Shown piece by piece: positions 1-64,000 of a stretch of 64,000 bases of DNA. Both the position numbers and the translations under genes were made by a program. How positions within the stretch are numbered: the stretch's first letter is position 1; each line of letters begins with the position of its first letter. Source of the DNA: Hyphomicrobium sp. CS1BSMeth3. GTDB taxonomy: Bacteria > Pseudomonadota > Alphaproteobacteria > Rhizobiales > Hyphomicrobiaceae. The notes under the pieces are model-generated. The model ran no database searches and was not told the origin of the DNA. It was given only the letters and a program-made list of their open reading frames with translations. The stretch lies in assembly GCF_900117415.1 (NCBI RefSeq), contig NZ_FPEI01000005.1, positions 682,001-746,000 on the forward strand, read 5' to 3'.

Positions 1-1
1 C

Positions 2-625
2 GGCATCCTGATGGTCGCCGACGAAATCCAGATGGGCATCTATCGCACTGGCAAGCTCTGGTCGATCGAGCACTTCGGCGTGAACCCGGACATCATCGTG
101 TTCGGCAAGGCGATCACGAACGGTCTCAATCCTCTCGCCGGCCTCTGGGCGCGCGAGGAGATGATCAACCCGACGATCTTCCCGCCGGGCTCGACGCACT
201 CGACCTTCAACGCAAACCCCATGGGCACCGCGGTGGCGCTCGAGGCCATGCACATGATGGCCGAGACCAACTACGAGACCATGGTCGCGGAGAAGGGTGC
301 CTACTTCCTCGAGGGCCTGAAGGATCTCCAGAAGCGTCACAAGGTCATCGGCGACGTGGATGGCCTCGGCCTCGCGCTGCGCGCCGAGATCTGCGAGGCG
401 CACGACAGCTTCACGCCGTCGAAGCGTCTCGTCGACCTGATGGTGGACGAAGGCCTCAAGGGCGATATCGACATCGACGGGCGCAAGTACGGCCTCGTTC
501 TCGATATCGGCGGCTGGTACAAGAACGTCATCACCTTTGCACCGAGCCTCCATATTTCGAAGAGCGAGATTGATCTCGCGCTTCGTCTGCTCGACGCGCT
601 CATTACGCGCGTGACGCGCAACTAG
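2..625 (+). CDS. Class III PLP aminotransferase, C-terminal part (5' end outside window)
   Basis: The reading frame is open from base 2 and gives 207 residues, about half of a class III (omega-amino acid) aminotransferase, so the start lies upstream of the window. Visible family features are the cofactor-binding DEIQ (fragment residues 7-10), the RTGK strand, the Schiff-base lysine in FGKAITNG (K36), and the STFNANP loop that contacts the phosphate from the other subunit. This fold moves an amino group from an omega-amino acid or amine to 2-oxoglutarate or pyruvate; the substrate cannot be told from this half. It is followed after about 110 bp by an alpha/beta hydrolase on the same strand. 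Family is sure; a GABA-type or acetylornithine-type role is a guess. Confidence 0.88.
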   Translation, partial: GILMVADEIQMGIYRTGKLWSIEHFGVNPDIIVFGKAITNGLNPLAGLWAREEMINPTIFPPGSTHSTFNANPMGTAVALEAMHMMAETNYETMVAEKGAYFLEGLKDLQKRHKVIGDVDGLGLALRAEICEAHDSFTPSKRLVDLMVDEGLKGDIDIDGRKYGLVLDIGGWYKNVITFAPSLHISKSEIDLALRLLDALITRVTRN

Positions 626-738
626 AGGCCTTGAGAATCGTTTGACGCAAGAGGCGCCCGCTCCGAACTGCGGAGCGGCGGCCGGAGCTGGGGTTGCGAA
701 GGTGGCCGGCCCGCCGACGCGGAAAATCAAAAAAGGAC

Positions 739-1650
739 ATGATCTCAATCATGCAGGTAGTAGAGAGTACAGGTAAGAACATTGCGACCGACCGGTATGT
801 CTATGACCAACCGGGCTTCGGCGAGAACGGTCGCATCGGCTTTCTCCTCGTCCACGGCCTCGGCGGGACGCCGGTCGAGCTGCGCTTCGTCGCCCAGGGC
901 CTGACCCGTGCGGGCTTCGCGGTGTACTGCCCGCTCCTCGAGGGGCATGGCGGCACCGAGGCCGAGCTCAACGCCACGACATGGCAGGATTGGTACGACA
1001 GCGTCGCGGCTGCGCACGAAGAGTTGCGCGCGCGTTGCGACATGGTCGTCGTCGGCGGGCTCTCGACGGGCGCGCTGCTGGCGCTGCATCTCGCCGCCGA
1101 GCGGCCGGATGATGTTGCGGCAGCGGTCCTCTTCGCGCCGACGCTCTGGCCGAACGGCTGGGCGGTCCCGCGCGCGCTGCGTCTGATGAAGTACGTTCCG
1201 CAGAAGCAGATCGCGAACTACTTCAGCTTCGCCGAGACGGCACCCTACGGCATCAAGGACGAGCGCATCCGCCAGTTCGCGCTCGACTCGTTGCAGGGCG
1301 AGGGCCGCTCGATGAAGGACGTCTTCGGTCGCAGCGGTTCCATGCTCTGGGAGCTTCGCTCTCTGCGCAACAGCGTGCGCAAAGAGCTCGGCGCCGTGAA
1401 GCAGCCGACGCTCATCCTCCATCCGCGCAACGACGACCAGGCTGATCTCTCGAACACGACGCAGATCCAGCGCGAGCTCGGCGGTCTCGTGGATGTGGTG
1501 GTACTGGACGACAGCTATCACATGGTGACGCTCGACCGTCAGCGCACGCTGGTTGCCGATCGCGCCGTCGAGTACGGTCAGCGCCTCGTCGCCAAGCTGC
1601 AGCCGCGCGAAGCCGCTACGCCGGCAACCACGCAGCTCGCCGCCGAATAA
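739..1650 (+). CDS. Alpha/beta-fold hydrolase, carboxylesterase/monoacylglycerol-lipase type
   Basis: A 303-residue serine hydrolase. The oxyanion-hole HGLGG is near residues 39-43, the nucleophile sits in GGLSTG (Ser109; the usual last Gly of GxSxG is kept), and Asp and His are probably in HPRNDD and DSYHM. There is no signal peptide, so the protein is cytoplasmic. The layout resembles Est30-like carboxylesterases that cut short-chain esters, but the substrate is unknown. The start is taken at ATG 739, with AAAAGGA at 731-737; ATG 751 is an equally reasonable start by spacing. The longer frame from 694 adds only Arg/Lys-rich sequence with no ribosome site. Confidence 0.8.
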   Translation: MISIMQVVESTGKNIATDRYVYDQPGFGENGRIGFLLVHGLGGTPVELRFVAQGLTRAGFAVYCPLLEGHGGTEAELNATTWQDWYDSVAAAHEELRARCDMVVVGGLSTGALLALHLAAERPDDVAAAVLFAPTLWPNGWAVPRALRLMKYVPQKQIANYFSFAETAPYGIKDERIRQFALDSLQGEGRSMKDVFGRSGSMLWELRSLRNSVRKELGAVKQPTLILHPRNDDQADLSNTTQIQRELGGLVDVVVLDDSYHMVTLDRQRTLVADRAVEYGQRLVAKLQPREAATPATTQLAAE

Positions 1651-1663
1651 GGCGCGGCGAGCT

Positions 1664-2623
1664 TCACCCTTTCAGACACGCTTCGAGATCTGCTGCGAGG
1701 CTGCGCAGCAGCGTCGTATAGTGCGACGGACCGGCCGGGATCGATACGCCGAGCGGGTCGAGCACGCCGCGGCGGGCGTCGGTCTTTTCCGTGATCGTCA
1801 CCACGAGCCGCGGCTCGAACTGCGGCTCCGAGAAGACGCAGACCGCCTTCAGCTCGCCGATCTTGCGGCGGAGCGCGGAGAGCCGCCGCGCACTCGGCGC
1901 GACGTCGGGGCTGACCGTAACGGAGCCCGCAGCCTCCAGCCCGAAGCGGCGCTCGAAATACTGATAGGCATCGTGAAAGACGATGAACGGGCGACCGGCG
2001 AGCGGCTTCGTCTTTGCTTCGAGCTCAGTCAAAAGCGCGCCCATCTCGCGGCCGAAAGCGTCGGCATTGGCCTTGAAACGATCTGCTCCAGCCGGATGCG
2101 CTTTGCCGAGCACGTCGGCCATGTACGTAGCGATCAGCCTGGCATTCGCGGGATCGAGAAAGAGGTGGCCGTCGGTCGCGTTCTTTTCGTCGTCGTGCGC
2201 ATGGTCGTGCTTGTGTTTGCCGCCCTTGCCGTGGCCATGGTCATCGGCCTCGAAGGTGCCGCCGGTCCGCATGGGATAGAGCGTCAGGCCGGGCGCTTTC
2301 TCCAGCGTCACGACCTGTACCGACTTCGGCAGCGACCGCATCACCTTGATCATGAAAGGCTCGAGGCCGTCCGAGACGCGGAACACGACGCGCGCCGCGG
2401 CCAACGTCTTGGCATCCGAGGGCTTGAGGCTGAAGGTGTGTGGCGAGGCCGCGCCGTCGATCAGGAGCTTCGGTTCCGCCACGCCGGCCAGGACGGCCGC
2501 GGCAATAGAATGGATCGGCTTGATGGTCGTCACGACGCTCAGGTCGTCGGCCCTCGCAGCGCCGCTGCCCAGGGCCAGCACGAGCGCCATCAGCATCCCA
2601 ATCCGAAACCTCGACTGCCGCAT
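1664..2623 (-). CDS. znuA: Zinc ABC transporter substrate-binding protein ZnuA
   Basis: A 319-residue periplasmic metal-binding lipocalin-like cluster A-I protein that captures Zn(II) for an ABC importer. It begins with a clear Sec signal (MRQSRFRIGMLMALVLALG, cleaved after ARA), and carries the histidine-rich loop (HGHGKGGKHKHDHAHDD) typical of ZnuA rather than Mn/Fe relatives, followed by the ligand-bearing GHLFLDP and FHDAYQYF segments. The start at 2623 is chosen because AGGAG lies 7 bases upstream; a longer frame to 2656 would run into the promoter. A Zur-like operator lies about 40 bp upstream. The permease and ATPase genes (znuB, znuC) are not next to it in this window. Confidence 0.95.
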   Translation of the reverse strand: MRQSRFRIGMLMALVLALGSGAARADDLSVVTTIKPIHSIAAAVLAGVAEPKLLIDGAASPHTFSLKPSDAKTLAAARVVFRVSDGLEPFMIKVMRSLPKSVQVVTLEKAPGLTLYPMRTGGTFEADDHGHGKGGKHKHDHAHDDEKNATDGHLFLDPANARLIATYMADVLGKAHPAGADRFKANADAFGREMGALLTELEAKTKPLAGRPFIVFHDAYQYFERRFGLEAAGSVTVSPDVAPSARRLSALRRKIGELKAVCVFSEPQFEPRLVVTITEKTDARRGVLDPLGVSIPAGPSHYTTLLRSLAADLEACLKG

Positions 2624-2660
2624 CGACCCGCTCCTGATCTCCAACTCCCAGGGCACCTTC

Positions 2661-2681
2661 TATAAGATGTTATAACGTAAC
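2661..2681 (-). promoter_or_regulatory. Zur-like operator upstream of znuA
   Basis: The core GTTATAAC (2669-2676) is a perfect 8 bp palindrome inside ATGTTATAACGTAAC, close to the Zur boxes of Hyphomicrobiales. It lies 38-58 bp upstream of the znuA start, where a promoter would be. The + strand gene at 2719 is divergent, so the box could act on both. The assignment rests on motif resemblance and on the target gene. Confidence 0.7.
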
Positions 2682-2718
2682 TTGTCCAGGGATCGAATGG
2701 GGGGTCTGATGCACTGGT

Positions 2719-3183
2719 ATGCCTGATGATCCGCAGCAAACCATAGTCCAGTTGCTTCAGTCCGAGCACGGGATCGCCTGGTCTAGGCTATTGCCGTCCT
2801 CACGCCTGCTGCATGATCTGCAGGTTGATGGAGACGACGCGGTCCAATTGTTTCAGAAACTTCACGATAGGTACGGGACGGACTTCAGGGCGCTCGGAGA
2901 GCAATGGTCGACTTTCTTCGGAAATGAGGGGCCGAGCATTGCGTACCTCCTGCTCTCGACAGCTGTCCTCGTTCCATCTATTGCAATTTCCGTCCCCCTG
3001 GGACTGTATCTTGACTTATCAAGCAACTCCGTCGGTTTGCTCGCTGCTTCAGTGTTCTTCGGCTCTATCTTGTTGTTTCACGGAGTTTGGCCCAAGAGCC
3101 AGAAGCGCCCGGTGACCATTGCCGGGCTTGCGGAAATTGTCCGGCGCGGCTCTTGGCCGAGCGACCCGTCGTTGGTGCGCTAA
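2719..3183 (+). CDS. DUF1493-like small membrane protein
   Basis: A 154-residue protein. Its N-terminal half (residues 20-75) has the pattern seen in DUF1493 proteins: SRLLHDLQVDGDDA, then a helix with FQKLHDRYGTDF, then WSTFFGNEG. DUF1493 is distantly like acyl-carrier-protein helices but no phosphopantetheine serine motif is obvious. Two hydrophobic helices follow (about residues 76-97 and 102-122), with a short polar tail. The function is unknown. The gene has visibly lower GC than its neighbours and is divergent from znuA, sharing the region with the Zur-like box. The start has only a weak G-rich ribosome site. Confidence 0.6.
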   Translation: MPDDPQQTIVQLLQSEHGIAWSRLLPSSRLLHDLQVDGDDAVQLFQKLHDRYGTDFRALGEQWSTFFGNEGPSIAYLLLSTAVLVPSIAISVPLGLYLDLSSNSVGLLAASVFFGSILLFHGVWPKSQKRPVTIAGLAEIVRRGSWPSDPSLVR

Positions 3184-3273
3184 GTTTGAGCCCATCATCA
3201 CGTGCAGCGCGGACTGAACCAATTCTGCGTCAGCACTTGACGTTCTACCGCAAGCTTACATATTAGCTTTTCA

Positions 3274-3335
3274 CCCGTGGTGATTTGGCCGGCCGGCTTG
3301 CAGCCACGTTAAACAACTCGCTAAAGAGGCCGCGC
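3274..3335 (+). ncRNA. SAM-II riboswitch aptamer (metX leader)
   Basis: The segment has the conserved SAM-II parts in order: CGTGG (3276-3280) followed by TGATTTG, then GGCTTGCAG, the pairing strand CCACG (3304-3308), TTAAA, and the pseudoknot strand GCTAAAGAGG (3320-3329). CGTGG/CCACG forms P1. SAM-II senses S-adenosylmethionine and is typical of alphaproteobacterial metA/metX genes; metX lies directly downstream. Confidence 0.9.
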
Positions 3336-3337
3336 GC

Positions 3338-3392
3338 ATCCGGTTCTCGGTTGAGCACGGCATCCATGGCCGGCCACGAGTCCGGATTTTTT
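3338..3392 (+). terminator. Probable riboswitch-controlled intrinsic terminator
   Basis: ATCCGG (3338-3343) and CTCG (3346-3349) can pair with CGAG (3377-3380) and CCGGAT (3382-3387), and the stem is followed by six T residues (3387-3392). It sits just after the SAM-II aptamer and before metX, so it is a natural expression platform. A second perfect hairpin (GTCGGCC-TT-GGCCGAC, about 3395-3410) lies just before the metX ribosome site. Confidence 0.6.
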
Positions 3393-3424
3393 GTGTCGGC
3401 CTTGGCCGACCGCGCGGAGGACGC

Positions 3425-4666
3425 ATGGCGAGCGTATCGACGGAGCCAAGCCGAAGGGCCACGTCGCACCCGGCAACAGCGCCATCACCCGAGACGTTGA
3501 AGCGGACAGCGCTCGAAGAGGCGCTGTCGCCGACGAGCCCGTCGGTCACGTTTCTGGCGTCCGACCCGCTGCCCCTCGACTGCGGCAAGTCCATCGCCCC
3601 CTTCACCGTCGCCTACGACACGGAGGGCACGCTCAACGCCGCGAAATCGAATGCCATCCTCATCTGCCACGCCCTGACGGGCGACCAGTACGTGCTGCGC
3701 CAGCACCCCGTGACGCGCAAGCCCGGCTGGTGGGACGAGATGGTCGGTCCGGGAAAGCCGATCGACACGAACCGGTTCTTCGTCATCTGCCCGAATATTC
3801 TCGGTGGCTGCATGGGCTCGACGGGCCCGGCCTCGATCAACCCGGCAACGGGGCGGCACTACGGCCTCGACTTTCCCGTCATCACGGTCCGCGACATGGT
3901 TCGTGCGCAGGTGCGCCTGATCGACCATCTCGGCATCGGCCAGCTCTTCGCCGTCGTTGGCGGGTCCATGGGCGGCATGCAGGTGCTGGAGTGGGCCGCG
4001 CACTACAGCGATCGCCTCCATTGCGCGATCCCGATCGCGACGGCGGCGTGGCACTCGGCGCAGAACATCGCTTTCCACGAGGTCGGCCGCCAGGCCGTCA
4101 TGGCCGATCCCGATTGGGCGGACGGCCGCTATCAATCCGAAGGGCGCGTGCCGCGGCGCGGCCTCGCCGTCGCGCGCATGGCGGCGCACATCACCTATCT
4201 CTCGGAAACGGCGCTGCACGCGAAGTTCGGCCGCAATCTGCAGGACCGCGACGCGCGCACGTTCTCCTTCAATGCCGACTTCCAGGTGGAGAGCTACCTG
4301 CGCCATCAGGGCTCGACCTTCGTCGACCGCTTCGATGCCAACAGCTACCTCTACATCACCCGCGCAATGGACTACTTCGACCTCGCGGGCGAGTTCGACG
4401 GCGTCCTCGCGAACGCCTTCCGCGGCACCAAGGCGCGCTTCTGCGTCGTGTCGTTCACGAGCGACTGGCTCTACCCGACACACGAGAACCGGAAGATCGT
4501 GCAGGCGCTCAACTCCGTCGCCGCCAATGTCAGCTTCGTCGAGGTCGAAAGCGACAAGGGCCACGACGCCTTCCTGCTGCACGAGCCCGTTCTCTTCAAG
4601 ACCATCACCGGATTCATCAATTCGGCGGCCGCGCGACACGGCATAGCGCCAGCAAGGAGCGCCTGA
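3425..4666 (+). CDS. metX: Homoserine O-acetyltransferase
   Basis: A 413-residue alpha/beta hydrolase-fold enzyme that transfers an acyl group from acetyl-CoA to homoserine, the first committed step of methionine synthesis. Diagnostic motifs: [24 protein letters not shown], the nucleophile elbow GGSMGGMQ (Ser181), the SDWLYP segment with the catalytic Asp, and GHDAFL with the catalytic His. The N-terminus is about 40 residues longer and more polar than usual. GGAGG at 3416-3420 precedes the ATG. It is preceded by a SAM-II riboswitch and overlaps metW by one base (TGATG), so the two are translationally coupled. Some family members use succinyl-CoA; sequence alone does not settle the acyl donor. 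Confidence 0.96.
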
Positions 4667-5319
4667 TGCTTGCCCGTCACGAAGATCTGACGACCACACC
4701 TCCGCGCGTCGACCATCTGCTGATCACCGAGCTCGTGAAGCCCGGCGCCCGCGTGCTCGATGTCGGCTGCGGCGATGGCGCACTGCTCCAGCTTCTCGCC
4801 GATCGAAAGGATGTCGACGGCCGCGGCGTCGAGATCGAGCGCGACCGCGTCAATGCGTGCGTGGCGCGCGGCCTCTCCGTCATCCAGGGCGACGCCGACC
4901 TGGACCTGGACGCCTATCCCGACGACGCCTTCGACTACGCGATCCTCTCGCTCACCATCCAGGCGACGCGCAATCCCAAGAAGGTGCTCGCCAACCTGCT
5001 GAGGATCGGCCGCCGGGCGATCGTCTCGTTCCCGAATTTCGGCCATTGGAAAGTGCGCGCGAAGTTCATCACGACCGGGCGGATGCCTGTTACCGAGCAC
5101 CTGCCGGACACCTGGTACGACACGCCGAACGCGCACCTCTGCACTATCAAGGACTTCGCCGACCTTTGCCGGCTGGTCGATGCCAAGGTCGAGCGGGCGG
5201 TGGCGTTCAACGTCTCGGGCCATCAGCTCGGCACCTGGGTGCGCCTGCCGCTCACCATCCATAACCTGCTCGGCGAAAAGGCCGTGTTCCTGCTCTCGCG
5301 GCGTTCGGCCGACAAGTGA
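4666..5319 (+). CDS. metW: Methionine biosynthesis protein MetW
   Basis: A 217-residue class I methyltransferase-fold protein with the SAM-binding motif VLDVGCGDGALL and FDYAILSLTIQATRNP, characteristic of MetW. MetW partners MetX in proteobacteria and is needed for efficient homoserine acylation. The start ATG 4666 overlaps the metX stop and has AAGGAG 6-11 bases upstream. A much longer open frame runs upstream in the same frame through metX, but that part is a shadow. Expression should follow metX under SAM-II control. Confidence 0.95.
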   Translation: MLARHEDLTTTPPRVDHLLITELVKPGARVLDVGCGDGALLQLLADRKDVDGRGVEIERDRVNACVARGLSVIQGDADLDLDAYPDDAFDYAILSLTIQATRNPKKVLANLLRIGRRAIVSFPNFGHWKVRAKFITTGRMPVTEHLPDTWYDTPNAHLCTIKDFADLCRLVDAKVERAVAFNVSGHQLGTWVRLPLTIHNLLGEKAVFLLSRRSADK

Positions 5320-5497
5320 GGGCAGAGGCGCCGTTTTCTTACCGAATTCTCAGCCCGGGCGGCCGATAGCCGGGCGCCGTTTACCAATCAGCAAGACTGG
5401 CCGGGTCAGATCGTCCATCCGGGGTTCCAGCGCCGCAATTTCGGCCGCAAAATCCTTGACAAGGCCCGGTCCGCGCAGCTACCTGCTGCGACGGCGG

Positions 5498-5524
5498 CTG
5501 GCACTCTCAATTAAGGAGTGCTAA
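5498..5524 (+). promoter_or_regulatory. CIRCE element (HrcA operator) of groESL
   Basis: CTGGCACTC (5498-5506), nine bases, GAGTGCTAA (5516-5524): one mismatch pair from the CIRCE consensus TTAGCACTC-N9-GAGTGCTAA. It lies 70 bp before groES. A CTTGAC hexamer at 5455-5460 could be a -35 or sigma-32 element. HrcA bound here represses groESL outside heat shock. Confidence 0.93.
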
Positions 5525-5593
5525 CAGTCGCCTCCGGCCGCACCCCGCGGCTCCTGAAACCAGAGCAAAAACCCAATTCGGAGCAGGCCCTCC

Positions 5594-5884
5594 ATGAAGT
5601 TCCGCCCCCTCCACGACCGCGTGGTCGTGCGCCGCACCGACAGCGAGACCAAGACCGCTGGCGGCATCATCATCCCCGACACCGCCGCCGAGAAGCCCCA
5701 GCAGGGCGAAGTGATTGCGGTCGGCCCGGGCGCCCGCGACGAGAGCGGCAAGCTCGTTCCCCTCGACGTCAAGAAGGGCGACAAGGTGCTGTTCGGCAAG
5801 TGGTCGGGCACCGAGGTCAAGATCGACGGCAAAGAGCTGCTGATCATGAAGGAGAGCGACATCATGGGCGTGCTCGACAAGTAA
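5594..5884 (+). CDS. groES: Co-chaperonin GroES
   Basis: A 96-residue 10 kDa co-chaperonin, full length. It starts [14 protein letters not shown] and carries the mobile loop [13 protein letters not shown] (about residues 18-31) that docks on GroEL, and ends with the usual [13 protein letters not shown]. It caps the GroEL ring in the cytoplasm during ATP-driven protein folding. The 66 bp gap to groEL and the upstream CIRCE element show a classical HrcA-controlled two-gene operon. Confidence 0.98.
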
Positions 5885-5950
5885 TCGAGCCCGGTCCCGT
5901 CCTCCCTCCCAGAGAACGTACTTCCCCATACCCCACCAGGAACCCTGCAC

Positions 5951-7594
<1,644 letters not shown>

Positions 7595-7621
7595 GCCCGC
7601 CGCTCAGGCAGCTACGCAAAA

Positions 7622-7664
7622 CGGAGGCCGCTTCGGGAAACCGAGGCGGCCTCTTTGTTGTTTT
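7622..7664 (+). terminator. Intrinsic terminator of groESL
   Basis: GAGGCCGC (7624-7631) pairs perfectly with GCGGCCTC (7646-7653), followed by a T-rich run. It lies 30 bases after the groEL stop. Confidence 0.88.
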
Positions 7665-7860
7665 GCCGCGGGCTGCTGGGAAGGGGTGCTGCCGCGCTCC
7701 ACTGTTGTGCCATGCCCGCGGCGGAGCTCTATCCTTGACCGCGGGCTGCCGGGAAGAGGTGCTTCTGTTCTTAGGCACGGCCTAACGGCCGACGCGCAGC
7801 CGCGCGCTCATGAAGTTGTGCTACCGCCTACAATCGTAGCTCCATGCCCGCGGCGGGCAT
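7665..7860. repeat. Degenerate direct repeats in a gene-free stretch
   Basis: There is no convincing gene between groEL (7594) and 7998. The unit CCGCGGGCTGCYGGGAAG (about 7665-7682) recurs at about 7738-7755, and CCATGCCCGCGGCGG occurs at about 7710 and 7842. The two motifs alternate, so a unit of about 70 bp seems to have been duplicated and then diverged. No function is visible. Confidence 0.5.
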
Positions 7861-7874
7861 GAGGGCTCTTTGTC

Positions 7875-7991
7875 CCTTCTCCCCGTCCTTCACGGGGAGA
7901 AGGTTAGGATGAGGGGCGGGAGCTTGCTGAAACGTCGGCGTGTGCCGCCGCCCCTCACCCTGACCCTCTCCCCGCAAAAGCGGGGAGAGGG
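7875..7991. repeat. Pair of long GC-rich palindromes (Hyphomicrobiales-type intergenic repeat)
   Basis: Two perfect 12 bp-arm hairpins: CCTTCTCCCCGT/ACGGGGAGAAGG (7875-7903) and CCCTCTCCCCGC/GCGGGGAGAGGG (7964-7991), each flanked by TAGGATGAGGGGC or GCCCCTCACCCTGA. Paired elements of this type are dispersed between genes in many alphaproteobacterial chromosomes. The second abuts the stop of the EamA gene and may serve as its terminator. Confidence 0.75.
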
Positions 7992-7997
7992 AAAATT

Positions 7998-8843
7998 CTA
8001 GGCCATCCTGAGCAGCACCACGCCCGCCAGCACGAGCGCGCCGGCCATGATGCGCAGCCGCAGCAGCGGCTCGCCCAGAAACACGACGCCGATCAGCGCC
8101 GCAAAGAGCACGCTCGTCTCGCGCATCGCGCCGACAATGGCGATGGGCGCCTGCGTCATGGCCCACAGCGCGATGCCGTACGAGCCGATCGACATGGCCG
8201 CGCCGAGCAGCAGCATCCGCGCAGAGCCGGTGAAGGCGGTCACAAGGCCGCCGCGCCAGCGCCACCCGCCATAGACACTGAGCACGACGGCACCGGCCAC
8301 GAAATTCCACGCGACGTACGCGCCTACATGTCCCGATAGGCGGACACCCATTCCATCGACGACCGTGTACGCACCGATGGAAGCGGCCGTCAGCAAGGCA
8401 AAGCCTACGGCGCGCACCTCGATCCGGCTCGAATCACGCGCGCCCTTCAGCGAGAGCAGGACGACACCCAGCGCAAGGGTCGTGACCCCTACCCAGCCGA
8501 AGATACCGATCCCCTCACCGACGAAGAACATGGCCCCGATCGCCGTCAGCAGCGGCGCACTGCCTCTCGCCAGCGGATAGACCTGCCCCAGGTCGCCCGT
8601 CTCGTAGGCAATGCCCAGAGATTGAAAATAGACGAGATGGATCAATCCTGAAGCGGCGAGGAAAGGCCATGCTGCAGGCGCCGGCAGTGGAAAGAGCAGG
8701 CAGAAAGGCAGCGCGACGATACCACCGGCAATGCCGAGCAGCGTGCTCGCGATCCGCGGCTCGACGCGCAGCTTGAGAAGCGCGTTCCATCCTGCGTGCA
8801 GCGCTGCAGCGAGCAGCATGACTGCGAAAACAAAACTATCCAT
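7998..8843 (-). CDS. EamA/DMT-superfamily transporter
   Basis: A 281-residue inner-membrane protein with about ten transmembrane helices in two homologous EamA halves, as in drug/metabolite exporters. The first half starts MDSFVFAVMLLAAALHAGWN, which is the usual EamA helix 1 with its conserved W-N; the second starts near VRAVGFALLTAASIGAY and holds the TQAPIAIVGAMRETSVLF helix. The substrate is unknown. ATG 8843 is chosen because it begins the first helix; the frame is open to 8996 but that extension is polar, Arg-rich and unlikely. No good ribosome site is seen, and the gene stands alone. Confidence 0.85.
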   Translation of the reverse strand: MDSFVFAVMLLAAALHAGWNALLKLRVEPRIASTLLGIAGGIVALPFCLLFPLPAPAAWPFLAASGLIHLVYFQSLGIAYETGDLGQVYPLARGSAPLLTAIGAMFFVGEGIGIFGWVGVTTLALGVVLLSLKGARDSSRIEVRAVGFALLTAASIGAYTVVDGMGVRLSGHVGAYVAWNFVAGAVVLSVYGGWRWRGGLVTAFTGSARMLLLGAAMSIGSYGIALWAMTQAPIAIVGAMRETSVLFAALIGVVFLGEPLLRLRIMAGALVLAGVVLLRMA

Positions 8844-9122
8844 GAGCTTGAACTGCCCGGAGCCGGCCGGCTCCGTCCCCCTGCGGATGGCACCGGTCGT
8901 GCGAGCAATCGCAGCGCCGGCGCCGCGTCCATTGTGACAGCAGTTGTCATCCGCACCAAGTGCGGCGGGCCGCGATCTTTCTTCACGGCGGCTCACTGGG
9001 CGTCGGCGCCGATCACGAAACCTTTAAGCCGTAGCCCCCCTGTTTCGCCTGATTAGAGTCGTTATAGATGAAGCGTCCAGCCCGAGCTCGGGCGTCGGAC
9101 CAAATTGGCAGGGAGCATCCGT

Positions 9123-9578
9123 ATGAAGAAGTCGAGTGTGTTGGCGGGGGTCGCTGTGCTCGCGACGATCGCCGTTGGCGCAACTGGCGTCAGCGTCGTC
9201 GCGCAAGATACGATCGCTCAGCGCAAGGCATTGATGAAGGCGGTCGGCGGCGCCAGCAAGACCGGCTCACAGATGGCCAAGGGCGAGGTGCCCTTCGACG
9301 CCGCCAAGGCCAGCGAGGCCATGGGCACGATCGCGACGAGCTGGGCAGCCTTCGCGAAGCTCTTCCCCAAGGGCTCGGAAACCGGCGGCGAAACGACAGC
9401 CTCGCCGAAGATCTGGGAAAGCTTCAAGGACTTCGAGGACAAGGGCGCGAAGCTCGCGAGCGATGCGACGGCTGCGCAGAAAGCTGCCGCGAATGGCGCC
9501 GACGCCTTCAAGGCCGCATTCGGCGACGTGACCAAGAACTGCGGCGGCTGCCACAAGCCCTATCGCATCCAGAAATAG
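9123..9578 (+). CDS. Cytochrome c' (class II c-type cytochrome)
   Basis: A 151-residue periplasmic haem protein. A Sec signal (MKKSSVLAGVAVLATIAVGATG) is followed by the four-helix-bundle cytochrome c' domain and, near the C-terminus, the haem attachment motif CGGCH (CxxCH) with KPYRIQK after it. Class II cytochromes bind NO or act in electron transfer; which applies here is not clear. The start is ATG 9123 with GGGAG 8 bases upstream; an upstream TTG at 9105 is unlikely. A strong terminator follows. The position beside bacterioferritin may be chance. Confidence 0.93.
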   Translation: MKKSSVLAGVAVLATIAVGATGVSVVAQDTIAQRKALMKAVGGASKTGSQMAKGEVPFDAAKASEAMGTIATSWAAFAKLFPKGSETGGETTASPKIWESFKDFEDKGAKLASDATAAQKAAANGADAFKAAFGDVTKNCGGCHKPYRIQK

Positions 9579-9605
9579 AGCCGCCACCCATCCTCGAGAA
9601 AAACC

Positions 9606-9652
9606 AACGCCGGCCTCTCGGAACTCATTCCCGAGAGGCCGGCGTTTCTTTT
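9606..9652 (+). terminator. Strong intrinsic terminator after cytochrome c'
   Basis: ACGCCGGCCTCTCGG and CCGAGAGGCCGGCGT form a 15 bp perfect stem around an 8-10 base loop, followed by TTTCTTTT. It also separates the + strand cytochrome gene from the convergent bacterioferritin gene. Confidence 0.92.
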
Positions 9653-9683
9653 GATGCCTGCAGCGATGACGCCGGGCGGGCGC

Positions 9684-10169
9684 TCAGTCGTGCTCGTCCG
9701 CCGATCCCGACTGGAGCTGGCCGTAGTTCTCGACACCGATCGACGCGAGGAGATCGAGCTGCGTCTCCAGGAAGTCGATGTGGCCCTCCTCGTCCTTCAA
9801 CAGCTCCTCGAAGAGCTGCATGGACACGTAGTCCTCCTCGCTCCGGCAGAGCTCGCGGCCCTTCATGTAGAGGTCGCGCGCGATGTACTCGCCCTTCAGA
9901 TCGCACTCCAGAACTTCCTTGATGTTCTGTCCGATCATGAGCGGTGCGATGTACTGCAGGTTCGGATGGCCCTCGAGAAAGATGATGCGCGTGACGAGCT
10001 TGTCCGCGTGCTCCATCTCCTCGATCGACTCAGCGCGCTCCTTCTTGGCAAGCTTCGTGAAGCCCCAGTCGTCGAGCAGCCGGTAGTGCAGCCAGTATTG
10101 ATTGATCGCCCCCAGCTCCAGTTTCAATGCCTCGTTCAAAATATCGAGAACCGGCTTCTTGCCCTTCAT
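9684..10169 (-). CDS. bfr: Bacterioferritin
   Basis: A 161-residue haem-containing ferritin that oxidises Fe(II) and stores iron as a ferric mineral inside a 24-subunit cage. The di-iron ligands are visible: Glu18 in [14 protein letters not shown] (Glu51-His54), Glu in the third helix, and DEEGH (Glu127/His130). Met52 within EMEH is the haem ligand that separates bacterioferritin from plain ferritin. The start ATG 10169 has GGAGG six bases upstream. It is the last gene of a minus-strand iron cluster with a Bfd-like ferredoxin two genes upstream, fitting iron release from the cage. Confidence 0.96.
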
Positions 10170-10214
10170 AGCGATCCTCCGCTTGCCTCGGACGGTTGGT
10201 CTACCAATCAATGA

Positions 10215-11417
10215 TCAACCGGCGCGCGCCGTCAATGACATAACGGCGCGCTCGAAGGAGGTCGCTCCAGCGGATCTCAATGGCAAGAAGGGTTTAGCGA
10301 ACTTCCGGCATAGCACCTTTGCCCTGAGGCATGCCGAATGGCTCACGCAGTCGATCGGGCAAACCACGGCATCACAGCCCTCGATCATGCCGTCGATGCG
10401 GACAAGGGCGTGCTCTTCCCCGCCGTCGTGGTGCACGAGCTCGGCGCCCATGCGCGAAGCGACGCGGCGCAGGTTCTCGATCGCCCCGCTGCGCCCGCCG
10501 ATGTAGAGAATGCGCCGCGCGATCGAGGTCCGGACCGTCTCGTCGCACACTTCGGCGCCAGGACAGGCGGGCATGATGCTCGCGGCTCGCATGCGCTGTT
10601 GCCATCGCAGGCGCTCGAGCTGACGCTGAAGATCGACGATCATGCGCTCGGCCGCACGCGCCCGCTCGCGAGCAACGGTCAGCGCGCGCTCGCGCCGGGC
10701 CGGCGGCTGGTCGGGGCGGCGTTCGCGACTACCGGGTAGCGCCACAGACGGCGCAGACGAGCGCGCGGTCTCGCTGAGCTGCGCGCGCACGGCATCACGC
10801 TCGATGACGACCTGGCGATGCCGCTCGGCCTGCCGCAGGAGCTTGGCCTCGAGATCGTCGAGGCGCGCCTGCAGCTCACTTGCGCGGCTTGCATTCTGAT
10901 GCGTCACGCGCCCCAGCACGTGGCTCAGCATGTGAACGTCGCCAAAGATGCGCGTGCCGAGCGCGCTCGGCACATGTGCCGCGCTCATGAAGGCCCAATA
11001 GGCACCGGCCACGCGTCCGCCGTCGAACTCCTCTTCCCACAGCCGCGTTAGGCAGGCTTCATCGCGCGCGCCCTGAACGCGACGGATGATCCCCGCATGT
11101 CGCTGGTCGAGCACCTTCTGCACGGTGCGCGCGACCTTGCTATCCTTGCCGACCTGCTGGACGAAGTAGCTGTGGACCTCATAGGCGCGGGCGCCCTCGC
11201 GCGGACGAACGCCGGCCTTGCGACCGATGGCGACGAGATCCTCGTGCGAGAGGCAAGTGCCGATGATCGAGCACTGCAGCCCACCTTGGATTTCCCAGAT
11301 CTTGTGGCGGGACGAAGCGCGGGCCTGCGGCTCCGGCTCGAGCGGCACGACACGCAGGTCAATGGCCGGGCGCCCGATGCGCGGTCCCTCTGCGGACCTT
11401 GTCGTGCGGCCCCGCAT
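10215..11417 (-). CDS. DUF2325 domain protein with central coiled coil
   Basis: A 400-residue cytoplasmic protein. The C-terminal ~95 residues match the DUF2325 pattern (RILYIGGRSGAIENLRRVASRMGAELVHHDGG, then CDAVVCPIDCVSHSACLRAKVLCRK), a Rossmann-like fold with several conserved cysteines. Residues about 175-290 are a long charged coiled coil, and the N-terminal ~170 residues form a helical domain with no name I recognise. It lies between a Bfd-like ferredoxin (27 bp upstream) and bacterioferritin (45 bp downstream), all on one strand. The cysteines and the context suggest an iron or redox role, but the function is unknown. The start is uncertain because no clear ribosome site is seen. Confidence 0.75.
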   Translation of the reverse strand: MRGRTTRSAEGPRIGRPAIDLRVVPLEPEPQARASSRHKIWEIQGGLQCSIIGTCLSHEDLVAIGRKAGVRPREGARAYEVHSYFVQQVGKDSKVARTVQKVLDQRHAGIIRRVQGARDEACLTRLWEEEFDGGRVAGAYWAFMSAAHVPSALGTRIFGDVHMLSHVLGRVTHQNASRASELQARLDDLEAKLLRQAERHRQVVIERDAVRAQLSETARSSAPSVALPGSRERRPDQPPARRERALTVARERARAAERMIVDLQRQLERLRWQQRMRAASIMPACPGAEVCDETVRTSIARRILYIGGRSGAIENLRRVASRMGAELVHHDGGEEHALVRIDGMIEGCDAVVCPIDCVSHSACLRAKVLCRKFAKPFLPLRSAGATSFERAVMSLTARAG

Positions 11418-11444
11418 TCGGCTGCTTACTCGCTCTGCTGTTGT

Positions 11445-11741
11445 TCAAGCCGGCTGGTCGGCGGCGACGCGCGGTTTCTTTCGCCCCGAGAGGCGCGCGA
11501 GCTGCTTCTTGGTCGCTGCGCAGCGATAGGGACAGATGAGGCCCTGCTTCTCGAGGCGCTCCATGGCCGTATAGATCGTCTCGACGGCGAGCGGCGCGCA
11601 CGAGCAGCAATTGAAGCGTTGGTTGAGCGTGCGATAGACGAGACCGGGCGTCGGGATCGGTGCGTCCGGGAGGTTCAGCAAGTAGAGGAGCGCCCTGCCG
11701 ATATCGGCATCGCTGATCACATTGCAGTGGCAGACGATCAT
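11445..11741 (-). CDS. Bfd-like [2Fe-2S] ferredoxin
   Basis: A 98-residue protein starting MIVCHCNVISDADI, the hallmark of bacterioferritin-associated ferredoxin. Cys4, Cys6, Cys45 and Cys48 give the C-x-C...C-x-x-C [2Fe-2S] ligand set; Cys46, Cys70 and Cys74 are extra. The Bfd domain is about 65 residues; the Lys/Arg-rich C-terminal ~30 residues are an addition. Bfd passes electrons to bacterioferritin to mobilise stored iron, and bfr is encoded two genes downstream. Its start overlaps the stop of the upstream Cys-rich gene by four bases (11738-11741), showing translational coupling. Confidence 0.88.
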   Translation of the reverse strand: MIVCHCNVISDADIGRALLYLLNLPDAPIPTPGLVYRTLNQRFNCCSCAPLAVETIYTAMERLEKQGLICPYRCAATKKQLARLSGRKKPRVAADQPA

Positions 11742-12283
11742 GACAGTCGTTCCGGACGGTTACGCGCGCGGAGCCGGCAAAGGCCGCGCTGACCGTCGAG
11801 CAGACGCATCGGCCAATCGGCCGACAACTCCAGGCCATTTTCCTTGAGGGTCGCGGCAAGCGCACACGACTGGCCCATTACATCTTCGCAGTCGCAGGTC
11901 TCGAGGAGCGCCTTCGTGCAGGCCTGCATCGCGGGACATACGCCGTGTTGCATCGACGCGACAAGCGATACAGCGACGCACTCGTCACGGCAGAAGCCGC
12001 GGCATGGCCCCGGAAAGACCTCGATCTCGCGCCGGCTCGCAGCCGTGATCGCGCGCACCCAGCACGACAGATCACCGACGATCCGTCGTGCGGCCTTAGG
12101 CCCGAGCTCGGCCTCGAAGAGCTGCCACGCCTGCTCCCAGCAGGCGATGTCGCTCGTCTGGTAGCCCGCAACCCAGTGGCGGAAACCGAGCGCCACCAGC
12201 CGGTCGGCGCCGGACAGATCCGGCACATAGCTGAACCGCGCCGGCCCGGCTGCCGTATCGTCCCGATCCTTGAGCATCGTCAT
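11738..12283 (-). CDS. Unknown cysteine-rich protein in iron operon
   Basis: A 181-residue protein with ten cysteines, eight of them packed in residues 94-140: CRGFCRDEC, CPAMQAC and CDCEDVMGQSC. There is no signal peptide or membrane helix, so it is cytoplasmic. The N-terminal half is helical and rich in Trp and aromatic residues (GFRHWVAGYQ, CWEQAWQLFEAELG). The spacing suggests a metal or Fe-S cluster site, but I do not recognise the family. The stop overlaps the start of the Bfd-like gene by 4 bp, and the gene begins 45 bp after the Fe(III)-binding protein gene, so a role in iron handling is inferred from context. The start at 12283 lacks a good ribosome site; ATG 12277 is an alternative. 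Confidence 0.7.
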   Translation of the reverse strand: MTMLKDRDDTAAGPARFSYVPDLSGADRLVALGFRHWVAGYQTSDIACWEQAWQLFEAELGPKAARRIVGDLSCWVRAITAASRREIEVFPGPCRGFCRDECVAVSLVASMQHGVCPAMQACTKALLETCDCEDVMGQSCALAATLKENGLELSADWPMRLLDGQRGLCRLRARNRPERLS

Positions 12284-12327
12284 GACGCAACTACCGTTCG
12301 GTGGCGCCTATCCCTGGGATCCGGCCG

Positions 12328-13371
12328 TCAGGTGCCGGGGCCCGCATCGAACTTGACCTTGTCGACGAGCTCCGAAGCTTTCTTACGCTGAGCGGCGATA
12401 TTGGCGAGCGGGGTCTTGTCCGGCTCGAGCTTGCCCCAGCTCTGCACGAGCTCCGTCGGCGGCACCTTCGGATCGATCGGATACTCGCTGTTCGCCTCGG
12501 CGTAGAGCCGCTGGCCTTCCTCGGAAGCCAGGAAAGCCATGAGCTTCAGCGCCGCAGCCTTGTTCGGCGCGCTCTTGATCAGCGAGACCCCCGAAACATT
12601 CACGTGCGTACCGGTCGTGCCGGCATCGGGGAAGATGATCCGGACGCTCTCCGCCCACTCCTTCTGCTTCGGGTCCTTGAGCATCGCCGCCATGTAGTAG
12701 GTGTTGGCAAGCGCAATGTCGCAGAGCCCGGCCTTGACGTCGCGGACCTGCTCGCGATCGCCGCCGGCAGGCTTGCGGGCGAGGTTGTCCCGCACGCCCT
12801 TGAGCCACTCTTCCGTCGCCGCCTCGCCCTTGTGCGCGAGGACGGATGCGATCAGCGAGACGTTGTAGACGTGCTGGCCGGAGCGCGTGCAGATCTTGCC
12901 CTTCCACTTCGGATCGGCGAGCTCGGCATACGTAATGGCGTCCTGCTTGACGCGCTCCTTGGAGGCGTAGATCACGCGGCCGCGCAGCGTCAGCCCGAAC
13001 CAGTGCCCCTCGGGATCACGGAAGTTGGCCGGGATTGCCGCGAGCTCCTTGACGTCGGTCACGGGGACGCCGGCCGTGATGCCGCGCTCCTTGGCTTCCG
13101 TTAGGCGCCCGATGTCGACGGTGAAGAGGACGTCGGCGGGGCTGTTGGCGCCCTCGGCCTGGATGCGTTCCTCGAGGCCCGCGTTGGCGAAGATCACGTT
13201 GGTCTCGATGCCGGTCTTGGCCGTGAAGGCCTTGAGCAGCGGATCGATGAGCTGGGGCTGGCGGTAGGAGTAGATGTTGACCTTTTCAGCGGCCGAGGCG
13301 GCGCTTGAGGTCAGCGAAGAAGAAAGCGCGAGGGCCGCAGCCAGTGCGCCCACGCAGGCAGTCAGTCTCAT
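12328..13371 (-). CDS. Fe(III) ABC transporter substrate-binding protein (FutA/FbpA type)
   Basis: A 347-residue periplasmic binding protein. A Sec signal (MRLTACVGALAAALALSSS, cleaved near ASA) leads into the family strand KVNIYSYRQPQLIDPLL. The iron-site tyrosines are visible in IYSYR and in ANTYYMA, as in FutA and FbpA, which take up ferric iron released from carriers. GGAG stands six bases before ATG 13371. No permease or ATPase gene is beside it, so it must work with a transporter encoded elsewhere. An Irr-type ICE-like motif about 120 bp upstream and iron-related neighbours support the role. Confidence 0.93.
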   Translation of the reverse strand: MRLTACVGALAAALALSSSLTSSAASAAEKVNIYSYRQPQLIDPLLKAFTAKTGIETNVIFANAGLEERIQAEGANSPADVLFTVDIGRLTEAKERGITAGVPVTDVKELAAIPANFRDPEGHWFGLTLRGRVIYASKERVKQDAITYAELADPKWKGKICTRSGQHVYNVSLIASVLAHKGEAATEEWLKGVRDNLARKPAGGDREQVRDVKAGLCDIALANTYYMAAMLKDPKQKEWAESVRIIFPDAGTTGTHVNVSGVSLIKSAPNKAAALKLMAFLASEEGQRLYAEANSEYPIDPKVPPTELVQSWGKLEPDKTPLANIAAQRKKASELVDKVKFDAGPGT

Positions 13372-13491
13372 GTCGAGCTCCAGTGTCTCGGGAGTCAAGG
13401 TCCCGGGTCTGAGCGGATAAACTGTACTATGTCGGTAGAGAAATACCTGCGCGCACGCGCCTGTCAAGGGGCGGGATCAATCACTTAAGCG

Positions 13492-13508
13492 ATTGGAATT
13501 CTTCTAAA
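13492..13508 (-). promoter_or_regulatory. Irr-box (ICE)-like element
   Basis: ATTGGAA-TTC-TTCTAAA matches 12 of 14 defined positions of the Irr ICE consensus TTTAGAA-N3-TTCTAAA: the right arm is perfect and the left has two mismatches. It lies in an AT-rich island about 120 bp upstream of the Fe(III)-binding protein gene. Irr controls iron genes in Hyphomicrobiales. Confidence 0.55.
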
Positions 13509-13560
13509 TATAAAGTGCCGCGCAGCGATTGGACGTACGCCTCGCGAAGCTCTTCAAGCG

Positions 13561-14082
13561 TCACGATTTTGGCGGTAGCGCACGCCCCGGCCGCTCGACG
13601 CGCACCGCGCGCGCAGCGGTGGTCTGCAGCGGCTTGCGGGACGATTTGCCGCGCGATTTCGCCGGCGTCCGGCCGCCTCGCGACGCGGGTTTTCCGGCAT
13701 CGGCTGCTGCCGATGCCTCGCGCGCGACCATGTCGGCAAGCGAATGACGGTCGAGCACGGCGATGAACGCCTCGAGGGCATCATCGAGCACGCGCGTCAC
13801 GCCGGCACCCGTATCCAGCGCAGGCTCGGTCGATTCCATCGCACGCACGATATCGCCGACGAAGATCGTCTCGGCAGGGCGGCTCAGGCGAATGCCGCCG
13901 TGACGCCCGCGCACGGCCGCCGTCAGGCCGGAACGCGAGAGAATGTGCACGATCTTGAAGACGTTCTGCATGGTGATGTCGAGCGACGCGGAGAGATCGA
14001 CGACCTTCACCAGCGCACCTTCCGCGCGCGCGCAGGCGATCAGGATCCGGATGGCATCGCCGGTCGATTTATTGAGCCGCAT
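13561..14082 (-). CDS. Rrf2-family regulator lacking the Fe-S cysteines
   Basis: A 173-residue winged-helix regulator. Residues 1-85 align with RirA/NsrR/IscR: MRLNKSTGDAIRIL, a recognition helix region DITMQNVFKIVHILSRSGL, and the wing VRGRHGGIRLSRP. In RirA and NsrR three cysteines follow (near 90-105) and hold an Fe-S cluster; here that stretch reads MESTEPALDTGAGVTRV and has none. The only Cys is Cys17 in helix 1. The C-terminal ~55 residues are Lys/Arg/Ala-rich and extra to the family. It is set among iron genes, so a RirA-like iron role is likely, but sensing must differ from RirA. Confidence 0.85.
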   Translation of the reverse strand: MRLNKSTGDAIRILIACARAEGALVKVVDLSASLDITMQNVFKIVHILSRSGLTAAVRGRHGGIRLSRPAETIFVGDIVRAMESTEPALDTGAGVTRVLDDALEAFIAVLDRHSLADMVAREASAAADAGKPASRGGRTPAKSRGKSSRKPLQTTAARAVRVERPGRALPPKS

Positions 14083-14240
14083 GGTGCCAGAGCCTCAATG
14101 ATTCCAATCGTGCCAACTTTGCCTTGCATCCGCGCCGGCCGGATCCTGCCATGGCCGCCTGCCGGGCATATCTACCGCACCTACAGCCCCTTGGCGAGGC
14201 AGACCCAAATAAATGCGCCCGAGCCTGGGAAGCCGCCCCG

Positions 14241-14423
14241 TCATTTGGTCAGGATCAGCTTGCCGTTCGACGTGACGCGCAGGCGGTAGTCGGAGCCATT
14301 GTGAACGATAATGGCCTCGCGACGCCCGCCGAGCAGGTCGGCCAGCTCGATCCGTATCGGATCCTGCCCACGGGACTGGCCCGCGGCATCGGGCTGAGCC
14401 CCCCCGGGACCCTTCGAGCTCAT
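14241..14423 (-). CDS. hmuP: Haemin uptake protein HemP/HmuP
   Basis: A 60-residue protein whose C-terminal half carries the HemP signature: LLGGRREAIIVHNGSDYRLRVTSNGKLILTK pattern (residues about 28-60). In Bradyrhizobium and Sinorhizobium, HmuP activates transcription of haem uptake genes together with Irr. The start ATG 14423 has GGAGAG nine bases upstream; the longer frame (to 14540) runs through the divergent regulatory region. It is divergent from an HmuQ-like haem monooxygenase gene with a 203 bp shared upstream region holding a dyad. No haem receptor or transporter gene is in the window. Confidence 0.92.
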   Translation of the reverse strand: MSSKGPGGAQPDAAGQSRGQDPIRIELADLLGGRREAIIVHNGSDYRLRVTSNGKLILTK

Positions 14424-14467
14424 CTCCACACACTCTCCAGGACATGCCATGGGGCATCCTTGGTATA

Positions 14468-14486
14468 CTTGACTCAAATGGTCAAG
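14468..14486. promoter_or_regulatory. Dyad operator with TGA-N9-TCA core between hmuP and haem monooxygenase
   Basis: CTTGAC (14468-14473) and GTCAAG (14481-14486) form a perfect inverted repeat with a 7-base spacer. The central TGA-N9-TCA (14470-14484) matches the Iron-Rhodo-box used by RirA-type Rrf2 regulators. It lies 45 bp upstream of hmuP and 140 bp upstream of the divergent gene, and an Rrf2 gene lies next to hmuP. Confidence 0.55.
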
Positions 14487-14626
14487 AAGAATGCGCGCGG
14501 CACCCCGCCGACCTGACGGCGGCGACCGGGGGCTGCGCATTTGCCGCGCGGGCGCCGGGCGGCGGATCGTCGTGCTATCCTCGGCCGATCACCATCCATG
14601 TGGACCTGAACCCCAGGGAGCACACG

Positions 14627-14977
14627 ATGTATATCGCCATGAACCGCTTTCGCGTCATCAAGGAGCGCGCGAAGGACTTCGAGCAGGTCTGGACGAGCCG
14701 CGACAGCTACCTCCACGAGGTGCCGGGTTTCGTCGCTTTTCATCTCCTGCGAGGCCCCGAGCACGAGGACTACCAGCTCTATGCCTCGCACACGATCTGG
14801 CGGAGCCACGATGATTTCGTCGGCTGGACGAAGTCGGACGCCTTCCGCAAAGCGCACGCCCGCGCCGGCAATGAAACCACGCAGCCGCTGGTCGCCGGGC
14901 CGTCGCAGTTCGAGGGCTTTCAGGTCGTGCAGGAAGTGCGTCAGGACGGCAGCAAGATCCGCCATGTAAGCGACTGA
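14627..14977 (+). CDS. HmuQ/HmuD-like haem-degrading monooxygenase (ABM fold)
   Basis: A 116-residue ferredoxin-like ABM-domain protein. It begins MYIAMNRFRVIKER and has FEQVWTSRDSYLHEVPGFVAFHLLRG and DYQLYASHTIWRS, the pattern of Bradyrhizobium HmuQ/HmuD and IsdG-type haem oxygenases, which open the haem ring and free its iron in the cytoplasm. The conserved Asn, Trp and His residues expected for this group (N6, W22, H75 in this count) are present. AGGGAG lies six bases before ATG 14627. Divergence from hmuP supports a haem-iron role; plain antibiotic-biosynthesis monooxygenase is the fallback name. Confidence 0.85.
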   Translation: MYIAMNRFRVIKERAKDFEQVWTSRDSYLHEVPGFVAFHLLRGPEHEDYQLYASHTIWRSHDDFVGWTKSDAFRKAHARAGNETTQPLVAGPSQFEGFQVVQEVRQDGSKIRHVSD

Positions 14978-15067
14978 GGCCGGAACGCAGGCGGGCCATG
15001 CGCAGTCGCCGCAGGAATGAGAACAAACAATAAACTTCCGGTCGACCAAACGGCCGAATCAGCGCAT

Positions 15068-15082
15068 GTTCTTTCTACGTTC
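15068..15082 (+). promoter_or_regulatory. SOS (LexA) box GTTC-N7-GTTC
   Basis: GTTC (15068-15071), seven bases, GTTC (15079-15082): an exact match to the alphaproteobacterial LexA box. It is 33 bp upstream of the Cas2-like gene start. A near match in the other orientation, GAAC-N7-AAAC, is at 15021-15035. Confidence 0.75.
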
Positions 15083-15114
15083 TCACCCCGCCCCGCAGAC
15101 CACGGACCCTCGCC

Positions 15115-15483
15115 ATGCGCACCTATCTCGTCTCCTACGACCTCGCCAATCCCGCCATGAACCAGCCCTACCTCGCCGACGCGATCATGACCCTCGGCGA
15201 AGCCTGGGCGCGGCCGCTCGCGAACGTCTGGTACCTCCGCACGGACACGAGCCAGGACGCGATCGAAGGCCGTCTTGCGCGGCTCCTCGACGAGCACGAT
15301 GGCCTGCTTGTCCAGGCCGTGCGCGAGGAAGCCGCCTTCCGCAACACGGGCCTGCGCTGGTTCCGCCGCCGCCGTCGTGAGGAGGATCAGAGCAACGTCG
15401 TCGCCTTCCCGGCGCCTGCAGACGCCGCGTTCCCGCAGGGCGACGTGCTCGACGAGCCGGCGCCGCTCAGGGCCGCCAGCTAA
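15115..15483 (+). CDS. Cas2-like (SinR-family) small protein, SOS-boxed
   Basis: A 122-residue protein with a Cas2/VapD-like ferredoxin fold pattern: beta-1 [13 protein letters not shown], a helix, then [19 protein letters not shown] and [13 protein letters not shown]. Such stand-alone proteins are usually annotated as SinR family. The C-terminal ~35 residues are a basic RRRRREED patch and an acidic Pro/Ala tail. There is no CRISPR array or cas1 nearby. An exact LexA box 33 bp upstream suggests DNA-damage induction. Its 3' end overlaps the 3' end of hisH by 17 bases. Nuclease activity is unproven; metal-site Asp9 (SYD) is present. Confidence 0.65.
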
Positions 15484-16120
15484 GGAAGTTGGCGATCAGC
15501 GCGAGGCCGAGGCGCTGACTCTTCTCGGGATGGAACTGCGTTCCCGCGAGATTGTCGCGTGCGACCATGGCCGTGACCGGCCCGCCATAGTCGGTCACCG
15601 CCACGAGATCTGCCGGATCGGCCGGCGTCAGGTGATAGGAGTGCACGAAATAAGCGTGCAGCCCATCCGGGCCGGTCGAGATCCCCTCGAGCAGGGGATG
15701 CGGCCGGCGGACGTCCAGCGTATTCCAACCCATGTGCGGGATTTTGAGTGCCGGATCAGAGGGGTGGATCGCATCGACCTCGCCGCCGATCCAGCCGAGC
15801 CCCTCGTGCACGCCATGCTCGAGGCCGCGGCTCGCCATGAGCTGCATACCCACGCAAATGCCGAGGAACGGCCTACCCTTCTGGCGCACGGCGAGCTCGA
15901 GCGCATCGCGCATCCCGCTCACGCGGTGCAGCCCCTGATAGCAATCGGCAAAGGCACCGACGCCGGGCAGCACGACGCGGTCGGCCGACGCCACCACGTC
16001 CGGATCTGACGTCAGCACGATCTCCGCGCCTGACCCGCCCTCTCGCGCCGCCCGCTCGAAGGCTTTCAGTGCCGAGTGCAGGTTCCCGGATCCGTAGTCG
16101 ATGATGGTCGTGCGCGCCAT
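15467..16120 (-). CDS. hisH: Imidazole glycerol phosphate synthase, glutaminase subunit
   Basis: A 217-residue class I glutamine amidotransferase. The nucleophile is in GICVGMQL, and the His-Glu pair is in HPEKSQ. HisH makes ammonia for HisF, together forming imidazole glycerol phosphate and AICAR in histidine synthesis. ATG 16120 is chosen (AAGGCGG a few bases upstream); a GTG at 16135 is possible. It follows hisB and a DUF2628 gene, 11 bp after the latter. hisA and hisF, usual next neighbours, are missing, replaced by the convergent SinR-like gene. Confidence 0.96.
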
Positions 16121-16131
16121 GACCGCCTTAT

Positions 16132-16650
16132 TCACCGCCGCGCACTAAAAGGAAAGGCCGAACGCCAGCCGCCGCGGTCGCCCCTCATGCCACCGAGCGG
16201 CATGGAGGCTTCGCCACTCCCCGTGATCTGCGAGACCGAAAGCGTTTCCGGGCGCAGGAGCGGCTGATCCGGCAGCCAGGAATCGAAGAACCGGCGCTCG
16301 CACTCGACGACGTCGCGACCGGAGACCGTGCCGATCATCTCCCAGCCCTGGCGCTTCAGCGTCCAGCGCTCGATCGTGTCAGCCTCGAAGCCGACGAGCA
16401 CGTGAAGGGCGATCATGAGGAGCGATTGTATCTCGTCGCCGAGCCCCAGTGCCTGAACGCCGAAGGTCAGAACCACTGCGACGATGACATAGACGAGCAG
16501 CGCCAGCCAGAAGCCACGAACGAGCAGCCAGAGCGGCGCAAAGATCGCCGCCGTCCAGGAAAAGCCGTCGCGGACGAAGCGCAGGGCCTCGGCCCGGTCG
16601 AGCCGGTCGGACGGCGGGTCCTTGGATTCATGCACGGTATAGACGCGCAA
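16132..16650 (-). CDS. DUF2628 inner-membrane protein
   Basis: A 172-residue protein that starts [10 protein letters not shown] and has [24 protein letters not shown], the DUF2628 signature, then two or three membrane helices (about residues 33-75 and 80-90). It is conserved between hisB and hisH in many Hyphomicrobiales, but its role is unknown. The polar C-terminal ~70 residues are likely cytoplasmic. It begins 37 bp after the hisB stop and ends 11 bp before hisH, so it is transcribed with the histidine genes. Confidence 0.9.
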
Positions 16651-16687
16651 CGCTCAACTCCTCGCGTGCAGGCCCAAGACGATGGCC

Positions 16688-17296
16688 TCAGACCGAAAGC
16701 GTGCCCTTGGTCGAAGGGACGCGCTGCTCCTGGCGGGGATCGATCGCGATCGCTTCCCGGAGCGCGCGGGCAAGTCCCTTGTAGCATGTCTCGGCAATAT
16801 GGTGGTTGTTCTCACCGTAAAGGTTGGCGACGTGCAGCGTGATGCCGGCGTTCTGGGCGAAGGCCTGGAACCACTCGCGGAAGAGCTCCGTGTCCATCTC
16901 GCCGAGCTTCGGGCGCGTGAACGTCACATCCCAAACGAGATAAGGGCGGCCCGACACGTCGATCGCGACACGCGTCATGGCCTCGTCCATGGGGAGGTGG
17001 ACGCTCGCGTAGCGCGTGATGCCGCGCTTGTCGCCGAGCGCCTTGGCCAACGCCTGGCCGAGCACGATGCCGCAATCCTCAACCGTGTGGTGGAAGTCGA
17101 TGTGGAGGTCGCCCTCGGCCCTGAGCTCGATGTCGATCAGGGAGTGGCGTGCGAGCTGCTCGAGCATATGATCGAGAAAGCCGACGCCGGTCGCAACGTC
17201 GTAGGCGCCCGTCCCATCGAGGTCGAGGCTCGCGGTGATGCGCGTTTCCTTGGTCTGGCGGTCGATCGTGGCCCGGCGGGCCGCTGACGTCGTCAT
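16688..17296 (-). CDS. hisB: Imidazoleglycerol-phosphate dehydratase
   Basis: A 202-residue manganese enzyme of histidine synthesis that dehydrates imidazole glycerol phosphate to imidazole acetol phosphate. The two metal-binding motifs, [11 protein letters not shown] and ENNHHIAE, and the GVGFLDHML strand are all visible. It is the stand-alone form without the N-terminal phosphatase of enteric HisB. ATG 17296 has AGGA seven bases upstream; the longer frame to 17359 has no better site. It leads the hisB-DUF2628-hisH set. Confidence 0.97.
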
Positions 17297-17559
17297 CGGA
17301 GCATCCTGGTTCTTCGTCGCCCACGGGTTGCTGATCCCGCGGGTCGGCGGCATTGCCACGCAGATGTGACAAGCAGGGTGCCGCCGTCAAGGGCGAAACC
17401 CTGCATTTTCATTTACTTCCAAAAACTACAAGAATTTGTAACGCGCTCTCTCTTAAGCATTTTTTGACGCCCTCATTTCGGCCGTGCAGCCATTATGCCA
17501 AGCATCAGTTGGCCGACTATTGCAGCGGTCGGCCCCTATCAGCTCGAAAGGCAATAGCC

Positions 17560-17922
17560 ATGAGACATCTGTTCTCAGTCGGATTGGTAAGCGCAGCGAT
17601 GGTCGGTATTGGAGCAGCGAGCACTTCCGCGGCACCGCTTTCACCGTCGGCAGCTTCGGTTGCAGCCGAAAACTACATTCAACAAGTGCAATACGAACTC
17701 CGCTATCGTGGCCGAAACTACGGCAACCGTGGCGGAAGCTACCGCTATCGTGGCCGAAACTACGTCTATCGCGGCCCAAGCTACGGCTATCCTGGCCGAG
17801 TCTACGGCTTTGCTGGCGAGCGCTACGGTGATCGTGTCTGGAGCTTCGAGAACTTTGGCGGGAGCTACGGCTATCTCGGAAGCTACGGCTATAGCCACCA
17901 GTACTATGGCTCGCGACCCTAG
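17560..17922 (+). CDS. Secreted Gly/Tyr/Arg heptapeptide-repeat protein
   Basis: A 120-residue exported protein. A Sec signal (MRHLFSVGLVSAAMVGIGAA, cleaved near SAA) is followed by a short linker and about six tandem copies of a 7-residue unit, consensus Y-R-G-R-N-Y-G (about residues 48-89), then a Gly/Tyr-rich tail. The DNA repeat unit is 21 bp (about 17701-17826). No function is known; low-complexity Gly-Tyr repeats of this kind occur in small surface or matrix proteins. It starts 260 bp away from the divergent hisB in an AT-richer leader with no clear ribosome site, and no operon partner is seen. Confidence 0.72.
   Translation: MRHLFSVGLVSAAMVGIGAASTSAAPLSPSAASVAAENYIQQVQYELRYRGRNYGNRGGSYRYRGRNYVYRGPSYGYPGRVYGFAGERYGDRVWSFENFGGSYGYLGSYGYSHQYYGSRP
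17701..17826 (+). repeat. 21 bp tandem repeat, six degenerate copies
   Basis: Units resembling CTATCGTGGCCGAAACTACG (plus one base) follow each other in register with the heptapeptide repeat of the host gene. Copies 1 and 3 are nearly identical; later copies diverge, mostly at first and third codon positions. Confidence 0.85.
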
Positions 17923-17955
17923 TACGCGCCGACGATCGACTTGCTGAAGTGTTGA

Positions 17956-20900
17956 TCAGCCGTTCCGGCCGACCACGGTCAGCGTGGGGCCCTGCTCGTC
18001 GTAGTTGGCCAGCAGCCCCTCTACCGTTTCCCAGGAGGCGTAGTCGTCGCGCTTCTGGCGGGCGATCTCCATCGAGAGCAGGCGCATCTGGCCCTGCATC
18101 CGGTGGTCGACATCGCGATGGCCATTGTCCGGCGCGCCCGCTGCGTCAAGCTCCTCCAGGCACTGGCGGAGCGTCGTTTCGAACAGACCATCCGGAAGCA
18201 GCATCAGGATCGGCAGCGTGCGATGAACGGCATTCGCCGCCTCGCCGATCATACGGAGCCGCACCGCGTCGTGATGACCCGCCTCGCGCTCCAACCGCTC
18301 GGTTTCGCGGTCGAGCTGCTCCTTGCGCGCGCGCTCCAGCTTCCTCAACTGCTCACCGAGCCGCGTCCGCGTCACCATCAGCTTCTCGAGTGCATCGCCG
18401 GCCTTCAGCGGGCGCTCCTCGTCATCGGCGAGCAGCCACTCGAGGCGGTCGAAGTTCGCGTTGATGCCGAGGCGCCCGATCAGCGCATCGATGCACTCGT
18501 GAAGGGCAAGCTCCCTGACAGCGGGCTGGGCAGGCCTCTCCGAAAGATCGCCAATGCGCTGTGTCAGGCCTCGCGGCAGCGCATCATCACTGGATAGCTG
18601 GAGGCGCTCCTCCCGCAAGGCGCCGCCATGGCTGCGCCGCGCATCCTGGATCGCCGCGGGCGAAGGCCCGCGATGGCCGCCGTACTCGCCAGCGCGCATC
18701 AGCAGCAGCGTGCGATAGAAGTCGCTGCTGACGAAGTACCGTCCTTCATCGCGCTGGTCGCGCAGCACCGCGCCCGAGACCGTCGCGCCAGCGCCGAGCA
18801 CGCCGCGCACGAGCCGCAGTCGCGAGGGCTCGGCGAGACTCTGGACATTCACCTCCGCGGCGTAGCCGGCGAGATCCGAGATCGGATGCAACTCCTCGAT
18901 AACGGCCTCGGCCGCCCCCTTCGTATCCGGCAACAGGGCGACTCCGATCACCCGCAGCAGATCGCGCCGCGCGGCTTCCTCGCTCTTCTTCGGCCACTTC
19001 TTCTTCTGCGCAATGGCGATGTAGCGCGAGAGACCCGTCTTGATCTGGAACTGCGTGCGGCCATCGCCGAACGGGCGCACGGCACCGATCGAGGCGCCCG
19101 CGGTCAGCACGGCGCGCATGTCGTCGGCCAGCGGATCGTGGTCGTCGATCCAGACCTCCGAGGTGTAGCCGTTCGTCCCGGCGATCGGGCGCTGCGCCTG
19201 GAGCAGTGCGGAAAGCGTCCGCGCTGGCTCCGCCGTCTGCAGGAGCGTCGCGTCGATCGCCGCTTCGAGCTGCTCGGGCGTTAAATCATTGACGCCATCG
19301 AGGTCCGTCAGCGGTGAGCGCACGGCACCTGCACCGAACAGCGCCGCCATGAGGATCAGAGAGTCGATGCCGATGGCAATCGCGAGCGCGAGGTAGGCCA
19401 GCCGGTTGCCGTCTGTAAACGCATTGGCGCTCACGACGAACTTATGTGCCTTGTCGTCACGCGAGAGGTCGAGTGCGGAAAGGCGCGCAGCCAGCGGCGC
19501 GACCTCACGTGAGGCGAGACCTGCATCCTGCAGGCACTTGCGGCCGAACTGGAGCAGGGCATCGGTACCGCCCATCTGCGGCAGGCGCTCGCCGCCGGCA
19601 CAGTTCTGTGCGTACGCCGCGAGGCCGACATTGAGCGCAAAGACGGGTGCCGCTGCCTCTGTGGCTTGCCTCGGATCGCAATCGATGGCGGCAGCCTCAT
19701 TGCGCAGCGATGCGACTTTGAGGCTCACGCCCTGCATGGTGGTGCAAAGGGACTGCAGGCTGGCAAGCGTTGCCTGCTCCGGCTTCTGGCGGAAGTGCTG
19801 GCGCTCGCGCTCGAGCGCGGCGGCCGTCGCCGAAGGGTCGGTCATTTCCTGGCGGTCGCCCGTGCCGGCGGTCTTTGCAACGGCGATCATGCGCTGTGCG
19901 GTCTCGGCCTCGCCGATCAGCTTGGCGAGATCGCCGTCGATCTGGGCAATTTCCGAGCGCACAGTCGCAATGCGGCGATCGATGCCGGTGAGGCGCGTCT
20001 CGTGGCCCTTCAGACGCTCGCGCGCGACCTGCATCTCGGCTTGGATCTTGCCCTCTTCCTCGCGCGCAGCACGCCAGAACTGGCCACGACCCGATTTCCC
20101 TGAACCCTCGACGCCCTTCTCCTCGGCAAGCACCTTCGCGCGCTGCTCATCGAGTCGCTTCTCGATGCTGCTGACGACGCTCTTCTGCTCCTGTACGGCA
20201 ACAGCGACTTCGGGCCGCTCCGCGGTGATACGCGTCAGCTCCTCGTTGAGCGCCGTCTTGCGCTGCGCGAGACCGGCCTGCCCGCCGGATGCATTGGCGC
20301 GTTGCTCTTCGAGACGCGCAATGCGGCTCTCCTGATCGCGGAGTGCGCGCACCATTTCCTCGCGGATCTTGTCCGGCGCGCTCGCGGCAAGCCGCGCGGC
20401 CTTGTCGAGCTCGCGCTCGTACGCGGCCCAGGCGGGTGACTGGAAGAGCACTTCGGCGTCCGCAATGCGCCGCCGCGTGGCCGTCGCGCCGATGTCGGAG
20501 ACGACGCTCGCGACCTGGTTCATCGCGCGGATCTCGGCGGCGCGCTCGCGCTCCGAGGCCGGGAAGATCGCATCGAAGAGCGAGATGTACGAGAAGAACA
20601 CGCTCGTGCCGGCGCAGGCGAGGAACATCACCCACAGCACGGCATTGCCGAGCACGATGCGCAATCCGTTGGCGTAGTCGCCGATGATGCCGCCGCTGCG
20701 GGCCATGAAAAGCGGCCCGATCAGCACGACGGCGCCGGCTGCGAACGCGACCTGATGAATGAGCTTGTCGGGCGCCGCGAAGTCCCAACCCGGGCGGCTC
20801 GGATCGATAAGTCCGAAGTAGATGGCGGCCAACAGCGCCACCGCCGCGAAGACGAGCCCGCCGACCACGAGCCCAGCGAGCCCGCCCGAGACGCGCCGGA

Positions 20901-21279
20901 TGACGCCGTGCGCAGCCTTGGCGCGGCCCGCAGCGAGCCCGGCTGCGAAGCTTTCGCCGATCAGCCAGGCGATGATGAGCATCACGCCCTGGATGCCGAA
21001 CGTGATGAGCGCCGACATGACCCAGTCGCCGGTGAACTGGCTCATGCCGTCCCACGTGCGATAGCCCGACGCAACGGAGAGCAGGAAGGCGCTCGTCGCG
21101 AGGATCGTGAGCTGCCAGTTCGTCGTGAAGGCGCTCTTGATCGTTTCCGAAAGGCCGCCGCGCAGCATCTGCGCGGCCACTCTCAGCGCGACCAGCACAC
21201 TGATGAGGACGAGGGCGTTCCAGAGAAATTCGGACGACGACAGCCACCGCGAGACCGCGACCAGATCAATGTCCGCCAT
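17956..21279 (-). CDS. Large membrane/coiled-coil protein of unknown function
   Basis: A 1107-residue protein I cannot place in a named family. About six membrane helices lie in residues 15-235. A long charged coiled coil runs from about 240 to 475 (ERERAAEIRAMNQ through RSEIAQIDGDLAKLIGE). After a region with five cysteines comes another hydrophobic helix at about 625-652 (LAYLALAIAIGIDSLILMAALFGAG). The last ~455 residues are soluble and mixed, with a second charged helix near 985-1015. ATG 21279 has GGAGAG just upstream. No partner gene is co-directional within 150 bp. The layout suggests a membrane-anchored scaffold or tether; this is inference only. Confidence 0.75.
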   Translation of the reverse strand: MADIDLVAVSRWLSSSEFLWNALVLISVLVALRVAAQMLRGGLSETIKSAFTTNWQLTILATSAFLLSVASGYRTWDGMSQFTGDWVMSALITFGIQGVMLIIAWLIGESFAAGLAAGRAKAAHGVIRRVSGGLAGLVVGGLVFAAVALLAAIYFGLIDPSRPGWDFAAPDKLIHQVAFAAGAVVLIGPLFMARSGGIIGDYANGLRIVLGNAVLWVMFLACAGTSVFFSYISLFDAIFPASERERAAEIRAMNQVASVVSDIGATATRRRIADAEVLFQSPAWAAYERELDKAARLAASAPDKIREEMVRALRDQESRIARLEEQRANASGGQAGLAQRKTALNEELTRITAERPEVAVAVQEQKSVVSSIEKRLDEQRAKVLAEEKGVEGSGKSGRGQFWRAAREEEGKIQAEMQVARERLKGHETRLTGIDRRIATVRSEIAQIDGDLAKLIGEAETAQRMIAVAKTAGTGDRQEMTDPSATAAALERERQHFRQKPEQATLASLQSLCTTMQGVSLKVASLRNEAAAIDCDPRQATEAAAPVFALNVGLAAYAQNCAGGERLPQMGGTDALLQFGRKCLQDAGLASREVAPLAARLSALDLSRDDKAHKFVVSANAFTDGNRLAYLALAIAIGIDSLILMAALFGAGAVRSPLTDLDGVNDLTPEQLEAAIDATLLQTAEPARTLSALLQAQRPIAGTNGYTSEVWIDDHDPLADDMRAVLTAGASIGAVRPFGDGRTQFQIKTGLSRYIAIAQKKKWPKKSEEAARRDLLRVIGVALLPDTKGAAEAVIEELHPISDLAGYAAEVNVQSLAEPSRLRLVRGVLGAGATVSGAVLRDQRDEGRYFVSSDFYRTLLLMRAGEYGGHRGPSPAAIQDARRSHGGALREERLQLSSDDALPRGLTQRIGDLSERPAQPAVRELALHECIDALIGRLGINANFDRLEWLLADDEERPLKAGDALEKLMVTRTRLGEQLRKLERARKEQLDRETERLEREAGHHDAVRLRMIGEAANAVHRTLPILMLLPDGLFETTLRQCLEELDAAGAPDNGHRDVDHRMQGQMRLLSMEIARQKRDDYASWETVEGLLANYDEQGPTLTVVGRNG

Positions 21280-21429
21280 CCATCTCTCCGCCCAGCCCTG
21301 CACACACGTGCACGTTGCCCTCGCGCGGAATGTTAACCATGTCCCGGGGCGTTTTCACGCCGAGATTGCGGCCGCACTGTGCCTTGAACTGGAGCTGATC
21401 GCAGGGAGGCCGGCAGCCCGAGGAAGATC

Positions 21430-22590
21430 TCAGGTGCGCTCGAACAGCGCCGCGAGGCCGAGCCCGCCGTTGGCACCGAGCGCCGCCACGCCATAGCGCG
21501 CGCCGCGCGCCGCCTCATTGCGGATGAGCCGCGAGAAGAGCCGCGTCACGAGCACGGCACCGGCGGCACCGAGAGGATGGCCACGGACCACCGCGCCGCC
21601 TTCCGGATTGATCGCGGCCTCGTCGAGACCGAGCTGGCGACCGAGCGCAATCGCCTGCACGGCCGCCGCCTCGCTCAGCTCGAAGAGCGAGATGGCGCTG
21701 CGGTCGAGACCATTGAGCCGGCTGTAGAGCTTTTGCACCGCCGCGATCGGAGCTTCAGCCTCGAGACCCGGCTCGACGCCCAAGGCGGCATTGACGACAG
21801 GCCTCAATGCCGGCGGCCGGCCACGTCGCTCCCACTCGGCCTCCGAAACAACGAGCACGAAGGCGGCGCCATCATGGAGCGCGCTGATATTGCCGGCGGT
21901 GAGGGTCCCCATCTCGCCGGCGATCGGCTCGAGATCGGCGAGATCGTCGGCATCGGGCCCGACGGCGCTCTGATCGCGGGCCTCCTCCGTCGTCGCCCGG
22001 AGCGGCACGATCTCGCCGACGAAGTGCCGCGCCTCGCGCGCCTCGGCAGCCTTGCGATGCGAGGTAAAGGTCCATGCATCCTGCTCGGCGCGCGTGATGC
22101 CGAGGCGCAGGGCAAGCTTCTCACAGGAGATATGGGGCACGTGCTCCGCCATAGGCACCGCACCGGTCGGCTCGGGCCGGATGAAGTGGGGTGTCTGAAA
22201 GAGGTTCCGAGGCTTGGCGATGCGCCAGGGCGCGGTCGAAAGGGATTCGACACCACCCGCGACCACGATCTCCGCCTCACCGGCCGCGATCCGCCGCGCC
22301 GCCGCCAGGATCGCCTCGAGACCCGAGGCGCACTGCTGGTCGATGGTCGTCGCCATGGCCGTGACGGGCAGACCCGACGCGAGGGCGATCAGGCGCGCCG
22401 GGTTGTCGCCGGCCGTACAGTTGCCGACGATGATCTCGTCGACTTCGCTCGCCTCGACGCCGGTATCCTTGAGGACGGCCTCGACGACGGGCGCCGCCAG
22501 GTCCTCGACCCGGCGCAATCTGTGCAGGCCACCGATCCGCCCGATGGCCGTCCGTCGCGCCGCAATAATGTAGACGGGTAGGCTACGCAT
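21430..22590 (-). CDS. Thiolase-family protein with altered active-site motifs
   Basis: A 386-residue thiolase-fold protein. The acylated nucleophile motif QQCASGLEAI (Cys87), the GGVESLS strand and GHPLGAAGA (active-site His) are present. Two classic motifs differ: NEAFA reads SEAAAVQ, and the C-terminal CxGGGxG reads ALGANGGLG, so the catalytic Asn and the second catalytic Cys are replaced by Ser and Ala. Normal thiolases make or split acetoacetyl-CoA-type substrates; with these changes the reaction may be impaired or different. It stands alone on its strand. It may act in a different Claisen-type or acyl-transfer reaction. Confidence 0.85.
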   Translation of the reverse strand: MRSLPVYIIAARRTAIGRIGGLHRLRRVEDLAAPVVEAVLKDTGVEASEVDEIIVGNCTAGDNPARLIALASGLPVTAMATTIDQQCASGLEAILAAARRIAAGEAEIVVAGGVESLSTAPWRIAKPRNLFQTPHFIRPEPTGAVPMAEHVPHISCEKLALRLGITRAEQDAWTFTSHRKAAEAREARHFVGEIVPLRATTEEARDQSAVGPDADDLADLEPIAGEMGTLTAGNISALHDGAAFVLVVSEAEWERRGRPPALRPVVNAALGVEPGLEAEAPIAAVQKLYSRLNGLDRSAISLFELSEAAAVQAIALGRQLGLDEAAINPEGGAVVRGHPLGAAGAVLVTRLFSRLIRNEAARGARYGVAALGANGGLGLAALFERT

Positions 22591-22856
22591 CTCCCAAACA
22601 CGCTCTCAAAAAATGTCCGGCCACGAACTGTGGCTCGGCCGGCACCCGTATCCCACCCAATCGTCACGTAATGATGCGGACATTCTGGCGTCATCGGGGC
22701 GAACCCTGGGGATTGATGGGCTTGCACCGCCATTTGTGATCACCGCGCCACAAACCCCCCGTCGGCCCGACGGCTTGAGGCCTGGGCCAAAGGGTGTCAA
22801 AAGTCGCCCCGGACCGCATCGATGGCGATGGGGCGAGGAAACTCCGGGAGAAGAAC

Positions 22857-23240
22857 ATGGATCGCGAGTTGTGGGAGAAGGGCCTGAAGGCACGCAAGGC
22901 AACGCTCGGCGCCGAGTACGTCGAGAAGAACCTCGCGACGGCGGATGCATTCAACGCCGACTTCCAGGACATGCTGAACGAGTTCTGCTGGGGCAAGATC
23001 TGGGGGGATTCGACCATCCCGCCGAAGATCCGCTCCATGATGAACCTCACCATGCTCGCCTCGCTCGGCCGCATGCACGAGTGGGAGCTCCATCTGAACG
23101 GCGCCCTCAACAACGGCGTCACCCAGGACGAGCTGAAGGCCATCCTCCACCAGATCGCGATCTATGCGGGCTTCCCCGCGGGCGTGGAATGCTTCCGCAT
23201 TGCACGCAAGGTGCTGGCCGAGCGCGCCGGCAAGAAGTAA
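22857..23240 (+). CDS. Carboxymuconolactone decarboxylase-family protein
   Basis: A 127-residue all-helical protein. PPKIRSMMNLTMLASLGRMHEWELHLNGALNNG followed by EELKAILHQIAIYAGFPAG-type sequence is the PcaC/CMD signature (residues about 57-117). It lacks the CxxC of AhpD-type peroxidase members, so it fits the decarboxylase-like branch. PcaC works in protocatechuate breakdown, but no pca genes are here. ATG 22857 has GGGAGAAG just upstream; an earlier in-frame start at 22794 is less likely. Chorismate mutase follows 95 bp downstream on the same strand. Confidence 0.88.
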   Translation: MDRELWEKGLKARKATLGAEYVEKNLATADAFNADFQDMLNEFCWGKIWGDSTIPPKIRSMMNLTMLASLGRMHEWELHLNGALNNGVTQDELKAILHQIAIYAGFPAGVECFRIARKVLAERAGKK

Positions 23241-23335
23241 GTCCGCTTGCCGCCGATGCGCGCCGCCTCGTAGGCCCGAGCCGCGCATCGGCGTCTCCAT
23301 TTCCCGACATGCCGAAGACAAGAGATGAGCCCGCG

Positions 23336-23662
23336 ATGACCAAGCGCCTCCCCCAGGACTGCAAGGACCTCTCCGAAGTCCGCGTCGAGATCGACCGCTG
23401 CGACACCGCGCTCGTCAGCATGATCGCCGAGCGCTTCGGTTACGTGGAGCGCGCCTGGCAGATCAAGCTCGGCCTCAACCAGGAAGCCAATGTTCCCTGG
23501 CGCAACCAGCAGGTCTTCGACCGCGTGCGCCAACTCGCCGAGGAGAAGGGCATCCCGCCCGACATGTGCGAGGCCCTTTGGCGACAGATGGTCGGATGGT
23601 TCATTCAGTACGAGGAAGAGAAGCTCAAGGACGAGATCACCGCCAAGGCCAACAAGAGCTGA
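23336..23662 (+). CDS. Chorismate mutase type II (AroQ/PchB-like)
   Basis: A 108-residue helical protein with the AroQ pattern: LSEVRVEIDRCDTALVSMIAERFGYVERAWQIK, VPWRNQQVFDRVRQLA and the final MCEALWRQMVGWFIQYEEEKL. Arg in the first helix, Lys in helix 1/2 and Arg of the second helix are the substrate-binding residues. Such free-standing forms turn chorismate into prephenate, or, in PchB, split isochorismate to salicylate and pyruvate; the sequence resembles the PchB branch in length. The small membrane-protein gene follows 25 bp later. The start at 23336 is preferred over ATG 23309 for its AGAGATGAG ribosome site. Confidence 0.85.
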   Translation: MTKRLPQDCKDLSEVRVEIDRCDTALVSMIAERFGYVERAWQIKLGLNQEANVPWRNQQVFDRVRQLAEEKGIPPDMCEALWRQMVGWFIQYEEEKLKDEITAKANKS

Positions 23663-23686
23663 CCCGCACCGAGGAGGCCGGTGCTC

Positions 23687-23983
23687 ATGCTCCGCAATAT
23701 TCCGCCAGACCTCATCGAGATCATTACCCACGCGGTGATGAACCCCGGCACGATCGTCGCCGGCTATCTTGTCGGCAGGTTCGCCGACCAGCCCCAGAAG
23801 ATCATCGTCGGCGCCTTTGCAGCGGGCATCGCGGGCGTCGCCTTCTCCTGGCTCATCATGAAGCTCGGGCTATCGCCCGACCACCCGCGGCTATTTCCGG
23901 GGATCTTCGTCCTCTCCTTCATCCTCGGCGCGGGCTGGGCATGGCTCGGCTATTTCGCCGGCAAATCGCGACGGGGGAAGTAG
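23687..23983 (+). CDS. Small membrane protein, unknown function
   Basis: A 98-residue protein with three hydrophobic segments (about residues 18-30, 37-60 and 70-92) and a basic end (GKSRRGK). I do not recognise a family. GAGGAGG lies nine bases before ATG 23687; a GTG six bases earlier is too close to it. The gene is 25 bp after chorismate mutase and probably co-transcribed. Its stop is eight bases from the convergent stop of the acyl-CoA ligase gene. Confidence 0.65.
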   Translation: MLRNIPPDLIEIITHAVMNPGTIVAGYLVGRFADQPQKIIVGAFAAGIAGVAFSWLIMKLGLSPDHPRLFPGIFVLSFILGAGWAWLGYFAGKSRRGK

Positions 23984-23990
23984 CTCCGCC

Positions 23991-25553
23991 TCACCCTGGC
24001 CGCGTGACCGTCACCTCGTCGAGCACGACGCGACCGTCGTCGATGTCCGAGAGCAGGCGGCGCATGATCTTGCCCGAGGACGTGATCGGCACGGTTTCCA
24101 CGAACTGCACGCCGCGCGGGATCTTGTAGGCTGCGAGATGCTTGCGGCAATGCTCGGCAAGCTCCTTGCCGCTCGATGTCGCGCCCGGCTTCAGCATGAC
24201 GTAGGCCTTGGCGAGCTCACCTTTTGCCTCATCCGGCACACCACGAACCGCCGCCAGTGCCACCGCCGGATGACCGCACAGAATGCGCTCGAGCTCCGCT
24301 GGATAGACGTTGAAGCCGGCCGTCAGGATCATGTCCTTCTTGCGGTCGACGATCGTGTAGTAGCCGTCCTCGTCGACGGTCGCGATGTCGCCCGTATGCA
24401 TCCAGCCATCGGGGCGCAGCGTATCGCGCGTGCTCGCCTCGTTGCCGTAGTAGCCGTCCATGACCATGAGGCCCTTGACCATCAGCTCGCCGCGCTCGCC
24501 GGCCGGCATCTCCTTATCGGGATCCGTCACGTCGACGATCTTGCAGGAGAAGCCCGGGATCGGCACGCCGATCGTGCCCGGCTTGTTCGCGCCGTAGAAG
24601 GGGTTGAAGGTCGCCGCGCCGGCCAGCTCCGTCATGCCCCAAAGCTCGAGCACGGGCGCGCCCGTCCGCTCCGTCCACTCAAGCGACTTCGCGACAGGCA
24701 GCGTTTGTCCGCCAACGGTACAACGGGTCAGCGAGGAGAGATCGTAGCGCTCGAACTTCGGGTGCGCGAGCATGTAGTAGTAAGCCGTCGGAACACTATC
24801 GATGATCGTCGCGCGGTGCTCCTGAATGGCGGCGAACATGCCCTCCTCGCTGAAGCGCGGCAGGATCACCATCTTCGCGCCGACCAGGAAGGCCGCGTTG
24901 AAAACACAGCTCGAATAGACGTGCGGCGACGGCAGCGGCGACACGACCGTATCGGCGGCCGTGCGCGTGTTCATCAGTGCCGCGGCATAAGCCGCCACGA
25001 CGATCGAGCGGTGCTGCTGAACGGCGCCTTTGGGATGGCCCGTGGTGCCCGAGGTATAGCAAATGGCACCCACGTCCTTCGGCGAACGGGGCACGGCATC
25101 GAAGCGCGCCGCGCCGAGCTTGAGCCAGAGATCAAAGGGAATGGCGCTCGTTGGCGGCTTTTCACCCCAGGCGACGATCTCGGTAAGCTCGCCTTTGCCT
25201 TTGAGGCCCATCAGCGGCTCGGCCTTGTCGGCTGATGCGACGATCACGCGAGCGCCGGAATCCTGAACGATGAACGCAACCTCCGACGGCGTCAGCATGA
25301 CGTTGATCGGATTGACCACCGCCCCCGTCTTCGCAATCGCGAAGTAAGCGACCATCCACTCGATCGCATTGGGACCATAGAGCGTCACGCGATCGCCGGG
25401 CCGTACGCCGGCGCCGACAAGTCCGTTCGCGAAAGCATTGGAGGCTTCGTCGAGCTGCCGGTACGTGAGCTGATCGGTACCGATGATCAGGGCCGTACGG
25501 TCGCCATAGCGGCGTGCAGCGAAGGGCAGGACCTCGCCCAGCGTTGAAACCAT
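23991..25553 (-). CDS. Acyl-CoA ligase (AMP-binding, long-chain fatty-acid type)
   Basis: A 520-residue ANL-superfamily enzyme that adenylates a carboxylic acid and joins it to CoA. Visible motifs are the P-loop-like YTSGTTGHPKGA, the WGMTEL aromatic/adenine region, the Asp-containing GWMHTGDIATVDEDGY, the hinge VDRKKDM, and the catalytic lysine in SSGKIMRR near the end. GGGAGG lies six bases before ATG 25553; the longer frame to 25718 is non-coding. The acid is not known; neighbours include a thiolase-like protein 1.4 kb away but no fatty-acid operon. Confidence 0.92.
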   Translation of the reverse strand: MVSTLGEVLPFAARRYGDRTALIIGTDQLTYRQLDEASNAFANGLVGAGVRPGDRVTLYGPNAIEWMVAYFAIAKTGAVVNPINVMLTPSEVAFIVQDSGARVIVASADKAEPLMGLKGKGELTEIVAWGEKPPTSAIPFDLWLKLGAARFDAVPRSPKDVGAICYTSGTTGHPKGAVQQHRSIVVAAYAAALMNTRTAADTVVSPLPSPHVYSSCVFNAAFLVGAKMVILPRFSEEGMFAAIQEHRATIIDSVPTAYYYMLAHPKFERYDLSSLTRCTVGGQTLPVAKSLEWTERTGAPVLELWGMTELAGAATFNPFYGANKPGTIGVPIPGFSCKIVDVTDPDKEMPAGERGELMVKGLMVMDGYYGNEASTRDTLRPDGWMHTGDIATVDEDGYYTIVDRKKDMILTAGFNVYPAELERILCGHPAVALAAVRGVPDEAKGELAKAYVMLKPGATSSGKELAEHCRKHLAAYKIPRGVQFVETVPITSSGKIMRRLLSDIDDGRVVLDEVTVTRPG

Positions 25554-25777
25554 GATGAGCCTCCCAGGAAGATGCTTTTTTTGCGAACCTGTCGTCGCCG
25601 GTTCTTCAGGCAAACTTAGCGGAGAGAACGTGCAGTCCACAATAAGCTTATCCCGTCGAGGCTCATTGACCGATCCGGGCCGGGCTGGTTTGATGGCATA
25701 CAAGAAGACAACCGTCACTGCCGCACCGGGCGCCCTGCCCGGCCAAAGGGCAAGCTCAAAACCGCTGGAGTGTTCTC

Positions 25778-27574
25778 ATGAAAGAGCATGAGTTGCGCGC
25801 ACTGATCGACAACGTGAAGGACGGCAAGCTTACGCGCCGCTCCTTCGTCAATCGGATGCTGGCGCTCGGGCTGACTGCGCCGATGGCAAGTCAGATGCTC
25901 GACTTCTGTGGCGTCGCGCGCGCCGATACGAAATTCAACTACAAACCGACGAAACGTGGCGGTGGTGGAGCTCTGCGGCTCCTCTGGTGGCAGGCGCCGA
26001 CGCTTCTCAATCCTCACTTTGCGACCGGCACGAAGGACCAGGATGCTTCGCGCATCTTCTACGAGCCGCTCGCCGGTTGGGACTCCGACGGCAATCTCGT
26101 TGCTGCGCTCGCCGCCGAGATTCCGAGCCGCGAGAACGGCGGCCTCGCCGCGGACGGCAAGTCCGTCACGTGGAAGCTGAAGCAGGGCGTGAAGTGGCAC
26201 GACGGCAAGCCCTTCACGGCGGACGACGTCGTCTTCAACTGGGAGTTCTCGTCGGACCCGGAGACGGCGACCGTCACGAGCGGCTCCTATAAGGACGTCA
26301 AGGTCGAGAAGGTCGACGACTTCACCGTCCGCATCCTCTTCGACAAGCCGACGCCCTTCTGGGCCGATGCCTTCGTCGGCACCGCCGGCATGATCATTCC
26401 GAAGCACCTCTTCGTCGACTACAAGGGCGCGAAATCGCGCGAGGCGCCGACGAACCTGAAGCCGGTCGGCACCGGCGCCTTCAAGTTCGTCGACTTCAAG
26501 CCGGGCGACATGGTCCGCGCTGAAGCCTTCGCGGACTATCACATCCCGAACCAGCCCTACTTCGATACGCTCGAAATGAAGGGCGGCGGCGATGCCGTCT
26601 CCGCGGCACGCGCTGTCCTGCAGACGGGCGAGTACGACTATGCCTGGAACATGCAGGTCGAGGACGCGATCCTGAAGCGCCTCGAGACCGGCGGCAAGGG
26701 CGAGGTCCACGTCGTCCCCGGCGGCAACATCGAGTTCATCCAGCTCAACTCGACCGATCCCTGGACCGAAGTCGACGGCGAGCGCTCGAGCATCAAGACC
26801 AAGCATCCCGCCTTCTCGGACCCAGCCGTCCGTCAGGCCATGATGCTGCTCGTCGACCGCAAGTCGGTCGAGGATCACATCTACGGGCGCACCGGCGTCG
26901 CCACGGCGAACTTCCTCAACAATCCCGAGCGCTTCAACTCCAAGAACACGAAGTACGAGTTCAGCGTCGCCAAGGCGAACGAGCTTCTCGACAAAGCCGG
27001 CTGGAAGAAGGGTGCCGACGGCATCCGCGAGAAGGGCGGCGTCAAGCTCAAGTTCGTCTATCAGACGTCGATCAACGCGCCGCGCCAGAAGAATCAAGCG
27101 ATCGTCAAGCAGGCCGCTCAGCAGGCCGGCATCGACCTGGAGCTGAAGTCGGTCGTCGCCTCGGTCTTCTTCTCGTCGGACGTGGCCAACCCGGATACCT
27201 ATCCGAAGTTCTACGCCGACATACAGATGTACACGACGACCATGTCGCAGCCTGATCCCGATCGCTTCATGAACCAGTACTGCTCATGGGAGGTCGCGAC
27301 CAAGGACAACAAGTGGCAGGGCCGCAACTCCTCGCGCTTCCGCAACGGAGAGTACGACAAGCTCTACAAGGAGGCCCAGGGTGAACTCGACCCTGTGAAG
27401 CGCGCCGCACTGTTCATCCGCATGAACGATATCGTCGTCGGACCGGAGAACGGCACGATCATTCCCGTCGTCTATCGTCCGCGCGCCCATTCGCGCTCCA
27501 AGACCTTGCGCGCGGATGTGAGCGGCTGGGACAATGATACGTGGGCCCTCGCCCGCTGGTACCGGGAGGCGTGA
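25778..27574 (+). CDS. Peptide-type ABC transporter substrate-binding protein (SBP family 5)
   Basis: A 598-residue periplasmic binding protein. Residues 1-49 carry a twin-arginine signal (RRSFVNRMLALGL, Ala-x-Ala end near ARA), then the family signature LKQGVKWHDGKPFTADDVVFNWEF and FTVRILFDKPTPF. Members bind peptides, nickel, or amines and opines. It leads a five-gene operon with two permeases and two ATPases. The longer than usual inserts (SKNTKYEF region, extended Asn-rich loops) hint at a non-peptide ligand, but this cannot be determined from sequence. Confidence 0.95.
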   Translation: MKEHELRALIDNVKDGKLTRRSFVNRMLALGLTAPMASQMLDFCGVARADTKFNYKPTKRGGGGALRLLWWQAPTLLNPHFATGTKDQDASRIFYEPLAGWDSDGNLVAALAAEIPSRENGGLAADGKSVTWKLKQGVKWHDGKPFTADDVVFNWEFSSDPETATVTSGSYKDVKVEKVDDFTVRILFDKPTPFWADAFVGTAGMIIPKHLFVDYKGAKSREAPTNLKPVGTGAFKFVDFKPGDMVRAEAFADYHIPNQPYFDTLEMKGGGDAVSAARAVLQTGEYDYAWNMQVEDAILKRLETGGKGEVHVVPGGNIEFIQLNSTDPWTEVDGERSSIKTKHPAFSDPAVRQAMMLLVDRKSVEDHIYGRTGVATANFLNNPERFNSKNTKYEFSVAKANELLDKAGWKKGADGIREKGGVKLKFVYQTSINAPRQKNQAIVKQAAQQAGIDLELKSVVASVFFSSDVANPDTYPKFYADIQMYTTTMSQPDPDRFMNQYCSWEVATKDNKWQGRNSSRFRNGEYDKLYKEAQGELDPVKRAALFIRMNDIVVGPENGTIIPVVYRPRAHSRSKTLRADVSGWDNDTWALARWYREA

Positions 27575-27621
27575 GGCACGGCGACTGACAGGCTCGGAAA
27601 CGAGAACGGATCCAAGCACCG

Positions 27622-28581
27622 ATGGGATATTACATCCTTCGCCGGCTTCTCATCGCCATTCCGAGCCTGCTCGGTATCAGCGTAGTGCTCTTCACGGTCC
27701 TGGCGCTCGCGCCAGGCGACCCCTTCGAGGAACTCGCCACAAATCCCGCAGTGCCGCCCGAAGTTCGGATGGCACTGCGCGCCAAGTTCGGCCTCGATGA
27801 TCCAGTCGCGGTACGTTACGTCCGCTGGATCACGGCCATGGCCCAGGGCGACTGGGGCTACTCCTTCGTCAGCCGCATCAACGTCGATCAGCTCATCCTG
27901 CAGCGCCTCGGCGTGACGCTGTTCGTGATCGGCTCGTCGCAGATCCTGGCGCTGCTGATCGCGATACCGGTCGGGGTGATTGCGGCGACACGCCCGTACT
28001 CCGTCTTCGATCAGATCGCGAATACGCTCGCCTTCATCGGCTTCTCGCTGCCGACGTTCTTCACCGGCCTGCTCTTCATCCTCGTCTTCAGCATCTGGCT
28101 CGACTGGCTGCCGTTCGTCTATCAGGCGGACATAAAGGCCGTGGGCTGGCGATGGTATTGGGAGCACATCCGGCAGGCCATCATGCCGATTGCCGTGCTC
28201 GGTCTCTTCCAGGGCGCCTCGCTCGTCCGCTACGTGCGCTCGGCCGTGCTCGACGTGATCCGCCTCGACTACGTGACCACCGCCCGCGCGAAGGGCCTCG
28301 GCGAACGCGTCGTCATCGTCAAGCACGTCGTGCGCAACGCACTGATCCCCGTCGTCACGCTCGTCGCGCTGCAGATGCCGGCGATCTTCGGCGGCGCCAT
28401 CGTGACCGAGCAGATTTTCCGCATCCCCGGCATCGGCTCGCTGCTCATCAGCTCCATCCTCGCCAACGACACGCCGGTCATCATGGCCGTGACATTCGTG
28501 TTCGCCTGTCTCGTCGTCCTCTTCAACCTGATCGCCGATATCCTGTATGGCTGGCTCGACCCTCGCATCACCTTCCGCTGA
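27622..28581 (+). CDS. ABC transporter permease, DppB type
   Basis: A 319-residue inner-membrane permease with six helices. MGYYILRRLLIAIPSLLGISVVLF is the usual first helix of DppB-type proteins, and the EAA loop (ARAKGLGERVVIVKHVVRNALIP) that docks on the ATPase is at about residues 225-247. It is 47 bp after the binding protein gene and overlaps the second permease by 35 bases. Confidence 0.96.
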   Translation: MGYYILRRLLIAIPSLLGISVVLFTVLALAPGDPFEELATNPAVPPEVRMALRAKFGLDDPVAVRYVRWITAMAQGDWGYSFVSRINVDQLILQRLGVTLFVIGSSQILALLIAIPVGVIAATRPYSVFDQIANTLAFIGFSLPTFFTGLLFILVFSIWLDWLPFVYQADIKAVGWRWYWEHIRQAIMPIAVLGLFQGASLVRYVRSAVLDVIRLDYVTTARAKGLGERVVIVKHVVRNALIPVVTLVALQMPAIFGGAIVTEQIFRIPGIGSLLISSILANDTPVIMAVTFVFACLVVLFNLIADILYGWLDPRITFR

Positions 28582-29488
28582 GGCGGCCGCACCCGCACAG
28601 CAGCGCGCGCCGACGTTCTCGCCGACGCGCGAGGCATGGCGCCGCTTTCGCCGGCACAAGCTCGCGGTCATCAGCGCCTTCATTCTCGGCCTCATGGTGC
28701 TCGCCATCCTGATCGGGCCGCTCATCTGGCGGATCCCGATCAATCAGATCGATTTCGCCGCGACCCTGCAGGGCCCATCCTGGAAGCATCCCTTCGGCAC
28801 GGACGACCTCGGCCAGGATCTTCTCGCGCGCATGCTCTACGGCGGACGCATCTCGCTCGCGGTCGGGCTCGCCGCCATGTTCGTCGCGATCTTCGTCGGC
28901 ACGATCATCGGCGCGATCGCCGGCATGTCGCGCGGCTGGGTCGGCTCGGCGCTCATGTGGCTCACCGACCTCTTTCTGTCGCTGCCGCAGCTTCCGCTGC
29001 TGCTGCTCGTCATCTACCTCTTCCGGGATACCCTCAAAGGTACGTTCGGTCCCGAGGGCGGAACGTTCATCCTGATCGTGATCGTGATCGGCGGCCTCAG
29101 ATGGATGCCCGTCGCGCGCCTCGTGCGTGCGCAATTCCTGTCGCTCCGTGAGAAAGAGTTCGTCGAGGCCGCGCGCGCGCTCGGCGCCTCGAAAGTCCGC
29201 CAGGTCGTGCGGCACATCCTGCCCAATGCGCTCGGCCCCGTGATCGTCGCCGGCACGATCGACGTCGCCGCGGCCATCATCGCGGAGTCGACGCTCTCCT
29301 TCCTCGGCCTGGGCTTCCCGCCGGACATCCCGACCTGGGGCCGCCTGCTGTTCGATGCCAAGGACAACCTCGACTTCGCGCCGCACTGGGCGCTCTTCCC
29401 CGGCGCCGCGATCTTCCTGACCGTGCTGACGATCAACTTCATCGGCGACGGTCTGCGCGATGCCCTCGACCCGCGCCGCGTTCTGTGA
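28547..29488 (+). CDS. ABC transporter permease, DppC type
   Basis: A 313-residue permease. The N-terminal ~30 residues are Ala/Pro-rich and cytoplasmic, then SPTREAWRRFRRHKLAVISAFILG leads into six helices. The EAA loop reads EAARALGASKVRQVVRHILPNALGP. The start overlaps the end of the first permease gene by 35 bases. The stop is followed by a remnant VOC gene before the ATPases, which is unusual for this operon type. Confidence 0.95.
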   Translation: MAGSTLASPSAEAAAPAQQRAPTFSPTREAWRRFRRHKLAVISAFILGLMVLAILIGPLIWRIPINQIDFAATLQGPSWKHPFGTDDLGQDLLARMLYGGRISLAVGLAAMFVAIFVGTIIGAIAGMSRGWVGSALMWLTDLFLSLPQLPLLLLVIYLFRDTLKGTFGPEGGTFILIVIVIGGLRWMPVARLVRAQFLSLREKEFVEAARALGASKVRQVVRHILPNALGPVIVAGTIDVAAAIIAESTLSFLGLGFPPDIPTWGRLLFDAKDNLDFAPHWALFPGAAIFLTVLTINFIGDGLRDALDPRRVL

Positions 29489-29534
29489 GGACCCTGTGAT
29501 CGACGCAGACGCGCCGCCGGACCGCACTCGCTCG

Positions 29535-29768
29535 ATGCTCGGCCACTTGTCGTTCGGCGTCGAGGACCTCGCCCGTGCGACGGCCTTCTATGACGCCGCA
29601 CGCGCGCTGTTCTCGCGTCCTGCCGTCGTCGCTTTTTACAGCGCAGCGCTCGAAGCCGGCGGCACCGACGCCGGCACACCGGGCTTGCGCGCCCACTATC
29701 GCCCCAGCTCCTACGCCGCCTTCGTGAACGATCCGGACGGCTGCAAGCTGGAGGCCGTGCACAAATAG
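29535..29768 (+). pseudogene. Internally deleted VOC/glyoxalase-family gene inside the ABC operon
   Basis: The frame encodes 77 residues from ATG 29535 (MLGHLSFGVEDLARATAFYDAA, then directly PAVVAFYSAALEAGGTD and YAAFVNDPDGCKLEAVHK). Intact relatives are about 120-130 residues, with roughly 40 residues between YDAA and AFHAAALEAGG; these are missing here. Without them the fold lacks central strands, so a working enzyme is unlikely, though the frame is intact. The longer frame to 29460 overlaps the permease end. It sits 47 bp after the DppC-type permease and 22 bp before the ATPase gene. Confidence 0.7.
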
Positions 29769-29789
29769 CCCGCGCATCGGGGAGACCGT

Positions 29790-30767
<978 letters not shown>

Positions 30768-30795
30768 TCGGACGTCGCAAGGAGCCGGAGACCGA

Positions 30796-31800
30796 ATGTC
30801 CTCAGATGGAGCCGCGCCGGTGACGACCAAACCGCTGCTGACCGTGAACGGTCTCGTCAAGCAGTTCCCCATTCGCGGGGGGCTCTTGTCGCGCGTGGTC
30901 GATCGCGTGCACGCAGTCGACGGCGTGAGCTTTCACATCGAGAAGGGCGAGACCTTGGGCCTCGTCGGCGAGTCCGGCTGCGGGAAGTCGACGACCGGCC
31001 GCTGCATTCTGCGCCTCATCGAGCCGACCTCGGGCGAGGTCTGGTTCGAAGGCAAGGACGTCGCGGCCATGGGCAAGAACGAGCTGCGCGCCGTCGCCCG
31101 CGACATGCAGATCATCTTCCAGGATCCGTTCGCGTCGCTCAATCCTCGCATGACCGTCGGCGCCATCATCGGCGAGGCGCTGGTGATCCACGGGCTCGCT
31201 GCCAATCGCAGGGCCCTGGAGGCGCGCGTCGTCGAGCTTCTGGAGCGCGTCGGCCTGCAGCCCGATCACATGCGGCGTTTCCCGCACGAGTTCTCCGGTG
31301 GTCAGCGCCAGCGCATCGGCATTGCGCGCGCGCTCGCGGTCGAGCCCAAGCTGATCGTGTGCGACGAGCCGGTGTCGGCGCTCGACGTGTCGATCCAGGC
31401 CCAGGTCATCAATCTGCTCGAGGATCTGCAGGAGCAGTTCGGCCTGACGTACCTGTTCATCGCCCACGATCTCTCGGTCGTCGAGCACATCTCGACGCGC
31501 GTCGCGGTGATGTACCTCGGGCGCATCGTCGAGATCGCGACGGCGCACGATCTCTACACCAACCCCAAGCACCCCTATACCGAGGCGCTGCTTTCGGCAG
31601 TGCCGATCCCCGACCCGAGCGTGAAGCGCAAGCGCGTGATGTTGCAGGGCGACGTGCCGAACCCGATCAACCCGCCGACGGGCTGCCACTTCCACACGCG
31701 CTGCCCCATCCGCCAGCTCCCGCTTTGCGCGAACGAGAAGCCGGAGCTGAAGACCGGCGCCAATGGCCACGCCGTCGCGTGCCACCTCAGGAGCACCTAG
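30796..31800 (+). CDS. ABC transporter ATP-binding protein, DppF type
   Basis: A 334-residue second ATPase of the importer. Walker [10 protein letters not shown], signature [14 protein letters not shown], Walker B LIVCDEP, and the family C-terminus [13 protein letters not shown] are all present. The start ATG 30796 has GGAG five bases upstream; a start at 30760, overlapping the previous gene, is possible. It closes the operon; an inverted repeat follows at 31844. Confidence 0.97.
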
Positions 31801-31843
31801 GCGGACGCCCTACTGGGACCGCGAGTTCTAAAGCGTCTTTGGA

Positions 31844-31890
31844 CTTGAAATTCGCTCCCCGCTCAACATCGAGCTGAGGCGAATTTCAAG
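31844..31890. repeat. Hairpin related to the composite repeat (third relative)
   Basis: CTTGAAATTCGC (31844-31855) and GCGAATTTCAAG (31879-31890) are perfect 12 bp arms around a 23 bp loop. The core GAAATTCGC...GCGAATTTC and the ATCGAGC in the loop side match hairpin 1 of the larger repeats at 36405 and 47752. It lies between the dppF-type gene and ssb and may also terminate them. Confidence 0.7.
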
Positions 31891-31915
31891 TTCGTTGCCT
31901 TAGCCCCGGCCCCTT

Positions 31916-32416
31916 TCAGAACGGGATTTCGTCGTCGAGCTTCTTGTCGAAGCCGCCCTTGCTGCCGCCGCCGCCACCACCCGAGCGGCGCGGAGGCTCG
32001 CTGTAGCCACCGCCGCCGTTGTCGCCGTAGTCGGACTGGGCGCTGTCGCTCATGCCGCCACCAGGCCGGCCGTCGAGCATGGTCAGCACGGCATTGAAGC
32101 CCTGCAGGACCACTTCGGTCGAATAGCGCTCCTGGCCCTGCTGGTCCTGCCATTTGCGCGTCTGCAGGGCGCCCTCGACGTACACCTTGGAGCCCTTCTT
32201 GAGGTATTGCTCGACGACCTTGCAGAGGGCCTCGTTGAAGATCACGACCGAATGCCACTCGGTCTTCTCGCGGCGCTCGCCGGAGTTCTTGTCGCGCCAG
32301 CTCTCGCTCGTCGCGATCCGCAGATTGGCGATCGGCCGCCCGTCCTGCGTGCGGCGGATCTCGGGATCGCGGCCGAGATTGCCGATCAGGATCACCTTGT
32401 TAACGGAACCGGCCAT
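31916..32416 (-). CDS. ssb: Single-stranded DNA-binding protein
   Basis: A 166-residue SSB. The OB-fold covers residues 1-110 ([21 protein letters not shown], then [22 protein letters not shown]), followed by a Gly-rich linker (repeats of GG and SGGGGGG) and the acidic DDEIPF tip that recruits partner proteins. It covers single-stranded DNA in replication and repair. It is monocistronic here, its promoter region reaching to gph; no LexA box is visible upstream. Confidence 0.98.
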
Positions 32417-32692
32417 GGTCTCACTCCTTTGCTTTGGCCCTGTAGCTAAGCTTGCGCGCGACCTCAGCCGCGCCGGAACGCCCGCTTCCAGGAGCCCGAT
32501 TCGTCCGGTAGAGAGTACGCGCTAACTAGGCCAAGCCTCGCGGCGAACCGATGCTTATGCACCAAATTCACGGCATTCTCGCCGCCTGCACTGCCGCCTC
32601 GGTGATGCCTGCCGCTGGCGCGCACATGTTCTCTTTCTGTTCACTCTATAGGAGTTGCCTTGCATGAGCAAGCGCCCGAGGAGAGTCTGCTC

Positions 32693-33364
32693 ATGCGGGA
32701 TCTGACCGTAGCCTTCGATCTCGACGGGACGCTCGTCGAGACCGCGCCGGACCTCATCGCCGCGACGAACCACGTGCTCGCTGCGGTGGATCTGGCACCT
32801 GTCGCGCCAGAGCTCATCAGGCCGTCGATCAGCTTCGGCGCAGCGGCGATGATCAAGGAAGGCTTCCGGCTGCACGGCCGGGAGATTGCGGCGCTTGAAG
32901 CGGCAGCCCATCTCGAGCGCTTTCTCGCCTACTACCGGACCAATATCGCCGCGACGAGCCATGCCTTTCCCGGGCTCGAGACCTCGCTGGACCGCCTGAC
33001 GGCCGAGGGCGCACGGCTTGCCGTGTGCACGAACAAGCAGGCTGCGCTTTCCGAGCAACTCCTCGGCGATCTCCGGCTGCGCGCGCGCTTTGCAGCCCTG
33101 GCGGGGCGCGACACCTTCCCGGTCTGCAAGCCGCACCCCGACCACCTCATCGGCGCGATCCGCATGGCCGGCGGTGATCCGAACCACGCGATCATGGTCG
33201 GCGACAGCAAGACGGACATCGACACCGCCAAAGCGGCCGGCATCCCCGTCGTCGCGGTGACGTTTGGCTACACCGACGTGCACGTCCGCGACCTCGCGCC
33301 CGATGCCATCATCGAGCACTACGACGAGCTCATCCCGGCCATCGAGCGGCTGATCGGGCGCTGA
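32693..33364 (+). CDS. gph: HAD-family phosphoglycolate phosphatase
   Basis: A 223-residue HAD-IA phosphatase. The nucleophile motif FDLDGTLVETAPD, motif II CTNKQ, motif III lysine in CKPHPDHL and motif IV VGDSKTDIDTAKAAGIP are all seen. It likely removes phosphate from 2-phosphoglycolate formed by DNA repair or by oxygenation. ATG 32693 follows GAGGAGA with 8-base spacing; the frame from TTG 32660 is less likely. It stands alone and ends 2 bp from the convergent sucD-like stop. Confidence 0.92.
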   Translation: MRDLTVAFDLDGTLVETAPDLIAATNHVLAAVDLAPVAPELIRPSISFGAAAMIKEGFRLHGREIAALEAAAHLERFLAYYRTNIAATSHAFPGLETSLDRLTAEGARLAVCTNKQAALSEQLLGDLRLRARFAALAGRDTFPVCKPHPDHLIGAIRMAGGDPNHAIMVGDSKTDIDTAKAAGIPVVAVTFGYTDVHVRDLAPDAIIEHYDELIPAIERLIGR

Positions 33365-33366
33365 GA

Positions 33367-34239
33367 CTACCGCTTGAGCCGCGCCTTGAGCACGCCCGGC
33401 ACCTCGTTCGGCGTCGCGCATACCGTGACGCCCGCCTCTTCCAGCGCCGCCTTCTTGCCGGCATAGGAGCCGCGATCGCCCATCACGATCGCACCTGCGT
33501 GGCCCATCTTCTTGCCGGGCGGCGAGGCGGCGCCGGCGATGAAGGCCGCCACCGGCTTCTTCATGCTCGCCGCGTACTCCGCTGCCGCCTCCTCCATGGC
33601 CCCGCCGATCTCGCCGACGAGCGCGATCGCCTTCGTCGCCGGATCCTTGTCCAGCGCCATGAGCGCATCGCGCGTCGTGGTGCCGATGATCGGGTCGCCG
33701 CCGATGCCGACGAACGACGAGATGCCAAGCCCCGCCTGCACGAGATTGAGGCAGAGCAGCGTGCCGAGCGAGCCCGAGCGCGAGATGACGCCGATATCGC
33801 CCTTCTGGAAGACGCGCTGGTTGAAGGCCGGCATGAAGCCGACGAAGCTCACGCCCGTCGTCACGAGGCCGGCCGTGTTCGGGCCGATGACTTGAGCCCC
33901 GCGCTCGCGCGCCGCGGCAAGAAAGTACATCGTGTCCTGCACGGGCACGTGCTCGGTAAGGCAGACGATCTTACGCACGCCCGCCGCGATGATGTCGAGC
34001 GCGGCTTCCTTTACGCCGAACGGCGGCACGAACATCACGGCCGCATCGATCTTCTGATCCTTCGCCGCATCCTGCGCCGAGGCCCACACGGGCAGATCCA
34101 GATGGCGTTCGCCCGCGCGGCGCGGATTGACGCCGCCGATGATCCTGGAGCCGTAGTCGCGCATGCGCTCGGACCAGAACGTCCCCTGCTTGCCGGTGAT
34201 GCCCTGCACCAGCACGGTCTCCTTGCCGCCGATGATCAT
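33367..34239 (-). CDS. sucD: Succinyl-CoA ligase alpha-subunit-like (CoA-acid ligase)
   Basis: A 290-residue subunit with [20 protein letters not shown] for CoA binding (residues 11-30), [14 protein letters not shown] and the phosphohistidine in [20 protein letters not shown] (His near residue 245). The usual VSGG motif reads VMGD and the sequence otherwise departs from housekeeping SucD. Such pairs charge succinate or, in malate thiokinase, malate with CoA. Its ATG overlaps the sucC stop by four bases. Substrate not certain. Confidence 0.85.
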
Positions 34240-35369
34240 GCGCGCGCCCCCTTCGCCGCGGCGACAGCCGCCTTCACCGCGTCGTCCATGAGATCGTGCG
34301 GCTCGATGCCGAGCCGCTCGCGCACCATGGCAATGGCCTCATCCTCGCCCGTACCGTGGATCGTGAAAACGATCGGGATCTTCGGCTTGAGGTGCAGCCA
34401 GGCATTGATCACGCCCTCGGCCATGACGTCCGTGCGCGCGAAGGCCCCGCAGAAATTGACGAGCAGCGCCTTCACGTTCGGGTTCGCGAGCACGATCTCC
34501 AGCGCCGGAACGGCTTTCGTGTAGCTGTCGCCGCCGATCTCCATGAAGTTCGCCGGCTGGCCGCCGAAATGGCGGATCGCATCCATGGTCGTCATGGTGA
34601 GGCCGGCGCCGTTCGCGAGCACGCCGACTTCGCCGTCGAGCTCGATGTACTTGAGATGCAGCGCCTTGGCGCGCGCCTCGAGATCGGTCGTCTTGTCGGG
34701 CGTACCGGAGTGGGCGAGCGCCTCCTGGCGCGTCAGCGCGCTGTCATCGACCGTCAGCTTGCAGTCGAGCGCAATGAAGTGCCCGTCGCGCATCTGCACG
34801 AGCGGATTGATCTCCACGAGCTCCGCGTCGCTCGCACGATAGGCCTCGTAGAGCTTGACGAGGATGTCGGTGATGGCGCCGGCAGCCGGCGGATCGTAGC
34901 GCCGCACGGCGGCAGCGAGTGCCTCCTCGTCGAGCCCCTTGATGATGCTGATGGGAAGGCGCAGCAGCGCATGCGGGTGCTCGGCCGCGATCTCCTCGAT
35001 ATCCATGCCACCTTCGGGCGAGAACAGCAGGAGCGGCCCCTGCGTCTCGGGATCGTTGAGCACTGCGGCGTACATCTCGCGCGCGATGTTCACCTGCGGA
35101 TCGACCAGCACGTGATCGACCTTATGCTCGCCGATCGTCATGCCGAGGATCGCACGGGCATGATTGGCGGCCTCCTCCGGCGTCGTCGCGAGCTTGATAC
35201 CGCCCGCCTTGCCGCGCTTGCCGGTCAGCACCTGCGCCTTGATCACGCACTTGCCGATACGGCGCGCGGCATCGGCCACGTCCTCCGGTGTCCGTGCGAC
35301 GATGCCCTCGGGCGTCGGGATGCCGGCCGCGCGCAGGGCGGCCTTTCCGGCGTGCTCGGTGAAGTTCAT
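34236..35369 (-). CDS. sucC: Succinyl-CoA ligase beta-subunit-like (ATP-grasp)
   Basis: A 377-residue ATP-grasp subunit. It begins MNFTEHAGKAALRAAGIPTPEG where housekeeping SucC has MNIHEYQAK, and continues with the grasp core KAQVLTGKRGKAGGIKL and LVEINPLV (metal site) plus GAGLTMTTMDAI. The substrate-side loop (FCGAFARTDVMAEGVI) is canonical. The start is ATG 35369, GGGAGG about 10 bases upstream. The divergent N-terminus and the lack of mdh, sucA or sucB suggest a second, perhaps different CoA ligase rather than the TCA-cycle enzyme. Confidence 0.85.
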   Translation of the reverse strand: MNFTEHAGKAALRAAGIPTPEGIVARTPEDVADAARRIGKCVIKAQVLTGKRGKAGGIKLATTPEEAANHARAILGMTIGEHKVDHVLVDPQVNIAREMYAAVLNDPETQGPLLLFSPEGGMDIEEIAAEHPHALLRLPISIIKGLDEEALAAAVRRYDPPAAGAITDILVKLYEAYRASDAELVEINPLVQMRDGHFIALDCKLTVDDSALTRQEALAHSGTPDKTTDLEARAKALHLKYIELDGEVGVLANGAGLTMTTMDAIRHFGGQPANFMEIGGDSYTKAVPALEIVLANPNVKALLVNFCGAFARTDVMAEGVINAWLHLKPKIPIVFTIHGTGEDEAIAMVRERLGIEPHDLMDDAVKAAVAAAKGARA

Positions 35370-35457
35370 TCGGGCATTGCCTCCCAGCTTCTCTGCCGGT
35401 CCATCTGCCGAGACCGATTGGTCCACTATGGCACTGGAGCCTAGGGGCTGGCCACCC

Positions 35458-36360
35458 TCAGCCGCGCCTGTTGCTCACGAAGTCGATGGCGGCCGCCAGA
35501 TGGTGCGCCCCTTCGCCGAACGGCGCCAGCGCCGCGCGGGCCTCGGCATTGAGCTCGGCGAGCCGCTTGCGGGCGCCAGCGATGCCCAACACCGTCACGA
35601 ATGTCGCCTTGCCGGCAGCCGCATCCTTGCCGACGGCCTTGCCAGTCGCGCTTGCGTCGCCTTCGGCATCGAGAAGATCATCAGCAATCTGGAAGGCGGC
35701 GCCGAGCGCCTTGCCATAGACACGGAGCGCGCGGCGCTCATCCGGCGCGGCGCCGACCAGAATGGCACCCGCTTCGGCGGAAAAGCGGATCAGGGCGCCC
35801 GTCTTCATGCGCTGGATCGTGCTCACGCCATCGAGCGTGTGCAGCGCTGTCGCGTCGCCTTTCTCGGAGGCGAGGTCCAGGACCTGCCCGCCGACCATGC
35901 CGGCTGAACCGCCCGCTTCGGCGAGGCCGAGCACCAGAGCCGCCCGCACGGCTGCATCGGCGTGCGTCGATGGCCGTGCCAGCAGCTCGAAGGCGAAAGT
36001 GAGGAGCGCGTCGCCAGCTAGAATTCCTGTCGCCTCGTCGAAGGCCTTCCAGACGGTCGGCTGGCCGCGGCGCAGCTCGTCGTTGTCCATGGCCGGGAGA
36101 TCGTCATGCACGAGCGAATAGCAATGCAGGCACTCGACGGCGCAGGCCGTGTCCACGGCCGCCATATCCGACATGCCGAGCACGCGCGCGCCCTCGATGA
36201 CGAGGAACGGCCGAAAGCGCTTGCCGCCGCCGAGCACGGCATGGCGCATGGCGGCCCCCAGCACCGGCGGCGTCGCCCCGAGCGCATCCTGGCCAAGCAA
36301 CGCGGCGAGGCGATTTTCGACGAGCGCGGCGATTTCGCCCAGCCGTTCCTCGAATGCCAT
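35458..36360 (-). CDS. ispA: Polyprenyl (farnesyl) diphosphate synthase
   Basis: A 300-residue trans-prenyltransferase. First Asp-rich motif DDLPAMDND with the chain-length region, GGKRFRPFL near the start, KTGALIRFS and the second Asp-rich DDLLD are seen. It condenses isopentenyl diphosphate with allylic diphosphates to farnesyl (or geranyl) diphosphate for quinones and hopanoids. AAGGAAGAAGAA leads into ATG 36360. A longer frame to 36471 reads through the composite repeat and is an artefact. dxs and xseB, common neighbours, are absent. Confidence 0.93.
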   Translation of the reverse strand: MAFEERLGEIAALVENRLAALLGQDALGATPPVLGAAMRHAVLGGGKRFRPFLVIEGARVLGMSDMAAVDTACAVECLHCYSLVHDDLPAMDNDELRRGQPTVWKAFDEATGILAGDALLTFAFELLARPSTHADAAVRAALVLGLAEAGGSAGMVGGQVLDLASEKGDATALHTLDGVSTIQRMKTGALIRFSAEAGAILVGAAPDERRALRVYGKALGAAFQIADDLLDAEGDASATGKAVGKDAAAGKATFVTVLGIAGARKRLAELNAEARAALAPFGEGAHHLAAAIDFVSNRRG

Positions 36361-36404
36361 TTCTTCTTCCTTGAGCCTATTCCCTGTGAACCATGCGGCC
36401 GCTC

Positions 36405-36567
36405 GTGTGATGATCGAGAAATTCGCCACCTCCCGGGCACGGTATCGAGCGAATTTCTCGATCTGAATCACACGATCAAGTTTATGATTCTAGTGTCCCT
36501 TTTGCTTCCGAAGTTCGCTCGGGACACTAGCATCAAGGTTAAGCAAACTTCGGAATCGGGACACTAG
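36405..36567. repeat. Composite double-hairpin repeat, copy 1 (163 bp)
   Basis: Hairpin 1: GTGTGAT-N3-CGAGAAATTCGC...GCGAATTTCTCG-N5-ATCACAC (36405-36473). Hairpin 2: CTAGTGTCCC (36490-36499) pairs with GGGACACTAG (36558-36567), and a further GGGACACTAG is at 36521. The element is nearly identical to 47752-47915. It lies in the 285 bp divergent gap between ispA and mtgA. No transposase is seen. Confidence 0.9.
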
Positions 36568-36645
36568 ATACGTGCGCCGCTCCGGCGCCATTCTTATGAT
36601 GCTATTTCCGAGGCGTCACGGGCGTTTGATAAGCTAAAATGGACC

Positions 36646-38205
36646 ATGAACGACTACCGAGGCCCCTTCACCGGACCGGGCGACGAGCCGCCTGACGTCG
36701 TCCCCCGCACGGGGCCGCCGACGGGGCCTGCGGCTGCGCCCCTGCACGATCCGGCCATGCCGGCGGAGGGTCCGCCGCCCGTGGAGATGGGGGCCGTGGC
36801 GGAGGCGGAGGTCAGACCCGAACCAGCGGCCAGCCCCCAAGCCGATGTGCGCCCCGAGCTGCCTGCCGAGGCGGAGCTATATGCGGAAGTGCCGGCGTTG
36901 CCTCCACTCGACCTTCCCGAACCTCAGCCACCTGCATCAGAGCTGGATGTGGCGGATGCGACGCCGGAACCGGCGGCCGAGGCGATGCCCGCAGTTGACG
37001 GCGCAGAGCTCCCCACGGCCGAGTTGGCCTTGGAGGCCATCTCGACAGTGGCTGAAGCAGAACTGAGGGTGGAAGCGCCGGAAACCCGTTCGCCGGAGCC
37101 ACCCGCACCCGAACTATTGCCCCGCGTGATGCCTGTGGCTGCGCGCACCGCGGACTTTGCCTTCGGCTCCGCGTTCGCGGCGGTGCCAGAACTTCGCCTC
37201 GAGCGTCCAGCCGCAGCGCCAGCCCCTCAGGCGCAGCCGCCCTCGCTGGAGCCTGCCAGCAGTACGCCACTCTTTGACGGGAACGGGCCCGCGCCATCGC
37301 TTGCCGTCGCGCCTATGGTCGCCGCCTCCATCGCGGCCGCAAGTCATCCCACTCTCGATGCACCGGCACCTCCCTTATCGACAGCGGCACCGCCGTCGCA
37401 CTCGGTGTGGCCTCGCCGGATCCGGCGCGCAGTTCTCATGCTGATGGGCCTCGTGGTCGGCTATGTCGTGCTCGTGCTGGCTCTGATCGTCGCCTACCGC
37501 TGGATCGATCCGCCGCGCTCGGCGCTCATGATCACCACGCGTCTCTCTGGCCAGCCCGTGCTCTATGCGCCGGTGCCGCTCACGAGCATCTCGTCCTATC
37601 TCCAGCGCGCCGTCGTCACGTCGGAGGACGCGCGTTTCTGCCAGCACGGCGGCGTGGACTGGGGTGCGCTCTACGAGGCCATGAGCGAGTCGCGCGGTGG
37701 CAGCACGATCACCATGCAGACGGCGAAGAACCTCTTCCTGTGGTCCTCGCGAAGCTACGTCCGCAAGGCCATCGAGATCCCCGTCGCGCTGACCATCGAC
37801 GCATTCTGGCCCAAGCGGCGCATTCTCGAGGTCTACCTGAACATCGCCGAATGGGGGCCCGGCATCTTCGGCGCGGAGGCGGCGTCGTACTATCATTTCG
37901 ACAAGCCGGCCTCGCGTCTCACGGCGCACGAAGCGACCCTGCTCGCCGCGACGCTGCCGAATCCGATCGCCCGCGATGCCGGCGATCCAGGGCGCATCAC
38001 CTCCGTGCTGGCTTCGCGCCTGCGCGGACGCATGGCGAACTCCGATGCCTTTGTTCGCTGCCTCGGCCTCAGATCCATGCCGCGCGCCGAGACGCCGGCA
38101 CCTGCGAGGCCAGCCGCGAAAGCGCCGGCCAGACAGCCGGCAGCGGCAGACCAGAAGTCCTGGAAGACGACGACCGAGCCCGCCTTCAATCCTTGGCAAA
38201 ATTGA
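36646..38205 (+). CDS. mtgA: Monofunctional peptidoglycan transglycosylase with long N-terminal extension
   Basis: A 519-residue protein. Residues about 1-255 are a Pro/Ala/Glu-rich low-complexity region, then RRIRRAVLMLMGLVVGYVVLVLALIVAYRW is the membrane anchor. The GT51 domain (about 290-470) has the catalytic Glu in SEDARFCQHGGVDW, GGSTITMQTAKNLFL and KRRILEVYLNIAEWGPGIFGAEAAS. It polymerises lipid II glycan strands at the periplasmic face. MtgA is usually about 230 residues, so the long cytoplasmic part is exceptional. The C-terminal 45 residues are also Ala/Pro-rich. Its end overlaps the convergent oxidoreductase gene by 20 bp. Confidence 0.92.
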   Translation: MNDYRGPFTGPGDEPPDVVPRTGPPTGPAAAPLHDPAMPAEGPPPVEMGAVAEAEVRPEPAASPQADVRPELPAEAELYAEVPALPPLDLPEPQPPASELDVADATPEPAAEAMPAVDGAELPTAELALEAISTVAEAELRVEAPETRSPEPPAPELLPRVMPVAARTADFAFGSAFAAVPELRLERPAAAPAPQAQPPSLEPASSTPLFDGNGPAPSLAVAPMVAASIAAASHPTLDAPAPPLSTAAPPSHSVWPRRIRRAVLMLMGLVVGYVVLVLALIVAYRWIDPPRSALMITTRLSGQPVLYAPVPLTSISSYLQRAVVTSEDARFCQHGGVDWGALYEAMSESRGGSTITMQTAKNLFLWSSRSYVRKAIEIPVALTIDAFWPKRRILEVYLNIAEWGPGIFGAEAASYYHFDKPASRLTAHEATLLAATLPNPIARDAGDPGRITSVLASRLRGRMANSDAFVRCLGLRSMPRAETPAPARPAAKAPARQPAAADQKSWKTTTEPAFNPWQN

Positions 38206-39805
38206 GCGCGAGCGCTTCCGCGACGCGGATGCCGTCGACGCCCGCGGAGAGAATGCCGCCGGCAAAGCCCGCGCCTTCGCCTGCCGGATAGAGGCCGCGC
38301 GTGTTGACGCTCTGGTAGTCCTCGCCGCGCGGAATGCGGATCGGCGAGGACGTGCGCGTCTCGACGCCGGTCATCACGGCATCGGCCATGGCGAAGCCGG
38401 GAATACGCTTGTCGAAGGCCTGCAGGGCCTCGCGGATCGCGATCACGGCGAACTCCGGCAGGCATTGCGCGAGATCCGTCGGCGTCACGCCTGGCTTGTA
38501 GCTCGGAACCACATCACCAAGCGACGTCGAAGCGCGGCCGGCGAGAAAATCGCCAACTCTCTGCGCTGGCGCCGCATACGTGCCACCACCCACTTCAAAG
38601 GCCTTGGCCTCCCATTGACGCTGAAAAGCAATGCCGGCCAGCGGTCCGCCCGGAAAGTCCTCGTCGGGCGTGATGCCGACAACGATGCCGGCATTGGCAT
38701 TGCGCTCGGCACGCGAGTACTGGCTCATGCCGTTCGTGACGACACATCCAGGCTCGGATGTCGCCGCGACGACCGTACCGCCGGGGCACATGCAGAAACT
38801 GTAGACCGAGCGGCCGTTACTGGCGTGGTGCACGATATGATAGTCCGCCGCGCCAAGGATTGGGTTGCCCGCGGATGGTCCGAACATACATCGATCGATC
38901 AGCGACTGCGGATGCTCGATGCGCACGCCGATGGAGAACGGCTTGGGGATGATCGTCACGCCGCGCGCGAGCAGCATCTCGAAGGTGTCGCGCGCGCTGT
39001 GGCCGACGGCGAGCACAACATGATCCGTTTCGATCGTGCTGCCATCCTCGAGCACGACGCCGCGCACGTGCCGCTTGCCGTTGCCGTCGTCCTCGATATC
39101 GAGATCGACGACCTTCGTGCCGAAGCGGTACTCGCCGCCGAGCGCTTCGATCTCAGCGCGCACGTTCTCGACAACGGTGACGAGGCGGAACGTGCCGATA
39201 TGCGGCTTGGCGACGTAGAGGATCTCGTCGGGCGCTCCGGCCTTGACGAACTCAGTCAGCACCTTGCGGCCGTGATGATGCGGATCGCTGATGCCGCTGT
39301 GCAGCTTGCCGTCGGAGAACGTACCGGCGCCGCCCTCACCGAACTGAGCATTGGACGTCGGGTCGAGCACACCGCGCCGCCATAGCCCCCAGGTGTCTTT
39401 CGTACGCTCTCGCACGACCCTGCCGCGCTCGAGGACGATCGGACGAAAACCCATCTGCGCCAGAACGAGCGCGCACATGAAGCCGCATGGACCCGTGCCG
39501 ATCACCACGGGGCGTTTTTCCACCCGCTCCGGCACACGCGCGACGAACTTGTAGGTTGTATTCGGTGATGGATTGACGTGACGATCGTCCTTCAGCCGCG
39601 CGCGCACGCGAGCCTCGTCGCGCACCTCGGCATCGATCGTGTAGACGAGCTTGATCGCGGATTTCTTGCGCGCATCCCAGGCGCGCCGGAACACGCTGAA
39701 GCTCAGCAGGTCTGCGGACGAGACCCCGAGCCGCGTCACCACTGCCTCCCGAAGTTCCTCCTCCGGATGGTCAAGCGGCAGCCGCAGCTCGGTGATCCGC
39801 AGCAT
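38186..39805 (-). CDS. FAD-dependent dehydrogenase (COG2509-type)
   Basis: A 539-residue flavoprotein. The N-terminal ~95 residues form a small added domain, followed by the FAD-binding motif VVIGTGPCGFMCALVLAQMGFRPIVLERG and the end motif GLYPAGEGAGFAGGILSAGVDGIRVAEAL that binds FAD. CPGG and FGEGGAGTFSDGKL are family landmarks. Reaction and partner are not known. The stop overlaps the mtgA end by 20 bp, so the genes are convergent. The gene starts 3 bp after the next upstream dehydrogenase stop, suggesting an operon. Confidence 0.88.
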   Translation of the reverse strand: MLRITELRLPLDHPEEELREAVVTRLGVSSADLLSFSVFRRAWDARKKSAIKLVYTIDAEVRDEARVRARLKDDRHVNPSPNTTYKFVARVPERVEKRPVVIGTGPCGFMCALVLAQMGFRPIVLERGRVVRERTKDTWGLWRRGVLDPTSNAQFGEGGAGTFSDGKLHSGISDPHHHGRKVLTEFVKAGAPDEILYVAKPHIGTFRLVTVVENVRAEIEALGGEYRFGTKVVDLDIEDDGNGKRHVRGVVLEDGSTIETDHVVLAVGHSARDTFEMLLARGVTIIPKPFSIGVRIEHPQSLIDRCMFGPSAGNPILGAADYHIVHHASNGRSVYSFCMCPGGTVVAATSEPGCVVTNGMSQYSRAERNANAGIVVGITPDEDFPGGPLAGIAFQRQWEAKAFEVGGGTYAAPAQRVGDFLAGRASTSLGDVVPSYKPGVTPTDLAQCLPEFAVIAIREALQAFDKRIPGFAMADAVMTGVETRTSSPIRIPRGEDYQSVNTRGLYPAGEGAGFAGGILSAGVDGIRVAEALALNFAKD

Positions 39806-39808
39806 CCG

Positions 39809-40741
39809 CTATTCGGCAGCTTTGGCCGACGACTGCGCCGCAAGGCCGGCACGCACATCATCGACGAACTCGGTAATCGAGCCCGGCACGCGCGTCGCCG
39901 CAGCGCGTTCCTTCATGCCGAGATCGGCGCACCACTGCAGGCGCCGCGACGTGGCCTCCGCCATCGTCGGATCGAGGCCGAGCTCGCGCAGCGTCGTCGC
40001 CACCTCGCGCATCTCACCTGCGCGCCGGCCCGAGTGCTGCGCGGCACCGCCGAGCTTCTTGCCGATGAAGACCGGCCAATTGATCTCGGGGATCGTCACC
40101 TGCAGCGACGACACGATACGATCGGTCACGCCCGCCGTCTCGGCCGCGACCATGCACTCCATGAGGATGGCATCGAGCCCCTTCATGAACACGCTGCGGC
40201 ACATCTTGATCGTCGACGCCGCGCCGATGTCATCGCCCACGGACTTCATGTCGACGCCGTAGGGCGCAAGCTTGCCGATCAGCTCCTCCGCATCCTTGCC
40301 TGCAAGCAGCATCGGCACTTTGTGCTGCGAGCGCGGCACCAGATCCATGACCGCCGCCTCGACGGAGCGTCCGCCACCGGCTGTAATCGTCTTGGCCACA
40401 TCGCGCTTCATGCCCGGCGAAGTGGAATTGCAATCGAGGAAGAGCGTGCCCTTTACGATGTGCGGCGCCATCTGGCGGGCTGCGACGAGGCTCTCTTCCG
40501 TCGTCACGAGGCTCAGGATGATGTCGCTCGCCTGCGCTAGCTCCGCGGCGGCGCCGACGGTCCTCACACCGATCTTGTCGGCGGCAGCCTTCAGCGGCGC
40601 GCCCTTCTCGTTGCTTGGGAGAAGGATGTCCCAGGTCGAGATCTCGATCGGATGCTCGGCCGTCGCGGACTTTTTCAATCCGGTGGCCACGCTCTGGCCA
40701 GCCTCGCCGAATCCCAGAATGCCTACGCGCAGTTTGGCCAT
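39809..40741 (-). CDS. NAD(P)-dependent beta-hydroxyacid-type oxidoreductase with DUF1932 domain
   Basis: A 310-residue protein with the dinucleotide motif VGILGFGEAGQSVATGL, then DNSTSPGMKRDVA-type sequence (here DCNSTSPGMKRDVA) and the DUF1932-like C-terminal helical domain. It resembles 6-phosphogluconate dehydrogenase-like or 3-hydroxyisobutyrate dehydrogenase-like enzymes; the substrate is unknown. The classic Lys of the family is in STIKMCRS. It is 27 bp after the aminotransferase stop and probably transcribed with it, and leads into the FAD dehydrogenase. Confidence 0.85.
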   Translation of the reverse strand: MAKLRVGILGFGEAGQSVATGLKKSATAEHPIEISTWDILLPSNEKGAPLKAAADKIGVRTVGAAAELAQASDIILSLVTTEESLVAARQMAPHIVKGTLFLDCNSTSPGMKRDVAKTITAGGGRSVEAAVMDLVPRSQHKVPMLLAGKDAEELIGKLAPYGVDMKSVGDDIGAASTIKMCRSVFMKGLDAILMECMVAAETAGVTDRIVSSLQVTIPEINWPVFIGKKLGGAAQHSGRRAGEMREVATTLRELGLDPTMAEATSRRLQWCADLGMKERAAATRVPGSITEFVDDVRAGLAAQSSAKAAE

Positions 40742-40768
40742 TACGTGCTTCCTCCGTCGTTTCTCTGT

Positions 40769-41974
40769 TTATCGCAGTGCCGCGCAGGCCCGCTGGATGC
40801 GCTCACAGGCGCGCGTGATGTCCTCGGTCGAGGCGGCAAAGGACAAGCGGAAGTGCGGCGAGACACCATAGGCTGCCCCGTGCACGGCCGCGACCCCCTC
40901 TCCGTTCATGAGATACATGACGAAATCGCGGTCGCTCTCGATGACCTTGCCATCGGGCGTGCGCTTGCCGATGAGGCCCGCACAGCTCGGAAACGCATAA
41001 AAGGCGCCGGCCGGCTTCACGCAGCTGATGCCCTTGGCCTGATTGAGCATGGCCACGATCAGATCGCGGCGCTCCTCGAAGGCCGCGCGGTACGTCTCGA
41101 CCGAATCCTGAGGGCCGGTGAGCGCGGCGAGCGCCGCGGCCTGGCCGACCGACGACGGCCCCGATGTCACCTGCGCCTGCAGCTTCGACATCTGCTTGAT
41201 GACCTCGGCGGGGCCGGCAGCAAAGCCGATGCGCCAGCCGGTCATGGAGTAGGTCTTGGACACGCCGTTGATGATGACCGAGCGGTCCTTCATGTCGGGA
41301 CACACGGCGACGAAGCTCTCGCAAGTGTGCCCGTCGAAGACAATATGCTCGTACATTTCGTCGACCATGACGGCGACGTTGGGGTGGCGGCGCAGAACTT
41401 CGGCGAGGCCGAGATAGTCCTCGCGCGTGTAGACGGCGCCGGACGGATTCGACGGCGAGTTCAGCACGAGCCAGCGCGTCGCAGGCGTGATCGCGCGCTC
41501 CAGCATCTCGGGCGTGATCTTGAACTTCGTCTCGGCCGGGCAGGGCACGACCACCGGCTTCGCGCCGGCATAGAGCACGCAATCCGAATAGGCGATCCAG
41601 AAGGGCGCCGGGATGACCGCCTCGTCGCCGGCCTCCATGGTCGCGACGATGGCATTGAAGATCGCCTGCTTGCCGCCGGTCGAGACCATGACCTCGTCGG
41701 TCGTGTAGTCGACACCGTTCTCGCGCTTGAGCTTGGCGGCAAGCGCGGTGCGCAGTTCGAGCGTGCCGGGAATGGCGGTATATTTCGTCTCGCCGCGCTT
41801 GGCGGCAGCGGCAGCGGCATCGATGATGTGGGCCGGCGTCGGGAAATCGGGCTCGCCAGTGGAAAGGGCGATGATGTCGCGGCCCTGGGCCCTCAGCTCG
41901 CGCGCACGCTGGGCAGCGACGATGCTCGGCGAAGGCTCGACCCTTTGCAGGCGCTTGGCGATCTTGAATTGCAT
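40769..41974 (-). CDS. Class I aminotransferase (aspartate type)
   Basis: A 401-residue PLP enzyme close to alphaproteobacterial aspartate aminotransferases. TGEPDFPTPAHI, NSPSNPSGAVYT and the PLP lysine in SKTYSMTGWRIGF are visible, with the C-terminal Arg in HFRLSFA for the carboxylate. It moves amino groups between Asp or prephenate and 2-oxo acids. ATG 41974 is chosen (GGGAG 11 bases upstream); a GTG 12 bases earlier lies inside that site. Downstream genes on the strand may be co-transcribed. Confidence 0.93.
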   Translation of the reverse strand: MQFKIAKRLQRVEPSPSIVAAQRARELRAQGRDIIALSTGEPDFPTPAHIIDAAAAAAKRGETKYTAIPGTLELRTALAAKLKRENGVDYTTDEVMVSTGGKQAIFNAIVATMEAGDEAVIPAPFWIAYSDCVLYAGAKPVVVPCPAETKFKITPEMLERAITPATRWLVLNSPSNPSGAVYTREDYLGLAEVLRRHPNVAVMVDEMYEHIVFDGHTCESFVAVCPDMKDRSVIINGVSKTYSMTGWRIGFAAGPAEVIKQMSKLQAQVTSGPSSVGQAAALAALTGPQDSVETYRAAFEERRDLIVAMLNQAKGISCVKPAGAFYAFPSCAGLIGKRTPDGKVIESDRDFVMYLMNGEGVAAVHGAAYGVSPHFRLSFAASTEDITRACERIQRACAALR

Positions 41975-42040
41975 GGCTTGTTTCACTCCCCGCAGGCGGC
42001 GCGCACATTACACGAAGCGGCGCGGGGGCATAGGGGAAAG

Positions 42041-43126
42041 TCAGCCCTTGTCGATGGGGCCGATCTCAGCCGGGATGGCAGGGTAGGGATGCTGGCGACC
42101 CGAGACGTCCATGACCTCGGTAAAGCCCTCGATTTCATTAACGTAATCCGGCCCGATGGGCACCTTGCCGAAGCCGCCGGGCACATCGAGGACATAGGTC
42201 GGCAGCGCGAGACCTGAGACGCGGCCACGGAGTGCGCGCATGATGGCCTGCCCCTCGGCAATGGACGTACGGAAATGGGCCGTGCCCGGTGCGAGATCGG
42301 CGTGGTGGAGATAGTAGGGCTTCACGCCATGCGCGATGAAGGCGCGGAACAACTCAGCCAGCGTCTCGGCATTGTCGTTGATGCCCTTGAGCAGGACCGT
42401 CTGGCTGATCAGCGGGAAGCCGGCGGCAGCAAGACGCCGAAGCGCGGCACGGGCGGCGTCGGTCAGCTCGCGCACGTGGTTGGCGTGAACGGCGATCCAC
42501 ACGACCTTTCTGGGCGTTTGCAGAGCTTCGACGAGTGTTAGTGTGATCCGTCCCGGGTCCACCACGGGCACGCGGGAATGCCAGCGGATGACCTGAACGT
42601 GCGGGATCTCGGCGAGACCACGTGTGATCTCGGCAATGCGGCGCGGGGCAAGCACCAGCGGATCGCCGCCCGTGACGATGACCTCGTGGATGGCCGGATT
42701 GGCGCGGATGTAGTCGAGGGCTGCCGCCAACTTCTCGCCCGCAAGCGCCTGTTCGCCCCCTGGGCCGACCATCTCGCGGCGGAAGCAGAAGCGGCAATAA
42801 ACAGGGCAGGCGTGCGTCGCTTTCAGCAGCACGCGATCCGGATAGCGGTGCACGATGCCGGGCACCGGTGAATGCACGTCGTCGCCGATGGGATCGGCGC
42901 GCTCCTCGGGGCGCGTTTCGAGTTCGCGGACATCGGGCACGAACTGGCGGGCGATCGGATCATTCGGATCGGCTTGGTCGATCAATGCTGCGAGGGCGGG
43001 CGTGATCGCGATGGCATAGCGCGCCCCGACCTCTGCGGCCGCATCGAGCCCGTCCGCGCCGATCAGGCCTGCATCGAGCAGATCCTGCGGTGTCCGCAGC
43101 GTCTTTGGTGCGCCTCTGTCGCTCAT
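42041..43126 (-). CDS. epmB: EF-P (R)-beta-lysine 2,3-aminomutase (radical SAM)
   Basis: A 361-residue radical SAM/PLP enzyme. The cluster motif is C107-x3-C111-x2-C114 in ATHACPVYCRFCFRRE, with VTGGDPLV and a PLP lysine further on. EpmB converts L-lysine to (R)-beta-lysine, which EpmA attaches to elongation factor P. Length and the lack of a long C-terminal extension separate it from lysine fermentation KamA. It overlaps epmA by four bases, and efp lies divergent upstream, confirming the pathway. Confidence 0.95.
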   Translation of the reverse strand: MSDRGAPKTLRTPQDLLDAGLIGADGLDAAAEVGARYAIAITPALAALIDQADPNDPIARQFVPDVRELETRPEERADPIGDDVHSPVPGIVHRYPDRVLLKATHACPVYCRFCFRREMVGPGGEQALAGEKLAAALDYIRANPAIHEVIVTGGDPLVLAPRRIAEITRGLAEIPHVQVIRWHSRVPVVDPGRITLTLVEALQTPRKVVWIAVHANHVRELTDAARAALRRLAAAGFPLISQTVLLKGINDNAETLAELFRAFIAHGVKPYYLHHADLAPGTAHFRTSIAEGQAIMRALRGRVSGLALPTYVLDVPGGFGKVPIGPDYVNEIEGFTEVMDVSGRQHPYPAIPAEIGPIDKG

Positions 43127-44175
43127 GGCGTGGTCACCGGCGCCCAGAGGACCTGTTCGATATTCCGCGCGCCCGTCGCCAGCATGACGAGCCGGTCGAA
43201 ACCAAGGGCGATGCCCGATGCCGGCGGCATGATGGCCAGCGCCGCCAGAAAATCCTCATCGATCGGATAGCGCTCGCCATAGACGCGCTGTTTCTCGGCC
43301 ATCTCGGCCTCGAAGCGGCGGCGCTGCTCGGCTGGATCGGTCAGCTCGCCGAAGGCGTTCGCCAGCTCGACACCGCAGGCATAGAGCTCGAAGCGCTCGG
43401 CCACCCGCGGATCCTTGGGTGAGGGGCGCGCCAGCGCCGCCTCGACGGTCGGGTATTCCATGAGGATCGTCGCCTGCCCGCGTCCGATGCGCGGCTCGAC
43501 GCAATCCACGATCACGCGGCTGAAAATATCGGACCACGTGTCGTCCGCCGCGATCCGCAAGCCGATGCCGAGCGCCTGCGCCGCAAGCCCGTCGCGATCG
43601 GGTGTCGCCCCGCCGAGCGTCGCGAGGAGATCAATGCGCGCATGGCGGCGAAAAGCCTCCGCCACCGTCAGCCGCTCCGGCGGCGCCAGGGGATCGACCG
43701 GCTCATCGCGGAACGTAAGGATGTCCGTTTCCGCGGCAGCGGCCGCCAGCGCCAGCAGCTCGGCGCAGTCGCGCATGAGGACTTCATAGGGCTCGCCAAC
43801 GCGGTACCATTCGAGCATCGTGAACTCGGGATGATGCAGCGCGCCCCGCTCACGATTGCGATAGACCTGCGCAAACGTGAACAGCCGCCGTTCGCCGGCC
43901 GCCAGCAGCTTCTTGCAGGCGAATTCCGGCGACGTGTGCAGGTAGAGCGGCGCCATCCCGCCGCCCTCGGACCGCCATTCGGTCGAAAAGGCATGGAGGT
44001 GCGCCTCGTTACCCGGCGATACCTGAAGGGCGCTCGTCTCGACCTCGACGAACCCCCGGTCCTCGAACCAGCCCCGCAGCGCGGCCTTGATCCGCCCTCG
44101 CGCAAGCAGGAACGGCCGCCGGTCGGCGTGCTTGTCCGGATGCCACCACGGGCGTTCCTTAACGCGCTCGGTCAT
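43123..44175 (-). CDS. epmA: EF-P lysyltransferase EpmA (PoxA/GenX)
   Basis: A 350-residue protein made of a class II lysyl-tRNA-synthetase catalytic core without an anticodon domain. FVEVETSALQVSPGNEAHLHAF, LYLHTSPEFACKKLLA and FTFAQVYRNRERGALHHPEFTMLEWYR (motif 2) are typical. It activates (R)-beta-lysine and links it to Lys34 of EF-P. It is the first gene of the epmA-epmB pair, 144 bp from the divergent efp. Confidence 0.95.
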   Translation of the reverse strand: MTERVKERPWWHPDKHADRRPFLLARGRIKAALRGWFEDRGFVEVETSALQVSPGNEAHLHAFSTEWRSEGGGMAPLYLHTSPEFACKKLLAAGERRLFTFAQVYRNRERGALHHPEFTMLEWYRVGEPYEVLMRDCAELLALAAAAAETDILTFRDEPVDPLAPPERLTVAEAFRRHARIDLLATLGGATPDRDGLAAQALGIGLRIAADDTWSDIFSRVIVDCVEPRIGRGQATILMEYPTVEAALARPSPKDPRVAERFELYACGVELANAFGELTDPAEQRRRFEAEMAEKQRVYGERYPIDEDFLAALAIMPPASGIALGFDRLVMLATGARNIEQVLWAPVTTP

Positions 44176-44319
44176 GAGGTCTGAACGGTCCTCGCCCCGT
44201 CATAAAGTCCGGGCCCGATTGGGGCCCCGACTTGGCCTCGCGCCCCGAAACAGCTATGAAGCCCGCCAAAGGACGAGTTTCAGCGGCCCCGCGCGGGGAA
44301 ATGGACGGAGAACGGTTTC

Positions 44320-44889
44320 GTGGTCAAGGTTATCGCAAGCGAGGTCCGCAAAGGCAATGTCCTGGAGATCGACGGTGATCTCTGCACGGTCCTCAAGGCC
44401 GAAAGTATTCGCCCGGGCAAGGGCACCCCGACGACACACATCGACATGCGCCGCATCTCGGACGGCGTAAAGATCGTCAAGAGCTACCGCACGACGGAAA
44501 CCGTCGAGCGCGCGTTTCTCGACGAGAAGGACTACGACTATCTCTATGAAGACGAAATGGGCTTCAACTTCATGGAGCCCGAGACCTACGAGCAGATCTT
44601 GGTTCCCAAGGACCTGCTTGGCGATTCCGCCCAGTGGCTCGTCGAGAACATGCGCTGCTCGATCAAGCTCTTCGAGGGCAGCCCGGTCGCCATCGAGCTG
44701 CCACAGCGCGTGATTTTCGAGATTGTCGAGGCTGATCCGGTGGTTAAGGGGCAGACCGCCTCCTCATCCTACAAGCCGGCGAAGCTCTCGAACGGCGCCC
44801 GCGTGATGGTGCCGCCTCATATCGAGTCCGGCACCCGGATCGTCGTCATGACCGAGGACGGGTCCTACGTCGAGCGGGCCAAGGACTGA
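44320..44889 (+). CDS. efp: Elongation factor P
   Basis: A 189-residue translation factor with three beta-barrel domains, starting [21 protein letters not shown]. The modified residue is Lys34 in RPGKGTP, as required for beta-lysylation by the divergent epmAB. EF-P relieves ribosome stalling at polyproline; notable Pro-rich proteins in this window include the MtgA-like protein and the 61275 protein. It is monocistronic. Confidence 0.97.
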
Positions 44890-45056
44890 TCCCAGTTCTA
44901 CCGGCAGCAGGACCTCTGCAGGGCACGCCTGCAGCGAATGCGATTGACCCTCGGCACACGTCCGAGTTGACTGCACGAGAAGAGCCAAGACGGTGATCGG
45001 GGGGCTTCATCCGCCGCCGGCAAGCCGCAATGCCAGACATCCACGAGGGAACGCCC

Positions 45057-46997
45057 ATGACAGCATCTGAGGGCTCGGCGCCTGAGGGGCCAAAACCGGC
45101 CTCTGCCAGCGTCACCCGCCAGAATGCTGCGGTTCTTCGTGAACTCCCTTTCGATGATACCCAGGATTTCGAGGACGCCCGGCGCGGGTTCCTGGGCACG
45201 ATCGAGGATGCGCACATCGTCGGACCTACGGGCCGCGTGGTCTGGACCATGCGGACTTACGGCTTCCAGCGCGACGAGGCCGCGCCGCCGTCCGTAAATC
45301 CGAGCCTTTGGCGCCAGGCGCGCCTCAACGCCATTCACGGCCTCTTCGAGGTCGTCCCCGGCATCTATCAGGTGCGCGGCTTCGACATCGCCAACATGAC
45401 CCTCATCGAGGGCCAGTCGGGTGTGATCGTGGTCGACACGCTCACGGGGGTGGAGACGGCACGCGCGGCACTCGCGCTGTATCGTCAGCATCGCGGCAAC
45501 CGGCCGGTCACCGGCGTCATCTACACGCACACGCACGTCGATCACTGGGGCGGCGCTGCGGGCGTCGTCGAGGCGAAGGACGTTGCCGCGGGAAAAGTAC
45601 CGGTCATCGCGCCGGATCAGTTCATGGAGCACACCGTCTCCGAGAACGTGATCGCGGGCAATGCCATGCTGCGCCGCGCCCTCTACCAGTTCGGCGCGCT
45701 CCTGCCGCGCGGTCCGGCCCAGCACGTGGACTGCGGGCTCGGCAAGGCGATCAGCGCGGGCTCCGTCACGCTGATGCCGCCGAACGACATCATCACGCAT
45801 ACGGGCGAGAAGCGCACGATCGACGGCGTCGAATTCGTCTTCCAGATGGCGCCGGAGACCGAGGCGCCGGCGGAGATGCACTTCTATCTGCCGGCCTTCA
45901 AGGTGCTGAACCTCGCCGAGAACGCCACGCACAACTTCCACAATCTGCTGCCCTTCCGCGGCGCGCAGGTGCGTAACTCGCTCGACTGGTCGAAGTACAT
46001 CCAGGAAGCGCTCGATCTCTGGGGAGACGAGGCAGAAGCGCTCTGCGGTCAGCACCACTGGCCTGCATGGGGACGCGCGCGCGTCGTCGGTCATCTCGAA
46101 GCACAGCGCGACCTCTACCGCTACGCGCACGACCAGACCGTGCGGTTGATGAATCATGGCTTGAAGCCGGCGGAGATCGCCGAGCAGATCGGTACGCCCC
46201 AATCGCTCGACGGCGCATGGGCGACGCGCGGCTACTACGGCCACATGCGGCACAATGCGAAGGCCATCTATCAGCACTATCTCGGCTGGTACGACGCCAA
46301 TCCCGCCAATCTCGACCCGTTGCCGCCCGTCGAGACCGGCCGCAAGATGGTCGAGTACATGGGCGGGGCCGACGCGATCCTGAAACGCGCCCGCGCCGAC
46401 TTCGACAAAGGCGAGTTCCGCTTCGTCGCACAGGCCCTTTCGCATCTCGTGTTCGCCGAGCCGGACAATACCGAAGCCCGCGCGCTGCTCGCCGATACCT
46501 TCGAGCAGCTCGGCTATCTGAGCGAGAGCGCGACGTGGCGGAACACCTACCTGTTCGGCGCTCTCGAGCTCCGACACGGCATGCCGAACGTGCCGTCGCG
46601 CTCGGCCATCGGCCCGCACATCCTGCGTGCGCTACCGACCGATCAACTGTTCGACTATCTCGCCGTCCGCTTGAACGGCCCGAAGTCCGAGGGCTATCGC
46701 ACAACACAGAACTGGCTCTTCACCGACACGGGCGAGACGTTCTGCATCATCGTCTCCAACTCGGCGATGTCGATGTCCCCGCGCCGCCTGGCGGAAGCGC
46801 CCGATGCTACGGTGACGCTCACGCGCAAGGATCTCGACGCCGTCATCGCTGAAAAATCGACCTTCGAGGCCGCCATCGCCGCAGGCACGATCAAGATCGA
46901 AGGCGATCCATCGAAAGTTACCGCACTCTTCTCACTACTCGACACCTTCGAGCGCATGTTCGAGATCGTCGAGCCGCGCAGAAAGACCGTCACCTAG
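45057..46997 (+). CDS. Alkyl sulfatase / SDS hydrolase-like MBL-fold protein
   Basis: A 646-residue type III sulfatase of the SdsA1/YjcS family. The metallo-beta-lactamase zinc motif THTHVDHWGG (about residues 155-165), the second site AENATHNFHNLL and the GQHHWPAWG motif are in place. A dimerisation domain and a C-terminal sterol-carrier-like domain follow (from about 530). Such enzymes release sulfate from primary or secondary alkyl sulfates. No Sec signal is clear in this start. GAGGGA lies six bases before ATG 45057; ATG 45030 is possible. Confidence 0.93.
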   Translation: MTASEGSAPEGPKPASASVTRQNAAVLRELPFDDTQDFEDARRGFLGTIEDAHIVGPTGRVVWTMRTYGFQRDEAAPPSVNPSLWRQARLNAIHGLFEVVPGIYQVRGFDIANMTLIEGQSGVIVVDTLTGVETARAALALYRQHRGNRPVTGVIYTHTHVDHWGGAAGVVEAKDVAAGKVPVIAPDQFMEHTVSENVIAGNAMLRRALYQFGALLPRGPAQHVDCGLGKAISAGSVTLMPPNDIITHTGEKRTIDGVEFVFQMAPETEAPAEMHFYLPAFKVLNLAENATHNFHNLLPFRGAQVRNSLDWSKYIQEALDLWGDEAEALCGQHHWPAWGRARVVGHLEAQRDLYRYAHDQTVRLMNHGLKPAEIAEQIGTPQSLDGAWATRGYYGHMRHNAKAIYQHYLGWYDANPANLDPLPPVETGRKMVEYMGGADAILKRARADFDKGEFRFVAQALSHLVFAEPDNTEARALLADTFEQLGYLSESATWRNTYLFGALELRHGMPNVPSRSAIGPHILRALPTDQLFDYLAVRLNGPKSEGYRTTQNWLFTDTGETFCIIVSNSAMSMSPRRLAEAPDATVTLTRKDLDAVIAEKSTFEAAIAAGTIKIEGDPSKVTALFSLLDTFERMFEIVEPRRKTVT

Positions 46998-47062
46998 CAT
47001 TCCATCAAGCCAAGCCGAATACTTTCGGCGTCCAGCCAACGTTCTCATATGGGTTTTCCTCC

Positions 47063-47752
47063 ATGCTCAAAGATCCGCCGCTTCTTACCGTTCGCCGCAT
47101 GTGGCAGCGCCCTGACGCCTTCACGATCGGTCGTTTCAAGGGCGTGCAGACTGGGCAAGCCGTCGATGCCATGGACGGACGCGGCGCGCTCGATGCGGCG
47201 ATCAAGGCCATTGATCTTGCGAATGCTACCTTCCTCGGCACGGCGCTGCCCTGCGAGACCGGCCCCAACGACAACCTCGCCATCGTTGCCGCAATCGCCC
47301 TCGCCCAGCCCGGCGACGTGATCATGGCGGCCTCCGAAGGTTTCACACAGTCCGCCGTCGTCGGCGACAACGTCACCACGATCGCCAAGAGCAGGGGCGT
47401 GGCCGCGATCGTCATCGACGGCATGGCGCGCGACATCGCCGGCATCGTGCCGGTCGGTCTTCCGGTCTTCGCGCGCGGCATCACGCCGAACTCGTGCGTC
47501 CGTAGCGGCCCCGGCCGCGTCGGGCTGCCGATCGTGATCGGCGGCGTAGCGGTCGAGGCCGGCGACCTCGTGATCGGCGATGCCGACGGCGTGGTTGTCC
47601 TGCCGCGCAAGCACCTTCACACGATCCTGCCCTCCGTCGAGGAAGTGCTCGCCGCCGAGGCGGCCACGCAGGGCAAGATCAGGAACGGCTTCACGAACAT
47701 CGGCGGGATCGAGGAGCTGCTCGCTTCCGACCGTGTCCGCTACGTCGACTAG
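47063..47752 (+). CDS. RraA-family aldolase-like protein
   Basis: A 229-residue protein of the RraA/HMG aldolase family (once called demethylmenaquinone methyltransferase). Landmarks are NDNLAIVAAIALAQPGDVIM, GVAAIVIDGMARDIAGI and PVFARGITP with RSGPGRVGLPI. Active members split 4-carboxy-4-hydroxy-2-oxoadipate or similar oxo acids. The stop codon TAG lies at the first bases of the composite repeat (copy 2), so the repeat seems to have set the gene end. A dehydrogenase follows 213 bp downstream. Confidence 0.85.
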   Translation: MLKDPPLLTVRRMWQRPDAFTIGRFKGVQTGQAVDAMDGRGALDAAIKAIDLANATFLGTALPCETGPNDNLAIVAAIALAQPGDVIMAASEGFTQSAVVGDNVTTIAKSRGVAAIVIDGMARDIAGIVPVGLPVFARGITPNSCVRSGPGRVGLPIVIGGVAVEAGDLVIGDADGVVVLPRKHLHTILPSVEEVLAAEAATQGKIRNGFTNIGGIEELLASDRVRYVD

Positions 47753-47915
47753 TGTGATGATCGAGAAATTCGCCATATCTCGGGGCACGGTATGGAGCGA
47801 ATTTCTCGATCTGAATCACACTAGCAAGTTTATGATTCTAGTGTCCCTTTTGATTCCGAAGTTCGCTCGGGAGGCTAGCATCGAGGCGTGGCGAACTTCG
47901 GAATCGGGACACTAG
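47752..47915. repeat. Composite double-hairpin repeat, copy 2 (164 bp)
   Basis: Both hairpins of the copy at 36405 recur in the same order and orientation: GTGTGAT...ATCACAC with the inner GAGAAATTCGC/GCGAATTTCTC arms, then CTAGTGTCCC...GGGACACTAG. Changes are few and are mostly in loops. The stop codon of the upstream gene uses the first base of this copy. Confidence 0.9.
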
Positions 47916-47965
47916 AGAAGTTCGCGGAACAGAACCGCAGAAGCGCTACCACCAGGAGGAAACGC

Positions 47966-48961
47966 ATGGCGACCAACAAGAAGAAAGTGCTCTTCACGGA
48001 TTCGATGGGCAAAGCCGGACGAGAGATTCTCGCAGCGCGCCCGGATGTCGAAGCCATCCCTTTCCCCAACATGGCCCAGGATGAGGAATATCGAGCCATC
48101 CTGAAGAAGCACGCGCCGGTCCATGCGACCATCCTCGGCGGGACGCGCTTCCGCCCTGCCGAGCTCGATGCGGCAGGCGGCATGCAGGTCGTCGCCCGCG
48201 TCGGCGTCGGCTATGACGCCATCGACATCCCCGGCATGACATCGGCGAAGGTGCCCGTCATGATCGCCGGCACAGCGAACTCACCCTCGGTTGCCGAGCA
48301 CGCCATGAGCTTCATGCTCACGCTCGCGCGCAAGGGGCCGGAGCTTTCCGCGCTCGTGAAGGAAGGCCGCTGGGGCGATCGCCTCAAGCCGGCGATGGTC
48401 TCCAACGACATGTTCGAGAAGACTGTGCTCATCATCGGCTTCGGCCGCATCGGCACGCGTACGGCGAAGCGCTGTCTCGCCATGGAGATGCAGGTTCTGG
48501 TCTATGACCCGTACCTCAAGGCCGAGGCGATCAAGGCGGCCGGCTGCGAGCCCGTGACGAGCCTTGACGATGCCCTGCCGCGTGCGGACTTCGTGACCGT
48601 CCACTGCCCGAAGACGCCGGAGACGGTCGGCATGTTCGGCGCTAACCAGTTCAAAGCCATGAAGCGCACGGCCTACCTCGTCTCGACCGCGCGCGGCGGC
48701 ATCATCGACGAGAAGGCGCTGCATGCTGCGCTGACGGACGGCACGCTCCCGGCCGCGGCGCTCGACGTTTTCGATCGCGAGCCGCCGGATCCGGCCAATC
48801 CGCTCTTCAAGCTGCCGAACCTCATTGCCTCGCCGCACATTGCAGGCGTGACGGCCGAAGCCATGGAGCGCATGTCGGCCGAGGCGGCGAAGAACGTGCT
48901 CTCGGTCTTCGACGGCACGCCGCGCAAGGAGAATGCGATCAACCCCGAAGTTTTCGGCTGA
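47966..48961 (+). CDS. D-isomer-specific 2-hydroxyacid dehydrogenase
   Basis: A 331-residue NAD-dependent oxidoreductase. It has VLIIGFGRIGTRTAKR (Rossmann fold), the catalytic Arg in STARGGIIDEKAL, Glu in FDREPPDP and His in ASPHIAGVT. It reduces or oxidises 2-oxo/2-hydroxy acids such as phosphoglycerate or glyoxylate; the substrate is unknown. AGGAGGA lies six bases before ATG 47966; the longer frame from 47888 starts within the composite repeat and is rejected. A strong terminator follows. Confidence 0.93.
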   Translation: MATNKKKVLFTDSMGKAGREILAARPDVEAIPFPNMAQDEEYRAILKKHAPVHATILGGTRFRPAELDAAGGMQVVARVGVGYDAIDIPGMTSAKVPVMIAGTANSPSVAEHAMSFMLTLARKGPELSALVKEGRWGDRLKPAMVSNDMFEKTVLIIGFGRIGTRTAKRCLAMEMQVLVYDPYLKAEAIKAAGCEPVTSLDDALPRADFVTVHCPKTPETVGMFGANQFKAMKRTAYLVSTARGGIIDEKALHAALTDGTLPAAALDVFDREPPDPANPLFKLPNLIASPHIAGVTAEAMERMSAEAAKNVLSVFDGTPRKENAINPEVFG

Positions 48962-48979
48962 GTTGAGCAATGGAATGCA

Positions 48980-49018
48980 GCGGCCCGCCCAAGCCAACCT
49001 TGGGCGGGCCGTTTGCTT
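48980..49018 (+). terminator. Strong intrinsic terminator after the 2-hydroxyacid dehydrogenase
   Basis: GGCCCGCCCAAG and CTTGGGCGGGCC are perfect 12 bp arms around a 5-base loop, followed by GTTTGCTTT. It lies between convergent genes. Confidence 0.92.
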
Positions 49019-49305
49019 TATGCGCCCGACTTGCCGAGGAAGGCCTTGGCCGCGCCGGTGTCGATCAGCGGATAGACCTCGAAAGTTGCCGGGATGATCT
49101 CCGCCCATTCGTTCATGAGGCGGTGCAGCGTCTCGTTGTTCGGCACATCGAACAGGATCACGGCGCCGCGGCCGGTCCGCGCCCAGGCGCCCTTGCACAT
49201 GCCGTTCGCCTCGAGCGGCGCCAGCCATTCCCAATAGGCTTTGCGGCTCGGCACCATCGTCGAGGGCTTCTCGGGACGCGGCGTCGATATCACCATGAAG
49301 AGCAT
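49018..49305 (-). CDS. Muconolactone delta-isomerase-like small protein
   Basis: A 95-residue ferredoxin-like protein resembling muconolactone isomerase (CatC) and related small proteins: MLFMVISTPRPEK, WARTGRGAVILFDVPNNETLHRLMNEW and a C-terminal YPLID segment. CatC acts in catechol breakdown, but the catalytic residues are not certain here, and no catA or catB is beside it. The gene is 14 bp after an FAH-family hydrolase on the same strand, so an aromatic or oxo-acid pathway is likely. Confidence 0.72.
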   Translation of the reverse strand: MLFMVISTPRPEKPSTMVPSRKAYWEWLAPLEANGMCKGAWARTGRGAVILFDVPNNETLHRLMNEWAEIIPATFEVYPLIDTGAAKAFLGKSGA

Positions 49306-49318
49306 TGCGGGTCCTCGA

Positions 49319-50494
49319 TCAGATCAGATTGCGCTTGGCGAGATTGCGCATGAGGTCGGCGACGCCGAAGCGCCAGGGCGGCGCCTGGTCGGAAGTGGCC
49401 ATCACGTTCGTGAGCGCGCCGAGCGGATCGGCATGAATGGTGACGACGTCGCCGACCTTGTGCGTGAAGCCCATGCCGGGATCGCCGCGGTCCTCGCTCG
49501 GCGCGAACATGGTGCCGAGATAGAGGATCGCACCGTCGGGATACTGGTGCGTCTTGCCGATGAGCTGGCTAACGAGATCGGCCGGATCGCGCGCGATCTC
49601 GCGCATGGAGGATTTGCCCGTGAGGCGGAAGCCCTCTGGACCGTCGACCGTCAGGTGCACGTCGAGCCCGCGCACCGTGTCGAGCGAGAACGTCGCATCG
49701 AAGAAGCGCACGAACGGGCCCACCGAGGCCGAGGCATTGTTGTCCTTCGCCTTGGAGAGGAGCAGCGCCGACCGGCCCTCGATGTCGCGGAGGTTCACGT
49801 CATTGCCGAGCGTCGCGCCGACGAGCGCGCCCTTCGAGTTGACGACCATTGCCACTTCGGGCTCGGGGTTGTTCCACGTCGACTTCGGATGCAGGCCCGC
49901 GGTCATGCCGTGTCCGACCGCCGACATGGGCTGAGCCTTGGTGAAGATCTCGGCATCCTCACCAATGCCGACTTCGAGATACTGTGACCACGCGCCGGCC
50001 GCGATCAGCGTCTGCTTGAGCGCCATGGCCTCCTTCGAGCCGGGCTTCAGCGTGCGCAGATCGCCGCCGAGCTGCGCCTGCACCTGCTTGCGGATGGCCT
50101 CGGCTTTTTCCGGCGCGCCCTTGGCCTGCTCCTCGATCACGCGCTCCAGCATCGAGCGCGGGAAGGTCACGCCTGCGGCCTTGACGGCCTGCAGGTCGAT
50201 CGGCACCAGGAGCCAGGGCTTCTTCTCATCGCGGTAGACCTCGGGTGTGTTGGCGAGGATCTCGCCAAGCGAACCGATCCGCTCGCCCGCGCCGCTCTTC
50301 ACGATCGCCGCAGCATCCGCGCGCTCGGCGAGATCGCGCATGGTCGGCGCGTGCCGGGAAATGTCGTAGAGGCCGTCAGCGCGTACGGCAACGACCGAGG
50401 GCCCTTCCACATCCGGCCGCCAGACGCGCCCGGCGAGCGCCCCCGCCGTTCCATCCGTCGGCAGCGTCAAAGCTTCGGTCATTCGCGTGCGCAT
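49319..50494 (-). CDS. Fumarylacetoacetate hydrolase-family protein
   Basis: A 391-residue protein of the FAH fold: SMLERVIEEQAKGAP-type N-domain, the metal-binding EVGIGEDAEIF and NPEPEVAMVVNSKG, with LGNDVNLRDIEGRSALLLSKAKDNNASASVGPFV and GDVVTIHADPLG at the core. Members hydrolyse or decarboxylate acylpyruvates and 2-oxo dienoates. AAGGGA precedes ATG 50494 by six bases; the frame is open upstream to 50653 but without a site. Likely co-transcribed with the small isomerase-like gene. Confidence 0.9.
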   Translation of the reverse strand: MRTRMTEALTLPTDGTAGALAGRVWRPDVEGPSVVAVRADGLYDISRHAPTMRDLAERADAAAIVKSGAGERIGSLGEILANTPEVYRDEKKPWLLVPIDLQAVKAAGVTFPRSMLERVIEEQAKGAPEKAEAIRKQVQAQLGGDLRTLKPGSKEAMALKQTLIAAGAWSQYLEVGIGEDAEIFTKAQPMSAVGHGMTAGLHPKSTWNNPEPEVAMVVNSKGALVGATLGNDVNLRDIEGRSALLLSKAKDNNASASVGPFVRFFDATFSLDTVRGLDVHLTVDGPEGFRLTGKSSMREIARDPADLVSQLIGKTHQYPDGAILYLGTMFAPSEDRGDPGMGFTHKVGDVVTIHADPLGALTNVMATSDQAPPWRFGVADLMRNLAKRNLI

Positions 50495-50519
50495 GGCGTT
50501 TCCCTTCAGCTCCCAAAGA

Positions 50520-51821
50520 TCATGCTCCGGTTGGTCCGGATTTGTCGCCAGCAGACGCCGGCATTGGATGGCCGGCCTGACTGCTCGGCCGGACGTCGCG
50601 CGCCGTAGCGTAGACCATGAGGCCCGCACCGAGCGCCGCGGCAATGGTAGCAAAGATCCATTGGTAGGCGACGGGAGAATATCCGGCGGCCGTCTGCGGG
50701 AACCAGTTCGGAATGTACCCCGTCACGACCGGCACCATTGCACAGCCGAAGAGCTGGGCCATGTTGGCGGTCGTCGCGCCGCGCCCCGCGAGATGATCGG
50801 GATAGAAGGTGCGCGCGTGCGTCACGACGGCGACGCCGTACGACGACGTCGCGCATACGCCGATGATGAGCGGGATGGCCAGCACCGTCGGTGGATTCGA
50901 GGCCAGAGCAAGCAGCACCAGGATCGTCGCGGTCGCTCCCGTAATGGCCACCCACTTTCGCGTATCGAAAATGCGATCCATGGGCCCGAAGGCGAGCACA
51001 CCCAGGAATTGCGCACATGCCATGGCGATCAGGACGTTGCCGCGCGCCACCGCATCGAGCCCGTGCACATCGTGGAGATAGGGACCGGCCCACAGGCCCA
51101 TGATCGTCGCCATTACGGCATAGGCCACCGTCTGCAGCCCGAGCACGCGCAGAAGGCCCGGCAGGCGCAGGATCGCGATGAAGCCGGCGAGCGCGGCGGC
51201 GAGCGTCTCCGGCGGATTGGGCGGCGGCACCTTGCCCGGCGGATCGTCGCGCACGAGCCATACGAAGAGCAGCCCGACAACCCCCGCCGCACCCGCCATG
51301 ATCATGAAGGTCGTCCGCCAGCCGACCAGTCCGGCAGCGAGCGCCAGCGGCGTGCCGGCAAGTCCGACACCGATCATGCTGAGGCCGAACACCCAGCTCA
51401 TGGCGGTGGCCCAGCGGGCGCGCGGATACCAGCGCGAGCAGAGCACGACCACCGACATGAAGCTGCCGCCGAAGCCGAGACCGAGCAGAAAGCGCGCCGC
51501 GATGAGCTCGCTGCCGTCGCGCACCACCGCGTGCAAGAGCGCACCCGCGACGCCGAGCACGGCGAGACCGCCAACGGTGAAACGCACGCCGATGCGGTCG
51601 AAAAGAATGCCCACAGGCACCTGCGCCGCCATCAGGGCGAAGAAGAAGATGGCGTTCGACATGCCGAGCGCTTCCGACGTCAGCTTCAGCTCAACGATCA
51701 GCTCGGGCGCGAGAACGGTGACGGACGAGCGGAAGAACTGCGAAAGGATCGTCGTCGCCGAGAGCATGACGATCAGGATCGCGGCAGCCCGCGCGGGTGG
51801 GTTCGAGGTTGCTGTCGTCAC
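50520..51821 (-). CDS. MFS transporter
   Basis: A 12-helix major-facilitator protein, about 433 residues from GTG 51821. The first helix ILIVMLSATTILSQFFRS, the motif GILFDRIGVR between helices 2 and 3, and the central SLxxWTK-less loop (DDPPGKVPPPN) fit MFS organic-acid or drug carriers. The start is uncertain: no good ribosome site is seen, and TTG 51941 gives a longer frame. It stands 25 bp before the FAH-family gene start, so it may import the compound handled there. Confidence 0.85.
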   Translation of the reverse strand: MTTATSNPPARAAAILIVMLSATTILSQFFRSSVTVLAPELIVELKLTSEALGMSNAIFFFALMAAQVPVGILFDRIGVRFTVGGLAVLGVAGALLHAVVRDGSELIAARFLLGLGFGGSFMSVVVLCSRWYPRARWATAMSWVFGLSMIGVGLAGTPLALAAGLVGWRTTFMIMAGAAGVVGLLFVWLVRDDPPGKVPPPNPPETLAAALAGFIAILRLPGLLRVLGLQTVAYAVMATIMGLWAGPYLHDVHGLDAVARGNVLIAMACAQFLGVLAFGPMDRIFDTRKWVAITGATATILVLLALASNPPTVLAIPLIIGVCATSSYGVAVVTHARTFYPDHLAGRGATTANMAQLFGCAMVPVVTGYIPNWFPQTAAGYSPVAYQWIFATIAAALGAGLMVYATARDVRPSSQAGHPMPASAGDKSGPTGA

Positions 51822-51966
51822 GCTGGGGGCTCGGATCTGTGAGGTGCCGGTCCGTGTGCCATCGCAGGAGGCAATAGGCAATGCGCTTCGCGGCCGGCCG
51901 CGCGGCGGGCAGACATGCGCGGCGCCCACGCGTTGCCGCAATGTTCTGTCAGGGTATAGTGGTCCG

Positions 51967-52338
51967 ATGCGTCAGACCGAAGTCGTGTACCAGCCGATGA
52001 TTGCCTCGTCCCTCGCCATCTCCGACATGACCTGCGCGCCCGTCGTTGCAGCGCGCGAGAGTGCGCCGCATCCTCTCGGCGAGGCCGACGCCATCGAGAT
52101 CTGGATTGCGCGCTGGCTGCGCGTGCGGCGCAAGGATCTCATGGCGCGCTATGGCTGCGACCCGCGCCAGCTCTATGCCATCTGGTGGGGCGAGAAGTTT
52201 CCGGCGAGCCGCGAGAAGGCCGAGGCCGCGTTCCGCGCGCGTCACCCCGGCCTCGTCGATCGCGTGAGCTTCGGCTATCGCCGCATTCCGCGCGGGCCCG
52301 CGAAGGAGCCCGAGGGCCAGCTCTCGCTGTTTGAGTGA
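51967..52338 (+). CDS. Conserved small protein of unknown function
   Basis: A 123-residue basic protein with helix-rich sequence: EADAIEIWIARWLRVRRKDL, MARYGCDPRQLYAIWWGEKFP, REKAEAAFRARHPGLVDRV and a positively charged end. The Trp/Arg pattern and lack of signal suggest a nucleic-acid-binding role, but I recognise no family. The start ATG 51967 follows a weak site. The gene is alone; paired palindromes follow its stop. Confidence 0.55.
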   Translation: MRQTEVVYQPMIASSLAISDMTCAPVVAARESAPHPLGEADAIEIWIARWLRVRRKDLMARYGCDPRQLYAIWWGEKFPASREKAEAAFRARHPGLVDRVSFGYRRIPRGPAKEPEGQLSLFE

Positions 52339-52374
52339 TCGCAACGAGCTGCTAGCCACTGGCTCCAACGCGAT

Positions 52375-52471
52375 CCCTCCCCCCTTGTGGGGGAGGCTAG
52401 GAGGGGGGATTGCAGGACAATAGCGGTAGGGGTTCCCCCCACCCCTAACCCCTCCCCACAAGGGGGAGGGG
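52375..52471. repeat. Paired GC-rich palindromes
   Basis: CCTCCCCCC-TT-GTGGGGGAGG (about 52377-52396) and CCCCTCCCC-N5-GGGGAGGGG (52449-52471) flank a segment bounded by GGGGGGATT and GGTTCCCCCC. Same style as 7875-7991. It lies between convergent stops (52338 and 52501). Confidence 0.75.
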
Positions 52472-52500
52472 AATCGTCGCGGTTGTGTTGAGAGACTCGA

Positions 52501-53199
52501 CTAGAGGAAGAGTACGTTCCGCGTCGCGATCGGCGTGCCCCAGGTCGTGTTGGAGTTGAGCGCGGCGATCGTCGTCATGGCATCGAGGCGCTTGCCCTTG
52601 TCCACGACGAAGGCGCTGTAGCCGTACTTCTCGCAGACCTCGCGCGTGACCGCGAGCGGATCCTGATAGGTGCCGGACAGCAGCTCGAGCAGCAGCGCCG
52701 GATGATCGCGCAGGATCGTCTCGCGCGCACCTTCGAGCACCTCCAGCTCGCTGCCTTCCACATCCACCTTGATGAACTGCACGTTGGTGAGCGCGAAGCT
52801 GTCGAGCGTCCGCACCTCGACCTTGATCACGGTCTGGCGCTCGAACTGGCTGTGCGAGTTCTTGAGATTGCCGGCGAGATGCAGCTCGCTGCCATCCTCG
52901 GCGAGCGGCACGAAGAACGAGGCATGGCCGGAGTCGTTCGACAGCGCGAGCTCATGCACCTCGGCGCGCTCGCCGAGCATCCGCTGGGCGAATTCCGCGA
53001 ACCTCGGATTGGCCTCGAAAGCATGGACGACGGCGCCAAGCTCGCTCAGCGCGTAGGCAAAAATGCCTTCATTCGCCCCGATGTCGACGGCAACACCACC
53101 CTTGCCGACGAACGATCCGAGCATGGCCAGCTCAGGCTCGCCGCCCTCGACTTCTTCGCGCAGGCGACGGGCATAGAACTCATCCGGGGTTTCGCTCAA
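52501..53199 (-). CDS. FkbM-family methyltransferase
   Basis: A 232-residue methyltransferase with the SAM motif VAVDIGANEGIFAYALSELG and VVHAFEANPRF, and the FkbM landmark FIKVDVEGSELEVLEGA near residue 150. It transfers a methyl group, usually to a sugar or polyketide oxygen. The N-terminal tail MSETPDEFYARRLREE is polar. It stands alone between convergent repeats and an aminotransferase on the same strand. Confidence 0.9.
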   Translation of the reverse strand: MSETPDEFYARRLREEVEGGEPELAMLGSFVGKGGVAVDIGANEGIFAYALSELGAVVHAFEANPRFAEFAQRMLGERAEVHELALSNDSGHASFFVPLAEDGSELHLAGNLKNSHSQFERQTVIKVEVRTLDSFALTNVQFIKVDVEGSELEVLEGARETILRDHPALLLELLSGTYQDPLAVTREVCEKYGYSAFVVDKGKRLDAMTTIAALNSNTTWGTPIATRNVLFL

Positions 53200-53342
53200 G
53201 CGTGCACCTCACTCGTAGTTCCCTATAGGCTCCATATATGGGGAGAGGGCCGGGACGGGAGAAGACAGCGACCGCGTGCCTCGGCGCGTGGCCGCGCTCT
53301 TACCCTTCGCATCTCCCCGCAGGCAGGGGGAACGTCTGGCTC

Positions 53343-54515
53343 CTACCGCTTTTCCATGAGCAACGTTCCCACGCGCTCGATGGCTTTGCGGATGTTCTCG
53401 ATCGAATTGGCATATGAGAAGCGAATATAGCCTTCGCCATGGATGCCGAAGCTCGTGCCGGCAACAGTCGCGACGCCGGCTTCCTCCAGCATCCTGTTCT
53501 GCAGCTCGCGCGCGCTCATGCCCGTGCCGGTGATGTTCGGAAACGCGTAGAACGCCCCACCCGGATTGACGCACGTGAAGCCCGGCAGCTGGTTCAACAT
53601 CGGCACGATGGCGCGACGGCGCTCGTCGAACGCCTTCACCATCTTGACCACGTCGTCCTGCGGACCTTCGAGCGCGGCAATACCGGCGAATTGCGTCGGC
53701 GCGTTGACGCAAGAATGGTTGTTTACGCACAGGCGCACGACCGTATCGACGATCGATTTCGGCCAGACGGAGAAGCCGAGGCGCCAGCCCGTCATCGCGT
53801 ACGTCTTGGACCAGCCGTCGAGGATGATCAGGCGATCGCGGATCTCGGGATAGCGGAGGAAGCTCTCGTGCTCGCGCCCGTCGTACAGCATCTGGCTGTA
53901 GATCTCGTCGGACATGACCGTCACGTGCGGATGCTTCGCGAGACCCGCGACGAGCTTCGCCACTTCCTCCTTGGGCACGGCGCCGCCCGTCGGATTGCCA
54001 GGGCTGTTCAGAATGATAAGCGAGGTCTTCGGCGTGATCTGCGCGAGCACCTCGTCGGCGCTGAAGGCAAAGCCGTTCTCTTCCTTGAGCGCGATCGGCA
54101 CGGCCTTGGCGCCCGAGTACTGGATCATCGAGCGATAAATCGGGAAGCCGGGATCTGGGTACATGATCTCCATGCCCGGCTGGCCGAACATGAGCACGGC
54201 GAAGAACATCGTCGGCTTGCCGCCCGGCATGATGACGATGTTGTCGGGGCTCACCTCGACGCCGTGGCGCTTGTGCAGGTCCTTCGCGACGGACTCGCGG
54301 AGCGGCAGGATGCCCTGCGCCGGCGTGTAGCCATGATGGCCGTCGCGCAGCGCCTTGATGGCGGCTTCGACGATATGGGCCGGCGTCTGAAAGTCCGGCT
54401 GGCCGATGCCGAGATTGATGACGTCCTTACCCTGCCGCTGCAGCTCGGCGGCGCGGGCCAGCACCTCGAAGGCCGTCTCCGTGCCCAGTCTTTTAAGGTT
54501 TTCGGCGAGCAGCAT
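53343..54515 (-). CDS. Class I aminotransferase
   Basis: A 390-residue PLP enzyme: NLGIGQPDFQTPAHIVEAAI, NSPGNPTGGAVPKEEVA, PLP lysine in SKTYAMTGWRLGF, and the Arg of YIRFSYANS. It resembles aspartate/aromatic aminotransferases of the I-gamma group, and clearly differs from the one at 40769. Its start faces the MarR-GNAT gene across a 150 bp gap with a perfect dyad, so it could be under that regulator's control. Confidence 0.92.
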   Translation of the reverse strand: MLLAENLKRLGTETAFEVLARAAELQRQGKDVINLGIGQPDFQTPAHIVEAAIKALRDGHHGYTPAQGILPLRESVAKDLHKRHGVEVSPDNIVIMPGGKPTMFFAVLMFGQPGMEIMYPDPGFPIYRSMIQYSGAKAVPIALKEENGFAFSADEVLAQITPKTSLIILNSPGNPTGGAVPKEEVAKLVAGLAKHPHVTVMSDEIYSQMLYDGREHESFLRYPEIRDRLIILDGWSKTYAMTGWRLGFSVWPKSIVDTVVRLCVNNHSCVNAPTQFAGIAALEGPQDDVVKMVKAFDERRRAIVPMLNQLPGFTCVNPGGAFYAFPNITGTGMSARELQNRMLEEAGVATVAGTSFGIHGEGYIRFSYANSIENIRKAIERVGTLLMEKR

Positions 54516-54614
54516 GGTTTCCTCCCCAGTATCGCGTTTGGGCGCTCTTATGCACGTCGCACCCGCGCTTGGAAAGAGAGCGCCGCGCGCGCGTCACGTG
54601 CTGGTGACGACGAG

Positions 54615-54635
54615 TTACTTGACTCAGTCAAGTAA
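54615..54635. promoter_or_regulatory. Perfect 21 bp palindrome, likely MarR operator
   Basis: TTACTTGACT-C-AGTCAAGTAA: both 10 bp arms are perfect. It lies 31 bp before the MarR-GNAT start and 100 bp before the divergent aminotransferase, over a TTGACT that could be a -35 element. MarR proteins bind such dyads to repress themselves. Confidence 0.8.
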
Positions 54636-54665
54636 TTGATTGACTGTCATGGGTGGAGGTGCGCC

Positions 54666-55619
54666 ATGACCCAACTCGCAGAAGCCCCGTCCTCGGGCCC
54701 GTCGCAGGACGATGTCGCCGCCATACGGCGCTTCAACCGCTTCTACACGCGCCAGCTCGGCCTGCTCGCCGAGAGCATGCTGGCGAGCCCCTTCTCGCTC
54801 TCGGAGGCCCGCGTGCTCTACGAGCTGGCCCACCGGCCCGAGGCGACCGCCAGCGACCTCATTCGCGAGCTCGGCCTCGATGCCGGATATCTGAGCCGGA
54901 TGCTCAAGAAGTTCGAGGACCAGGGCCTCATCCGCCGCGCGCCCGCAGAGGACGATGCGCGCCGCGCCGTCATCGCGCTGACGCCCGAAGGTCGGGATGC
55001 CTTCGCCCCGCTCGATCGCGGATCGCAGGAAGGCGTCGTCGCCATGCTGGAGAAGATCGCGCCGCCGGATCGCGACCGGCTCGTCGCCGCGACCAAGACG
55101 ATCGCGCGCCTGCTCGGCGAGCCCGCGCCGACGCCCGAGCCCTACATCCTGCGCGGCCTTGAAACCGGCGACGCCGGCTGGATCACGCATCGCCATGCGC
55201 TCATCTACGCGCGCGAGTACGGCTGGACGGATCCCCAGTTCGAGGCGCTTGTCGCCGAGATCCTGAAAACCTTCATCCTGAATTTCGATCCGAAGCATGA
55301 GCGCGCGTGGATTGCCGAGCGCGACGGCGAGGTGGTCGGCTCGGTCTTCATCACGCGCGCCTCACCCGAAGTGGCGCAGCTTCGCCTGCTCTATGTCGAT
55401 CCTTCCGCGCGCGGGCTCGGCCTCGGCCGCCGCCTCGTCGATGAGTGCATCCGCTTCTCGCGCGCCAAGGGCTACAAGACGCTCATGCTCTGGACGCACG
55501 ACATACTCGTGCCGGCCGTGCGCATCTATCAGGCCGCGGGCTTCAAGCTCATCAAGGAAGAGCGCCACAACGAATTCGGCCACGACGTGAACGGGCAGAT
55601 CTGGGAGTTGGGGTTGTAG
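54666..55619 (+). CDS. MarR-GNAT fusion: regulator with N-acetyltransferase domain
   Basis: A 317-residue fusion. Residues 1-150 are a MarR winged helix (FSLSEARVLYELAHRPEATASDLIRELGLDAGYLSRMLKKFEDQGLI, wing with RRAVIALTPEG), and 165-317 are a GNAT acyltransferase (LRLLYVDPSARGLGLGRRLVDECI acetyl-CoA motif A, VRIYQAAGFKLI). Acetyl-CoA or the acceptor may tune DNA binding; substrate unknown. GGAGG lies six bases before ATG 54666. A 21 bp palindrome upstream is probably its own operator. Confidence 0.92.
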   Translation: MTQLAEAPSSGPSQDDVAAIRRFNRFYTRQLGLLAESMLASPFSLSEARVLYELAHRPEATASDLIRELGLDAGYLSRMLKKFEDQGLIRRAPAEDDARRAVIALTPEGRDAFAPLDRGSQEGVVAMLEKIAPPDRDRLVAATKTIARLLGEPAPTPEPYILRGLETGDAGWITHRHALIYAREYGWTDPQFEALVAEILKTFILNFDPKHERAWIAERDGEVVGSVFITRASPEVAQLRLLYVDPSARGLGLGRRLVDECIRFSRAKGYKTLMLWTHDILVPAVRIYQAAGFKLIKEERHNEFGHDVNGQIWELGL

Positions 55620-55748
55620 TTCATTGTCGCGTCCTGGTGGGAACCAGATGAAGCGCAGAGATCGCTTCAGACTTGTTTTCGTTTAAAATCTGCCATCCGG
55701 TAACGAATTCTCAATTAGGATTCGAGAGCTTCCTTCGGGGAGCCTCGC

Positions 55749-55982
55749 ATGACTGCTGACCCGGTAATGACCATCGCGCGCCTTCGGGAACTAGGAGTTC
55801 CCGAGGATCACGCCTTTGCGGTCGCGACTATGATGCTTAAGCGATTCAAATGGGACTCGCAGGAGGCTGAAGTCGAGTGCCGTCGGTTTGCCAGCCGCTT
55901 CCTTGAGAAAGGCGACGATGATAACGCAGGCGTCATGCGCCTCGCTGCCCGCCTCTGTCTCTTCTACGGCTCTGGAAGGTAG
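55749..55982 (+). CDS. Small orphan protein, lower-GC region
   Basis: A 77-residue acidic/helical protein (TIARLRELGVPEDHAFAVATMMLKRF...) with no recognisable family. GGGGAG stands six bases before its ATG, a better ribosome site than many neighbours. The surrounding stretch (about 55620-56800) is lower in GC than the rest. Its 3' end overlaps the convergent orphan gene by 50 bp. Confidence 0.55.
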   Translation: MTADPVMTIARLRELGVPEDHAFAVATMMLKRFKWDSQEAEVECRRFASRFLEKGDDDNAGVMRLAARLCLFYGSGR

Positions 55983-56688
55983 CTGACCCCATATCCTTGT
56001 AGCCGCGCGTCACCCAGTCCTTCAGCGGGGAAAGCGGAAGATTGGAGAATGGAACATCCAAAGGCTCGACGATAAAGTAATCTGTTATGGCCTTTGCCTC
56101 TAATAGGCTGCCAAGAGCCTCCATGATTTCCTGGCATCGTAACGGATGCGTGAAACAGTAGCCGCGCAATTCTCTCCCTTGCCACACCGGTCGGTACTGC
56201 CCCAACGTACGCTTGATGCGTTCGTCCGCACGGTTGATACTGGCCTCGTCGGCTTCCTCGAAGATGACAAACAGCAGCTTCCTGCTCCTTGCAGGCGGGT
56301 CGTTCGAGGTGGGTAGCACATAGCGGATCAGTTGCTGGCTCGGTCTCTGCACTTCCACTTCGTACATCTCTGAATCGTCGTAGAGATCGAAATCATCATC
56401 TAAGTACTTCATTTCACGCAACGGCGGCGCGTGTGCAGCATAGTACCCGACTTGGATTATCTCAAAGTGTTCCACAATTGATGGCGGACCATCCTCATCG
56501 AAGACTGCTTCGGAGAGCATTTCGCCCGATTGCACCTCGACGCCCATGATGATTGTGTCGTGAGTGGTAACCGCCACCGATCTAACCGGTCGTGTTTCCT
56601 GCGATCCCCAATCATCAGCAGGAGCCGCAGGAAGTGCGGCCCACCAAGCGTATTTCGTCCGAATCAGCGCCAAGTGTGAAAAGCGCAT
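55933..56688 (-). CDS. Orphan soluble protein, lower-GC region
   Basis: A 251-residue protein without signal or membrane helices. It has an acidic patch (YLDDDFDLYDDSEMYEVEV) at about residues 95-113 and a helical second half (EEADEASINRADERIKRT). I see no known domain. Codon use and GC content differ from the flanking housekeeping genes, so transfer is plausible. It overlaps the small convergent orphan by 50 bp at its 3' end. Confidence 0.6.
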   Translation of the reverse strand: MRFSHLALIRTKYAWWAALPAAPADDWGSQETRPVRSVAVTTHDTIIMGVEVQSGEMLSEAVFDEDGPPSIVEHFEIIQVGYYAAHAPPLREMKYLDDDFDLYDDSEMYEVEVQRPSQQLIRYVLPTSNDPPARSRKLLFVIFEEADEASINRADERIKRTLGQYRPVWQGRELRGYCFTHPLRCQEIMEALGSLLEAKAITDYFIVEPLDVPFSNLPLSPLKDWVTRGYKDMGSATFQSRRRDRGGQRGA

Positions 56689-56790
56689 CTATTGCCCCCG
56701 ATATGAAGGGCGGAAGTTTAAGCTGATTCGCACTTTTTATGCGCGTCCACTCGACCGTCGATCACTCGTGTAGTTACAGCGATAGCTGAG

Positions 56791-56835
56791 CCAAAAGAAG
56801 AGCGCGGCACCTTTCAGCGCCGCGCTCCTGTTTTC
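56791..56835. terminator. Bidirectional-type hairpin terminator after DAHP synthase
   Basis: GAGCGCGGC (56800-56808) pairs with GCCGCGCTC (56819-56827); T-rich flanks on both strands (CTGTTTTC on +, CTTCTTTTGG on -). It lies 24 bases past the aroG stop, on the minus strand. Confidence 0.8.
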
Positions 56836-56858
56836 ATTCCGGCAAATGAGCCGTTGGC

Positions 56859-58250
56859 TCACTCCGCCGCCGCGATGGACGCCTCGTGCGGAGCCCGGGC
56901 GCCGCGCTCGGTTTTCAGCCTTTCGGCGACCAGGAAAGCAAGCTCCAGCGACTGGTCCGCATTCAACCGCGGATCGCAGTGCGTGTGGTAGCGGTCCGAG
57001 AGATCCGTCTCGCTGATCGCCACCGCGCCGCCCGTGCACTCCGTCACGTTCTGGCCGGTCATCTCGACGTGGATGCCGCCGGCGTGGCTGCCCTCCGCAC
57101 GATGCACCGCGAAGAAGGTGTCGACCTCCTTCAGGATGCGCTCGAACGGCCGCGTCTTGTAGCCGTTCGCCGCCGAGATCGTATTGCCGTGCATGGGATC
57201 GCACGACCACACGACCTTGCGGCCGGCCTTCTCGACCGCACGCACCAGCTTCGGCAGGTGGCTCTCCACCTTGTCCGAGCCAAAACGGCAGATCAGCGTC
57301 AGACGCCCCGCGACGTTGTTCGGGTTCAGCACGTCGATCAGCTTAAGCAGCGTGTCGGGCTCGAGCGAGGGCCCGCACTTCATGCCGATCGGGTTCCTGA
57401 TCCCGCGGAAGTACTCGACGTGCGCATGATCGGGCTGACGCGTGCGATCGCCGATCCAGATCATGTGGCCCGACGTCGCGTACCAGTCGCCGCTCGTCGA
57501 ATCGAGCCGCGTCATCGCCTGCTCATAGCCGAGCAGGAGCGCCTCGTGGCTCGTGTAGACGTTCGTCGTGCGCAGTTGCGGCGTGTTCTCGGCCGTGATG
57601 CCGCACGCGCGCATGAACTCGAGCGTCTCCGAGATGCGGCTCGCCAGCTCCTCGAAGCGACGGCCCTGCGGGCTGTCCTTGATGAAGCCGAGCGTCCACT
57701 GATGCACGCGCTCGAGGTCGGCATAGCCGCCCTGGGCGAACGCGCGGATCAGGTTCAGCGTCGCCGCTGCCTGCCGGTACGCCTGGAGCTGGCGCTGCGG
57801 GTCCGGGATGCGCGACTCGGACGTGAACTCCGCGCCATTGATGATGTCGCCGCGGTAGCTCGGCAGCTCGACGCCATCCTTCTTCTCGAAGGGCGAGGAG
57901 CGGGGCTTGGCGAACTGGCCGGCAATACGGCCGACCTTCACCACCGGCACGCCGCCGGCATAGGTCAGCACGACCGCCATCTGCAGGAAGACGCGGAAGA
58001 AGTCGCGGATGTTGTCGGCGCGGTGCTCGAGAAAGCTCTCGGCACAGTCTCCGCCTTGCAGGAGAAACGACCGGCCCTCGGCGACCTCGCCGAGCGCCTT
58101 CGTCAGTTGCCGGGCCTCACCGGCAAAAACGAGCGGGGGAAAGGTCGCGAGCCGGCCCTCGACAGCAGCCAGAGCGGCCGCATCGGGATAGTCGGGCACC
58201 TGGACGATCGGCTTCGATCTCCAGCTGTCAGGCGACCATGGGGCAGGCAT
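56859..58250 (-). CDS. aroG: Class II 3-deoxy-7-phosphoheptulonate synthase (DAHP synthase)
   Basis: A 463-residue plant/actinobacterial-type DAHP synthase that condenses phosphoenolpyruvate and erythrose 4-phosphate at the start of the shikimate pathway. It shows [39 protein letters not shown], and [10 protein letters not shown] and [14 protein letters not shown] near the C-terminus for metal and substrate. No regulatory extension is seen. It is monocistronic with a terminator 24 bp downstream. A free chorismate mutase elsewhere in the window (23336) acts at the other end of this pathway. Confidence 0.96.
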
Positions 58251-58476
58251 GACAAGTCTCCACTATAACCAAGGGGTAATGCCCCGGAGCGCCTTGGGCG
58301 TCCCGGGTTCCGTCTGCATCGTCCAGAGATTGGGCTTGCAGTGTCGCCTTATATGTCATTGCCGGCCCGAGGGCTAGGGCCGCGGTGCCACCCTCCGATC
58401 CGAGGTGGAAGCGGCCCGCGCCTTCGCGTATAAGGCGGGCGTTCGGCTGGCGCCCACAGGGTGGTTCAGCCCATAT

Positions 58477-58551
58477 GCCGGCTTAGCTCAGTGGTAGAGC
58501 AGCGGTTTTGTAAACCGTTGGTCGGGGGTTCAAATCCCTCAGCCGGCACCA
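58477..58551 (+). tRNA. tRNA-Thr (TGT)
   Basis: A full cloverleaf: acceptor GCCGGCT...AGCCGGC with discriminator A and encoded CCA, D-arm TAGCTCAGTGGTAGAGC, anticodon arm GCGGT-TTTGTAA-ACCGT (TGT reads ACA threonine), T-arm GGGGGTTCAAATCCCTC. An antisense frame here is a known spurious annotation. Confidence 0.97.
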
Positions 58552-58560
58552 TATTTCCGC

Positions 58561-58740
58561 TCACGCCGAATTCGCTCCGCTCATCGGCTCCGCGGGGGCG
58601 GCGCTCGCGCCGGCGCACACTCGCGCGCTCAGGAGAGCAGGTTAGCCAGCTCACGCCGAATTCGCTTCGCTCGCCGGCTCCGCGAGGGCGGCGCTGGCGC
58701 CGACGCGCAGTCGGGCGCTCAGGAGAGCAGGTTAGCCAGC
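58561..58740 (+). repeat. 90 bp tandem duplication after tRNA-Thr
   Basis: 58561-58650 and 58651-58740 are two adjacent copies of a 90 bp unit starting TCACGCCGAATTCGCT and ending GTTAGCCAGC, with about 88% identity by eye. There is no gene in the 320 bp gap (58552-58870) beyond these copies and a tRNA 3'-end-like fragment. Confidence 0.9.
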
Positions 58741-58762
58741 TCCGGTACGCGCTAAGGCGTAT

Positions 58763-58793
58763 GGGTTTCAAAAGCGCCCAGTCGCCACCATAT
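58763..58793 (+). other. tRNA-Thr 3'-end-like fragment, possible attachment-site remnant
   Basis: GGGTTTCAAAAGCGCCCAGT-CGCCACCATAT resembles the T-arm and acceptor end of the tRNA-Thr (GGGTTCAAATCCCTCAGCCGGCACCATAT), with the CCA and ATAT kept and several changes. It lies 215 bp after the tRNA end. No integrase is seen. Confidence 0.45.
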
Positions 58794-58870
58794 GTGCGAG
58801 GAAAGCACTCTGACTCGCACGCCCGCGCGCCAACCGGCGCGCGTTTCGCGTTGCGGCTGGAACCCCCATC

Positions 58871-59896
58871 ATGTCCCGAAAGAAGATCGGCTTCCTGTCC
58901 TTTGGACACTGGTCGCCCTCGCCCCACTCGCAGACGCGCACGGGCGCCGATGCCCTCCTGCAGTCCATCGACCTCGCCGTCGCGGCCGAAGAGCTCGGCG
59001 CGGACGGCGCCTATTTCCGCGTGCACCACTTCGCGCGGCAGCTCGGCTCGCCCTTTCCGCTGCTGGCCGCCGTCGGCGCAAAGACCAGCCGCATCGAGAT
59101 CGGCACGGCTGTCATCGACATGCGCTACGAGAACCCGATGTACATGGCCGAGGACGCCGGCGCCGCGGACCTCATCGCTGGCGGTCGCCTGCAGCTCGGC
59201 ATCAGCCGCGGCTCGCCCGAGCAGGTCATCGATGGCTGGCGCTACTTCGGCTACGCACCGGCCGAGGGCGAGACGGAGGCCGACATGGCGCGCCGTCATG
59301 CCGAGTTCTTCCTCGAGGTGCTGAAGGGCGAAGGTTTCGCCAAGCCGAACCCGCAGCCCATGTTCCCCAATCCGCCCGGCCTGCTGCGCATCGAGCCGCA
59401 TGCGCCGGGCCTGCGCGAGCGCATCTGGTGGGGCGCCTCATCCAATGCGACGGCTGTCTGGGCAGCAAAGCAAGGCATGAACCTGCAGAGCTCGACGCTC
59501 AAGACCGATGAGACCGGCGAGCCCTTCCATATCCAGCAGGCCAGCCAGATCCGAGCCTATCGGGAGGCCTGGAAGACTGAAGGGCACACGCGCGCGCCGC
59601 GCGTCTCGGTCAGCCGCAGCATCTTCGCCCTGGTCGATGATCGCGACCGCGCCTACTTCGGTGGCGATCAGAGCGGCGACCATATTGGCTATATCGATCC
59701 GAGCACGCGGGCCATCTTCGGCCGCAGCTATGCCGCCGAGCCGGACGTCCTCGTGAAGCAGCTCGCGGAGGACGAGGCCATTGCCGAGGCCGACACGCTC
59801 CTGCTGACGGTGCCGAACCAGCTCGGCGTCGACTACAACGCGCACGTGATCGAGGCGATCCTGAAGCATGTCGCGCCTGCGCTTGGCTGGCGCTGA
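58871..59896 (+). CDS. LLM-class flavin-dependent monooxygenase
   Basis: A 341-residue TIM-barrel flavoprotein of the bacterial luciferase family. Landmarks: IGFLSFGHW start, VAAEELGADGAYFRVHHFA, IEIGTAVIDM, GGRLQLGISRGSPEQVIDGW, and AEDEAIAEADTLLLTVPNQLGV. It uses FMNH2 and oxygen on an unknown substrate. No strong ribosome site precedes the ATG. A Tat-exported VOC protein follows 89 bp downstream with a GC hairpin in the gap. Confidence 0.93.
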   Translation: MSRKKIGFLSFGHWSPSPHSQTRTGADALLQSIDLAVAAEELGADGAYFRVHHFARQLGSPFPLLAAVGAKTSRIEIGTAVIDMRYENPMYMAEDAGAADLIAGGRLQLGISRGSPEQVIDGWRYFGYAPAEGETEADMARRHAEFFLEVLKGEGFAKPNPQPMFPNPPGLLRIEPHAPGLRERIWWGASSNATAVWAAKQGMNLQSSTLKTDETGEPFHIQQASQIRAYREAWKTEGHTRAPRVSVSRSIFALVDDRDRAYFGGDQSGDHIGYIDPSTRAIFGRSYAAEPDVLVKQLAEDEAIAEADTLLLTVPNQLGVDYNAHVIEAILKHVAPALGWR

Positions 59897-59905
59897 GGCG
59901 CTTGT

Positions 59906-59934
59906 GGGCCGCACGCAGTTGTGAAGTGCGGCCC
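59906..59934. terminator. Possible hairpin terminator after monooxygenase
   Basis: GGGCCGCAC (59906-59914) pairs with GTGCGGCCC (59926-59934); there is no T-run, so this may be an mRNA-end or attenuation structure. Confidence 0.4.
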
Positions 59935-59985
59935 CGCGCGCGCTACGCCACAAAGGCGCGACCCCAGCAGCCTCCATGAGCGGCC

Positions 59986-60996
59986 ATGTCCGACAGCTTC
60001 ACGCGACGCACCTTGCTCCAGCTTGCGGGCGCTTCCACGCTTACCGCCGCCATGGCGGGAGCTGTCCGCGCGGAAGGCGGCGCGCTCATGCCGTTCATCC
60101 ATCGGACGCAGGCGCGCGACGCAATGCCCGCGGGCGAGCTTCCCTTTGCCAATCGGACGCCCGTACGATGCGGCCAGGCCGCACTACGCGTGCGCGATCT
60201 CGATGCGATGATCGCCTACTACCGCAGTGCTATCGGTCTTCACCTGCTCGAGAAGCCGGATGATCGCGCCGTGATGGGCGTGCCGGGCACGCCGCTGCTG
60301 CATCTCGTTTCGCGGCCGAACGCGCCGATCGAGCATCAGACCGAGGCGGGTCTTTTTCACATTGCCTTCCTCATGCCGACGCGCCTCGATCTGGCGCGAT
60401 GGCTCATGCACGCTGCTCAGAAGCGCATTCCCTTGACCGGCTTTGCCGACCACAGCGTGAGCGAAGCCATCTATCTCGATGATCCCGAGGGCAACGGGCT
60501 CGAAATCTATAGCGACCGGCCAACGAACACCTGGCAGTGGCGCGATGGTGCGGTCACCATGGGCACGCATCAACTGGATCTCGACAACATCGTCGGCCTC
60601 GTCCGCAAGGAGCACGCGCCCTACGCACAAGCGCCGGATCAGCTTCGCATCGGCCACATGCACCTGCGGGTCGGCGACATCCCTTCGGGCCGGGACTTCT
60701 ACGAGCGCACGATCGGCCTCGCCTCCACGCGCGGCCAGAGCCCGCATTCGGCCTTCCTGGCTTCGGGCGGCTATCATCACCATCTCGCGATCAACATCTG
60801 GCACAGTGAAGGCGCCGGCGCGCGCAGTGCGGAAAGCACCGGCCTCGACTGGTTCTCGCTTCATGTAACGCAGGATGAGCTGCTCGCCGTCCAACGCGAG
60901 CGCCTCAGCAAAGAAGGCGCGGCCGTCACCAATATCGAGGGCGGAATTGAGGTCGCCGATCCCTGGGGCACGACCCTCCGTCTGGTGAAGGTCTGA
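59986..60996 (+). CDS. Tat-exported VOC-family (CatE-like) protein
   Basis: A 336-residue protein. A Tat signal is clear (FTRRTLLQLAGASTLTAAMAGAVRAE). Two VOC beta-alpha-beta modules pairs follow: residues about 60-190 (AALRVRDLDAMIAYY... HIAFLMP...GLEIYSDRP) and 215-336 (IGHMHLRVGDIPSGRDFY ... HHHLAINIW...). Extradiol dioxygenases of this type hold Fe(II) with two His and a Glu; His and Glu candidates are present in both modules but the usual first His of module 1 is Ala. Function is unknown. Periplasmic VOC proteins are rare. Confidence 0.85.
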   Translation: MSDSFTRRTLLQLAGASTLTAAMAGAVRAEGGALMPFIHRTQARDAMPAGELPFANRTPVRCGQAALRVRDLDAMIAYYRSAIGLHLLEKPDDRAVMGVPGTPLLHLVSRPNAPIEHQTEAGLFHIAFLMPTRLDLARWLMHAAQKRIPLTGFADHSVSEAIYLDDPEGNGLEIYSDRPTNTWQWRDGAVTMGTHQLDLDNIVGLVRKEHAPYAQAPDQLRIGHMHLRVGDIPSGRDFYERTIGLASTRGQSPHSAFLASGGYHHHLAINIWHSEGAGARSAESTGLDWFSLHVTQDELLAVQRERLSKEGAAVTNIEGGIEVADPWGTTLRLVKV

Positions 60997-61068
60997 GCGC
61001 CGGCAATTCCGCTTGCGAGAAACGACCCCGAGCCGTAGCGCATCTGAAGTCGGGCGTAATGCACCAGG

Positions 61069-61118
61069 GGTCCCGGGTTGGTGGTTCCTGTCCACCAGAC
61101 TTACAAGTCAGCCCTCCC
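61069..61118. other. Gene-free region with short palindromes
   Basis: The 278 bp gap between 60997 and 61274 holds GGTGG-TTCCTGT-CCACC and GACTTACAAGTC. It might mark a small RNA or a degraded tRNA-like segment (rc has GACTTGTAAGTC), but the structure is not complete. Otherwise I see nothing in the gap except the next gene's leader. Confidence 0.3.
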
Positions 61119-61274
61119 GATCCTACATGAATCAAAGCATTAGTACGTGGCACGAAAGGTGCCTCGGAACGTCGACGCCGAACTTCGGCACAGGCGGATT
61201 TTGCCTCTCGACGCGCGCGTACTGAGCGACACTTCCGCAGCCGGCAACTCGGCAATTGCCAAGGGAGTAGCCCT

Positions 61275-62060
61275 ATGCGTATGGCACAGCATATTCTCAC
61301 CCCCATTCCGCACGTGCTTGCAGCGTCGGTTCTGGTCCTCGGTCTGACCGCCGGCGCCGAGCAATGCTTCGCCCGGGGCGGCGGTGGCTCGCACGGCTCA
61401 TCGTTCCACTCGAGCATCATGCGTGGCGGCGGAGCGCCGTCGCCAGCAGGCCAGACATCGTTCGGACAATCGTTCGGGCATATGCCCGGTGGTCAGCTCA
61501 CGACCGGCGCTCCGACGGCCCCGACGAACACGACGAGCACGATATCGGGCCCTCGCCAGGGGCAGCCTGGTTCCGATCCCCATCATCACCATCCGCCGCC
61601 ACCCCCAGGCTCGGGCAGCGGCACACCGACCACGACGGGCAGCGGCGTAGTCGTCGTGCCTGACACGACGCCCCAGAATACGCTTCCCAACGTAGCGCCA
61701 GCCGAGTCGGCGGCTGCGGTGCCCGCCACACCCACCACGACGACAGCCACGCCCCCATCAGTGGGCCTGACGCAGGATGCGACCGTCGCGACGAGCGGCG
61801 GCACGCTCGCGCCGGTGCTTGCCGGTGGTGGCGGCGATACGCTGCCCGCCTGCATGGCGCTCTGGGATGTCAGCACGCACATGACCAAGGTGGAATGGCA
61901 TGACACCTGTGTGCGCACGCTGAACGGCATGGATATTGGCGGCGGCGTGACCACGGAAGGGGGCCAGCCCAGCAACGCGATACAGGCCTCCACCGGAGGC
62001 CGCCGGGCCACCACCGCTCGGGTCATCAGGCAGCGCCAGCGCCCGACCCCGACGCAATAG
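61275..62060 (+). CDS. Secreted Gly/Pro/Thr-rich protein with C-terminal Cys pair
   Basis: A 261-residue exported protein of low complexity. The signal is near residues 1-33 (VLAASVLVLGLTAGAEQCFA), then Gly-rich, His-rich (HHHHPPPPP) and Thr/Pro-rich stretches. The end has a compact LPACMALWDVSTHMTKVEWHDTCVRT motif (about residues 195-220) with two Cys that may form a disulfide; similar CxALWD-THMxxxEW segments recur in other alphaproteobacterial proteins. The tail is basic. Function unknown. Start ATG 61275 follows AAGGGAG. Confidence 0.65.
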   Translation: MRMAQHILTPIPHVLAASVLVLGLTAGAEQCFARGGGGSHGSSFHSSIMRGGGAPSPAGQTSFGQSFGHMPGGQLTTGAPTAPTNTTSTISGPRQGQPGSDPHHHHPPPPPGSGSGTPTTTGSGVVVVPDTTPQNTLPNVAPAESAAAVPATPTTTTATPPSVGLTQDATVATSGGTLAPVLAGGGGDTLPACMALWDVSTHMTKVEWHDTCVRTLNGMDIGGGVTTEGGQPSNAIQASTGGRRATTARVIRQRQRPTPTQ

Positions 62061-62087
62061 AACCTGAGCAACCCCACGCAACGAACG

Positions 62088-62111
62088 AGCGCGCACCAGA
62101 TGGTGCGCGCT
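62088..62111. terminator. Hairpin between convergent genes
   Basis: AGCGCGCACCA (62088-62098) pairs perfectly with TGGTGCGCGCT (62101-62111) around a 2-base loop. No clear T-run. It also contains the stop of the minus-strand gene at 62110. Confidence 0.5.
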
Positions 62112-62430
62112 AACGCGTCGTCGGCTGAAGCGGCGAGCAATTCGCGTGACCAGCCTCGACGCACATTTCGATGCGCACGCTCGTACGAAGCTGCGTGATG
62201 AGCCAGCCGCCCGCCACGAGGATGGCAATCAGCACAATGGCCGCGGCAATGTTCTGCCGCATGCGAAGGCGATCCTCCTCCTCGGCTCTTAGTCGCGCGA
62301 GATCACTACCCGGCGGCCGTTTCATCGCGCCAGCCCCTGCTTTGCGCTTGAAAGGAATGACCTGCGCACTCCGAGGTTCAGGTCCCTCGTGGTCCCCGTG
62401 ATGATCAGTTCCCCGGTCCGGTTGGCGCAT
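62110..62430 (-). CDS. Small single-helix membrane protein, unknown function
   Basis: A 106-residue protein with a His/Asp-rich polar N-terminus (TDHHGDHEGP), a charged RLRAEEEDRLRMRQ helix, one hydrophobic segment (IAAAIVLIAILVAGGWLI, about residues 60-80) and a C-terminal part with two Cys. No family is recognised. GGGGAG lies 4-5 bases before ATG 62430; a start four codons earlier is possible. It ends at the hairpin near 62088. Confidence 0.6.
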   Translation of the reverse strand: MRQPDRGTDHHGDHEGPEPRSAQVIPFKRKAGAGAMKRPPGSDLARLRAEEEDRLRMRQNIAAAIVLIAILVAGGWLITQLRTSVRIEMCVEAGHANCSPLQPTTR

Positions 62431-62445
62431 CGCACTCCCCATGCA

Positions 62446-64000
62446 TCAGCGGGCGACTGTATGCCGTTCGGCGGCCTCTTCCCGAGCACTTTCCTCGACT
62501 GACGTGCCGCCAAGATAGCTCGCGAAGCGGTCGAGATAGATATAGATGACGGGCGTGGTGAAGAGCGTCAGTGCCTGGCTCACGATCAGCCCGCCCACCA
62601 TGGCGTAACCCAGAGGCTGGCGAATTTCGGCACCCGTGCCGGCGCCGAGCATGAGCGGGACGGCGCCGAGCAATGCCGCCATGGTCGTCATCATGATCGG
62701 TCGGAAGCGGAGCAGGGCGGCGTGGCGGATGGCCTCCTCCGGCGAGAGATGATGATCGCGCTCGGCCGTGATGGCGAAGTCGACCATCATGATGCCGTTC
62801 TTCTTGACGATGCCGATCAGCAGAATCACGCCGATCATTGCGACGAGGCTGAAGTCGAAGCCGAACAGCATCAGCGTCGCGATGGCACCCGCGCCCGCAG
62901 ACGGCAGCGTCGAGAGAATAGTCAGCGGATGGATGTAGCTCTCGTAGAGAATGCCGAGGATCAGATAGACGACGAACAGCGCCGCGGCGATCAGCATCGG
63001 CACGGTCCTCAGCGAATCCTGGAAAGCCTGCGCATTGCCCTGGAAAGTGCCGACGACGGTCGCGGGCATCTGTATTTCACGGATGGCCTGCTGGATGGCG
63101 GCCGTTGCGGTGCCGAGTGAGGCGCCTTGCGCGAGATTGAAACTGATGGTCACGGCCGGGAACTGGCCCTGGTGGCTGATCGACAAAGGCTTGGTGAGGC
63201 GCGTCGTCCAGCGGGCAAAGGCGGCGAAGGGCACCTGCTGCCCGGTCGTGGGTGACTTGATGTAAATTTTGTCGAGCGTATCCACCCGGCCTTGCAGGTC
63301 CGGGAGGATCTCCATCACCACGTGGTAGCTGTTCTGCTGCGTGAAGTATTGCGCGACCTGACGCTGCCCGAAAGCGTCGTAGAGCGTGTCGTCGATGAGC
63401 TGTGGCGTCAGGCCATAACGCGAAGCCTGGTCGCGATCGATAGTGAGTGTGAGGGACGTGCCGGACATCTGCTGGTCGGTCGCGACGTCGCGAAGCTCGG
63501 GGATGGTCTTCAGTTTATCGAGCACGCGCGGCGCCCAGGTATTCAGCTCATCGATATTCGCATCCTGTAGGGTGTACTGGAACTGCGTGCGCGCAAGTCG
63601 CCCACCAATGTTGACGTCCTGCGATGCCTGCATGAACAGTCGCGCGCCTTCGACCTTCTCCAGTTGCGGCCTCAGCCTGGCGATGACCTGGAAAACCGAG
63701 GCGTCGCGCTCACTCTTGGGCTTGAGCGTGATGAAGAAGCGTCCGTTGTTGAGGGTCGTGGTCGAGCCGCCGGCGCCGAGGGCCATGGCGTACGATGCCA
63801 CGGCCGGATCCCTGCCGATGATCTCGCCGAGGGCCTCCTGCCGGCGCATCATGTCGGCGAAGGATATGTCCTGCCCGGCTTCCGAAATACCGGTAATGAG
63901 CCCCGTGTCCTGCTGCGGGAAGAAACCTTTGGGAATAATCGCGAAGAGATAGCCCGTCACCGCGAGGGTGCCGAGAAAGATGCAGAGAACCGCGAATTGG
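62446..64000 (-). CDS. RND efflux pump permease, C-terminal part (runs past window end)
   Basis: The frame is open to base 64000, giving about 517 residues of the second half of an HAE1-type RND pump (AcrB/MdtC family). The helix before FAIIPKGFFPQQDTG starts the second repeat; the TM domain includes IGVILLIGIVKKNGIMMVDFA (proton-path lysine) and SQALTLFTTPVIYIYLDRF at the end. It exports drugs or solutes using the proton gradient with a membrane-fusion partner and outer-membrane channel, which are not in the window. The start is outside the window. Confidence 0.93.
   Translation of the reverse strand, partial: QFAVLCIFLGTLAVTGYLFAIIPKGFFPQQDTGLITGISEAGQDISFADMMRRQEALGEIIGRDPAVASYAMALGAGGSTTTLNNGRFFITLKPKSERDASVFQVIARLRPQLEKVEGARLFMQASQDVNIGGRLARTQFQYTLQDANIDELNTWAPRVLDKLKTIPELRDVATDQQMSGTSLTLTIDRDQASRYGLTPQLIDDTLYDAFGQRQVAQYFTQQNSYHVVMEILPDLQGRVDTLDKIYIKSPTTGQQVPFAAFARWTTRLTKPLSISHQGQFPAVTISFNLAQGASLGTATAAIQQAIREIQMPATVVGTFQGNAQAFQDSLRTVPMLIAAALFVVYLILGILYESYIHPLTILSTLPSAGAGAIATLMLFGFDFSLVAMIGVILLIGIVKKNGIMMVDFAITAERDHHLSPEEAIRHAALLRFRPIMMTTMAALLGAVPLMLGAGTGAEIRQPLGYAMVGGLIVSQALTLFTTPVIYIYLDRFASYLGGTSVEESAREEAAERHTVAR

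Follow-up and report, generated by a model that had tools for sequence, protein, structure and literature searches.

Related systems

The cytosolic transport of iron between import, storage and use is, to our knowledge, largely unknown in bacteria. The described systems closest to the locus presented here are the FbpABC/FutABC ferric-iron importers, the Bfd/BfrB pair of Pseudomonas aeruginosa (PDB 4e6k) and the irpA-bfd-bfr genes of Rhodobacter sphaeroides. We know of no described Fbp operon with a gene like CYS, the cysteine-rich gene found in the window (the whole 64 kb stretch of Hyphomicrobium sp. CS1BSMeth3 DNA that was analysed; Table 1).

The FbpA of the window is clearly of the same class as the FbpABC/FutABC proteins, as it matches the iron-binding proteins 1y9u (1.8e-97) and 1q35 (FbpA, 1.4e-95) of the PDB and also PF13343. 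The order FbpA-CYS-FbpB is the commonest arrangement around CYS; for the window locus, however, the permease homologue is located elsewhere. In R. sphaeroides irpA, bfd and bfr (RSP_1548-1546) have consecutive locus tags and are raised in low iron, according to the available text of PMC3413700. Some distant relatives of CYS directly precede imelysin (irpA-type) genes (L291, L302, L304, L310), and three loci (L141-L143) have the order CYS-imelysin-Bfd-Bfr, whereas the gene before CYS in the window is fbpA, the imelysin genes being located elsewhere in the source genome.

Table 1. Coordinates of the features of the iron locus within the window
Feature	Position	Strand	Remarks
HemP-like small protein (ORF)	14241..14540	-	PF10636 6.1e-18; HemP domain in last 36 residues
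Rrf2-family regulator, RirA/NsrR-like by sequence	13561..14082	-	PF02082 5.4e-21
Irr-box (ICE)-like palindrome	13492..13508	.	in front of fbpA
FbpA/FutA-type periplasmic ferric-iron-binding protein	12328..13371	-	ATG 13371; mechanical ORF from TTG 13467
CYS, 181-aa cysteine-rich protein, unnamed family	11738..12283	-	motif C94-x3-C98-R-D-E-C102
Bfd-like [2Fe-2S] ferredoxin, 98 aa	11445..11741	-	C-x-C-x38-C-x2-C, inserted TPG segment, CPxxC tail
DUF2325 protein, 400 aa	10215..11417	-	PF10087 1.3e-20
Bacterioferritin (bfr)	9684..10169	-	TIGR00754 2.6e-56, 190 bits, over the cut-off of 125.55
Terminator-like hairpin	9606..9646	-	18 pairs, 12 G-C, then T run; 3' of bfr

Layout of the locus

The sequence-only reading described an iron-storage operon of four genes, CYS, bfd, DUF2325 and bfr. 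All four are present, intact and open on the minus strand in that order, and the 4 bp overlap reported between CYS and the Bfd-like gene was found as a shared ATGA. This is indeed an iron locus, but the operon does not start at CYS, since fbpA, with the same orientation, stops 44 nt ahead of it; the four genes are the tail of a longer set, fbpA-CYS-bfd-DUF2325-bfr, with intergenic gaps of 44, -4, 27 and 45 nt. Because these same-strand genes are separated by short gaps and followed by a terminator-like hairpin after bfr, they most likely form one iron-regulated transcription unit, which would be read as a single mRNA. The stretch contains two terminator-like sites, compared with 2.6 in shuffles, and the second of them has only 5 pairs. 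A scan of 9560-14600 found no sigma-70-type promoter, so that there is nothing to place the Irr-box-like site against, and Rfam gave no result in 9000-15000.

Ahead of fbpA lie the Rrf2 regulator gene and then the HemP-like gene. The best NCBIfam model for the Rrf2 protein is RirA (1.5e-23), at 83.2 bits under the cut-off of 193. RirA has three cluster-ligating cysteines and the window protein a single one, C17. The gene was therefore not assigned to RirA, given the one cysteine and the low model score.

The Bfd-like ferredoxin and bacterioferritin

The identification of the small ferredoxin as Bfd-like is borne out by its family profile and by genome adjacency, which mark it as a divergent Bfd tied to Bfr. 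The best PDB match of the family profile is the solved Bfd 4e6k_G (E 9e-4), and 21 of the 22 family members match PF04324 (Fer2_BFD) with E values of 1 or lower, the best being 5.3e-7; the window protein itself does so at E 0.018, its 15.8 bits being under the cut-off of 26. The cysteines C4, C6, C45 and C48 are present in 22/22 aligned members. In the fold comparison 4e6k_G took rank 4 (TM 0.67 on target, rmsd 2.8), but with E 3.3.

For bfr the likely start is ATG 10169 and not the mechanical TTG 10211. The bacterioferritin was the single match in a search of its own genome and its nearest solved structure is 8sqo (6.6e-73); alignment of the translation with solved Bfr shows M52, presumably the heme-ligand methionine. 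The Bfd-like gene forms an ordinary, conserved pair with bfr; the two adjoin each other in 32/35 relatives with both, as counted by eye from coordinates (the misses are G003, with split contigs, G024 and G051).

As in P. aeruginosa, a Bfd-like gene with CxC...CxxC ligands lies by bfr, although the window protein differs in the longer spacing (x38), the TPG insert, the CPxxC tail and the score under the Pfam cut-off. Compared with the Bfd-Bfr interface residues listed in the available text of PMC13366587, the window Bfr keeps P69, N70, Q72 and G80, whereas L78/L79 are replaced by M78/I79 and L68 by H68, and Y2/L5 of Bfd by I2/H5 in the Bfd-like protein. A literature search for interface mutants of Bfd-Bfr found none.

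The cysteine-rich protein

Cysteine occurs 11 times in CYS, where ten had been claimed. The protein found no match in Pfam, NCBIfam or PHROG up to E 1, nor any DNA-binding or signalling domain in Pfam and NCBIfam, and comparison with the PDB by sequence and by fold gave no meaningful E-value (best fold match E 0.34). The model is confident and all-helical, with a mean pLDDT of 87.7. CYS is thus a novel component of the locus, from an unnamed family without a solved-fold match. No description of it was found in the literature; as a nameless family is unsearchable by name, this is no proof that it is unpublished.

Some likeness to DUF6628 (PF20333) was noticed. Weak matches were obtained with 13/66 CYS members (best 0.0021) and with 4/34 of the wide set (best 1.9e-4), and by eye the cysteine pair and the following glutamate are similarly placed. 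The window CYS itself, however, has no match and so does not reach the Pfam cut-off for DUF6628; the weak matches come from some relatives only. The sole member over the cut-off in 190 genomes (L178) has no iron neighbour with the profiles used.

CYS is found in 33/60 relatives, and a wide profile matches 44/398 genomes of the phylum, 43 of them in the class of the window; Hyphomicrobium facile DSM 1565 and H. zavarzinii ATCC 27496 are among the carriers. The list of CYS omits L064 and L059 (truncated), the first alignment (24/28) lacks L061, L034, L035 and L049, and the second kept 66/80 rows after removal of near-identical, short and X-bearing ones. In 80 aligned near relatives C98 and C102 are the only constant cysteines, and C98, D100, E101 and C102 are identical in 80/80. 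A chosen set of 34 diverse members combines the window with 13 near loci and with 20 rows taken from 19 distant loci (L179-L197); in it R35 and E101 never vary, and D100 hardly does. Distant members mostly keep the D-E pair and the cysteine at position 94, without C98 and C102. Judged from these alignments, the cysteine motif is derived, and a Cys-ligated cluster would apply to one clade only, since most distant members lack C98 and C102.

Gene neighbourhoods

A gene for FbpA, FbpB, a Bfd-like protein, Bfr or imelysin lies within 4.5 kb of CYS at 68/81 loci, the ferric-uptake genes FbpA and FbpB being the commonest neighbours. These 81 loci include L090, which has no called CYS in the 80-locus neighbour count, and eight FbpA ORFs labelled as downstream were read, individually unchecked, as upstream FbpA that an over-extended CYS ORF runs into. 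With the profiles used, most distant loci have no iron gene beside them (1/19 does), and of the held-out distant loci (about 3.4 kb each) 5/24 do, the weak FbpB-profile match of L294 (8e-8) being left out of this count.

All four cysteines (C116/C122 counted) are found at 26/30 loci near Bfd/Bfr genes and at 3/13 without an iron neighbour. This was rejected as independent evidence because it takes only two changes on the CYS tree. The partner gene sets require at least 15 changes, which means that the iron link was not inherited as a single block; the count comes from one weakly resolved tree (19/76 inner branches starred) and can be inflated by contig-end cuts.

The sequence-only reading proposed that the locus may be a dedicated system for releasing or sensing bacterioferritin iron; CYS, Bfd and DUF2325 would then act jointly on Bfr. 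The 4-nt overlap would fit this, as would the 22/81 loci in which a Bfd-like gene directly follows CYS (<300 nt, same strand), a recurrence that extends outside the genus and to one of 19 distant loci (CYS-Bfd-Bfr in L183), the order Bfd-DUF2325-Bfr in G023 (L204) and the co-occurrence of CYS and Bfd (Fisher p 5e-4, uncorrected for kinship). However, five of 60 relatives have CYS with neither Bfr nor a Bfd-like gene (G012, G021, G025, G035, G036; drafts 92-98% complete, in which a gene may have been missed in single cases) and 10/60 have Bfd and Bfr without CYS; since each occurs without the other, a dedicated system is not supported. Moreover FbpA and FbpB are the commoner neighbours and DUF2325 is present in only 12/60 relatives. 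Of the proposed four-gene neighbourhood, the Bfd-bfr pair and the CYS-Bfd recurrence stand, but DUF2325, found at 9/80 CYS loci, does not. We consider joint action on bacterioferritin quite unlikely, and the preferred reading places CYS in the iron regulon at large.

CYS could also be a sensory or regulatory partner, sensing iron or Fe-S and working with the Rrf2 protein, which lacks the cluster cysteines, or with the histidine kinase encoded next to it in Hyphomicrobium. At 18/80 loci an Rrf2 gene lies on the same strand within five genes, and 17 of these 18 proteins contain no more than two cysteines, in most cases just C17, the exception (L069) being probably an over-extended ORF. A kinase gene lies upstream within five genes at 38/80, directly before CYS in one Hyphomicrobium lineage. 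However, 62/80 loci have no such Rrf2 gene, a neighbouring kinase is seen in only one part of the tree and the Pfam and NCBIfam searches found neither DNA-binding nor signalling domains in CYS, which makes this role improbable in our view.

Irr-box-like and Fur-box-like sites

The palindrome before fbpA is the only match in 64 kb, at up to 3 mismatches, to TTTAGAANNNTTCTAAA, which we take to be the Irr-box consensus. It has 2 mismatches; 0.11 matches were expected, and 11/100 shuffles gave at least one. By this pattern, an ICE-like palindrome such as marks the Irr (ICE) regulon lies ahead of the unit, and the block is conserved between the window and four congeneric loci. Strand folding around the site gave no result. 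The full consensus was not found in the literature; the half-site TTCTAA is given in the available text of PMC7540006.

Such a site (up to 3 mismatches) occurs in the 1.7 kb upstream of 72/81 CYS loci and in 3/74 downstream control segments. In the interval -300..+60 it was found at 32/42 CYS genes that are first in their unit and at 1/38 that are not, at 38/42 FbpA genes and at 17/505 background genes. Moreover, 12 of the 13 loci without an iron neighbour have it too, at 91-299 bp ahead of the start of the ORF.

Distant alphaproteobacterial relatives tend to have a Fur-box-like site (up to 2 mismatches), before 21/28 loci against 9/523 control segments and at 11/19 gene starts against 6/178, with a pattern composed after sight of some of the same sequences. 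The 28 loci comprise the 19 distant ones plus nine that are short (no match was obtained for L172); a contig end truncates three of the upstream stretches, and a single genome (G150) contributes three rows. On held-out loci the rate was much lower, 7/30 against 8/269 segments. L290 and L293 were omitted (genomes already seen), and so were L285-L288, which come from such genomes or from the Hyphomicrobiales clade.

Proposed role

As CYS stands near iron genes and behind an iron-responsive-like DNA switch in many relatives, it probably takes an as yet uncharacterised part in the iron handling of these bacteria. We read the whole as one iron unit fronted by an Irr-box-like site, with CYS as a protein of the iron regulon that is not dedicated to bacterioferritin, and give this reading about an even chance. 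FbpA would capture ferric iron for import, and Bfd would reduce and release iron from the single bacterioferritin of the genome. CYS, predicted to be cytosolic and all-helical, would belong to the alphaproteobacterial iron regulon itself. Irr would bind the site at 13492-13508, and our guess is that the unit is raised in low rather than in high iron. According to the available text of PMC3413700, Irr acts as a repressor of its targets when iron is depleted, an argument against low-iron induction; a title in its reference list, however, mentions positive and negative control by the element.

The conserved residues make CxxxCRDEC a possible binding site of CYS for iron or an Fe-S cluster, in which case Fe(II) or a small cluster would be bound by C94/C98/C102 with D100/E101. 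CYS may then be an acceptor, carrier or sensor of iron from Fbp/imelysin entry or bacterioferritin exit. Possible, if somewhat doubtful, is that it founds an alphaproteobacterial protein family, so far undescribed, whose members carry or accept iron in the cytosol and pass it between Fbp/imelysin import and the Bfd-Bfr store, a Cys-ligated iron or Fe-S site having been gained in the Hyphomicrobiales clade. The family is a direct and cheap candidate for testing, being small and found time and again in the company of genes for uptake, imelysin and bacterioferritin; that it carries iron-regulator-like boxes even when standing alone adds to this value.

CYS might instead be iron-regulated without iron chemistry, its cysteines being structural (zinc or disulfide) or redox protective. 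This would agree with the invariance of only C98 and C102 among the 11, with the lack of both in most distant members, with the absence of a known metalloprotein match and with the cysteine-rich neighbour DUF2325, whose family is linked to oxidative stress through Cj1384c in the available text of PMC9426514. The invariant acidic pair by the conserved cysteines and the recurrent association with genes of iron import and storage argue against it, and we regard it as unlikely.

The DUF2325 protein

Several cysteines had been noted in the DUF2325 protein, and 10 are present. Judged from its infrequent occurrence, the gene is a local addition to the locus, and the four-gene set was rejected as a conserved unit because DUF2325 is inconstant. 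The N-terminal stretch CSIIGTCL is common to a second genomic copy (in L002), which is 35% identical.

Gene organisation

The four genes that a sequence-only reading had grouped, encoding the cysteine-rich protein (CYS), a Bfd-like protein, a DUF2325 protein and bacterioferritin (Bfr), are all intact and on the minus strand, and the first two do share a four-base overlap (ATGA); the cysteines of CYS number 11, not the ten claimed. The minus-strand order as transcribed is hemP-like gene, Rrf2 regulator, fbpA, CYS, Bfd-like gene, DUF2325 and bfr. As only 44 nt separate fbpA from CYS, the four genes are the end portion of a longer same-strand run. In three of the four congeneric loci inspected (L033, L035 and L036; the fourth, L034, is cut by a contig end) the modules are united as fbpA-CYS-bfd-DUF2325-bfr-imelysin. 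The imelysin genes of the window's genome lie elsewhere in the genome and not at this place, as does an FbpB homologue (56% identity). With C17 as its single cysteine, the Rrf2/RirA-like regulator probably lacks the customary Fe-S cluster; 17 of 18 related proteins have at most two cysteines.

Coordinates of the features discussed
Feature	Position	Strand	Remark
Cytochrome c' gene (PF01322)	9123-9578	+	beyond bfr, at the position of the imelysin genes in three congeneric loci
Terminator-like hairpin			18-pair stem, 3' of bfr
bfr	9684-10169	-	
DUF2325 gene	10215-11417	-	
Bfd-like gene	11445-11741	-	
CYS	12283-11738	-	181 aa
fbpA	12328-13371	-	
Irr-box-like palindrome	13492-13508		17 bp, ahead of fbpA
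Rrf2/RirA-like regulator	13561-14082	-	single cysteine, C17
Second DUF2325 copy (L002)	G000:C2:1212917-1213192		window's genome, 35% identical

The Bfd-Bfr pair and the DUF2325 protein

A search of the window's own genome found one bacterioferritin. The Pfam Bfd model had four matches there, all domains within open frames of 542 to 961 aa, and the profile of the Bfd-like family matched the window gene only; the Bfd-like protein is thus the sole Bfd candidate that these searches gave for the one Bfr. The best PDB match of the profile was Pseudomonas aeruginosa Bfd (E 9e-4), and a fold search placed Bfd at rank 4 (TM 0.67 on the target, E-value not significant). Unlike P. aeruginosa Bfd as aligned, the family has a TPG insert, kept in 22 of 22 members, and a CPxxC tail (C70 in 17/22, C74 in 13/22). 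Among 60 relatives the Bfd-like gene was found in 37, a Bfr above the cut-off in 39 and both in 35, and 32 of these 35, counted by eye, have the two on the same strand within about 1.4 kb of each other. They are an ordinary Bfd-Bfr pair of this lineage, in which Bfd itself is unusual.

The proposed four-gene neighbourhood is kept in relatives for Bfd and Bfr, not for DUF2325, and in a mixed manner for CYS. The DUF2325 domain is clear in the window protein. In the window's genus, as in G023 (L204) and L098 (BRH_c36), its gene is flanked by the Bfd-like gene and bfr; in L134 it comes after the Bfd-like gene. Twelve of the 60 relatives carry it, five of which have no Bfd, Bfr or CYS beside it in the short loci examined. 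The neighbour of the second copy is, from its sequence, presumably moeA-like. In the part of PMC9426514 consulted, a small Campylobacter DUF2325 protein encoded beside katA was the most strongly induced in a violet-blue-light study. DUF2325 may have an accessory role in redox or stress responses.

The CYS family and its neighbours

The window CYS matched no Pfam, NCBIfam or PHROG model up to E 1. Homologues were found in 33 of the 60 relatives and, with a first profile, in 27 of 289 genomes from a sample of the class (both counts include the window's genome). A wide profile gave matches in 44 of 398 genomes taken from across the phylum, of which 43 belong to the window's class. In 80 aligned sequences R35, W49, L72, C98, D100, E101, C102, A104, A109, Q112 and L126 are invariant, C94 and C48 are each conserved in 68, C116 in 57 and C122 in 58. 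In 34 sequences chosen for diversity R35 and E101 never change and D100 is almost constant, while most distant members have neither C98 nor C102. The predicted structure, confident at a mean pLDDT of 87.7, is entirely helical; a search of solved structures with it gave no match (best E 0.34).

A gene for FbpA, FbpB, Bfd-like protein, Bfr or imelysin lies within 4.5 kb of CYS in 68 of 81 loci, a set made up of 80 named loci and the window; by their titles, the named relatives are mostly from metagenome-assembled genomes. The commonest layout is FbpA-CYS-FbpB, followed by CYS-Bfd-(Bfr), often with an Rrf2 gene ahead. In a third, CYS precedes imelysin genes and genes for DUF1111-like diheme and DUF1513-like proteins. 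Part of PMC3143127 may be compared for this layout. On the CYS tree the neighbour context requires at least 15 changes, a count that contig-cut loci may inflate and that stands on a weakly resolved tree (19 of 76 inner branches starred).

Irr-box-like sites

The palindrome ahead of fbpA is the sole match in the 64-kb window to the assumed Irr-box consensus at up to three mismatches (0.11 expected). The surrounding block is conserved between the window and the four congeneric loci, with variable flanks. At up to two mismatches, 47 sites were found in the 974,630 bases of the 81 loci vs 0, 0, 0, 1 and 1 in five simulated sets. At up to three, 72 of 81 loci have a site in the 1.7 kb upstream of CYS, compared with 3 of 74 similarly long downstream segments. 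In a gene-start-matched control (interval -300..+60) sites were present for FbpA in 38/42, CYS first in its unit in 32/42, CYS not first in 1/38, Bfr in 5/22, the Bfd-like gene in 0/18 and background genes in 17/505.

Twelve of the 13 CYS loci without an iron neighbour also have a site, 91-299 bp upstream of the ORF start; nine belong to one Hyphomicrobium lineage, and L115, L128 and L144 lie elsewhere on the tree. In that lineage (L106, L109, L113, L116, L122, L125, L127, L129 and L139) a histidine kinase gene is followed by CYS, with the site in the gap between them.

Part of PMC7540006 reports mutation of the half-site TTCTAA in the Sinorhizobium meliloti mbfA ICE. According to a portion of PMC3413700, Irr works via boxes of this kind and represses its targets when iron is depleted; the reference list of that paper includes a title on positive and negative control. 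Given that FbpA serves uptake and that bfd is induced by low iron in Caulobacter (a section of PMC3751524) and in Rhodobacter sphaeroides, where the locus tags of irpA, bfd and bfr are consecutive and these genes are raised in low iron (PMC3413700, in part), our guess is that the unit behind the site would be induced in low iron.

Possible role of CYS

The sequence-only reading had made CYS part of a dedicated bacterioferritin-iron system. Five genomes have CYS without Bfr and Bfd, and ten have Bfd and Bfr without CYS, which argues that CYS is not a dedicated bacterioferritin part. The five (G012, G021, G025, G035 and G036) are drafts of about 100-380 contigs with completeness ratings of 92-98%; a gene could be overlooked in single drafts, hardly in all five. 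CYS may still act on Bfr where both are linked.

FbpA would import ferric iron and Bfd-Bfr would release it from storage. As by-eye inspection of CYS found no signal peptide or membrane segment, the protein is probably cytosolic, where these two iron streams would meet. The conserved CxxxCRDEC, in which an acidic pair is invariant, is suggestive of a site for a metal or a cluster. On these two grounds we favour, and in the last step infer, a putative iron-binding carrier, acceptor or sensor.

Distant relatives

Fur-box-like palindromes occur upstream of distant CYS genes in 21 of 28 cases vs 9 of 523 control segments, and in 11 of 19 vs 6 of 178 gene starts in a gene-start control. As the pattern was composed after some of the scored sequences were seen, more weight is carried by a held-out test (7 of 30 rows vs 8 of 269 segments, p 2e-4), in which the Irr-type site was not enriched (1/30 vs 8/269). 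Among 24 held-out loci CYS stands directly before an imelysin gene in L291, L302, L304 and L310, all four without a Fur-like site, and adjoins Bfr and Bfd in L306. In R. sphaeroides bfd and imelysin are listed in a predicted iron-related regulon in the part of PMC4344238 consulted.

A C-terminal histidine is frequent among the distant relatives (loci L179-L197 and L289-L314): it is present in 15 of 30 held-out rows, and in the near family in 20 of 80. L292, L294, L296 and L298 (four genomes, all in the same order, family code f184) have paired neighbouring CYS-superfamily genes, one with a terminal His and the other with a terminal Cys.
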